Assembly (NCBI RefSeq): GCF_001462455.1
Contig: NZ_LNTD01000069.1
Span: 1 to 33,726, forward strand
From: Cellulomonas sp. B6
GTDB taxonomy: Bacteria; Actinomycetota; Actinomycetes; Actinomycetales; Cellulomonadaceae
Reading direction: 5' to 3'
Length of the DNA: 33,726 nucleotides
Made by a program: the position numbers and the translations under genes
Part shown: positions 1 through 33,726 of the stretch, piece after piece
How the letters are laid out: every line of letters starts with the position of its first letter
How positions within the stretch are numbered: position 1 is the stretch's first letter
The notes under the pieces: generated by a model
What the model was told of the DNA's origin: nothing
The model's database searches: none
Seen by the model: only the letters and a program-made list of their open reading frames with translations

Positions 1-95
1 ACATGTCGACACTGTAACGACTCGGCATCACCGCACGACGCACGGCCGCGACGTGCGGTCACGTGGAGGTCATGTGCGGGTCGTCCGTGCGTCAC

Positions 96-116
96 GTGCC
101 CGGTGCACCGGGGCAC
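96..116. other. Imperfect palindrome upstream of the CCA gene
   Basis: GTGCCC-GGTGCACC-GGGGCAC is a near-perfect dyad (one extra G in the right arm) about 55 nt before the proposed GTG. A second dyad, ACCGCACG (30-37) with CGTGCGGT (52-59), lies upstream. Either could be an operator or a leader hairpin; no function can be assigned. Confidence 0.3.
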
Positions 117-171
117 CCGGGGTGCGGAGGCCCGCGGACGTGCCGGGCGTGACCTCTGGCAGGCTTGTCCG

Positions 172-1665
172 GTGCCTGACGCCCCCGACCAGCCCGATGC
201 CGCCGCGGTGCAGCAGCTGCGCCGCCGCGCCCTGGAGTCCCTCGCCGCGATGGCGCCCGACGCGCTCGACCTGGGGACGCGGTTCCGCGCGGCCGGGTAC
301 GAGCTCGCGCTGGTGGGCGGTCCGGTGCGCGACGCGTTCCTGGGCCGCCCCAGCCACGACCTCGACCTGACGACGTCGGCGACGCCCGACGAGGCCGAGC
401 CGCTGCTCGTGGCGTGGGGCGACGCGCACTGGGACATCGGCCGGGCGTTCGGCACGCTCGGCGCCCGCCGGTTCGCGGGGCGGCACGGCGCCGGCTCGCA
501 GGACGTGGTCGTCGAGGTCACGACCTACCGGGCGGACGCGTACGACCCCACGTCGCGCAAGCCGCTCGTCGAGTTCGGCGACACGCTCGAGGGCGACCTG
601 TCGCGCCGCGACTTCACGGTCAACGCGATGGCGGTGCGCGTGCCGGACCTGCAGTTCGTCGACCCGTTCGACGGGCTGGCGGACCTGGCGCGCGGCGTGC
701 TGCGCACGCCCATCGACCCGCGCCGGTCCTTCGACGACGACCCGTTGCGCATGATGCGCGCGGCCCGGTTCGTCGCGCAGCTCGGCTTCCGGCTCGACGA
801 CGACGCGCGCGCCGCGATCGTCGACATGGCGTCGCGCATCACGATCGTCTCGGCCGAGCGCGTGCGCGACGAGCTCACCAAGCTGCTGCTCGCACCGTTC
901 CCGCGCGCCGGCCTCGAGGTGCTGGTCGACACGGGCCTCGCGGACCACGTGCTGCCCGAGCTGCCCGCGCTGCGCCTGGAGATCGACGAGCACCACCGGC
1001 ACAAGGACGTCTACCAGCACTCGCTCATGGTGCTGGAGAAGGCGATCGCGCTCGAGACCGGCCCCGACGGCGCCGTGCCCGGTCCCGACCTGGTGCTGCG
1101 CCTGGCCGCGCTGCTGCACGACATCGGCAAGCCCCGCACGCGCCGGTTCGAGGACGGCGGCGGCGTGAGCTTCCACCACCACGAGGTCGTCGGCGCCAAG
1201 CTGGTCGCCAAGCGGCTCAAGGCGCTGCGGTTCGACAAGCAGACCGTGCAGGACGTCGCGCGCCTCACCGAGCTGCACCTGCGGTTCCACGGCTACGGCG
1301 ACGGCGAGTGGACGGACTCGGCCGTGCGCCGCTACGTCACCGACGCCGGGCCCCTGCTGGAGCGCCTGCACCGGCTGACGCGCTCGGACTCCACGACGCG
1401 CAACCAGCGCAAGGCCGCGCGACTCAAGGCCGCGTACGACTCGCTCGAGGTCCGGATCGCGGCGCTGCGCGAGGCCGAGGAGCTGGCGTCGATCCGCCCC
1501 GACCTCGACGGCACGCAGATCATGCAGGTGCTCGGCATCCGCCCGGGCCGCGAGGTCGGCGAGGCGTACCGGTACCTGCTGGACCAGCGGATGGAGCACG
1601 GGCCGCTGGGGGAGGAGCGGGCGCGCGAGCTGCTGCTCGCGTGGTGGGCGCAGCGCTCGTCCTGA
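172..1665 (+). CDS. pcnA/cca: CCA tRNA nucleotidyltransferase
   Basis: Adds or repairs the 3' CCA end of tRNAs from CTP and ATP in the cytoplasm. Seen in the 497-residue product: GGPVRD at 49-54, the metal-binding DLDLTT at 63-68, RRDFTVNAM from 145, a DDPLRMMRAARF neck motif, and a C-terminal HD domain with H316-D317 in LLHDIGKPRT followed by an HHH stretch. This domain order (class II nucleotidyltransferase head, RNA-binding neck, HD domain) and the length are normal for actinobacterial enzymes. The frame is open upstream to GTG 103, but GTG 172 puts the head domain at a normal distance from the N-terminus, so I prefer it; its ribosome site is weak and ATG 250 is less likely. The neighbour is convergent. 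Family assignment is secure, the start is not. Confidence 0.95.
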   Translation: MPDAPDQPDAAAVQQLRRRALESLAAMAPDALDLGTRFRAAGYELALVGGPVRDAFLGRPSHDLDLTTSATPDEAEPLLVAWGDAHWDIGRAFGTLGARRFAGRHGAGSQDVVVEVTTYRADAYDPTSRKPLVEFGDTLEGDLSRRDFTVNAMAVRVPDLQFVDPFDGLADLARGVLRTPIDPRRSFDDDPLRMMRAARFVAQLGFRLDDDARAAIVDMASRITIVSAERVRDELTKLLLAPFPRAGLEVLVDTGLADHVLPELPALRLEIDEHHRHKDVYQHSLMVLEKAIALETGPDGAVPGPDLVLRLAALLHDIGKPRTRRFEDGGGVSFHHHEVVGAKLVAKRLKALRFDKQTVQDVARLTELHLRFHGYGDGEWTDSAVRRYVTDAGPLLERLHRLTRSDSTTRNQRKAARLKAAYDSLEVRIAALREAEELASIRPDLDGTQIMQVLGIRPGREVGEAYRYLLDQRMEHGPLGEERARELLLAWWAQRSS

Positions 1666-1693
1666 GCGGCGCCGCCGCGCCGGCGGGCGGGGC

Positions 1694-1709
1694 ACCCGCG
1701 CGCGCGGGT
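1694..1709. terminator. GC palindrome between convergent genes
   Basis: ACCCGCGCGCGCGGGT is a perfect 16-nt palindrome in the 43-nt gap between the CCA gene stop (1665) and the phosphatase stop (1709-1711 on the other strand). It has no T-tract but its position suggests a bidirectional terminator hairpin. Confidence 0.45.
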
Positions 1710-3493
1710 CAGCCGACCCGCGCCACCAGCACGCAGACGTCGTCCTCCTGGCCGCCGTCGACGACGTCGGCGACCAGGGCGTCCCGCACGGCCGCGGCGT
1801 CGGCGTCGGCCGGCACGCCCGCGAGGTGGGCGGCGAGCGCCTCGATGCCCTCGCGCAGCCCCCGGTCCCGCCGCTCGACGAGCCCGTCGGAGTAGAGCAC
1901 GACCAGCGACCCGTGCGGCAGCTCGCGCGACGCCTCGGGAGCCGAGGTGCCGTGGGGGGACGGCAGGCCGACGGGCGTGCGTCGCCCGCCCTCGAGCCGC
2001 TCGACACGGCCGTCGGGAAGTCGCACGAGCGCCGGCGGGTGCCCCGCCGACGACCACGTCACGTGCGCGCCCGCGGGTGTGCGCCGCCACCGCAGCAGCA
2101 CGCACGTCGCGACGTCGGACAGGTCGAGCGCGTGCACCAGGCCGTCGAGCCGTCGCAGCGCCGCCCCGGGGCTGTCGCCACGCCACACCGCGGTGCGCAG
2201 CAGCGTGCGCAGCTGACCCATCGACGCGGCGGCGCGCAGGTCGTGGCCGACGACGTCGCCGACGGTCAGGCTCGTGGTCCCGTCGGGCAGCACGAACGCG
2301 TCGAACCAGTCGCCGCCGACCTCGGCGCGCCGCCCCGACGGCAGGTACGACGCCGCGACGTCGAGGCCACCGACGTCGCCGAGCACGGGCAGCAGGCTGT
2401 GCTGCAGCGTGAGGGCCGCGTCGCGCTCCGCGAGGTACAGCCGGACGTTCTCCAGCAGGACGCCCGCGCGGCGTCCCAGGTGGGCGGCCGTCACGACGGC
2501 CTCGCGGTCGAACCCGTCGGCGTCCTCGTGCACGAGGCACAGCACGCCCAGGACCCGCCCGCGCCCGGTGACGGGCACGAGCATCGCGCTGCCCAGGCCG
2601 AGCTCGTGCAGCAGGCGCAGCTCGTCGGGCGTCGTGCGTCCGGGCAGCGAGGCGATGTCGACGGGGAGGGTCACCGGCACGTGCGACGCGTCCGCCGCGA
2701 GCGTCTGCGCGACGCGCGGCGAGCGCAGCAGCCACGACGTCCCTTGCGTGCCCAGCGCGTGCGCGGCGGCCTGCCGCGCGGGGTCCGCCGCGACGACGTG
2801 CACACGCTCGAACCGCCCGCCCTCGGTGACCATCGCGACGAATCCCCACGTCGCCATGCGCGGCACCACGGTGTCGGCGAGCGCGGCCACCGCGTCGTCG
2901 TAGTCGAGGTGCCGTGACAGCTCGTCGCCGACGGTCGCCAGCAGCTCGAGCCGGTCCGCGGTGCGGTGCATCAGGGTCAGCTCGAGCGTGCGCGCGGCGT
3001 CGCCCACGGTCTCGGCGGTCACGTCCACCTGCACGCCGACGCGGTACATGACGCGCCCGTCGGCGTCCCGCACGTGCGCGACCGCGAGCTGGTTCCAGAA
3101 CTGCGTCCCGTCCTTGCGCGCGTTCAGCAGGGTCTCGCGCAGGTCCTCGCCCGCGGCGAGCGCGGCGCGGACCCGGTCGACGGCGGCGGGGTCCGTGGTG
3201 TCGCACTGCAGGAACCGGCAGTTGCGACCCACGACCTCGTCCGCCGCGTAGCCCGTGAGGGCCGTGAACGCGCGGTTGCACCACACGACCGGGTCGTCGG
3301 GCAGGTTCGGGTCCGACACGGTCATGGCGTGCGGACCGGCCTCGAGGACGAGGCGTGCGAGCGCGCCGTCGAGCGGCCAGCTGCCGACCCGGGGCCGGGC
3401 GGCACCGTCGGTCGCGCGCCCGTCCGCCCGCTCGTCCGCACGATCGTCCGCCCGCTCGCCGGCGGGGTCCGCGCCGGGCGTACGCACGGTCAT
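1709..3493 (-). CDS. LOV-GAF-PP2C (SpoIIE-type) serine phosphatase
   Basis: A 594-residue cytoplasmic signalling protein. Residues 45-160 form a PAS domain with GRNCRFLQ at 89-96. This is the flavin-adduct motif of LOV photoreceptors, with Cys92 as the expected photoactive cysteine, and FWNQL (132-136) and VGVQVD (152-157) in the places of the other FMN contacts. Residues 175-350 look like a GAF domain. Residues 365-594 are a SpoIIE/PP2C phosphatase with EVGGDWFDA (391), VGDVVGHD (411), SSAGHPPAL (481), LYSDGLVE (533) and DDVCVLV (585). LOV-GAF-PP2C proteins are known blue-light inputs to partner-switching (anti-sigma antagonist) systems. The N-terminus is a hydrophilic RAD/E-rich stretch. 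The start ATG overlaps the upstream transporter stop as ATGA, implying translational coupling. No RsbV/RsbW partner is visible in the window. Confidence 0.92.
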   Translation of the reverse strand: MTVRTPGADPAGERADDRADERADGRATDGAARPRVGSWPLDGALARLVLEAGPHAMTVSDPNLPDDPVVWCNRAFTALTGYAADEVVGRNCRFLQCDTTDPAAVDRVRAALAAGEDLRETLLNARKDGTQFWNQLAVAHVRDADGRVMYRVGVQVDVTAETVGDAARTLELTLMHRTADRLELLATVGDELSRHLDYDDAVAALADTVVPRMATWGFVAMVTEGGRFERVHVVAADPARQAAAHALGTQGTSWLLRSPRVAQTLAADASHVPVTLPVDIASLPGRTTPDELRLLHELGLGSAMLVPVTGRGRVLGVLCLVHEDADGFDREAVVTAAHLGRRAGVLLENVRLYLAERDAALTLQHSLLPVLGDVGGLDVAASYLPSGRRAEVGGDWFDAFVLPDGTTSLTVGDVVGHDLRAAASMGQLRTLLRTAVWRGDSPGAALRRLDGLVHALDLSDVATCVLLRWRRTPAGAHVTWSSAGHPPALVRLPDGRVERLEGGRRTPVGLPSPHGTSAPEASRELPHGSLVVLYSDGLVERRDRGLREGIEALAAHLAGVPADADAAAVRDALVADVVDGGQEDDVCVLVARVG

Positions 3494-4800
3494 GCGCGTG
3501 CCGCCGTCCGCGGCGGTGCGACCTCGGCCGGTTCGCGCGGGCCCGCGGCGAACGCGAGCGCACCCCCCAGGTACACGGCGGCGACGAGCGCGAACACGCC
3601 ACGCGACCAGCCGGTGTCCGGCAGGGCGACCGCCGCGAGCGCGGCCGCCCCCACGAACGCGGCGTTGTACAGCACGTCGTACAGCGAGAACGCCCGCCCG
3701 CGGTAGGCGTCGGCCGTGTCGCGCTGCACGATCGTGTCCACCGCGATCTTGGCGCCCTGCGCCGCCAGGCCCAGCGCCACCGCCGTGCCGAGCACCGCGG
3801 CCCGTGCGACCGTCGCGACGAGCACGAGCTGGCTGACCACGGCGAGCAGCATGCACGCGACGATCCACACGTGCGCGCCGACGCGCGGCACCAGCAGCGG
3901 CGTCAGCACCACCGCGAGGGCGAACCCGACCGCGCTCGCGGCCAGCACCGTGCCGAACGTGCGCAGGCCCGCGCCCGCGTCGGCCGGGTCGGAGAGCAGG
4001 TTGCGGGAGATGAGGATGCTCGCGATGAACACCGCGCCGTAGCAGAACCGGTGCAGCGCCATGACGCCGAGCGCGTAGCCGGGCGTCCGGCGGGCCACCA
4101 GGTACCGCGCGCCCGCCACCAGGCCGTGCGCGAGGCTCGCGAGGGCCGCCTTCATCTCGGAGGTGTCGGCGCGCTCGTCGGGCCCGAGCTGGTCGGGGCC
4201 CAGGCGCGTCGCGAGCGCCGACGCGCAGCCCATGACCGCTGCGGCGACCAGCAGCGAGATCGCGTCGCGCAGCCGGCCGTCGGGCAGCAGCAGCCCCAGC
4301 ACGAAGCCCACCAGACCGCCGACGCCCGCCGCCGCCGCGCCAAGCGTCGGGGTCAGTGAGTTCGCGGTGAGCAGCAGCGGCCCCTCGACGACCTTCGGCA
4401 GCGACGCCGACAGCGCCGCGAGCAGGAACCGGTTCACCGACAACGTCGCGAGCGCCAGGACGTACACCAGCGGGCCGACGCCCTGCGTGAGCATGACCAC
4501 CGCGATCGTCGCGGTCAGCGCCACCCGGACGAGGTTCCCGTACAGCAGCACCTGGCGGCGACGCCACCGGTCCAGCAGCACCCCGGCCCACGGCCCGACG
4601 ATCGTGAACGGCAGCAGCAGCACCGCGAACGCGGCGGCGACACCCGTGGCGGTCGACGCGTTCTCGGGGGAGAAGAAGAACAGCGTCGCGAGCCCGACCT
4701 GGAACATGCCGTCGGCCGACTGGCTCACCAGCCGTACGGCGAACAGGCGCCGGAAGCCCGTCAGCGGCCACAGCGCCCGAAGGTCGGAGATCACCTGCAC
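3490..4800 (-). CDS. MFS transporter, macrolide-efflux-like
   Basis: A 436-residue integral membrane protein with about twelve hydrophobic segments. The conserved loop after TM2 reads GVLLDRWRRRQVLL, the typical MFS motif-A region, and a second-half equivalent is weaker. The sequence resembles the MFS_3 enterobactin/macrolide exporter group; the substrate cannot be told. The N-terminal SDLRALWPLTGFRRLF lead-in is typical of this group. GTG 4800 is the most upstream start that keeps it; GTG 4794 is an alternative. It is the first gene of a two-gene unit with the LOV phosphatase (4-nt ATGA overlap) and diverges from the sigma factor across a 152-nt gap. Confidence 0.85.
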   Translation of the reverse strand: MQVISDLRALWPLTGFRRLFAVRLVSQSADGMFQVGLATLFFFSPENASTATGVAAAFAVLLLPFTIVGPWAGVLLDRWRRRQVLLYGNLVRVALTATIAVVMLTQGVGPLVYVLALATLSVNRFLLAALSASLPKVVEGPLLLTANSLTPTLGAAAAGVGGLVGFVLGLLLPDGRLRDAISLLVAAAVMGCASALATRLGPDQLGPDERADTSEMKAALASLAHGLVAGARYLVARRTPGYALGVMALHRFCYGAVFIASILISRNLLSDPADAGAGLRTFGTVLAASAVGFALAVVLTPLLVPRVGAHVWIVACMLLAVVSQLVLVATVARAAVLGTAVALGLAAQGAKIAVDTIVQRDTADAYRGRAFSLYDVLYNAAFVGAAALAAVALPDTGWSRGVFALVAAVYLGGALAFAAGPREPAEVAPPRTAARA

Positions 4801-4952
4801 CGGCTCAGGCTACGTGCCGCCACCGACCTCGCCCGCCGGGCCGCCGCGTGCCGCCCCGACACGCGGCACAACCAGGCGCGCACCTGCGTCGTTGTGGTGG
4901 CGACAGGATGGTCCGGGACCGAATCAGGGGCGGCGACGATGGTGAGGACGAC

Positions 4953-5519
4953 GTGAGCCGGGACGGGGCGGCGATGCTCGACCGGCTCGTGGCGGAGCGG
5001 TACGGGGGGCTCCTCGCGTACGCGACGGTGCTGACGGGTGACCGGCACGAGGCGCAGGACGTGCTGCACGACGCGCTGGTGTCGACGTTCTCGGCGCGAG
5101 CGTCGTTCGGGTCGGTTCCGCAGGCCGAGGCGTACGTGCGCCGCGCGGTCGCGTCACGCTTCGTGGACCGCGCGCGTCGGCGCACCCGGGAGCGGGCCGC
5201 CGTCGCGCGGCTGGCCGGGCGCGAGGCGGTCAGCACCGAGCTGCAGTCTGACCTCCTGGACGCCGACGTCGCTGCCGCGCTGGCCGCTCTGCCGCCGCAG
5301 CAGCGGGCGTGCGTGGTGCTGCGGCACCTCGACGACCTGTCCGTGCGGGACACCGCGCGTCTGCTCGGCATCGGCGAGGGCACGGTCAAGCGCTACGTGT
5401 CCGACGCCGTGGCGGCGCTCGACGCGGCGCTCGGCACCACCACCGCGGGCGGCGAACGGCTGCCCGTCACGCTCGTCGACTCGACCCGCGACACCCCGGA
5501 GGTGCGCCGTGAGCGGTGA
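4953..5519 (+). CDS. ECF RNA polymerase sigma factor (SigE-like)
   Basis: A 188-residue group IV sigma factor. Region 2 spans about 8-80 (LDRLVAERYGGLLAYATVL, then EAQDVLHDALV, then YVRRAVASRFVDRARRR), and region 4 about 105-160 with LPPQQRACVVLRHLDDLS and a helix-turn-helix DTARLLGIGEGTVKRYVSDA. GTG 4953 is preceded by GAGGA five nucleotides upstream, which decides the start over ATG 4908 or ATG 4974. The next gene starts inside its 3' end (11-nt overlap), the usual arrangement for an ECF factor with its membrane partner. The target promoters are unknown. A truncated relative lies at 7141. Confidence 0.88.
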   Translation: MSRDGAAMLDRLVAERYGGLLAYATVLTGDRHEAQDVLHDALVSTFSARASFGSVPQAEAYVRRAVASRFVDRARRRTRERAAVARLAGREAVSTELQSDLLDADVAAALAALPPQQRACVVLRHLDDLSVRDTARLLGIGEGTVKRYVSDAVAALDAALGTTTAGGERLPVTLVDSTRDTPEVRRER

Positions 5520-6981
5520 CCTGAGCGCGCGGCTGGACGCCGCGCTGCGTCGTCAGGAGCAGCACGAGGACGGCGTGCGCCCGGACCCGGCCGTGCTGGC
5601 CGAGCTGCACGCCCGTGTGGCGCGGGCACGCCGAGGCCGCACCGCGTCGTACGCCGCGGTCGCCGCCGCGGCCGTCGGCGTGCTGGGCGTCGCCGGCTGG
5701 TTCGGGCTGCGGCACGACACCACGCCGCTGCCCGCGCACACCCCGACGCCGGCACCGAGCGCCACGCCCACGCCGACCCCGGGTCCGACGACGACGGCAC
5801 CCGCACCCGAGTCGACCCCCCCGAGCACACCGGTCTCGGTGGCCGGGATGCCGCCGCTGCTCGCGCTCCCGGACGGCGCGCTGGACGCCGCCGGCCCCGG
5901 GTGGACGCTCCTGGGGTACGGGCCGCTCGTGTACGACGGGCCGGCACGCCAGGTGCTCGCCCTGTCGGCGCCGACCGGCGAGCTCTACCTCGTCAGGGAG
6001 GACGAGCGACCGATCGACGTCGTGCGCTGGGACGGGGGCCGGGCGGTGCGCGCCACGAGCTGGCTCGACGACGGCGCCGGCACCCGGACACCGGTGGTCG
6101 GCGAGTACGACCTGGTCACGGGCGAGCTGGTGCCGGACGACCGGATCTCCGCCACGGACCGGTTCCTGAGCCTGCTGCCCTCGGGTGACGAGCTGTGGTT
6201 CCGCCCTGTCCCCGGCGGTGCCGCAGGGGCCGACGGGGTGCCCTCGGCCGAGGGGCGCCTGCGGCTGGTACCACGCGAGGGCGAGCCGCGCGTCGTCACG
6301 ACGCTCGACCTCCCCGGCTCCGTCGTGGTGTCGCCCGACGGTGCCCGCGCGGTCGTCGAGGAGGCGCCCGGCACCGGCCGTGAGGTCGTGGACCTGGCCA
6401 CGGGTGCCCGCACGCCCCTCGCGATCCCGCCCGGCAGGGGGTGCGACGTCGTCGCCTGGCTGGACGCGACGTCGATCCTCGCGACCTGCAGGGACGACGT
6501 CGCGCCGACGGGCGAGCGGCAGTACCTCGAGGACCTGAACGCGCGCGTCGTGCGCTTCGACGTGCGCACCGGTGGGTCGCAGAAGGTGCGGGACGTCGTC
6601 GCGGGCGACCTGGTGCCCGCTCGCGGCAGGTGGCTCCAGGACGGGAGCCTCGTGGTGGGTCGCGCCCCGCTGACCCGGGCGTTCGCCGACTGCTTCGACG
6701 TCTGCTGGGGCGGCGCGTACCTGTGGTCCGCGGGGTCCATGACCCCGGTGACCCCCGCCGAGCCGCTCCCGGACGACATCTGCTCGGCCCGGCCGGGGGG
6801 TGACGGGCTGCTCGTGCGGACCGGGTACCTCTCCTGCTACGAGGAGCCCGGGTCGAGCAGCCAGGTGTGGAGCGTCGACCTCGCGTCGGGCGCCGTGCGA
6901 CCCGTCGGGCCGACGCTGGGGGAGGCGGGCGCGCTCGGTGTGGCGTGGGCGGCCGAACCCGGCGACAGCGGGTCGTGGTGA
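5509..6981 (+). CDS. Membrane-anchored partner of the ECF sigma factor, large extracytoplasmic domain
   Basis: The 490-residue product has a short cytoplasmic N-terminus (1-45), one membrane span at about 47-66, a Pro/Thr-rich linker (72-110), and a large outer domain rich in VVSPDGAR/WLDATSILAT-type strands that suggests a beta-propeller. Cysteine clusters (FADCFDVCWGG) sit near the C-terminus. The topology and the overlap with the sigma gene suggest a co-regulatory or anti-sigma-like sensor. A canonical zinc anti-sigma (HxxxCxxC) motif is absent, so anti-sigma activity is inference only. GTG 5509 has GGAGG six nucleotides upstream. The stop is 16 nt before palindromic repeat copy 1. Confidence 0.75.
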   Translation: MSGDLSARLDAALRRQEQHEDGVRPDPAVLAELHARVARARRGRTASYAAVAAAAVGVLGVAGWFGLRHDTTPLPAHTPTPAPSATPTPTPGPTTTAPAPESTPPSTPVSVAGMPPLLALPDGALDAAGPGWTLLGYGPLVYDGPARQVLALSAPTGELYLVREDERPIDVVRWDGGRAVRATSWLDDGAGTRTPVVGEYDLVTGELVPDDRISATDRFLSLLPSGDELWFRPVPGGAAGADGVPSAEGRLRLVPREGEPRVVTTLDLPGSVVVSPDGARAVVEEAPGTGREVVDLATGARTPLAIPPGRGCDVVAWLDATSILATCRDDVAPTGERQYLEDLNARVVRFDVRTGGSQKVRDVVAGDLVPARGRWLQDGSLVVGRAPLTRAFADCFDVCWGGAYLWSAGSMTPVTPAEPLPDDICSARPGGDGLLVRTGYLSCYEEPGSSSQVWSVDLASGAVRPVGPTLGEAGALGVAWAAEPGDSGSW

Positions 6982-6997
6982 GCGGACGAGGTCTCGG

Positions 6998-7048
6998 GAG
7001 GTCGTGAAGGGTTGCTGCCGCCCACGGGCAGCAACCCTTCACGACCTC
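6998..7048. repeat. Palindromic repeat R1
   Basis: A perfect 22-bp stem (6998-7019 with 7027-7048) and a 7-nt loop. The shared core is GTCGTGAAGGGTTG...CAACCCTTCACGAC, also found at 7328-7373 and, minus the outer bases, 8457-8497. It starts 16 nt after the stop of the sigma-partner gene, so it could act as a terminator or mRNA 3'-end stabiliser. There is no T-tract. Confidence 0.85.
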
Positions 7049-7140
7049 GGGGCGGCACCGGACGGGCGCGCGGGCCGCACCCCAACCGGGCTCGCGCCGC
7101 GTGCGTTCTCATGGCGACCCGTACCCGGAGGAGGCTGCAC

Positions 7141-7327
7141 GTGACACGACCCTGGGAGGAGATGCTCGAGCGTCTCGTCCGTGAGCGGTACGGAACCCTC
7201 GTCGGCTGGACCACCCTCCTGTGCGGATCGTCCGAGGACGCGCAGGACCTGCTTCAGGAGGCGCTCGTCGCTGCCAGGGCCGAGACGTCCGGGATCGGGC
7301 GTGCGACGCGCGTCGGTGTCGGTCGGC
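7141..7327 (+). pseudogene. Truncated ECF sigma factor, region 2 only
   Basis: GTG 7141 has a strong GGAGGAGG site upstream and begins a product whose first 45 residues (EEMLERLVRERYGTLVGWTT, then EDAQDLLQEALVAARA) match the region 2 start of the intact sigma factor at 4953 (MLDRLVAERYGGLLAYATVL, then EAQDVLHDALV). The similarity stops near 7280, just before palindromic repeat R2, and no region 4 follows. The frame stays open to 7743, but only as antisense to the AbiEi-like gene. This is a remnant of a second sigma gene, deleted or replaced from its middle onwards. Whether the stub is still translated cannot be seen. Confidence 0.75.
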
Positions 7328-7373
7328 GTCGTGAAGGGTTGTGGCCGTCCACCGCCCGCAACCCTTCACGACC
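7328..7373. repeat. Palindromic repeat R2
   Basis: The outer 14 bp pair perfectly (GTCGTGAAGGGTTG at 7328-7341 with CAACCCTTCACGAC at 7360-7373); the centre is imperfect, unlike in R1 and R3. The TGA stop of the minus-strand AbiEi-like gene (7366-7368) lies inside the right arm, so the repeat supplies the end of that gene. It also marks where the sigma remnant loses similarity. Confidence 0.85.
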
Positions 7374-8325
7374 CGCGGTCTCGCTCGAGGAGCGCGCAGG
7401 TCGGGCCGCAGCGCGACGGGCGACCCGGCCACCCCCGCGCGAGGAGTGCGGCGGCGATCTGACCCGCCGTCGTGCACGACGCCGCCACGACGTGCGACCA
7501 GCGGTAGCGCAGCGTGACGTCGCCCCGCTCGACGAGCACCGCGTTGTCCCGCCACACGTCGGCGTCCGTCCGACCGTGAGGGTGCGCGAGCGACCCGTCG
7601 AGCTCGACGCGGACCCCGAGGCCCGCGAACACGCGGTCGGCGCGGATCCGGCGACCGGCCACGTGCTGGCGCACCTGCGCGTGCGAGCGCGGCAGGCCGT
7701 GCGCGGCCTCGACGTCCCGGTCGTACCGGCGCTCGAGCGGTGACTCGACACGACCGACGGGGTCGTCGAGCACCGCGACCACGAGAGCGCGGTGACGCTG
7801 CACGGGACGCTGCCCGAGCTCGAGCAGCACGCGCCCCGCGAGCACGCCGGCGCGCACGGCGTCGCACAGCAGAGCGACGACCGCGTCGTCGTCCGCACAC
7901 CCGGCCACGAGGTCGAGCACCGTCGCCTCGGGCGTCACCGCCCGCAGACCGTCGCCGGCCGGAGGCATCGTGCGACGGCGTCGCACCACGAGGCCCGGTC
8001 TTGCCGTCACCGCGCGCGCCGCCGGCACGCTCACCACGATGCCCGCTCCCGGCTCCCGCACGATCCCGTGGACGTACCCGGCCGACCGATGGGACAGCGC
8101 CGCGCCCGCCCCGGCAGCCAGCAGGGCCGCGCGGGCGTGCTGCCGCCAGGACGGCGGGCCGCTCTGCAGCAGCACCACACCGCGATAGGGACGCTGCCAC
8201 ACCCCGGCACGCACGCGCCGGCCGACCACCCCGGGGCCGGCACCGCCGGACGCGAGCTGGGCGGTGGTCGCCACGCCGTCCTGGCGGGCGACCGCCGCGC
8301 GCACGGCGGTCGCGAGGTCGGCCAT
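7366..8325 (-). CDS. AbiEi-antitoxin-like / DUF559 protein
   Basis: A 319-residue soluble protein. The N-terminal 1-60 resembles the AbiEi antitoxin winged-helix domain (VARQDGVATTAQLASGG, then RRVRAGVWQRPYRGVVLL). The middle follows the pattern of that family (ALSHRSAGYVHGI). The C-terminal part (about 205-300) resembles the DUF559/Vsr-like endonuclease fold, with ESPLERRYDRDV and VELDGSLAHPHGRTDAD as candidate acidic residues. Such proteins are abundant and usually orphan in actinobacteria; no AbiEii toxin is adjacent, so an active toxin-antitoxin role is not supported. ATG 8325 is chosen because upstream codons lack domain character. The gene is bracketed by repeats R2 and R3. Confidence 0.75.
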   Translation of the reverse strand: MADLATAVRAAVARQDGVATTAQLASGGAGPGVVGRRVRAGVWQRPYRGVVLLQSGPPSWRQHARAALLAAGAGAALSHRSAGYVHGIVREPGAGIVVSVPAARAVTARPGLVVRRRRTMPPAGDGLRAVTPEATVLDLVAGCADDDAVVALLCDAVRAGVLAGRVLLELGQRPVQRHRALVVAVLDDPVGRVESPLERRYDRDVEAAHGLPRSHAQVRQHVAGRRIRADRVFAGLGVRVELDGSLAHPHGRTDADVWRDNAVLVERGDVTLRYRWSHVVAASCTTAGQIAAALLARGWPGRPSRCGPTCALLERDRGS

Positions 8326-8456
8326 CCCGGGGAGCCCGCCCAACGTCCGGCCGACGGAGGTCGAGGTGCGTCTGCCACCGCTGCATGCGCCGACCCTGCC
8401 GCACCCACCCCCGCACCGGGGTCGGTGGGACGGACCTGTGGACGACGCCGGAGACG

Positions 8457-8497
8457 CGTGAAGGGTTGTTGCCGGGATCCGGCAACAACCCTTCACG
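8457..8497. repeat. Palindromic repeat R3
   Basis: A perfect 19-bp stem (CGTGAAGGGTTGTTGCCGG at 8457-8475 with its complement at 8479-8497) and a 3-nt GAT loop. It lies between the ino1 stop (8627) and the AbiEi-like start (8325), both minus strand, so it is placed to terminate ino1 transcription. Same family as R1 and R2. Confidence 0.85.
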
Positions 8498-8521
8498 ACG
8501 ACCCCGACGGTCAGGTGGTCA

Positions 8522-8640
8522 GCTCCGGCTCAGCGCTCGACCTGCTGGTCGCGCTGAGCCTGCGCTCCGCCGCGGGCACCGGCCTGACGCTGCGCGCCGG
8601 GCCGGCACCCTCCGCTGCGCTCCGGCTCAGCGCTCGACCT
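8522..8640. repeat. 22-bp direct repeat spanning the ino1 3' end
   Basis: A 22-nt sequence at 8522-8543 recurs exactly at 8619-8640, 97 bp apart. The right copy holds the last codons and stop of ino1 (E-V-E-R-stop); the left copy is a duplicate of that gene end in the non-coding gap. Together with R3 it fills most of the 301-nt gap 8326-8626, in which I see no gene. Confidence 0.8.
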
Positions 8641-9721
8641 CACCGCGGATGAAGGCCTCGAGCTGCGCCCGGCCCTTCGTGTCCTCCATCTGCACCGGCG
8701 GGGACTTCATGAAGTACGTCGACGCCGACAGGATCGGGCCGCCGATACCGCGGTCCTTCGCGATCTTCGCGGCGCGGACCGCGTCGATGATGATGCCGGC
8801 CGAGTTCGGCGAGTCCCACACCTCGAGCTTGTACTCGAGGTTCAGGGGCACCTCGCCGAACGCGCGGCCCTCGAGGCGCACGTACGCCCACTTGCGGTCG
8901 TCGAGCCACGCGACGTAGTCCGACGGGCCGATGTGGACGTTGCGGTCCTCCTTCTTGCCGGCCAGCGGGCCGTCGTCGAGGTTCGACGTCACGGCCTGCG
9001 TCTTCGACAGCTTCTTGGACTCCAGGCGCTCGCGCTCGAGCATGTTCTTGAAGTCCATGTTGCCGCCGACGTTCAGCTGGTACGTGCGGTCCAGGATGAC
9101 GCCGCGGTCCTCGAACAGACGCGCGAGCACGCGGTGCGTGATGGTCGCGCCGACCTGCGACTTGATGTCGTCGCCCACGATCGGGACGCCGGCGGCCTCG
9201 AACTTCGCGGCCCACTCCGGGTCCGACGCGATGAAGACGGGCAGCGCGTTGACGAACGCCACGCCCGCGTCGATCGCGCACTGCGCGTAGAACTTCGCCG
9301 CGTCCTCCGAGCCGACGGGCAGGTAGCAGACGAGCACGTCGACCTGCTGGTCCTTGAGCGTCTGGACGACGTCGACCGGCTCGGCGTCCGACTCCTCGAT
9401 GGTCTGGGAGTAGTACTTGCCCAGGCCGTCGAGCGTGTGGCCGCGCTGCACCGTGACGCCCAGCGGCGGGACGTCGGAGATCTTGATGGTGTTGTTCTCG
9501 GAGTTGAAGATCGCCTCCGACAGGTCGAAGCCGACCTTCTTGGCGTCCACGTCGAACGCGGCGACGAACTCGAGGTCGCGCACGTGGTAGTCGCCGAACT
9601 GGACGTGCATGAGGCCCGGGACCTTGCCCGCCGGGTCGGCGTCCCGGTAGTAGTGCACACCCTGGACAAGCGACGCGGCGCAGTTGCCGACGCCGACGAT
9701 GGCGACGCGGATGGAGGTCAT
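8627..9721 (-). CDS. ino1: Inositol-3-phosphate synthase
   Basis: Converts glucose 6-phosphate to 1D-myo-inositol 3-phosphate with NAD, feeding phosphatidylinositol, mycothiol and related actinobacterial inositol products. The 364-residue length and the N-terminal nucleotide-binding motif GVGNCAASL (10-18) fit the prokaryotic enzyme, as do [47 protein letters not shown] and the conserved C-terminal [21 protein letters not shown] 9721 overlaps the padR stop as ATGA, with AGGAG nearby inside padR, so the genes are translationally coupled. The padR-ino1 pairing and nearby ponA repeat the mycobacterial order Rv0047c-Rv0046c. Confidence 0.97.
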
Positions 9722-10356
9722 CCTCGCTCCTTCTCGATTCGCGCCTCGGATGAGCCCTCGGCGTCGTCTGCAGCGGCGGCCGGTCGGCCACCGCCCTCGG
9801 GGCGAGCGCGACGGACGCCGCGCTCGTTGTCGATGAGGTCGTCCAGCCAGCGGACCTCGCGCTCGACCTGCTCGAGGCCGTGGCGCTGGAGCTCGAGCGT
9901 GTACTCGTCCATGCGCTCGCGGGTCCGGGCGAACGACTGGCGGAACGTCTCGAGCCGCTCGGTCAGCCGGGAACGACGACCTTCGAGGATGCGCAGCCGC
10001 GTCTCGGCGTCCGTCTGGCCGAAGAACGCGAAGCGCACGTCGAAGTTCTCGTCCTCCCAGGCCGCCGGCCCGGACGTCGAGAGCACCTGCTGCAGGTGCT
10101 CCTTGCCGTCGGCGGTGAGCTCGTAGACGATCCGCGCGCGCTTGCTGGCGACCGTGCGGTCGCCGGGGGAGTCGGTCCCGACGATCAGGCCGCGCTCCAC
10201 GAGCCCTTTGAGGCACGGGTACAGCGAGCCGTAGGACAGCGCGCGGAACGAGCCGAGCACCAGGTTGAGGCGCTTGCGCAGCTCGTACCCGTGCATGGGC
10301 GACCCGGCGAGCAGACCGAGGATCGCCGGCTCGAGCACGTCGGAACGTCCGCGCAC
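9718..10356 (-). CDS. PadR-family transcriptional regulator
   Basis: The 212-residue product has an N-terminal winged helix (8-90: [50 protein letters not shown]) and a long charged C-terminal coiled-coil/dimerisation region (about 115-190), the PadR (subfamily s1) layout. The tail is Ala/Gly/Arg-rich. GTG 10356 is set by a strong AGGAGGAGG site six nucleotides upstream. It is cotranscribed with ino1, so it may control inositol synthesis; a 19-bp dyad 52 nt upstream of its start is the obvious autoregulatory operator. The ligand is unknown. Confidence 0.92.
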
Positions 10357-10407
10357 CTGGCCTCCTCCTGCCCGTCGGGACCGCAGCCGGGCGAGGTGCC
10401 CGGCGCG

Positions 10408-10426
10408 ATGTATCAACTCGATACAT
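10408..10426. promoter_or_regulatory. Candidate PadR operator in the padR/ponA divergent gap
   Basis: ATGTATC-N5-GATACAT is a perfect dyad, unusually AT-rich for this genome, 52 nt from the padR start. PadR-family operators commonly carry ATGT...ACAT half-sites, which fits, although the spacing here is longer than the classical 8 nt. The rest of the 328-nt gap (10357-10684) has a second AT-rich stretch (GAATATGTC, 10432-10440) and no recognisable gene; the ponA promoter must lie here too. Confidence 0.6.
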
Positions 10427-10684
10427 CCGGAGAATATGTCGCATCCCTGTGCGCCCACAACACGTCCGGCACGACCGTGTGCGTCGGCGGCCGGCGGATC
10501 GCGTCGCGACGCGGTGCCGATCGTGTGAATTCCCGCCCAGAACGGGACGTCCCGGGCCCGCGTCGGGAGCCACCTCTCACGTCGTTCGTCCATACTGACC
10601 TCGGCAGCGCCCCGACCGACGCGCCCCGACGCGGGCCGCGGACGAGCGTCCGCCCGCACCGTCGTCGGCACGAGAGGTCCCCCG

Positions 10685-13120
10685 TTGGCAGGCAGCACAC
10701 GCCGTGCGGCGCCCACCCGCGCACGCCGCGGGACGCGTCGCGCGTCGACCCGGGCGACCCCGCCGGAGAAGCGGAAGTTCTGGAACTACCCGCGCCGGGA
10801 GCACCGCGGCGTCCGCCGCTGGCTGCCGTCGTGGCGGGTCGTGCTCGGCACGTTCATCGGCGGGATCTTCCTGCTCCTCGGTGCCGGCGCGGCGGCGTTC
10901 GCGTTCATCAACCCGCCGGACCCGCTCGCCGAGGTGCAGTTCCAGACGACGACGGTCTACTACGCGGGCGCCGAGCCGGGCCAGCCCGGCGAGGTCATGG
11001 GCACCTTCGCGGAGCAGAAGCGCGAGATCGTCGACTACGCGACGCTGCCCGAGTACGTCGGCCAGGCGGTCGCGGCGGGCGAGGACAAGACGTTCTTCAC
11101 CAACCGGGGCGTGTCGATCACCGGCATGGTGCGCGCCTTCATCAACAACGTGCAGGGCAAGCCGACGCAGGGCGGGTCGACCCTGACCCAGCAGTACGTC
11201 GAGCGCTACTACCAGAACACCACCAAGGACTACTGGGGCAAGGCGAAGGAGGCGATCCTCGCCATCAAGCTGTCCCAGAAGGAGGACAAGGCCCAGATCA
11301 TGGGCCGGTACCTCAACACGATCTACTTCGGTCGCGACTCCTACGGGATCGAGGCGGCGTCGAAGTCGTACTTCGGCAAGCCCGCGGCCGAGATGACGGT
11401 GTCCGAGGCCGCGCTGATGGCGGCGCTGATCCCGTCCCCCAACAACTGGGACCCCGCGGTCAGCCCGGAGAAGTCGCAGCAGCGCTGGGGCATCGTGCTC
11501 GACTCGATGGTCGACTCCGGGTGGCTGAGCGCGAGCGACCGTGCCGCGCAGGTCTTCCCGACGACGATCGAGTACGTCAAGTCCGAGGCGTACCGCGGCC
11601 CCAACGGCTTCCTGCTCGAGATGGTCGAGAAGGAGCTGCTCGCGACCAACCTGTGGACCTCCGGCGAGCTGCGCACCAAGGGTCTGAAGATCATCACGAC
11701 GATCGACCAGTCGGTGCAGCAGGCTGCGGTCGAGTCGGCCGAGGCGCTGCGCACGGGCGGGCTGTCGGACGGCGAGGCGCCGAGCGAGCGGCTGCGCGTC
11801 TCCGTCGTCTCGGTGGACCCGACGACCGGCGGCATCGTGTCCCTGTACGGGGGACCCGACTACCTGACCGACCAGAAGAACACCGCGACGTTCGACGAGA
11901 TCCAGGCCGGCTCGACGTTCAAGCCGTTCACGCTGGTCGCGGGCCTGCAGGACGGCATCGGCCTCTCGACGACGTTCGACGGCAACTCGCCGCAGCGCTT
12001 CCCCGAGTGGGAGGGCGGCACCAAGGACGTCAGCAACTTCGGCAACAAGGACTACGGGCAGATCGACCTGGTCAAGGCGACGGCGGACTCGGTGAACACC
12101 GTGTACGCGGCGCTGAACATCGAGGTGGGCCCGGAGCGCTCCGCGCAGGTCGCGACCGAGGCCGGCATCACGACGCCGCTGAACACCGTGCCCTCGAACG
12201 TGCTGGGTGCGGACGACGTGCGCCCCCTCGACATGGCGGGCGCCTACGCGACGTTCGCGGCGCAGGGCGTGCAGCGGACGCCGCACGTCCTGCAGGTCGT
12301 CGAGAACAACGACGGCACGGTCGCGTGGCAGCCCGACACGGCCGGCCGGTCGGTCTTCGCCGCCGACGTCATGGCCGACGCCACCTACGCGATGACGCAG
12401 GTCGTCGAGCAGGGTTCGGGCAAGGCCGAGATCAGCAAGCTGAAGCGTCCGATCGCCGGGAAGACCGGGACGTCGACCGACAACAAGTCCGCGTGGTTCG
12501 TGGGCTACGTCCCGCAGCTCGCCACGGCGGTCGCGCTGTCGCAGCAGTCGGAGGACGGACGGGGCAAGGACTCCATCCAGGCGTGGGGGAAGTACAGCCA
12601 GATCACCGGCTCGTCGTACCCGGCGGTGCTGTGGTCGGACTACATGCGCAAGGTCTTCGAGAACCCGCGGTTCTCGGCCGTGCAGGAGTTCCCGCCGCGC
12701 GCGAACGTGGGCGGGCGCCCGACGTCGACGGCGACCCCGACCGAGGAGCCCACCGAGGAGCCGACGCCGGAGGAGCCGCAGCAGCCGGCCCAGGTGCAGG
12801 TGCCCGGCGGCCTGACGGGTCGGACCGAGGCGGACGCGACGGGCGCGCTGCAGGGCGCGGGTCTCGTGGCGAGCATCCGGTCCGAGGTCTCGACCGCGGT
12901 CCCGGCCGTCGCGGCGGGCCGCGTGATCCGGGTCGAGCCCGGTGAGGGGTCGACGGTCGACGCGGGTGCGACGGTGACGCTCGTCGTGTCGAGCGGCGCT
13001 CCGCCGCAGCCGACGACGCCGGCGCCGCAACCGACCCAGCCGGTGCCGACCCAGCCCGCGCCGGAGGCCCCACCCGCCGACGCGGCCGCAGGAGCGGCCG
13101 TGCCCGGGACTCGGCCCTGA
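10685..13120 (+). CDS. ponA: Class A penicillin-binding protein with PASTA domain
   Basis: A bifunctional peptidoglycan synthase of 811 residues. It has a basic cytoplasmic tail (1-50), one membrane span (52-75), and a glycosyltransferase family 51 domain with the catalytic Glu133 in AGEDKTFF and the QGGSTLTQQ motif. The transpeptidase domain has STFK (nucleophile Ser410, Lys413), SVN (469-471) and KTGT (593-596). One PASTA domain (about 704-770) follows an acidic Pro/Glu linker, and the tail is Pro/Gln-rich. All catalytic motifs are intact. TTG 10685 is supported by an upstream GAGAGG and the normal position of the membrane span. The family and location match mycobacterial ponA1. A hairpin terminator follows directly. 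Confidence 0.96.
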   Translation: MAGSTRRAAPTRARRGTRRASTRATPPEKRKFWNYPRREHRGVRRWLPSWRVVLGTFIGGIFLLLGAGAAAFAFINPPDPLAEVQFQTTTVYYAGAEPGQPGEVMGTFAEQKREIVDYATLPEYVGQAVAAGEDKTFFTNRGVSITGMVRAFINNVQGKPTQGGSTLTQQYVERYYQNTTKDYWGKAKEAILAIKLSQKEDKAQIMGRYLNTIYFGRDSYGIEAASKSYFGKPAAEMTVSEAALMAALIPSPNNWDPAVSPEKSQQRWGIVLDSMVDSGWLSASDRAAQVFPTTIEYVKSEAYRGPNGFLLEMVEKELLATNLWTSGELRTKGLKIITTIDQSVQQAAVESAEALRTGGLSDGEAPSERLRVSVVSVDPTTGGIVSLYGGPDYLTDQKNTATFDEIQAGSTFKPFTLVAGLQDGIGLSTTFDGNSPQRFPEWEGGTKDVSNFGNKDYGQIDLVKATADSVNTVYAALNIEVGPERSAQVATEAGITTPLNTVPSNVLGADDVRPLDMAGAYATFAAQGVQRTPHVLQVVENNDGTVAWQPDTAGRSVFAADVMADATYAMTQVVEQGSGKAEISKLKRPIAGKTGTSTDNKSAWFVGYVPQLATAVALSQQSEDGRGKDSIQAWGKYSQITGSSYPAVLWSDYMRKVFENPRFSAVQEFPPRANVGGRPTSTATPTEEPTEEPTPEEPQQPAQVQVPGGLTGRTEADATGALQGAGLVASIRSEVSTAVPAVAAGRVIRVEPGEGSTVDAGATVTLVVSSGAPPQPTTPAPQPTQPVPTQPAPEAPPADAAAGAAVPGTRP

Positions 13121-13132
13121 CCGAGGGCGCGT

Positions 13133-13163
13133 GCCCCCCGACCGGGCGATTCGGTCGGGGGGC
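13133..13163 (+). terminator. Rho-independent-like hairpin after ponA
   Basis: GCCCCCCGACC (13133-13143) pairs with GGTCGGGGGGC (13153-13163), 12 nt after the ponA stop. The 11-bp GC stem has no clear T-tract, typical of actinobacterial terminators. It separates ponA from the ribosomal operon. Confidence 0.75.
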
Positions 13164-13173
13164 GGCGACCCGG

Positions 13174-13292
13174 TAGTCTGGTCCATCGCCGTCCCTCGCG
13201 GACGGTTCGTCGTGCCTGGACCCCTGACGCCTCGTCGGTGGTGCGTCACGACGAGACGCACGAGAACCCTCCTGTCACGGACCGACCGTGAC
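13174..13292 (+). promoter_or_regulatory. rpsF operon promoter candidate and leader hairpins
   Basis: TAGTCT at 13174-13179 is a good actinobacterial -10, with no clear -35. The leader of about 130 nt holds CTCGTCG/CGACGAG (13231-13237 with 13249-13255) and, 23 nt before the start codon, the hairpin GTCACGG-ACCGA-CCGTGAC (13274-13292). The CCG in its loop recalls the CCG recognised by the S6:S18 pair in known rpsF leaders; autoregulation is inferred. Confidence 0.4.
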
Positions 13293-13315
13293 CGCGAAGA
13301 CCAGAGGAGGTGGGT

Positions 13316-13609
13316 ATGAGCCTGCGTCAGTACGAGATCATGATCATCCTCGACCCCGAGATCGAGGAGCGCACCGTCGCCCCGTCGCTCGACAAGTACC
13401 TGACGGTCGTCAAGACCGACGGGGGCACCGTCGACAAGGTGGACGTCTGGGGCCGTCGTCGCCTCGCGTACGACATCAAGAAGAAGGGCGAGGGCATCTA
13501 CGCCGTCGTCGACTTCACCGCGTCGCCCGCGACCGCCAAGGAGCTGGACCGTCAGCTCGGCCTCAACGAGGTCGTCCTGCGCACGAAGGTCCTGCGCCGC
13601 GAGGCCTGA
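13316..13609 (+). CDS. rpsF: 30S ribosomal protein S6
   Basis: The 97-residue product shows the S6 signature: [18 protein letters not shown] at the N-terminus, the [23 protein letters not shown] strand pair and a C-terminal [10 protein letters not shown]6 binds S18 on the 30S platform. ATG 13316 is set by AGGAGGT four nucleotides before it; the in-frame GTG at 13310 lies on the ribosome site and is rejected. It is the first gene of the conserved rpsF-ssb-rpsR-rplI operon. Confidence 0.98.
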
Positions 13610-13703
13610 GCCTGCCCGTGTCGGAGCCCGTCGTTAGCGTCGGGCACCAGCACCCGCGGCACCACGCCGCAGCCGATCCGTACGAACGAGCGAGGAGGCC
13701 GTC

Positions 13704-14231
13704 ATGGCCGGCGAGACCACCATCACGGTGATCGGGAACCTGACCGGGGACCCGGAGCTGCGCTTCACCCCGTCGGGCGCCGCGGTCGCGAACTTCACCG
13801 TCGCGTCCACGCCCCGCACGTTCGACCGCCAGTCCAACGAGTGGAAGGACGGCGAGACGCTGTTCCTCCGGTGCTCGATCTGGCGGGAGGCGGCCGAGTC
13901 CGTCGCCGAGTCCCTCACCAAGGGCACCCGCGTCATCGTGCAGGGCCGCCTCGTGCAGCGCTCGTACGAGACCCGCGAGGGCGAGAAGCGCACCGTGTAC
14001 GAGCTGCAGGTCGACGAGGTCGGCCCGTCGCTGCGGTACGCGACCGCGAAGGTCACCAAGACCCAGCGGTCCGGCGGTGGCGGCTTCGGTGGCGGCGGCG
14101 GCAGCTACGGCGGTGGCGGCGGGTTCAACGGCGGGGGCCAGTCCTCCGGTGGTGGCGGCCAGACCGACGACCCGTGGGCGACGCCCGCGGGCGGGTCCGG
14201 CGGCGGCTACTCCGACGAGCCCCCGTTCTGA
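13704..14231 (+). CDS. ssb: Single-stranded DNA-binding protein
   Basis: A 175-residue SSB. The OB-fold occupies about 1-115 ([20 protein letters not shown], then [14 protein letters not shown], then [16 protein letters not shown]). A long Gly-rich linker follows (about 120-160, [10 protein letters not shown]-type repeats), then the acidic tip SDEPPF, which recruits replication and repair partners. ATG 13704 follows GAGGAGG. It sits between rpsF and rpsR as in most bacteria and is the main housekeeping SSB, working alongside dnaB a few genes away. Confidence 0.98.
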
Positions 14232-14258
14232 TCGGCGCCTCGCACCCCTGATTCTCAT

Positions 14259-14282
14259 CCCCGAGCACGGCAACGCTCGGGG
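14259..14282 (+). other. Hairpin between ssb and rpsR
   Basis: CCCCGAGC (14259-14266) pairs with GCTCGGGG (14275-14282) around an 8-nt loop, 23 nt before the rpsR start. It may attenuate or separate translation of ssb and rpsR; it lacks a T-tract, so it is not a clear terminator. Confidence 0.5.
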
Positions 14283-14305
14283 CTCCACAGACAAGGAGCA
14301 CCACG

Positions 14306-14542
14306 ATGGCCAAGCCCGTCGTCCGCAAGCCCAAGAAGAAGCAGAACCCCCTCAAGGCCGCCAAGATCGACACGGTCGACTACAAGGACACGGCTCTGCT
14401 CCGCAAGTTCATCTCCGACCGCGGCAAGATCCGTGCGCGTCGCGTGACCGGCGTCTCCGTCCAGGAGCAGCGCCAGATCGCCCGTGCGGTCAAGAACGCC
14501 CGCGAGATGGCCCTCCTGCCGTACTCGTCGTCGGCTCGCTGA
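14306..14542 (+). CDS. rpsR: 30S ribosomal protein S18
   Basis: The 78-residue product has the S18 core: [19 protein letters not shown], then [22 protein letters not shown] and ALLPYSS. It contains no cysteine, so it is the zinc-free form of S18; whether a zinc-binding paralogue exists elsewhere cannot be seen. ATG 14306 is preceded by AAGGAG. It partners S6, encoded two genes upstream. Confidence 0.98.
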
Positions 14543-14556
14543 GAAAGGACTGACCC

Positions 14557-15006
14557 ATGGCGAAGATCATCCTGACCCACGAGGTCACCGGTCTCGGTGC
14601 CCCCGGCGACGTCGTCGAGGTGAAGGACGGGTACGCCCGTAACTACCTCGTCCCGCGCAACCTGGCCACCCCGTGGACCAAGGGTGCCGAGAAGGACGTC
14701 ACCGCGATCCGTCGTGCCCGCAAGGCGCGCGAGATCGCGACGCTCGACGACGCGAAGGCGATCCGCGACTCGCTGCAGGCCAACGCCGTCACGGTGTCGG
14801 CCAAGTCCGGCGAGTCGGGCCGTCTGTTCGGTGCCGTCACCACGGCCGAGATCGCCGCGGCGATCCAGGCCGCCGGCGCTCCGGCCGTCGACAAGCGCAA
14901 GATCGAGGTCGCCCAGGCGATCAAGTCGACCGGTGAGTACACGGTGCAGGTCCGCCTGCACCCCGAGGTCTCGGCCAAGGTGACCGTCAAGGTCGTCGCC
15001 GCCTGA
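14557..15006 (+). CDS. rplI: 50S ribosomal protein L9
   Basis: A 149-residue L9 with the N-terminal rRNA-binding domain ([20 protein letters not shown], then [11 protein letters not shown]), a long connecting helix and a C-terminal domain containing [17 protein letters not shown] and [13 protein letters not shown]. The length is normal. ATG 14557 has GAAAGGA upstream and starts 14 nt after the rpsR stop. It is the last gene of the operon; a strong terminator follows. Confidence 0.98.
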
Positions 15007-15024
15007 CCTGCTCCCGCGAGCTCG

Positions 15025-15060
15025 CGAGGCCCCGTACCGCTCCGGCGGTGCGGGGCCTCG
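15025..15060 (+). terminator. Terminator of the rpsF-ssb-rpsR-rplI operon
   Basis: CGAGGCCCCG (15025-15034) pairs with CGGGGCCTCG (15051-15060), extended inward by TACCGC/GCGGTG to a 16-bp stem with a TCCG tetraloop. TCGTT follows, a weak T-tract. It is 19 nt after the rplI stop. Confidence 0.85.
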
Positions 15061-15201
15061 TCGTTCCCGCCCGCGGGGCGGAGACCGGGTGCGCCTCTCC
15101 GCCTCGGGACGGAGCGTGAGGATCGGCCGCGGGACGGTGGGACGCGGCGGCCGCGATCCCTAGGCTCGTCGCAGAGGTCAGGACGAACCAGGAGGCACGA
15201 C

Positions 15202-15477
15202 ATGAGCACGCAGAAGCGCACCACGGACGCGCAGGCCACCACCACGGCGGCCCCGGCGCAGCAGGCCGCCGTCGGCGGCACGATGTTCGCGGTGGGTGCG
15301 CCGCTGCTGGCCCTCGGCGCGGTGTTCACGGCGCTGGGGCGCACGGCGCTCGGGCTCACGTTCCTGGCGGTGGGTGTCGTGCTGACCGCGGTGGCCGCGG
15401 GCTACCTGGGCACGTACGTGCGCCGCTCGCGCGCGGTGCAGGTCACGGCGCGCGTCACGGATCAGGACGACCGGTGA
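15202..15477 (+). CDS. Small two-span membrane protein
   Basis: A 91-residue protein with a polar N-terminus (1-22), two hydrophobic segments at about 25-45 and 49-70, and a basic then acidic tail (YVRRSRAVQVTARVTDQDDR). I recognise no named family. ATG 15202 has AGGAGG seven nucleotides upstream, and a TAGGCT -10-like hexamer lies at 15161-15166. It overlaps the next small membrane gene by 4 nt (GTGA), so the two are probably made together and may interact. Confidence 0.75.
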   Translation: MSTQKRTTDAQATTTAAPAQQAAVGGTMFAVGAPLLALGAVFTALGRTALGLTFLAVGVVLTAVAAGYLGTYVRRSRAVQVTARVTDQDDR

Positions 15478-15821
15478 GCGACACGCCGCGCAAGGGCGGC
15501 GGGACGTCGTCGAAGCGCGCGCAGAACGGGGCGTTCTTCGCGATCGGGGTGACGTTCCTCGTCCTCGGGATCACGCAGATGGCGGGCGACTCCGACGGCG
15601 GCGGCATCGCGTTCTTCACGATCGGCATCGTCTTCATGGCGATGTCGACGGGCTGGTTCTCGTCCCCGGGCGGGGACGAGAAGCGTGAGGACGCCGCGGG
15701 TGGCGCGGCGGCCGGTGCCGACGGCACCCGCGAGAGCGGCGACGGCGTGGCGCACGACGCGGGGCCGGGCGACGCGAGCGCGGGGTCCGGCGGTGACGGT
15801 GGCGGAGGCGGTGGCGACTGA
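15474..15821 (+). CDS. Small two-span membrane protein with Gly/Ala/Asp-rich tail
   Basis: The 115-residue product has a basic N-terminus (GGGTSSKRAQNG), two hydrophobic segments at about 20-36 and 44-62, and an acidic low-complexity tail ending in a run of glycines. I recognise no family; the arrangement mirrors the gene before it, with which it shares a GTGA overlap at 15474-15477. The tail may be disordered. The coding call rests on the coupling and the hydrophobic pattern. Confidence 0.7.
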   Translation: MSDTPRKGGGTSSKRAQNGAFFAIGVTFLVLGITQMAGDSDGGGIAFFTIGIVFMAMSTGWFSSPGGDEKREDAAGGAAAGADGTRESGDGVAHDAGPGDASAGSGGDGGGGGGD

Positions 15822-15842
15822 GGTCGCCCCCGGGGCGGCCGC

Positions 15843-17180
15843 TCAGGCGCCGACGACCATCCAGCGCGTGCCGCGGGCGCGCAGCCCGGTGCTGATCGCC
15901 CGGGCGGCCATGAAGACCACGGCGAACGCGGCCCACAGCCACGCGAGGCCGGCCGCGCCGGGCGGTGCCCACGCGTGCACGGCGAGGGCGGCGGGCACGT
16001 AGGCGACGAGCGTCGCGACGCCGGCCCAGGCGAGGAACGGCCCGTCGCCGGCGCCGATGAGCACGCCGTCGAGCACGAAGACCCAGCCGGCCATCGGCAG
16101 CGCGACGGCGGCCACCACGAGGCCGACCACGGCGGCGCGCTGCACCGCGGGGTCGGGGGAGAAGACCCGCACGTACAGCGGCGCGAGCGCGCCGACGAGC
16201 ACGCCGAGCACCGCCCCGGCGCCGACGCCCCACTGCAGCGTGCGGCGCAGCAGCGCGCGCGTGCGCGCGACGTCGCGGGCGCCGAGCGCGTGTCCCACGA
16301 GAGCCTGCGCGGCGATGGCCAGCGCGTCGAGCGCGAACGCGGTGAGGCCCCAGACGGCGTTGACGACCTGGTGCCCGGCCAGCGCGGCCGCACCCAGACC
16401 CGTCGCGGTCCAGACCGTCAGCAGGATCGCGAGCCGCAGCGTCGCGGTACGCACGAGCAGCGGGACGCCCGCGCGCGCGTTGGCCCAGATGCCGCCCGCG
16501 GCGGGCGTCAGGCGCGCGCCGGAGCCGCGCGCGCCGCGCACCACCACGACGACGAGCCACACGCCCATGCCGAGCTGCGCGACCGCCGTGCCGAGGCCCG
16601 ACCCGGCGATACCCAGCCCGGCGCCGTAGATGAGGGTCGCGTTGAGCGCGGCGTTCGCGACAGCCCCGGAGGCCGCGACGACGAGGGGTGTGCGGGTGTC
16701 CTGCAGGCCACGCAGCGCGCCCGTGGCCGCGAGGACGAGCAGCATGCCCGGCAGGCCGGGGACGGACCAGCGCAGGTACGTGACGGCTTGCACGGCGACC
16801 TCGCCGCGCGCGCCGAGCGCCGCGAGCACCCACGGCGCGGTGAGCCACGCGAGGACGGCGAGGACGACGCCGAGGCCCAGGGCGAGCCACATGCCGTCGA
16901 CGCCGGTCTGCAGCGCGCCCTGCCGGTCGCCCGCGCCGAGACGCCGGGCCACCGCGGCGGTCGTGGCGTACGCGAGGAACACGCACAGCCCGATGACGGT
17001 GACCAGGACGGTCGAGGCGAGCGCGAGCCCGGCGAGCGCGTCCGTGCCGAGGTGCCCGACCATCGCGGAGTCGACGAGCACGAACAGCGGCTCGGCGACC
17101 AGGGCACCGAGCGCGGGGACCGCCAGCGCGAGGATCTGGCGGTCCACACCGGGCGGGCGCGGGGAGTCGTGGGCGTCCAC
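15843..17180 (-). CDS. MATE-family efflux transporter
   Basis: A 445-residue membrane protein of the DinF-like MATE group with about twelve spans in two homologous halves. The N-terminal signature is ILALAVPALGALVAEPLFVLVDSAMVGHLG, followed by LAGLALASTVL. The second half begins near 225 (ARAGVPLLVRTATLRL) and includes GHQVVNAVWGLTAFALDALAIAAQALVGHALG. MATE proteins export cationic drugs or metabolites using a Na+ or H+ gradient; the substrate is unknown here. GTG 17180 gives the family's usual N-terminus, though its ribosome site is poor. It diverges from dnaB across a 346-nt regulatory gap. Confidence 0.92.
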   Translation of the reverse strand: MDAHDSPRPPGVDRQILALAVPALGALVAEPLFVLVDSAMVGHLGTDALAGLALASTVLVTVIGLCVFLAYATTAAVARRLGAGDRQGALQTGVDGMWLALGLGVVLAVLAWLTAPWVLAALGARGEVAVQAVTYLRWSVPGLPGMLLVLAATGALRGLQDTRTPLVVAASGAVANAALNATLIYGAGLGIAGSGLGTAVAQLGMGVWLVVVVVRGARGSGARLTPAAGGIWANARAGVPLLVRTATLRLAILLTVWTATGLGAAALAGHQVVNAVWGLTAFALDALAIAAQALVGHALGARDVARTRALLRRTLQWGVGAGAVLGVLVGALAPLYVRVFSPDPAVQRAAVVGLVVAAVALPMAGWVFVLDGVLIGAGDGPFLAWAGVATLVAYVPAALAVHAWAPPGAAGLAWLWAAFAVVFMAARAISTGLRARGTRWMVVGA

Positions 17181-17290
17181 GGGGCGGCTCAGACGTCCAC
17201 CAGGTGAACGACCGTCGAATGTTCGTCGCTCCACAGCACGTGCACAGCGTATGTGCCGGTCGCGCGGGGTGCGCGGACCTCTCACCCGCT

Positions 17291-17368
17291 CTGTCCACAG
17301 GTGTGTCCCCAACCTGTGCACACAGGCCTGAGGGGGCTGTCCACAGGCTGTCCACCGGTCTGTGCACA
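17291..17368 (+). promoter_or_regulatory. Array of DnaA-box-like 9-mers upstream of dnaB
   Basis: CTGTCCACA occurs at 17291-17299 and 17337-17345, CTGTCCACC at 17348-17356, CTGTGCACA at 17314-17322 and 17360-17368, and a weaker GTGTCCCCA at 17303-17311. All have the same orientation. The actinobacterial DnaA box is TTGTCCACA, so the best copies differ at one base. Start-to-start spacings are 12, 11, 23, 11 and 12 nt, i.e. one or two helical turns. The array ends just before the dnaB -35 candidate. The rest of the gap (17181-17526) shows no gene. Confidence 0.55.
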
Positions 17369-17375
17369 CACCCGT

Positions 17376-17404
17376 TTGGGTCCCCGACCGGCGGGGCCTA
17401 GCCT
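17376..17404 (+). promoter_or_regulatory. Candidate dnaB promoter
   Basis: TTGGGT (17376-17381) and TAGCCT (17399-17404) are separated by 17 nt and lie about 120 nt before the proposed dnaB start. The -10 fits the actinobacterial consensus, the -35 only its TTG. It abuts the DnaA-box-like array. Confidence 0.45.
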
Positions 17405-17526
17405 CGCGAGGACAGGTCCGGTGACGGCGGCGTCGCCCGCCGTGCGGGACGTGCCCGCGGGACTGTCGGTGGGTCCCGGTAGGACAGGTGTCCGTCGGGT
17501 GCGGGCGAGCAGGAGTGGGTGACGGG

Positions 17527-18903
17527 TTGACCATCGAGGACCTCGAGTACGGCGCGCCGCCGGACAGCGGGAACCGGGGCGGCGGGTTCGACCGCACGCC
17601 GCCGCAGGACCTCGACGCGGAGCGGTCGGTGCTCGGCGGCATGATGATCAGCAAGGACGCGATCGCCGACGTCATCGAGCAGGTGCGCGGCACGGACTTC
17701 TACCGCCCCGCGCACGAGTCGATCTACGACGCGATCATCGACCTCTACGGCCGCGGCGAGCCCGCCGACGCCATCACGGTGTCCGACGAGCTGACCAAGC
17801 GCGGCGAGATCACGCGCATCGGCGGGGCCGCGTACCTGCACACGCTCATCGCGTCCGTGCCGACGGCTGCCAACGCGGGCTTCTACGCGCGGATCGTGCG
17901 CGAGCGCTCCATCCTGCGCAAGCTGGTCGAGGCCGGCACGCGCATCGTCCAGCTCGGCTACGCGACCGACGGCGGGGACGTCGACGAGCTCGTGAATAAC
18001 GCGCAGGCCGAGGTGTACGCGGTCACGGAGCGACGCGCGTCCGAGGACTACCTGCCGCTGTCCGAGGTCATCGGCGGCACGGTCGACGAGATCGAGGCCG
18101 CGGGGCACCGCGGCGAGGGCATGATCGGCGTGCCCACGGGGTTCTCGGACCTGGACCGGCTGACCAACGGGTTGCACCCGGGGCAGATGATCGTGATCGC
18201 AGCGAGGCCGGCAATTGGCAAATCGACCGTGGGAATCGACATTGTCCGATCGGCGGCCATCAAAAATGACATGGCTGCAGTTGTTTTCTCACTCGAGATG
18301 AGCCGCAACGAGATTGTCATGCGTCTTCTCTCGGCCGAGGCCCGGGTCCATCTGCAGAAGCTGCGCACCGGCTCGATGGGTGAGGAGGACTGGGCGAAGA
18401 TCGCCGCGACCATGGGCCGCATCAGCGAGGCCCCGCTGTTCATCGACGACTCACCCAACATGTCCCTCATGGAGATCCGCGCCAAGTGCCGGCGCCTCAA
18501 GCAGCGCCACGACCTCAAGCTCGTCGTCATCGACTACCTCCAGCTCATGACGTCGGGCAAGCGCGTCGAGTCCCGTCAGCAGGAGGTCTCGGAGTTCTCG
18601 CGTGCGCTCAAGCTGCTCGCCAAGGAGCTCGAGGTCCCCGTCATCGCGATCTCGCAGCTGAACCGTGGGCCTGAGCAGCGGACGGACAAGCGGCCGGCGA
18701 TGAGCGACCTTCGTGAATCCGGGTCAATTGAGCAGGACGCAGACATGGTCATTCTTCTGCACCGCGAGGATGCGTACGAGAAGGAATCCCCGCGAGCGGG
18801 GGAAGCCGACCTCATCGTCGCCAAGCACCGTAACGGCCCCACCGACACCATCACCGTCGCGTTCCAGGGGCACTACTCGCGGTTCGTCGACATGCAGATG
18901 TAG
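17527..18903 (+). CDS. dnaB: Replicative DNA helicase DnaB
   Basis: A 458-residue hexameric fork helicase. The N-terminal domain (about 20-125: PPQDLDAERSVLGGMM, then FYRPAHESIYDAI) is followed by a RecA-like core with Walker A ARPAIGKST (226-234, Lys232), Walker B LKLVVIDYLQLM, SQLNRG and DLRESGSIEQDADMV. It is intact and intein-free. TTG 17527 (L-T-I-E-D-L) follows AGGAG at 11 nt; GTG 17488 (471 residues) and GTG 17515 are alternatives. Two stretches have codon use unlike the rest of the gene: about 18199-18345 over the P-loop (45 G+C in the 90 nt 18211-18300; AAA, ATT, AGG, TTT codons) and about 18711-18805 over ESG/SIEQ. These coincide with the known DnaB intein sites. Confidence 0.96.
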   Translation: MTIEDLEYGAPPDSGNRGGGFDRTPPQDLDAERSVLGGMMISKDAIADVIEQVRGTDFYRPAHESIYDAIIDLYGRGEPADAITVSDELTKRGEITRIGGAAYLHTLIASVPTAANAGFYARIVRERSILRKLVEAGTRIVQLGYATDGGDVDELVNNAQAEVYAVTERRASEDYLPLSEVIGGTVDEIEAAGHRGEGMIGVPTGFSDLDRLTNGLHPGQMIVIAARPAIGKSTVGIDIVRSAAIKNDMAAVVFSLEMSRNEIVMRLLSAEARVHLQKLRTGSMGEEDWAKIAATMGRISEAPLFIDDSPNMSLMEIRAKCRRLKQRHDLKLVVIDYLQLMTSGKRVESRQQEVSEFSRALKLLAKELEVPVIAISQLNRGPEQRTDKRPAMSDLRESGSIEQDADMVILLHREDAYEKESPRAGEADLIVAKHRNGPTDTITVAFQGHYSRFVDMQM

Positions 18904-19092
18904 CTGCGACTGTTGTCGTTCGTCGAGTTCGGGAATCGACGGGTGTTGTAAAAATAGCCGGGGAGGATCGGCCTCTAGGGCGGGATTCTGGGAATGTCGC
19001 GGCCCTGCGGTGGTCGCGATGCGGGCGGCCCGCCGCCGTTGGTGAAGACACAGGACGACGGTGTCCTCCACTTCAGCGCTCGGCCGCGGCTC

Positions 19093-19572
19093 CTACGTGC
19101 TCAGCGCACGGCGCGCACGCGACGCAGTGCGTCCGAGTAGATGCGCACACGCCACGCCGCGCGTCGGAGCTGGTTCAGGGAGCTCGTTCGCGAGGTCTTG
19201 TGCGCGTGTAAGCGCCCCGGTCGCGCCAGCGTCGTCGTCAGGGTAGGTGCCCAGCGAGACCAGGTCATCACCGAGCGAGCCGGCCCCCGGGAAGACGTCC
19301 TCGGCCGCGGCCCAGCTGACGCGAGGCCGCGCGCGTCGCACCGAGCGTCTGGCGTCGACGGCGAGCTGGGTGGTCGTCGCCCAACACCAGCCCGTGACCG
19401 TGCGGCGAAGCGGTCGACGGCCGACCTGGCCAGCCCCATCCGTCGCGGTCAGCGCAAGGCTCTGTCGAAGTTGGGCGCGCTCGAGGTCCGCGTCGGTCCG
19501 GCAGGGAGCGACCTGATTCTGGAGCGCTCTGAGGAAGGCGCTCCACGCCACGACAGCTGCGATCCGGCTCAC
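19093..19572 (-). CDS. Hypothetical protein, weakly supported
   Basis: An open frame of 159 codons with a balanced amino-acid composition (acidic DDLVSLGTYPDDDAGA segment, basic RRSVRRARPRVSW) and mixed, lower-GC codons like other genes of the island. No family is recognised. GTG 19572 has only a weak purine-rich site upstream. The plus strand also has an open frame here (19141-19641), but its product is Arg/Pro-rich and looks like a shadow. The gene could be real, a decayed remnant, or non-coding; nothing nearby clarifies it. The 189 nt between the dnaB stop and 19093 hold a short AT-rich stretch (TGTAAAAATAG) and nothing recognisable. Confidence 0.35.
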   Translation of the reverse strand: MSRIAAVVAWSAFLRALQNQVAPCRTDADLERAQLRQSLALTATDGAGQVGRRPLRRTVTGWCWATTTQLAVDARRSVRRARPRVSWAAAEDVFPGAGSLGDDLVSLGTYPDDDAGATGALTRAQDLANELPEPAPTRGVACAHLLGRTASRARRALST

Positions 19573-19755
19573 ACCGGAACGTCACCCTGGACAGCCGATT
19601 CCCAACAGATTCTGTGCGAGGGGAGGAGGGCGGACCGTTGATCCTCGTCACTGAAGATGCAGATCGGGCAAGTTCTACCTGGTGCCGCGTGCCTCACGTG
19701 TGTCGGGAGGGCGAGCTAGCAGCCTGCTGAACTGCCGGTGTGGCATGTTGTGCCC

Positions 19756-20296
19756 ATGAACCGGGAGCTGGCGGCCACGGTCCTGGTGGCTCTTGCTGGG
19801 CTGGGTGCGACCGTGCTCACGGCGGCGCAGGCGCGGAAGCACGCCGAGCGCCTTGCGGCCCAGAACTACCGACGCGAGCGAGCGTGCAGAGCGCCTCCGT
19901 CAGGACCGCCTTGGCGTGTATGCCAACGCCCTGGGGCACGCCGTCAACGAGGAGCGGAGACTCAACGCGGTCTGGGCATACGACGGCGACGGCGGTTTCG
20001 AGCTGTCGCCCCAGCCCGCCGGTGAGCCCCTGTCTCTGGCTTCCATGGACGAGATAACCGTTCGGATGCGTCTCGTGGCTGATGCAGACGTCGAAGCAGC
20101 CTGGGCAGCGTTTGTCAGAGCGTGGAATGTCTACTACTTCTGGGGCAACGTCGAAGGCGGGCCCCCGGACCAAGACCCGCCCGAGACGGTCGTCCAACCC
20201 TTGCGAACCGCGATCGATGCTCTAAAGCTTGAGTGCCGGCGCTCGCTTGAACAGGACGGGGATTCTCGGACCGAACGCGGCGCCGCGCTGACGTGA
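19756..20296 (+). pseudogene. Membrane-anchored coiled-coil protein, frameshifted by a 4-bp duplication
   Basis: From ATG 19756 the first frame encodes an N-terminal membrane span (ELAATVLVALAGLGATVL) and the start of a charged helix (RKHAERLAAQNYRRER). The protein continues in another frame as RAERLRQDRLGVYANALGH, then a soluble domain with WAAFVRAWNVYYFWGNVEGG, ending at 20296. The break is at the tandem GAGC-GAGC at 19876-19883: removing one GAGC joins the frames seamlessly as NYRRER-AERLRQDR. So this is a single gene of about 178 codons disrupted by a 4-bp tandem duplication, by mutation or by sequence error. No family is recognised. Confidence 0.7.
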
Positions 20297-20498
20297 GCCT
20301 GCAGGAGCAGGCGCGGATCGGCGTCCTGGTTTGATGGCGAGCTCTGGCCCTGAGTCTGTCGGTCAAAAGTGGGACTGTCCGCTCGCAGTCAATCATTTCT
20401 GCATATCGACAAATAGTTCGACCAGCCAGCGTTGATAGTCCGAATAGACGAGTTTCCAGCATGGCGCGAACCCGCCTGTCGAGACGAGGATCCGGAGC

Positions 20499-21284
20499 AT
20501 GAGCCCACCGCCCCAGTACACGGACAACCATCCTGCTGAAGCTGAGGGTGCCGCTGTCCTGCAGCAGCTCTTCGCTCGCCTGGACGCAGCGGAGGCGCGT
20601 TGCGACGCGTTCACCGTGCGTCCCGGCAGCGTGCTCGAAGGCGACGACCGGGCGACCGCGTACGACCCGATCTCCTACCAGGTGCGGTTCCTCTTCATCG
20701 CGGCGTTCGATCACGCCAACACCTTCCGCAGGACCCTGGTCGATCACGGGATGCCCACCGTCGGTGCGTACCCGTTGGTGAGGGCCTCACTTGAATCCGC
20801 TGCGCAGGTCCTGTGGCTAACCACGGGCGGAACCCGGAAGAAGCGAGTGTTCCGGGCTCTGCACCGCGTGTGGGACGAGGCAAGGTTGAGCGACGTCGCG
20901 CTACGGCACTTCGCCCCCGAACGGCCGTCCTCGCTTCCCAAGCTGCGCGAACGCCTCGACGAGCTCCTCGATGCCGCCCGGGTAGGGCAACGCAGCCTCG
21001 ATCGCCCGCACCCGTCGATGACGGACGTCGTCACCGACGCGGGTCGGCACCTGCAGTCGCGGCGCTTCAAGCCCATCGATGTGTGGCGTCTGTGCTCGTC
21101 GATGGCTCATGGAAACCGAACGGTGTCGCTGGCGGTACTGGAGAGTCGACTGCACGGCGGCGTGACAGACACCGGGGCGACGTACCTGATGACGACCTCA
21201 TACCGTGTGATGGCGGTGTTCGTCGAGGTCGTGGTCGTTGTGATCGAAGCGGCACTCGATGCCCAGGACCGGCTCAACGAGTAG
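20499..21284 (+). CDS. Hypothetical protein of the accessory island
   Basis: A 261-residue, mostly helical soluble protein. Features are YDPISYQVRFLFIAAFDHAN, AYPLVRASLESAAQVLWLTT, a basic RKKRVFRALHRVWDEARL, and a C-terminal valine-rich helix (VMAVFVEVVVVVIEAALDA). The PLVRASLES...W pattern recalls families of uncharacterised all-helical proteins such as DUF5677, but I cannot place it firmly. ATG 20499 follows GAGGATCCGGAG. The 202-nt gap upstream has an AT-rich stretch (20390-20420, AATCATTTCTGCATATCGAC) that may hold its promoter. Confidence 0.7.
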   Translation: MSPPPQYTDNHPAEAEGAAVLQQLFARLDAAEARCDAFTVRPGSVLEGDDRATAYDPISYQVRFLFIAAFDHANTFRRTLVDHGMPTVGAYPLVRASLESAAQVLWLTTGGTRKKRVFRALHRVWDEARLSDVALRHFAPERPSSLPKLRERLDELLDAARVGQRSLDRPHPSMTDVVTDAGRHLQSRRFKPIDVWRLCSSMAHGNRTVSLAVLESRLHGGVTDTGATYLMTTSYRVMAVFVEVVVVVIEAALDAQDRLNE

Positions 21285-21467
21285 TAGCCAGCCATCGATG
21301 GTCACGCGGTGCCGAACGAGGTGCTCCCAGCCCAGTTCCCTCGGGTTGCTCGGGATGCCTTTGGGCGCCGACATCAGGTGCGTGGGGTCAGAGTGGGTCC
21401 ACAGAATCGCCCGTGCGACTGCGCGCGATCCGGACCGGGGCGGGTGCCAGATCGCTACGGTGCGGCC

Positions 21468-22727
21468 ATGCCGTTCACGCCGATCCACCGTGCTCTGGGG
21501 GCCGAACCCAGCGACATCACCGTCGAGCTGCTGCGTCAGGCCGCAGCGACAGGCGTCCCCGAGACAGCAGACCTGGAATGGAAGCACACCTACAACCACC
21601 ACAACCCTCGCGGTCGCGACGAGCTCGCGAAGGACATCGCTGCCATGGCGAACAGCGGCGGCGGGACCATCGTCTACGGGGTCGCGGAGGATCCTGATCG
21701 TAAGGACCTGGCTGGTGACGTCGTCGGTACGAGACTGCCGGACGGCCTCGACCAGATGTTGCATCAGGTCGCGTGGAACGACCTTCGGCCGTCCTTGAGC
21801 GGGATCCACCACACAGTCGTGCCGATCGAGGGTGACCTGAGCGTCTTGGTTGTCGAGGTGCCGGGCAGCCCCGACGCCCCTCACCTGGTGATGCGCGAGC
21901 AGCAGGACGACCGGCGGTTCCTGGCGCCGCAGCGCGCCGGGGCGCACACGGTGTTCATGACCGAGCGCGACCTCGAGCGGGCCTATCGCGAACGGTTCAC
22001 TCGCTACCAGCGCACCGAGCAGACGGTAGACCGGCTGTTCGAGCAGGCCAGCAGAGAGACTCACCGGGACAAGGTGCGGTTCGTCGGGGTCGCGGTACCC
22101 CACGCACCTGTGGGCCGCGGTCGGATGGAACGACGCGCGGCCCGCGAGATCGTCAACACAGCCCAGTCGAGCGTCAACGACCTGCTCGACGACGGCTGGT
22201 CCGACGCAGTGGAGCTCGCGCTCGGCGGGTGGGACGTCCGCAACCGGCTGCGGCGGTGGACGCACTCGCGCCGCCGGCACGACCAGCGGGTTCCGGAGCG
22301 GATCGTCAGCGTCCACTTCGACGGGGCGATCGCGCTGACCTTCGACGTCGACATCAACCAGCCGTTCGAGGTGTCGTCGCCGTACATGGAGGCGCTTCTG
22401 GCCTCGGTGCTCTCGCTGAGTCGTGCGTCCGGACAGCGCCTGTTGTACAGCGGACTCGTCGAGATCAAGGTCGGCCTCGTGTGGGACGACCCGGAGCAGA
22501 ACGTATGGGTCCTCCCACAGGCGCACGCGTGGCGCGGGTCGAGCAGGCTCGATGGCGTCCCCACGGCCCAGTTCGAGCCGTTGATCGCCACGGTTCCGCT
22601 GGACGTCGACGGCGAGGCGTTCATGGTCCTGACGCGCGAACTCGCGCTCGACCTGGTGAACATCGGCGGCGTGACCCGTCTGTACGCACTGCGAGAACCC
22701 GAGACGACGAGCGCCCCACCCAGGTGA
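21468..22727 (+). CDS. AlbA_2 (Schlafen-type) domain protein
   Basis: A 419-residue protein. Residues 20-150 are a Schlafen AlbA_2 domain: TADLEWKHTYNHHNPRG with the acidic/basic E37-W-K39 pattern, then ELAKDIAAMANSGGGTIVYG. This domain binds nucleic acid and in some members cleaves RNA; it is frequent in mobile and defence islands. The remaining 250 residues are less familiar: a charged helical part (RTEQTVDRLFEQASRET) then strands such as RIVSVHFDGAIALTFDVDI. ATG 21468 is chosen because the AlbA_2 domain begins just after it; the ribosome site is weak. It is convergent with the ASCH gene. Confidence 0.8.
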   Translation: MPFTPIHRALGAEPSDITVELLRQAAATGVPETADLEWKHTYNHHNPRGRDELAKDIAAMANSGGGTIVYGVAEDPDRKDLAGDVVGTRLPDGLDQMLHQVAWNDLRPSLSGIHHTVVPIEGDLSVLVVEVPGSPDAPHLVMREQQDDRRFLAPQRAGAHTVFMTERDLERAYRERFTRYQRTEQTVDRLFEQASRETHRDKVRFVGVAVPHAPVGRGRMERRAAREIVNTAQSSVNDLLDDGWSDAVELALGGWDVRNRLRRWTHSRRRHDQRVPERIVSVHFDGAIALTFDVDINQPFEVSSPYMEALLASVLSLSRASGQRLLYSGLVEIKVGLVWDDPEQNVWVLPQAHAWRGSSRLDGVPTAQFEPLIATVPLDVDGEAFMVLTRELALDLVNIGGVTRLYALREPETTSAPPR

Positions 22728-22824
22728 CGGCCGGAGCCGCTGGGCTGAGATGCTCGGGAGCGTGCCGGTCTTCCCGTCCACGAACCCGACCTCAATGCGC
22801 GGCGGATGCCGGTCACTGTTGTCG

Positions 22825-22838
22825 GTCCTCGCGAGGAC
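22825..22838. repeat. 14-bp perfect palindrome
   Basis: GTCCTCGCGAGGAC, in the convergent gap between the AlbA_2 and ASCH genes. The 182-nt gap (22728-22909) holds no other recognisable signal. It may be a weak hairpin or a protein site. Confidence 0.4.
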
Positions 22839-22909
22839 TCGCTTTGATGGCGTCGCGCCCGGTAGATCTACTCCTCACCGGGCTTCACAGTCTGCTCTTC
22901 TTTGTCCTC

Positions 22910-23335
22910 TCAGCGCGTGGCGGCGAGCTCGTCGTGCAGACGAGCCTGCGTGTCTCCCTGGGGTCCGTGCGGGTTCAGAGTGAGGTAGACGAAGCTCTGC
23001 GGAGCCGGAAGAGACGGGTCGATCTCGGCGAGGGTCAGCGGCCTAGCCAACCGGCGTGCGTCTCTCACGCGGATGCCCACCGCGGAGCCCGCTCCGCGGT
23101 AGTAGTCGCGGTAGCCAGTCCGCGAGATGCCGGCGTGCCCCTTGTGGCGCTCCCACACTGCGGTCGGGGAGGCGATGTCGTAGCCGCCGACCTCGAAGGC
23201 ACCGATGACCCGTCCCACCGGCATCGTGGCGTAGATGAGCACGGTGGTGACGTCCGGCGCCAGCCGTCGCTTCCGAAACTCGACGAGCTTGGTGCCATCA
23301 AGGATCGCCTCCGCGAACCGCGGCTTGATCGACAT
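22910..23335 (-). CDS. ASCH-domain protein
   Basis: A 141-residue PUA-like protein. The N-terminus MSIKPRFAEAILDGTKLVEFRKRRL is the diagnostic ASCH start (SIKP...I..G.K..EFRKR), followed by a YATMPVGRVIGAFEV strand and the end of the barrel (PQSFVYLTL). ASCH proteins bind RNA or modified nucleosides, and the E. coli member YqfB hydrolyses N4-acetylcytidine. ATG 23335 shares one base with the TGA of the PIN-GNAT-EVE-like gene upstream (TGATG), so it is translationally coupled to it. This strongly suggests a shared function. The precise activity is unknown. Confidence 0.85.
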   Translation of the reverse strand: MSIKPRFAEAILDGTKLVEFRKRRLAPDVTTVLIYATMPVGRVIGAFEVGGYDIASPTAVWERHKGHAGISRTGYRDYYRGAGSAVGIRVRDARRLARPLTLAEIDPSLPAPQSFVYLTLNPHGPQGDTQARLHDELAATR

Positions 23336-24912
23336 CACTGCGACGCGGCCAGCTGCTGGTGCACCCACGGTCGTCCTCCTTCGTCTACTTCGGTGATGCT
23401 TCGCGGTGCGCCGTTGAGCACGCCCATCAGCATGAGGGTCCTGAGTGACACGGGCGGGTCGAGCATCCGGTCTTGCCGAAAGATCATCGCGTGCAGCTCG
23501 CGGTGCTCGAGTGCCATCAGCGACAGGTCCCGCGGGGTGTACACGGTGCGGCGGCCGACGAACCGCCGGATGGACTCGGGGTCGCCCGAGACGTGCACAT
23601 CCTCCACCACGCCGACGACAGTGACGGCCCGGAGATCGGCGGACCGGTAGAACAGCACGGTGTCCCCCGCGCCGATCCGCCGGGAGTTGGTACCGCTGAC
23701 GTACGCCTTACGGAGTGCGTTGCCGTACGCGTGGGTACCGGTCCACAGACCCAGCCCCATCGTGAAGTCGGGGAAGAGCGCGTCGTGCCAAATCGGCACG
23801 ACCGGCACGACGAACGCGCGGGCGTCGGGGTGGATGAATGGCGGTCCGTGCCTCCGGTGGGCTGCGAGGGGATCGGTCTCCGTAGGGTCGGCCGGCCGGC
23901 GGTGCTTGACCAGGATCAGCTCTTCGTCGTCGGTCCGTGGAGCGTTGTGCCGGACGAAGCCGAAGTCTTCCAGGAGCTCGATCAGCCGGTCCTGCTTGGG
24001 GTACGTCGTGACGAACACCGTGTCGTGGGCGCCAGCGTGCATGTGACCGAAGAGCGCTTTGAGCAGGAGCTCGCCGTAGGCGCGGCCAAAGGCGTGCGGT
24101 GCAACCTTGAAGGTGCAGAGCTTCAGCACCTTGCCGGGGAACGGCGTCGTACCAGCCTGCTCGTCCTTGACGATCATCAAGGCGCCGTAGCTGCCGCCCT
24201 CGACCTCGATGACCCAGGAAGGCCGTCCGGGTGCGATCTTCACCTTCGCGAACCAGTCGTCGAACCCGTCATAGTCCTCGCGCAGGGAGTCGAAGATCGG
24301 GTCGTGCGGGTCGAGGTTGTACGTGCGCACGGGCGTGACCGCGGGTGGCGGCGTGCTGGCCCGGGGCGTGAGTCGGCGCAGGAAGGCGACAGCCTCGACG
24401 ATGGTGAGCACGCGCTCGCCCAGCCCGGCGCGGACACCGCGGCGCCGCAGTCGGTTGTCCTGCGTGACGAGGAAGTCGACGGCGCCCACCCACAACGCGG
24501 CGAGCATCTCGAGGTCGACGTCGTTGTTCGAGTGACGCCCGGGCGGTGGGGCCGGCTCGCCGAGTGCCTCCAGCAGGTCGCCGGGAGGGGCGATCGGGTC
24601 GAGATGTAGATACTTCCCCGCGAGTGCATGGTTCGCCCGCCGGCGGTCCAGCTGCGGATCACGATCGATGTCATGAGCCGTGCCGGCGGACAGGTAGAAC
24701 CTGTGGTCGCCCTGCTGCGCGAGCCGGACAAGGTCTGCCGCATCGGGCAAGTCCGCCTGGAACGACGGCGATGTTGGTTCGAGGGCGATGAACGCATTGG
24801 TGTCGAGGAGCAGCGCAAAGCGCGAGGCGGCCTTCGCGCTCGTGTCGTTCACCTCCGCAGGATCTCGGTCACTGGCGTGCAGGCATACGAGGACACGCCG
24901 ACCGGGGTGCAC
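23335..24912 (-). CDS. PIN nuclease - GNAT - EVE/PUA-like fusion protein
   Basis: A 525-residue three-part protein. Residues 33-185 form a PIN domain: LLLDTNAFIAL (D37), NNDVDLEMLAAL (D131, D133) and LVTQDNRLRRRGV (D152) give the acidic nuclease site. Residues 215-340 look like a GNAT acetyltransferase (VIEVEGGSYGALMIV, then APHAFGRAYGELLLKALF, then LIELLEDFGFVRH). Residues 395-510 resemble an EVE/PUA-like barrel (SRRIGAGDTVLFYRS, then VTVVGVVEDVHV). GTG 24912 has GGTGGG upstream; GTG 24852, just before the PIN domain, is an alternative. It is coupled by TGATG to the ASCH gene. The set suggests an RNA-targeting toxin or defence module, with acetylation as modifier; this is inference. Confidence 0.8.
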   Translation of the reverse strand: MHPGRRVLVCLHASDRDPAEVNDTSAKAASRFALLLDTNAFIALEPTSPSFQADLPDAADLVRLAQQGDHRFYLSAGTAHDIDRDPQLDRRRANHALAGKYLHLDPIAPPGDLLEALGEPAPPPGRHSNNDVDLEMLAALWVGAVDFLVTQDNRLRRRGVRAGLGERVLTIVEAVAFLRRLTPRASTPPPAVTPVRTYNLDPHDPIFDSLREDYDGFDDWFAKVKIAPGRPSWVIEVEGGSYGALMIVKDEQAGTTPFPGKVLKLCTFKVAPHAFGRAYGELLLKALFGHMHAGAHDTVFVTTYPKQDRLIELLEDFGFVRHNAPRTDDEELILVKHRRPADPTETDPLAAHRRHGPPFIHPDARAFVVPVVPIWHDALFPDFTMGLGLWTGTHAYGNALRKAYVSGTNSRRIGAGDTVLFYRSADLRAVTVVGVVEDVHVSGDPESIRRFVGRRTVYTPRDLSLMALEHRELHAMIFRQDRMLDPPVSLRTLMLMGVLNGAPRSITEVDEGGRPWVHQQLAASQ

Positions 24913-25175
24913 GTTCCCACCGCCGATGCCCTACGTGGAAGCGTCAGAAGCTTGCATGATGGTGCCTCGACCCCCTGTGCGACATCTATGGCCGATAGGG
25001 CGTGAGAAGGCGGGTTCCCAGGCTGGAGTCCACGACGTTCCCCAGAAACGCGACGATGCTGGTCAGATTCCGTCCAGACCCCAGCCTCGGCACTGCTCGC
25101 ACGATCGGCATCCGCAGCGGATCGCGTCGATCACCGTGCAGCTCGTGTGGAGCTCTGCCGATCGCCCGTGGACGG

Positions 25176-25181
25176 CATACT
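25176..25181 (+). promoter_or_regulatory. -10 candidate for the first Y RNA
   Basis: CATACT ends 8 nt before the first base of the Y1 terminal helix (25190), the spacing expected for a -10 and a start at the helix. No convincing -35 is seen. The rest of 24913-25189 shows no gene or other signal. Confidence 0.4.
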
Positions 25182-25189
25182 GGCGGCTC

Positions 25190-25351
25190 GGCCCGGGCGG
25201 GCCGAAGGCCATCGGTGATCTGGATCCGCGGGTCGAGGGTTCGAGCCCCTCCGGCGTCTCGGCGTCGTAGCTCAGTGGTAGAGCAGCGGACGGCGCACCG
25301 CCCCGTCAGGGGCGGCGGCGTTCCGGCGGCCACCCCACGCCCGCCCGGGCC
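25190..25351 (+). ncRNA. Y RNA 1 with complete permuted tRNA mimic
   Basis: About 162 nt. Terminal helix of 13 bp (25190-25202 with 25339-25351); internal loop CGAA (25203-25206) opposite ACCCCAC (25332-25338); second helix GGCCATCGG (25207-25215) with CCGGCGGCC (25323-25331; one A/C mismatch). Then TCCGC/GCGGA (25225-25229 with 25286-25290, in the place of the anticodon stem) and a T-arm GAGGG-TTCGAGC-CCCTC (25235-25251). An acceptor-like stem CGGCGTC/GGCGTCG (25252-25258 with 25261-25267, two G-U pairs) is closed by TC, followed by T8-A9 (25268-25269) and a D-arm GCTC-AGTGGTA-GAGC (25270-25284). A further hairpin with a GTCA loop lies at 25298-25315. The T-arm precedes the D-arm, so this is not a tRNA gene; the layout matches bacterial YrlA-type Y RNAs, and rsr lies downstream. 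Confidence 0.85.
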
Positions 25352-25460
25352 CCTGCGAGCAGGTCGCTCACCCGCCCGTGTGACGTCTCCGGAAAAAGCC
25401 CTGCGCCCCGCCTGTGTAGACCCCTACAGTCGTCGACGACAACAGCACACGGAAAGACTT

Positions 25461-25585
25461 GGGTGGGCCGGCGACCGTCGGTTACCACTGTGGATGGCCA
25501 GGTCGCGGGTTCGAGTCCCGCCGTCATCTCTGATGACGTAGCTCAGACGGTAGAGCAGGACTCCGGCGTCATCACACGCCCACCC
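25461..25585 (+). ncRNA. Y RNA 2 with complete permuted tRNA mimic
   Basis: About 125 nt. Terminal helix GGGTGGGC (25461-25468) with GCCCACCC (25578-25585), where a T-A pair replaces a C-G pair of Y1. Internal loop CGGC (25469-25472) opposite ATCACAC (25571-25577); second helix GAC(C)GTCGG (25473-25481, one bulged C) with CCGGCGTC (25563-25570). The tRNA-like part has T-arm GCGGG-TTCGAGT-CCCGC (25505-25521), a perfect 7-bp acceptor stem CGTCATC/GATGACG (25522-25528 with 25532-25538) closed by TCT, T8-A9 (25539-25540), and D-arm GCTC-AGACGGTA-GAGC (25541-25556). The AGGTC before the T-arm equals a standard tRNA variable loop. The 109 nt between Y1 and Y2 may hold a promoter (TACAGT 25425-25430). 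Confidence 0.85.
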
Positions 25586-25595
25586 GAGCCTCCCC

Positions 25596-25717
25596 GGAGC
25601 GGGCCGAGGTGTCTTCGGTTACCTGGTGATGGCAGTGCGGGTTCGAGTCCCGACCCCTCGGGGTGCTGCCCGGCGGCGTCAGCCGCCGTACCGGAGCCAC
25701 GACCACACGCCCGCTCC
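25596..25717 (+). ncRNA. Y RNA 3 with degenerate tRNA mimic
   Basis: About 122 nt, starting 10 nt after Y2. Terminal helix GGAGCGGGC (25596-25604) with GCCCGCTCC (25709-25717); internal loop CGAG (25605-25608) opposite GACCACAC (25701-25708); second helix GTGTCTTCGG (25609-25618) with CCGGAGCCAC (25691-25700; one mismatch, one wobble). The T-loop TTCGAGT (25642-25648) is kept on a 4-bp stem. The acceptor equivalent is shortened to ACCCC-TC-GGGGT (25653-25664). The D-arm is replaced by a long hairpin around CGGCGGC-GTCA-GCCGCCG. So the common module is conserved while the tRNA-like part has diverged. Confidence 0.75.
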
Positions 25718-25722
25718 ACCCA

Positions 25723-25849
25723 CGTCGGGGCGGTGGCGGGCCGGAGCGCATCGGTTCTCTCTCTCCCCGTGGACGCCCTTGTGAGGAGGGCACCCCGGTT
25801 CGCCGGGGATCCACCCGGTGCGCACAACACGCCCGCCACCGCCCCGACG
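25723..25849 (+). ncRNA. Y RNA 4 without tRNA mimic, abutting rsr
   Basis: About 127 nt, starting 5 nt after Y3 and ending 22 nt before the rsr ATG. The terminal helix is 19 bp and perfect (25723-25741 with 25831-25849). Internal loop CGGA (25742-25745) opposite ACAACAC (25824-25830); second helix GCGCATCGG (25746-25754) with CCGGTGCGC (25815-25823, one wobble). The apical part is a three-way junction: GTGGA/TCCAC (25769-25773 with 25810-25814), hairpin GCCCT-N7-AGGGC (25775-25791) and a UUCG-capped hairpin CCCCGG-TTCG-CCGGGG (25793-25808). No T-arm or D-arm is present. It may be an independent RNA or the structured leader of rsr. Confidence 0.7.
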
Positions 25850-25871
25850 ACCGACTGAGAGGACACGACCG

Positions 25872-27470
25872 ATGGACGTGCTGCGCACGCTCGGGCTGCG
25901 GCGCACGCCGCAGGGCGAGCGCGCCGACACCCGCCAGGAGCTGAACGCCGCCGGTGGCTACGCGTTCGTGCTCGACGACGTCGCCCGGCTGCGGCGCTTC
26001 CTGACCCTCGGCGTGGACGGCGGCACCTACTACGCCGCGCCGCGCGAGCTGGCGCGGGAGAACGCCGAGGTCGTCGGGCGGATGGCCCACGAGGACCCCG
26101 AGACGCTGGTCAGCACCATCGTCGACGTGTCCGTGCGTGGCGCCGCGCCGCGCCAGAACCCCGCGCTGTTCGCCCTGGCGTACGCCGCGTCGGTGCCGGA
26201 GTCGGCACCGCTCGCGCTCGCGGCGCTGCCGGCCGTCGCCCGGACCGGGACGCACCTGTTCCTGTTCGCGGGCTACGTCGAGCAGTTCCGCGGCTGGGGT
26301 CGGGGTCTGCGGCGCGCCGTCGGTGGTTGGTACACGTCCAAGGACGCCGACGCCCTCGCGTACCAGGCGGTCAAGTACCGCCAGCGTGAGGGCTGGTCGC
26401 ACCGCGACCTGCTGCGCCTGGCGCACCCGACGACGGCCTCGCCGGAGCTGCGGGCGACGTTCGACTGGATCGTCCGCGGTGCGGTCGGCGACGCGACGCC
26501 CACGCTCGTCGAGGGTTTCATGGCGGCGCAGGCCGCCACGGACACCGCGACGTGGGCCGACCTGGTGCGGCGGCACCGGCTGTCGTGGGAGATGCTCCCC
26601 GACGCGGCGCTGGGCGAGGTCGCGGTCTGGGACGCGCTGCTCGACGTCGGCGTGCCGCAGACGGCGCTGATGCGTCAGCTGCCCCGGCTCACGCGGCTCG
26701 GCGTGCTCCCGGACCTCGGCGGCCGGACCGACGAGGTCGTCACCCAGCTGGTCGACCCCGACCGGCAGCGGTCGGCGCGCGTCCACCCGGTCAGCGTGCT
26801 CGTGGCGCAGCGGACGTACGCCTCCGGGCGGTCGGCCCGCGGTGCCGGCGAGTGGACGCCGAGCCGGAAGGTGACCGACGCCCTCGACGCCGCGTTCTAC
26901 GCGGCGTTCGGGGCCGTCGAGCCCTCCGGGAAGCGCACGCTGCTCGCGGTCGACGTCTCGGGCTCGATGGGTGTGCCGATCTCGGGCATGCCGATCACGG
27001 CGCGCGAGGCGTCGGCCGCGCTGGCCCTGGTGCAGCTCGCGACCGAGCCGGCGGCCACCGCCGTCGGCTTCACCACGCGGTCGGGCAGCAGCGGGTGGAA
27101 CGACAGCACGCTGCGGCCGCTCGCGATCTCGCCGCGGCAGCGGCTCGACGACGCCCTGCGCGTGGTCGACGCGATGCCCATGTCCGGCACGGACTGCGCG
27201 CTGCCGATGGCGTGGGCGACCGAGCAGGGCGCCGAGGTCGACACGTTCGTGGTCTACACGGACAGCGAGACCTGGGCCGGCAAGGTGCACCCGCACCAGG
27301 CGCTCGCCGAGTACCGGCGGCGGTCCGGGATCGACGCGCGGCTCGTGGTCGTCGGCATGACGGCGACGGGCTTCTCGATCGCCGACCCGTCGGACGCGGG
27401 GATGCTCGACGTCGTCGGATTCGACGGCGCGGTGCCCTCGCTCGTCACGGAGTTCGCGCGTGGCCTCTAG
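25872..27470 (+). CDS. rsr: TROVE/vWA-domain RNA-binding protein, Ro60 orthologue
   Basis: A 532-residue Ro-sixty-related protein. Residues about 15-345 form the TROVE HEAT-repeat ring that binds Y RNAs and misfolded RNA ends (QELNAAGGYAFVLDDVARLRRFLTLG near the start, GGTYYAAPRELARENAEVV, then VKYRQREGWSHRDLLRLAHP). Residues 350-532 are a von Willebrand A domain with the MIDAS motif DVSGS (Asp361, Ser363, Ser365), SGTDCALPM and VVYTDSETW. The length fits Ro60. ATG 25872 follows GAGAGGA at 8 nt and lies 22 nt after Y RNA 4. In other bacteria Rsr with Y RNA helps RNases in rRNA maturation and RNA decay under stress. No RtcB/RtcA genes are adjacent. Overlaps the next small gene. Confidence 0.95.
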   Translation: MDVLRTLGLRRTPQGERADTRQELNAAGGYAFVLDDVARLRRFLTLGVDGGTYYAAPRELARENAEVVGRMAHEDPETLVSTIVDVSVRGAAPRQNPALFALAYAASVPESAPLALAALPAVARTGTHLFLFAGYVEQFRGWGRGLRRAVGGWYTSKDADALAYQAVKYRQREGWSHRDLLRLAHPTTASPELRATFDWIVRGAVGDATPTLVEGFMAAQAATDTATWADLVRRHRLSWEMLPDAALGEVAVWDALLDVGVPQTALMRQLPRLTRLGVLPDLGGRTDEVVTQLVDPDRQRSARVHPVSVLVAQRTYASGRSARGAGEWTPSRKVTDALDAAFYAAFGAVEPSGKRTLLAVDVSGSMGVPISGMPITAREASAALALVQLATEPAATAVGFTTRSGSSGWNDSTLRPLAISPRQRLDDALRVVDAMPMSGTDCALPMAWATEQGAEVDTFVVYTDSETWAGKVHPHQALAEYRRRSGIDARLVVVGMTATGFSIADPSDAGMLDVVGFDGAVPSLVTEFARGL

Positions 27471-27834
27471 GTCCCCGCGCGGGCCCGACGCGCCGGCCCG
27501 GGGCGGCCCCGATCACGGGGCCGCCCCGCGGTCGTCGCCTGCACGACCGACGTCCGACCTGTCCGCGGGTGCACGGGCGGCGCCCCCACCTGCGGACGCT
27601 CCCCGGCGGACGCCCCGTCGGGGCACCTCGGACCCCCGCGCCACCCGGGCGCGCGAGCTCCACCGCAAGGCCGCCGACGCGGACGAGGTCGCCGCGCGGT
27701 ACCGCCGGGAGCGCGACCGGCTCGTCCTCCAGCTCCGCGCCGAGGACCCCGCGCGGTGGAGCTACTCCGCGATCGCGGACGCGCTGGGCTGCAGCCCGGA
27801 GCTCGTCGCCCTCGTCGTGCGTCGCTCCCGCTGA
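27460..27834 (+). CDS. Small basic protein with C-terminal helix-turn-helix-like end
   Basis: The 124-residue product begins with a Pro/Arg/Ala-rich, probably disordered 60 residues, then a charged helix (TRARELHRKAADADEVAARY), and ends with YSAIADALGCSPELVALVVR, which has the spacing of a helix-turn-helix. No named family is recognised. GTG 27460 has GGAG about 8 nt upstream and starts inside the last codons of rsr (11-nt overlap), so it is translationally coupled to the TROVE protein. It may be an accessory or regulatory factor of the Rsr/Y RNA system. The low-complexity first half makes the start uncertain. Confidence 0.6.
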   Translation: MASRSPRGPDAPARGGPDHGAAPRSSPARPTSDLSAGARAAPPPADAPRRTPRRGTSDPRATRARELHRKAADADEVAARYRRERDRLVLQLRAEDPARWSYSAIADALGCSPELVALVVRRSR

Positions 27835-28186
27835 CGGTCAGCTCCGTCGTCGTCAGGTGCGTGCAGCAGTCACACCGCGAGCCTCGTGCGACCGCGGCGC
27901 TCGCGCGCTGTCGGCGGGTGGGCCGCACGGCCCCGCCCGGTGCCCGCACACCGCGCGGCCGGTACGACCTTCTCTTGGCAATACCACACGACTCGTTGCA
28001 TTCGCACCCGACGCGGTCGCCGGTCCTGTGCGCAGATCGACGTGCACCAAAAGCGCACGGGAAATCGCGTGTCCGTTTCGGGCGTGTCGCGTTCTGCGTC
28101 CCGCTAGCATCGGGCCCGGCGTCGCCGAAGAACGACCCGACCGGCCTGTCTGACGCCGTCATCGATCGCAATCAGAGGAGAACGTA
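27835..28186 (+). promoter_or_regulatory. 352-nt gap with the promoter of the secreted-peptide operon
   Basis: The second half is AT-richer than the surroundings (27972-28075). TAGCAT at 28105-28110 is a good -10 placed 76 nt before the peptide start; no clear -35. TTGGCA (27975-27980) is a possible upstream element. Open frames here are Arg/Pro-rich shadows; I see no gene. Confidence 0.45.
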
Positions 28187-28519
28187 ATGAAGCGGTCTCG
28201 TGTGCTCTCCGTCGTCGCCGCGACGTCGATCGCGCTGGTGCTCGCAGCCACACCCTCGTTCGCGGCCGGCTGGCTGAGCGGATGGAGCAGCGCCTCGAGC
28301 ACGTCCTGGGAGCTTCCCTGCGGGCTCGCCACCCGTGCCCAGGGGGGCTCCTGGGCGAGCATGACGACGGGCGGCTGCAAGTACCGCACCCAGGTCCGGG
28401 CCAAGTACCACGGCGGTTCGGGGAACATCTACACGACGGCCTGGAGCTACGGCGACAGCACGACCGGGAACTCGTACGTCTCCGTGCCCAACGTGACGCA
28501 GCACCAGGTGGGCTACTGA
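28187..28519 (+). CDS. Small secreted Trp/Tyr/Ser/Gly-rich peptide, bacteriocin-like
   Basis: A 110-residue precursor with a Sec signal peptide: basic MKRSR, hydrophobic core to about 20, and cleavage expected after PSFA (26). The mature part of about 84 residues is rich in W, Y, S and G, with two cysteines (45 and 64) that could form a disulfide, and ends in TQHQVGY. ATG 28187 has a strong AGAGGAGAA site. Its downstream partners (lipoprotein, peptidoglycan-binding protein, ABC ATPase, FtsX permease) resemble modules around lactococcin-972-type bacteriocins, and the mature composition is similar. The sequence itself does not prove that family. It could also be a non-toxic secreted factor. Confidence 0.75.
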   Translation: MKRSRVLSVVAATSIALVLAATPSFAAGWLSGWSSASSTSWELPCGLATRAQGGSWASMTTGGCKYRTQVRAKYHGGSGNIYTTAWSYGDSTTGNSYVSVPNVTQHQVGY

Positions 28520-29184
28520 TGCTCGGCGCGGCCGCGCCCGTGCACCGGCTCCTCCGTGCCGCCCCGTCGGGCTCACGGGCGTCTCACGTGCGACGTCGTC
28601 GACACGGGACGGTCACGGCGGTCGTCGCGGGCGTGGCCGCGCTCACCCTGGCAGGGTGCGGAGGGTCGTCGGAGCCCACGGTCGACCCGTCGATGAACTC
28701 GGACCTGCTCGCGTCCGCCCGCGCCAGTGGTGCGAGCGCGGAGCAGATCGCGGTGCTGGAGGGCGGCGAGGTCACCTTCGAGCAGTACCAGGCGGCCGTC
28801 GAGCGGACGATCGCCTGCATGCGTGACGCGGGCATCGAGGTCGTCGGGGACACCGTGACCGAGCCTCGGGGCTTTCCCGAGATCCAGTACTCGTTCGCGC
28901 AGTCGTCGGCCGGCCGGTCCGACGAGCAGACCGAGGCGATCGCGGACGACTGCATCCGGGTGAACAGCATGTACGTCGAGGCGGCGCACCAGACGTCACC
29001 GGGATCGCTGGAAGCGCAGGAGAAGAACTTCGACAAGTTCCGCCCGGCGTTGATCCAATGCCTGCGCGACAACGGCGTCGACGTCGCGGACGATGCCGCC
29101 CAGGGTGACCTCTTCACCGAGTCCGGCCGTATCTGGGAAACCAAGAAGATCGACTGCCTGTCCCAGGCCGGCGTCGGGCGATGA
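28519..29184 (+). CDS. Lipoprotein of the secreted-peptide operon
   Basis: The 221-residue product has a basic lead (SHVRRRRHG), a hydrophobic segment and the lipobox LAGC with Cys47, so it is a membrane-anchored lipoprotein after processing. The mature part is acidic, has further cysteines in paired positions (TIACMRDAGIEVV, then DDCIRVN, then IQCLRDNGVDV, then KIDCLSQAG), suggesting two disulfides and an internal duplication of a C-x-R-D-x-G-hydrophobic motif. The start ATG shares a base with the peptide stop (TGATG). As part of the operon it may protect the producer or hold the substrate; function is inferred. Confidence 0.8.
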   Translation: MLGAAAPVHRLLRAAPSGSRASHVRRRRHGTVTAVVAGVAALTLAGCGGSSEPTVDPSMNSDLLASARASGASAEQIAVLEGGEVTFEQYQAAVERTIACMRDAGIEVVGDTVTEPRGFPEIQYSFAQSSAGRSDEQTEAIADDCIRVNSMYVEAAHQTSPGSLEAQEKNFDKFRPALIQCLRDNGVDVADDAAQGDLFTESGRIWETKKIDCLSQAGVGR

Positions 29185-30236
29185 CGTCACGCAGGGCGAG
29201 CCGCACCAGGCGTACCGCCGTCCTCGCGCTCGGCGTCCTCATCGCGGTCCTGGCCGCCGGATCGGCGTGGTGGGTCCAGCACAGCACCCCCTCCCCGATC
29301 ACGGCGGACGAGCCGTCCGGCCCGCTCGTCGTCCCGGTCACGACCGGTGAGCGGGTCGACCGCTACGGGGTGGGGGTCGCAGCCGGGTACGAGGACGGTG
29401 TCGCCGTCGGGCTCCAGGCGGCAGGGACCGTCACGCACCTGCCGCTGGCGGCCGGTGACGTCCTGGAGAACGGGAGCGTCGTGGTCGTCGTCGACGACGC
29501 GCCGATCGTCGCGTACGCGTCCGACGCACCGTTGTGGCGTGACCTCGACACCGGTGCGCGCGGGCAGGACGTGGCCAGGTTGCAGCGCTTCCTGCGCGAG
29601 CTCGGCCTCTACCGCGGGGGCGACGACGGACGGTTCGAGGCGGCGACGGCACGAGCCGTCCGAGCGTTCAACACGCAGCACGGCAAGCCCGACCAGGGGT
29701 CCGCGTTCACGGTGTCGAGCGTCGCGTGGATCGGCCCGTCGCCGGTGCACGTCGCGACGGTCGAGGTCGCGGCAGGCTCCACCGTCGCGCCCGGCAGCGT
29801 CGTCGTCCGTGGACCGCGCCGTCCGACGTCGATCGCCGTCACCGAGCCCACCGGCGGCATCCCCGCCGGCAGCGACTACGAGCTCGTCGTCAACGGGCTG
29901 GCGGCCCCGTACGTGCCCGGCAGCGGTGCGATCACCGACCCGCAGGCCGTCGCGGCGATCGCCGCATCGCTGGGGACGACCGGCGAAGGCGCAGGTCAGG
30001 TGACGAGCACGGGTGGCGAGTCGGTCCTCCGGGTGCCGGCGTCCGCCATCGTCGTCGACCCGTCGGGCGCCTCCTGCGTCTTCGAGGACGTGGACGACGA
30101 CCCGGTCGCCGTCACCGTCCTGGGCGGGACCCTCGCGAGCGCCGAGCTCGCCCCGGAGGCCGCTCTCACCCGTGTCCTGGCCAACCCGCTCCGCGTGCTG
30201 GAGGATCCGACGTGCGACTCGTCGCCGAAGGCGTGA
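29181..30236 (+). CDS. Peptidoglycan-binding, membrane-fusion-like protein
   Basis: A 351-residue protein with an N-terminal membrane span (12-32), then an outer part with strands typical of periplasmic adaptor (HlyD/MacA-like) proteins (GTVTHLPLAAGDVLENGSVVVVV). A PG_binding_1 domain is inserted at about 122-170 (LDTGARGQDVARLQRFLREL, then DGRFEAATARAVRAFNTQHG). Such adaptor proteins with a peptidoglycan-binding insert accompany actinobacterial FtsX-type ABC transporters. ATGA overlap with the lipoprotein gene; its 3' end overlaps the ATPase start by 25 nt. Confidence 0.88.
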   Translation: MTSRRASRTRRTAVLALGVLIAVLAAGSAWWVQHSTPSPITADEPSGPLVVPVTTGERVDRYGVGVAAGYEDGVAVGLQAAGTVTHLPLAAGDVLENGSVVVVVDDAPIVAYASDAPLWRDLDTGARGQDVARLQRFLRELGLYRGGDDGRFEAATARAVRAFNTQHGKPDQGSAFTVSSVAWIGPSPVHVATVEVAAGSTVAPGSVVVRGPRRPTSIAVTEPTGGIPAGSDYELVVNGLAAPYVPGSGAITDPQAVAAIAASLGTTGEGAGQVTSTGGESVLRVPASAIVVDPSGASCVFEDVDDDPVAVTVLGGTLASAELAPEAALTRVLANPLRVLEDPTCDSSPKA

Positions 30237-30850
30237 CCTTCGCGCACCCCGGATCCCGCCTCCTGCTCGACCACCTGATGCTGCAGGTCGAGGCGGGGGA
30301 GTCGGTGGCCGTCGTCGGACCCTCGGGGTCGGGGAAGACGACCCTGCTCGCGCTGCTCGGCGGCCTGCTCGCGCCCCAGGCGGGCACGCTCGCCCTGGAA
30401 CGGGGCGGCACCCGGGAACCGCTCGCCGACCACGTCTCGTGGGTGCTGCAGACCGTCAACGTGCTCGGCGACCGCACCGTGCTCGACAACGTCGCGGTCG
30501 GGGCGTACGCGGACGGCGTGAGCCGTGCGACCGCCCTCGCACGGGCCGAGCGCGCGCTCGCCGACGTCGGGCTCGCCGGCACCGGTGACCGGCCGGTGCG
30601 CACCCTGTCGGGTGGTGAGGCCCAACGCGTGGTCATCGCGCGCGCGGCGGTCAGCGAGCGGCCCGTGCTGCTCGCCGACGAGCCCACCGGCCAGCTCGAC
30701 CACCGCACGTCCACCGACGTCATCGACGCGCTGCTCGCGTCCGCCGCGGACAAGGTCACAGTCGTCGTCACGCACGACCCCGCGATCGCCGCACGCTGCA
30801 GCCGCACCCTCGCGCTCGGTTCGGGCGTCCTGACCCCGAGCGGCTCATGA
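30212..30850 (+). CDS. ABC transporter ATP-binding protein (MacB/LolD-like)
   Basis: A 212-residue ATPase. Walker A GPSGSGKT (36-43, Lys42), Q-loop Gln80, signature LSGGEAQR (132-139), Walker B VLLADEPTG (Asp156, Glu157) and switch His188 are all present. Its short length and sequence style fit ATPases that pair with FtsX/MacB-type permeases. GTG 30212 follows GGAGG at 7 nt and lies inside the preceding gene, and the stop overlaps the permease start (ATGA). It energises the export or extraction step of the peptide/lipoprotein operon. Confidence 0.93.
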   Translation: MRLVAEGVTFAHPGSRLLLDHLMLQVEAGESVAVVGPSGSGKTTLLALLGGLLAPQAGTLALERGGTREPLADHVSWVLQTVNVLGDRTVLDNVAVGAYADGVSRATALARAERALADVGLAGTGDRPVRTLSGGEAQRVVIARAAVSERPVLLADEPTGQLDHRTSTDVIDALLASAADKVTVVVTHDPAIAARCSRTLALGSGVLTPSGS

Positions 30851-31980
30851 GCACGCCGTCGGGTGCTCCGCAGAAGCGGTGGAGGTTTGCCGCCGCGGTC
30901 GACGAAGGGCTGCGGAACTGGCGCAACGGCCGCTGGCTGACGATCCTCACCACCGTGCTCGTCGTCGCCGCGGCGACCGTCCCCGTCGTGGCCGACGGGC
31001 TCGGCCTCGCTCGGCTGGTCGCCGACGAGCGCAGCTGGGTCGCGGCGGGCGGGCGCATGCTCGTCGTGACCAACGACCCCGCGGGCGGCGTCGACCGGGC
31101 GGCGTGCGAGTCCACGGCCCGTGTCGAGGGGATCACCGCGTCGGCGTCGCTCAGGCGGCTCGCGCTCCGTGCCGGGGTTCCGAACGCCCCGGACGCCAGG
31201 ATCCCCCTGGTGGCCGTCAGCGAGGGCATCGGCCCCGTGCTCGGCCTGCACCCGTCGACGGACGGCGTCATCCTGCCGCCCGAGCTCGCGGACGGCCTCG
31301 GTGTCCGGGCCGGGCAGACCATCACCCTGACGGCCGACATCGATCCGCAGGAGCCCGCCGGGGCGACCGTACTTCCCGTCGGTCCCGTCCCCGTCGCAGC
31401 CGTGGCCGACACCAGCGTGCTCGGCGAGGACAACGCCTACGCGATCCTCCTCCCGACACCCGCAGCGGGACGTGCCGGCGCGTGCTTCGTCACGGCCGAC
31501 GCGGGGTTCCTCGAGTCGGTCCGCGCCGTGCTGCCCACGATGCTCAGCGCCGACGGACAGGACGCGGTGGTCACCGACCGTCTCGTCAACGGCGAGTACA
31601 GCCGCGACTTCTCCGCCGAGTACGCGACACGCGGGCTCGTCGACGCGCCGTGGGCCGTCGGGGCGTCGATCTCCCTGCTGTGGCTCCTGCTGGTGTGGCT
31701 GCGCCGGGGACGGGACGGGCTGTACGCCACGCTCGGGGCGGACCGGGCGACGCGCGCGGTGATCCGCGTGACCGAGGGTGCCGCGCTCGTCGGGACGTCG
31801 ATGCTCCTCGCGGCGGGCACCGCGACGGCGGTCCTCGCCGTGGCCGTCCCCGATCCCCTCGCCGTCGCCCCCGACGTCGTTCGGCACCTGACCATCGTCA
31901 CGTCGGTCGCCGTGCTCGGAGTCCTCGTCAGCGCCGTCCTGCCGCTGAAGTCCCCGCTCGCCGCGTTGAAGGACCGGTGA
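30847..31980 (+). CDS. FtsX-like ABC permease
   Basis: The 377-residue product has one membrane span near the N-terminus (about 30-52), an extracytoplasmic domain of some 200 residues (about 55-270), and three C-terminal spans (ASISLLWLLLVWL; GAALVGTSMLLAAGTATAVLAV; HLTIVTSVAVLGVLVSAVLPL), the four-span FtsX/MacB topology. It ends in PLAALKDR, typical of these permeases. It begins in the ATPase stop (ATGA). These transporters usually do mechanotransmission across the envelope rather than classical transport. Last gene of the operon; convergent with the CotH gene. Confidence 0.9.
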   Translation: MSTPSGAPQKRWRFAAAVDEGLRNWRNGRWLTILTTVLVVAAATVPVVADGLGLARLVADERSWVAAGGRMLVVTNDPAGGVDRAACESTARVEGITASASLRRLALRAGVPNAPDARIPLVAVSEGIGPVLGLHPSTDGVILPPELADGLGVRAGQTITLTADIDPQEPAGATVLPVGPVPVAAVADTSVLGEDNAYAILLPTPAAGRAGACFVTADAGFLESVRAVLPTMLSADGQDAVVTDRLVNGEYSRDFSAEYATRGLVDAPWAVGASISLLWLLLVWLRRGRDGLYATLGADRATRAVIRVTEGAALVGTSMLLAAGTATAVLAVAVPDPLAVAPDVVRHLTIVTSVAVLGVLVSAVLPLKSPLAALKDR

Positions 31981-32065
31981 GCGCCGACGGCGGAGTCCGC
32001 CCCGACGTTCGTCCGGGCCTCCTGGACCGGCGCGCCCGACCGGGGCGACGACGACGTCCGACCGT

Positions 32066-32103
32066 GGGCACGACGTCGACCCCGCACGCCCGACGCCGTG
32101 CCC
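32066..32103. terminator. Weak hairpin between convergent permease and CotH genes
   Basis: GGGCACG (32066-32072) pairs with CGTGCCC (32097-32103) around a 24-nt loop, in the 135-nt gap 31981-32115. It has no T-tract; a terminator role is only suggested by position. Confidence 0.3.
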
Positions 32104-32115
32104 GTCCAGGGCCGT

Positions 32116-33726
32116 TCACGCCTCGCTGGAGGCCGTCGGCTCGGGGCCCGGGGCGGTCTGCTCGGTGAAGTGCGCCGCGATGGCGGCGGCCTCCTCGGCG
32201 ACGACGTCGGCGTCGACGAGGTCGGCGGCGTCCTCCGTGAGCAGCGTGGACCACCGGTCGAGCACGGCCTGCGCCTCGCCGCTGGAGTACAGCGCGGCCC
32301 GGAGCTCGGTGAGCGACGTCTCGTACTCCTGCGCGAAGGCCGGCGTGGCCAGGAACCGCTCGACGAGGACGTTGCTCCCGCCGGGCCCGCCGCCGGGTCC
32401 GCCGCCGGGTCCGCCGCCCGGGAAGGCTGCGCGGAGCTCGTCCGTGCTGGGGCCCGCGCCGTCGCCGTCGGCCGGCGGCACCCGGCCCTCGGGAAGGTCG
32501 CCCGTCGGGGGCTCCCAGCCGTCGGGCAGCTCGCCTGCGGGCGGCGCACCGGCGCCGTCCGGCCGTTCGCCACCGCCGAACCCGCCACCGCCGAACCCTC
32601 CACCGCCGAACCCCCCGCCACCGAGCCCGCCGAACGCCAGGTTGAGGTCCCACGTCACGACCGTGAACCTGCCGGTCGCGCTGTCGTACCGCAGGTACGA
32701 GTTGTTGCCCGGCCCGTCGATGTCGTCCTGGTTGGCGATGAGCTCCTGCACCGCGAGGTAGTCGGCGAAGGCCGCGACGTCCAGGTGCGTCCCCAGCTCG
32801 GCCGCGAACGTCGCGTCGTCGGCGTCGTTGACGAACTCGAGGAAGTCCATCAGGGGAGTGAGGTCCTCCGTGCCGCCGCTCTCCTGGTCGAAGACGTCGA
32901 CGTACGCGGTGGGGTCGTCGCCGCGGTAGCTGTAGTCGCCGCCCGCCTCGGCCTTGTAGAGGATGCCGTCGGCGTCGAAGGTGCGCTCGTCCCACTCCTC
33001 GCCGGGGTTCTCGACGAGCAGGCGCAGCTGCTCCTCGCTGTCGTTGACGCTCAGCCGGGTGCTCGCCGCCTCCTGCGTCGCCAGGCCCGCGAGACCGACC
33101 AGCTCGAGCGCGACGGCCTCGTTCAGGGACGTCTCGGAGGAGTTGGAGCGGATGACGAACTCCGTGAGCCCCTCGTAGCTCTGGCCCGCGACGAACTTGT
33201 CGAGGCGCACGAGCCAGGGCAGGCTCTCCGGCTCGTCGGCCGTGGCGCCGCCCGCGGGTCCTCCGCCCGGCCCGCCGCGCTGCTGCCGGTCCCCGGTCGC
33301 GTCCGCGGCCTGGTCGTCGGCCGCGTCCCCGGCCGCACCCGCGTCCCCGGCCGCACCCGCGTCCCCGGCCGCACCCGCGTCCTCGGCTGCGGCTCCGTCC
33401 CCTCCCGCGCCGGCGCCGCGCAGGCCCGACAGGGACGAGTTCCCCTTGAGGCGCAGGCCGACGTCACGGAACTCGTGCCCGTCGACGGTGACCGTGGCGG
33501 TGATCCACTCCTTGTCACCGGTGCTGGTGAACGTGCTGATCATGGCGTCGTAGGCCTCCTGGTCGAGCTCGATATCGAGGTCGTGCACGACGGTGTCGTC
33601 GAACAGCCCCGTCCCGGCCTCCTGACCGGTCGGGGCGGTGTCCGGCGAGGTCGCCAGGTTCGTGCAGCCGGTCAGCAGACCCAGGGTCGCGGCGACCGCC
33701 GAGAGGTGGACCCACGGCCGGGAGCG
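32116..33726 (-). CDS. CotH-like kinase lipoprotein, 5' end beyond the window
   Basis: The frame is open to the right edge (33726). Its first visible codons encode a hydrophobic stretch with the lipobox LLTGC (Cys codon 33664-33666), so the start lies just outside and the protein is a lipoprotein. It shows the CotH fold: LDIELDQEAYDAMI, VGLRLKGNSS, RLDKFVAGQSYEGLTEFVIR, then GILYKAEAGGDYSY, ANQDDIDGPGNNSYLRYD and FTVVTWDLNLAFGG, where the D...NN...D residues match the kinase site. Low-complexity inserts (AGDAGA repeats after the GNSS motif; GGGGF and GPGGG repeats near the C-terminus) interrupt it. CotH proteins phosphorylate protein serines; the bacterial non-spore role is unclear. Confidence 0.85.
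   Translation of the reverse strand, partial: RSRPWVHLSAVAATLGLLTGCTNLATSPDTAPTGQEAGTGLFDDTVVHDLDIELDQEAYDAMISTFTSTGDKEWITATVTVDGHEFRDVGLRLKGNSSLSGLRGAGAGGDGAAAEDAGAAGDAGAAGDAGAAGDAADDQAADATGDRQQRGGPGGGPAGGATADEPESLPWLVRLDKFVAGQSYEGLTEFVIRSNSSETSLNEAVALELVGLAGLATQEAASTRLSVNDSEEQLRLLVENPGEEWDERTFDADGILYKAEAGGDYSYRGDDPTAYVDVFDQESGGTEDLTPLMDFLEFVNDADDATFAAELGTHLDVAAFADYLAVQELIANQDDIDGPGNNSYLRYDSATGRFTVVTWDLNLAFGGLGGGGFGGGGFGGGGFGGGERPDGAGAPPAGELPDGWEPPTGDLPEGRVPPADGDGAGPSTDELRAAFPGGGPGGGPGGGPGGSNVLVERFLATPAFAQEYETSLTELRAALYSSGEAQAVLDRWSTLLTEDAADLVDADVVAEEAAAIAAHFTEQTAPGPEPTASSEA
32571..32615 (-). repeat. 15-bp repeat encoding GGGGF units
   Basis: Three tandem 15-nt units (beginning CACCGCCGAACC on the plus strand) within the CotH-like gene, encoding Gly-rich F-containing repeats. 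Probably a flexible linker that can change length by slippage. Confidence 0.8.
33323..33376 (-). repeat. 18-bp tandem repeat encoding AGDAGA-type units
   Basis: Three identical tandem copies of GCGTCCCCGGCCGCACCC, then a degenerate fourth. In frame in the CotH-like gene, so copy-number change would keep the reading frame. Confidence 0.85.

What the first reader, a model, noticed from the sequence alone, without database searches (positions are those of the whole stretch)
25190..25717. Circularly permuted tRNA mimics in Y-like RNAs upstream of a Ro60 (rsr) gene
In Y1 and Y2 the order is T-arm, 7-bp acceptor stem closed by a 2-3 nt loop, U8-A9, then D-arm. Every tRNA tertiary-contact element is there (TTCRAxY T-loop, GG in the D-loop, UA at 8-9, AGGTC variable-like bases), but in permuted order and with the anticodon side open to a long helix. 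Bacterial YrlA RNAs are known tRNA mimics bound by Rsr; an array with two full mimics and one decayed mimic is not something I know described. Standard tRNA finders would miss or miscall them.
Basis: partly seen in the sequence, partly recalled or inferred. Interest (0 to 1): 0.9.

Follow-up and report, generated by a model that had tools for sequence, protein, structure and literature searches.

The report
Four-RNA Y array beside Ro60 gene
Upstream of a bacterial Ro60 (rsr) gene lie four small RNAs sharing one protein-binding stem, two carrying a rearranged copy of the tRNA elbow, one only the top half of a tRNA and one none; the rearranged mimic is a known kind of bacterial Y RNA, while the third type and the resemblance of the shared stem to worm Y RNAs look new.

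Summary
Y1 (25190-25351) and Y2 (25458-25588), upstream of an intact rsr gene, carry T-arm, 7-bp acceptor stem, U8-A9 and D-arm in circularly permuted order. In 103 such mimics from rsr loci all 7 acceptor pairs covary, and so does the tertiary Levitt pair 15-48 (G-C 63, A-U 33). The permutation itself is published (YrlA-type Y RNA, PDB 6CU1), so the headline is a known kind.

(2) Y3 is not decayed: T-arms without the standard D-arm recur in 52 of 123 distinct other Y RNAs. (3) All four share one Rsr-type module. The nematode Y-RNA model, run through 30 rsr-bearing genomes, has 26 of 27 matches at E<=0.21 on such RNAs at rsr, though none in the window's own genome; vertebrate and Deinococcus models have none there. 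A palindrome lies upstream of rsr in 27 of 80 loci. Expression, Rsr binding and function are inferred.

The parts
25168..25182 (+). Y1 promoter-like element GTGGACGGCATACTG (-10-like CATACT, 25176-25181)
   Evidence: Sequence; the same 15 bases stand upstream of Y1 in L005 and L006, variants in L008 and L009. The sigma-70 scan finds no consensus promoter in 24900-27700.
25190..25351 (+). Y1: Y RNA with full permuted tRNA mimic, about 160 nt
   Evidence: Perfect 13-nt end arms; R2 29.0 bits at 25192-25349
25235..25284 (+). Y1 permuted mimic core: T-arm, acceptor, U8A9, D-arm
   Evidence: R1 59.4 bits (this row is in the model); Rfam YrlA 41.4 bits
25415..25428 (.). Operator-like palindrome TGTAGACCCCTACA overlapping a TACAGT -10-like box upstream of Y2
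   Evidence: Only place of TGTAG-N4-CTACA in the 4.04-Mb genome; TGTAR-N4-YTACA within 1 kb upstream of rsr in 27 of 80 loci, in the downstream control stretch in 0 of 80
25458..25588 (+). Y2: Y RNA with full permuted tRNA mimic, about 125 nt
   Evidence: R2 48.5 bits, E 1.5e-7; GGGTGGGC/GCCCACCC stem 25461-25468/25578-25585
25505..25556 (+). Y2 permuted mimic core
   Evidence: R1 67.9 bits (this row is in the model); Rfam YrlA 43.8 bits
25594..25719 (+). Y3: Y RNA with T-arm but no D-arm
   Evidence: R2 25.5 bits; 13 further rows with the same layout in A4
25631..25670 (+). Y3 top-half module: GGCAG/CTGCC helix enclosing T-arm (25637-25653) and hairpin CCCC-TC-GGGG (25654-25663)
   Evidence: Sequence; conserved in A4; only the T-arm matches R1, 16.5 bits, E 0.16
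25723..25849 (+). Y4: Y RNA without tRNA mimic, 19-nt end arms, 3' end 22 nt before rsr
   Evidence: fold z -5.39; R2 65.9 bits (this RNA is in the model); nematode sbRNA model RF01656 30.0 bits, gathering 38
25872..27470 (+). rsr (Ro60 orthologue), 532 aa
   Evidence: Pfam TROVE 9.9e-43 and vWA_Ro60 1.2e-61; D. radiodurans Rsr 2nvo_A E 1.9e-115; NCBIfam Rsr 509 bits, below its cut-off of 900

Best explanation
This is an rsr operon with a tandem set of four Y RNA scaffolds. Each RNA has the same basal, bulged helix, which Rsr is expected to bind, and a different exchangeable effector module at the far end: two permuted tRNA elbows of YrlA type (Y1, Y2), one tRNA top-half (T-arm plus acceptor-like hairpin, Y3) and one non-tRNA hairpin module (Y4). 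Shown here: the sequence elements, the conserved helices, the tertiary covariation, the linkage to rsr, and recurrence of the four-part layout in relatives. Inferred: transcription from the promoter with the palindrome (Y2-Y3-Y4-rsr as one transcript, Y1 from its own), excision of the RNAs from the leader, Rsr binding, and recruitment by the modules of T-arm or elbow binders and exoribonuclease to Rsr. The last step is by analogy with YrlA, described as a substrate of DusA and TruB and a tether between Rsr and PNPase (PMC8394870 passage).
For: rsr identity. Permuted mimic: 97.5% of cells paired, 7 of 7 acceptor and 4 of 5 T-stem pairs with two-sided changes, covariation 0.555 against 0.139 shuffled (rows had passed a pairing threshold). 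With selection by motif only: 6.19 of 7 acceptor pairs against 3.71 shuffled, 133 hits on + and 0 on - strand, in 111 of 160 loci. Levitt pair; 12 of 14 independent pairs co-change (median of 200 pairings), 0 opposite, p 0.0005. Basal stem: 10 of 11 pairs with two-sided changes in 115 Y RNAs (alignment fitted to the model). Four Y RNAs in the window. Layout in relatives.
Against: No expression data. Both YrlA matches are below Rfam's gathering score, and none of 19 further rsr loci reaches it either. Single-sequence folds of Y1-Y3 are only mildly better than shuffles, and the Y2 minimum-energy fold lacks the T-arm. rsr is in only 10 of 81 genomes of the genus. Y1 or Y3 is missing, cut short or reduced to a stub in 4 of the 8 close loci read by eye, the window among the 8 (L004, L006, L007, L008). 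R1 also scores up to 52.6 bits on a junction between two adjacent tRNA genes (G026:C1, L199), so the mimic model alone is not specific.
Confidence: 0.84

Rival explanations
1. The region is mainly a cis-acting leader of rsr: Rsr binds the Y modules in its own mRNA and so limits its own synthesis, and the RNAs are not released.
For: Y4 ends 22 nt before the rsr start codon; Y2-Y3-Y4 are separated by only a few nt; in five relatives the Y4 place is reduced to a plain hairpin that is still kept in front of rsr (L029, L030, L031, L032, L033; read by eye).
Against: Modules are conserved as separate units with their own end stems; Y1 has its own promoter-like element; characterised bacterial Y RNAs are small RNAs bound to Rsr in trans (PMC8394870, PMC7790460 passages). 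The two readings are compatible.
Confidence: 0.25
2. The mimics are remnants of a tRNA cluster: junctions between decaying tandem tRNA genes.
For: R1 does match junctions between adjacent tRNA genes, up to 52.6 bits and 44.9 and 40.6 bits in L203 and L202, so this is a real look-alike and a possible origin.
Against: No anticodon arms and no ARAGORN tRNA; acceptor closed by 2-3 nt; two-sided changes and Levitt covariation point to present selection; Rsr-module stems enclose each unit.
Confidence: 0.03
3. Y3 is a decaying Y RNA of this lineage without its own function.
For: Cut short in L006 and reduced to a stub in L007 and L008, absent in L032; within A4 pairs with two-sided changes are few, 4, reached by 97 of 500 shuffles.
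Against: Conserved with the same layout in 14 rows from several genera; a T-arm without the standard D-arm recurs in 52 of 123 distinct non-mimic Y RNAs against at most 3 in 200 shuffles, with 37 different stem pairs; 48 remain when 4 with another D-arm are taken out.
Confidence: 0.12

Closest known systems
YrlA (Rfam RF02553), the tRNA-mimic class of bacterial Y RNAs
   Same: rsr neighbour, 5'-3' end stem, T-arm / acceptor hairpin / UA / D-arm in permuted order; the Rfam alignment covers the module. Circular permutation reported for PDB 6CU1 (PMC11472068 passages).
   Different: Scores 43.8 and 41.4 against gathering 69; the basal stem sequence is of another type; two mimics plus two other Y RNAs in one array. 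Y3 and Y4 had no YrlA match at E<=10.
Salmonella rsr-yrlBA-rtcBA operon
   Same: More than one Y RNA gene beside rsr (PMC7790460 passages).
   Different: There two Y RNAs, after rsr by operon order, with rtcBA and RtcR control; here four upstream of rsr. I did not search the window for rtcBA; the 8 ORFs that I scanned with Pfam included none.
Nematode stem-bulge RNAs (Rfam RF01656 ceN72-3_ceN74-2), homologues of vertebrate Y RNAs
   Same: Basal bulged stem and UUAUC-type start of the loop (GGTTAYC); in 30 rsr genomes 26 of 27 matches at E<=0.21 lie on the rsr-linked Y RNAs, two above gathering.
   Different: Window Y4 scores 30.0 against gathering 38; no match in the window's own genome; effector modules differ.
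Vertebrate Y RNA (RF00019) and Deinococcus Y RNA (RF01053)
   Same: Partner is a Ro60 or Rsr protein (established knowledge).
   Different: Neither model has a match on the rsr-linked Y RNAs of the same 30 genomes (2 and 10 weak matches, all elsewhere).
Tandem tRNA genes
   Same: The junction of two adjacent tRNAs reads T-arm, acceptor strands, D-arm.
   Different: Anticodon arms and tRNA calls on both sides.

Membership tests
YrlA-type Y RNA (Y1, Y2) | Encoded near an rsr (Ro60) gene | tested here: met
YrlA-type Y RNA (Y1, Y2) | Permuted tRNA-like domain: T-arm, acceptor stem, D-arm | tested here: met
YrlA-type Y RNA (Y1, Y2) | Large stem formed by 5' and 3' ends | tested here: met
YrlA-type Y RNA (Y1, Y2) | Rfam RF02553 gathering score (69 bits) | tested here: not met
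   43.8 and 41.4 bits; hence not filed as a member of the Rfam family, only as the same kind of RNA
YrlA-type Y RNA (Y1, Y2) | Bound by Rsr; D and pseudouridine in D- and T-loops | not testable with these tools
   needs pulldown and modification mapping
YrlA-type Y RNA (Y3) | Full permuted tRNA-like domain with D-arm | tested here: not met
   R1 matches the T-arm only, 16.5 bits; so Y3 is not filed as YrlA
Nematode sbRNA RF01656 (Y4) | Gathering score (38 bits) | tested here: not met
   30.0 bits; relatives do pass: L074 38.9, the genome of L076 42.0
Nematode sbRNA RF01656 (Y4) | Bulged basal stem and UUAUC-type loop start | tested here: inconclusive
   met by the group; window Y4 itself reads GGTTCTC at that place
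tRNA gene | Cloverleaf with anticodon arm | tested here: not met

The most novel reading that the evidence does not exclude
Actinobacterial Y RNAs and animal Y/sbRNAs descend from one Ro60-bound RNA that carries GGnCCGR..GGUUAYC..CACnnCC, against the view quoted in PMC4726728 that bacterial Y RNAs are not homologous to vertebrate ones. On this common handle bacteria exchange effector modules: permuted tRNA elbow, a tRNA top-half class without D-arm, mimics of other tRNA types in phages, or none. They deploy several at once as an array, often behind one conserved palindromic promoter.
Probability: 0.4. Interest if true: 0.8.

Novelty: new variant of a known kind. Interest (0 to 1): 0.57.

Why it matters
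The permuted tRNA mimic is known, but this array offers one operon in which the same presumed Rsr handle carries three kinds of head on four RNAs. That makes it directly testable which protein each head recruits and whether the tRNA elbow, the T-arm alone or neither is needed. The match of the nematode Y RNA model to rsr-linked bacterial Y RNAs gives a concrete handle on an open question: whether Ro60 and its RNA were inherited together across bacteria and animals. The Levitt-pair covariation is evolutionary evidence for a tRNA-like tertiary fold in a permuted RNA.

Tried and rejected
Rejected: tRNA genes or tRNA pseudogenes (covariation); two-Y or three-Y reading (four found); Y3 as plain decay.

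Led nowhere or weak: the consensus promoter and terminator scan found none in 24900-27700. Covariation inside the close Y3 family is too low to prove its helices. The hairpin-after-T-arm test gave a mean of 6.8 against 4.9 bp in shuffles, suggestive only. The nematode model over the genus, with strict filters, gave 3 of 81 genomes, none at an rsr locus, the best (28.5 bits, E 0.0016) in a genome without rsr; 1 of 14 control genomes rang. In one search it found nothing in 9 of 30 genomes, the window's own among them, only off-locus matches in 2 more, and 3 of 14 controls rang below the cut-off. The Methylobacterium array L116 has no such match at E<=1. The YrlA model over the genus is unspecific below about 35 bits (78 of 81 genomes and 11 of 14 controls ring). 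Apparent arrays of permuted mimics in G051:C33 and G052:C69 proved to be mostly junctions in ordinary tRNA clusters. Pfam on 8 ORFs showed no obvious regulator for the palindrome.

Limits of the counts: my regex classes M, T and 0 are approximate; the stricter structural test passes only 61 of 89 M-class RNAs, so some T-class RNAs may hide a D-arm. Of 104 mimic rows I left 3 out of A2 without examining them (two in L178, one in L194); rows with acceptor loops over 9 nt were also excluded. A2 rows had been chosen with a pairing threshold; one search repeats the test without it, but its 133 hits include a few in phage tRNA clusters. Before the tree one short protein (L087) was dropped, one mimic per locus was used, and 86 of 89 rows bore both traits. 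A5 came from 69 of the 80 named loci. The 29 genomes besides the window's own were chosen by me from the 80 named loci.

Chen 2014, Sim and Wolin 2018 and Wang 2018 are not held, so what they say about arrays is recall, not reading. Of the papers cited I saw passages only. Literature was searched.

Full report
What is there. The window belongs to a Cellulomonas-like genome: its rsr protein is 96% identical to that of C. iranensis NBRC 101100 (L037). The gene at 25872-27470 encodes Rsr: TROVE and Ro60 vWA domains, best solved relative D. radiodurans Rsr, 2nvo_A, E 1.9e-115. The 700 bases before it hold four RNAs on the plus strand. A covariance model of the common basal module (R2, built from 25 Y RNAs, Y4 among them) finds them at 25192-25349, 25458-25588, 25594-25719 and 25731-25841 with E 1.7e-4, 1.5e-7, 6.1e-4 and 2.6e-10; the best minus-strand score is E 0.084. 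End stems: perfect 13-nt arms for Y1 and 19-nt arms for Y4. ARAGORN finds no tRNA.

The permuted mimic. Y1 (25235-25284) and Y2 (25505-25556) read T-arm, acceptor 3' strand, 2-3-nt loop, acceptor 5' strand, UA, D-arm. Rfam YrlA aligns to both (43.8 and 41.4 bits, E 2.9e-8 and 1.5e-7), below its gathering score of 69; 19 further rsr loci have no YrlA match at gathering either. I fetched 80 named rsr loci and 80 loci on viral contigs. By motif alone 133 plus-strand and 0 minus-strand candidates occur in 111 of 160 loci, and their acceptor strands pair at 6.19 of 7 positions against 3.71 when shuffled among loci (maximum 4.02 in 1000 shuffles). In 103 aligned mimics 97.5% of cells pair; all 7 acceptor pairs and 4 of 5 T-stem pairs show two-sided changes; the D-stem never varies (the rows had passed a pairing threshold).

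Tertiary covariation. In tRNA, base 15 in the D-loop pairs with base 48 before the T-stem (Levitt pair, established knowledge). Here these bases stand in permuted order. Of 103 mimics 63 are G15-C48, 33 A15-U48, 3 A-C, 1 G-U, and 3 other or gapped; Fisher p 8e-22 without correction for kinship. On a FastTree tree of the rsr proteins (89 rows, 86 with both traits) 14 independent pairs on supported branches differ in base 15; base 48 goes the same way in 12 (median; range 10-13 over 200 pairings) and the other way in none, sign test median p 0.0005. Bases 46 (G in 100 of 103) and 47 (T in 92 of 103) also keep the tRNA variable-loop pattern. Window Y1 and Y2 are both G-C.

The common handle. R2, searched in 69 of the 80 named loci, gives 115 matches at E<=0.001 from 62 loci. 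In them 10 of 11 basal pairs change on both sides and 94.0% of cells pair (the alignment was fitted to the model). GGGCCGRA, TCGGTTAYC and CACGCCC are strongly conserved, CGGTTAYC in 106 of 115. Over the window and all 80 loci R2 has 185 matches at E<=0.1, all on the plus strand; two are in the window, Y2 and Y4. A regex count gives at least one Y RNA in 70 of 80 named loci, at least two in 53 and at least three in 25; 5 reverse-strand hits in all 161 sequences serve as control.

Y3 is a type, not a ruin. It keeps the T-arm and a CCCC-TC-GGGG hairpin inside a GGCAG/CTGCC helix, with no D-arm; R1 matches the T-arm only (16.5 bits, E 0.16). The same RNA is present with this layout in 13 other rows from several genera, though too conserved for strong covariation. 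Across all loci 52 of 123 distinct Y RNAs without the standard mimic carry a T-arm, against a mean of 0.4 and a maximum of 3 in 200 shuffles of their inner parts; they use 37 different stem pairs, and 46 of 52 have a hairpin of 5 bp or more close behind the T-arm, though shuffled sequence gives hairpins of 4.9 bp on average. Four of the 52 carry another kind of D-arm and are permuted mimics too, which leaves 48; the test for a D-arm misses about a third of known mimics (61 of 89 pass), so the true number may be lower. T-arm plus adjacent hairpin is the top half of a tRNA, so I read this as a second effector type.

Layout in relatives. All four units occur in L003, L005 and L009 besides the window; L004 and L007 lack a complete Y1, L006 has a truncated Y3, L007 and L008 a Y3 stub. 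Of eight loci from other genera of the family (L027-L034) seven keep Y3 and L032 lacks it; the Y4 place may be a plain hairpin (L029-L033) or even a full mimic (L034, read by eye). So the heads appear to be exchanged on a stable handle. rsr is patchy: 10 of 81 genomes of the genus, 16 of 200 in a draw from the family.

Link to animal Y RNAs. The nematode sbRNA model RF01656 gave Y4 30.0 bits (E 6.6e-4), three of the four Nocardia terrae units 27.5 to 36.3 bits and one Nocardia flavorosea unit above gathering (1 of 19 loci examined). Searched through 30 whole rsr-bearing genomes (the window's own and 29 chosen by me from the named loci) it matches 21 at E<=1; of 27 matches at E<=0.21, 26 lie on Y RNAs of the rsr locus, in 19 genomes, two of them above gathering. 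The vertebrate model RF00019 (2 weak matches) and the Deinococcus model RF01053 (10 weak matches) have none on those RNAs. Against: nothing in 9 of the 30 genomes, the window's own among them, and only off-locus matches in 2; 3 of 14 control genomes ring below the cut-off; 3 of 81 genus genomes under strict filters, none at rsr; none in the Methylobacterium array L116. A review states that bacterial Y RNAs are not homologous with vertebrate Y RNA clades, and that UUAUC in the loop is shared by sbRNAs and vertebrate Y RNAs (PMC4726728, passages). A shared site kept for one protein family, by descent or by convergence, is the safe reading; common descent is the bold one.

Promoter. TGTAGACCCCTACA (25415-25428) overlaps a TACAGT box upstream of Y2 and TGTAG-N4-CTACA occurs nowhere else in the genome. 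TGTAR-N4-YTACA occurs within 1 kb upstream of rsr in 27 of 80 loci, upstream of at least one Y RNA in all but L071, and in 0 of 80 downstream control stretches, some of them shortened by contig ends. In several loci it fills the spacer behind a TTGACA-like box (read by eye). No regulator was identified.

How it most likely works. Rsr binds each basal module; the heads decide what else joins. By the reviewed model YrlA is modified by TruB and DusA, its basal stem holds Rsr and its tRNA-like domain PNPase, for decay of structured RNA (PMC8394870 passage). Y1-Y2 would offer an elbow, Y3 only a T-arm minihelix, Y4 neither. An alternative role, decoy for a tRNA nuclease, is suggested for Salmonella in PMC7790460 (passage). 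None of these steps was tested here.

Novelty. The permuted mimic and several Y RNAs per operon are known kinds (PMC11472068, PMC7790460 passages). From memory only, Chen 2014 reports that at least one Y RNA per species has the tRNA-like domain, implying others without it. In the held library, searches with YrlA, bacterial Y RNA, Rsr, UUAUC and actinobacterial names listed no paper whose title or shown start of abstract describes a D-arm-less Y RNA type, the palindrome, or the nematode-model match; the main papers of the field are not held, so this is weak evidence of absence.

Noticed in passing
25415-25428 and 27 of the 80 loci L037-L116: Palindrome TGTAR-N4-YTACA upstream of rsr in 27 of 80 loci and in 0 of 80 downstream controls; likely operator of an unknown regulator.
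   Followed up: partly
L117:913-1038, L119:2734-2857, L124:1877-2004, L133:2469-2597: Y arrays on viral contigs contain permuted mimics with D-arms of other kinds, as if different tRNAs were imitated; which tRNAs is recall, not tested.
   Followed up: partly
L197:1573-1624, L198:1524-1578 (-), L202:2690-2746 (-): Permuted mimics (57.4, 49.2 and 51.7 bits) with no R2 stem and no tRNA call on them. The genomes of L197 and L198 have no TROVE match, that of L202 has rsr on another contig.
   Followed up: partly
L199:1460-1513, L202:11823-11877, L203:2244-2300: Junctions of adjacent tRNA genes imitate the permuted order and score 52.6, 40.6 and 44.9 bits with R1; a trap for searches and a possible origin of the mimic. 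Many similar scores near 52 bits were not checked one by one.
   Followed up: partly
L029-L034 upstream of rsr: The Y4 place is reduced to a plain hairpin just before rsr in L029-L033, while in L034 it carries a full mimic (by eye): outer stem kept, inside exchanged.
   Followed up: no
window 17488-25190 against L037: In C. iranensis the array (without Y1) follows a helicase-like reading frame with intein-like end motifs (by eye, not tested); in the window dnaB (17488-18900) is separated from the array by about 6 kb including a Schlafen AlbA_2 gene (21309-22724).
   Followed up: no
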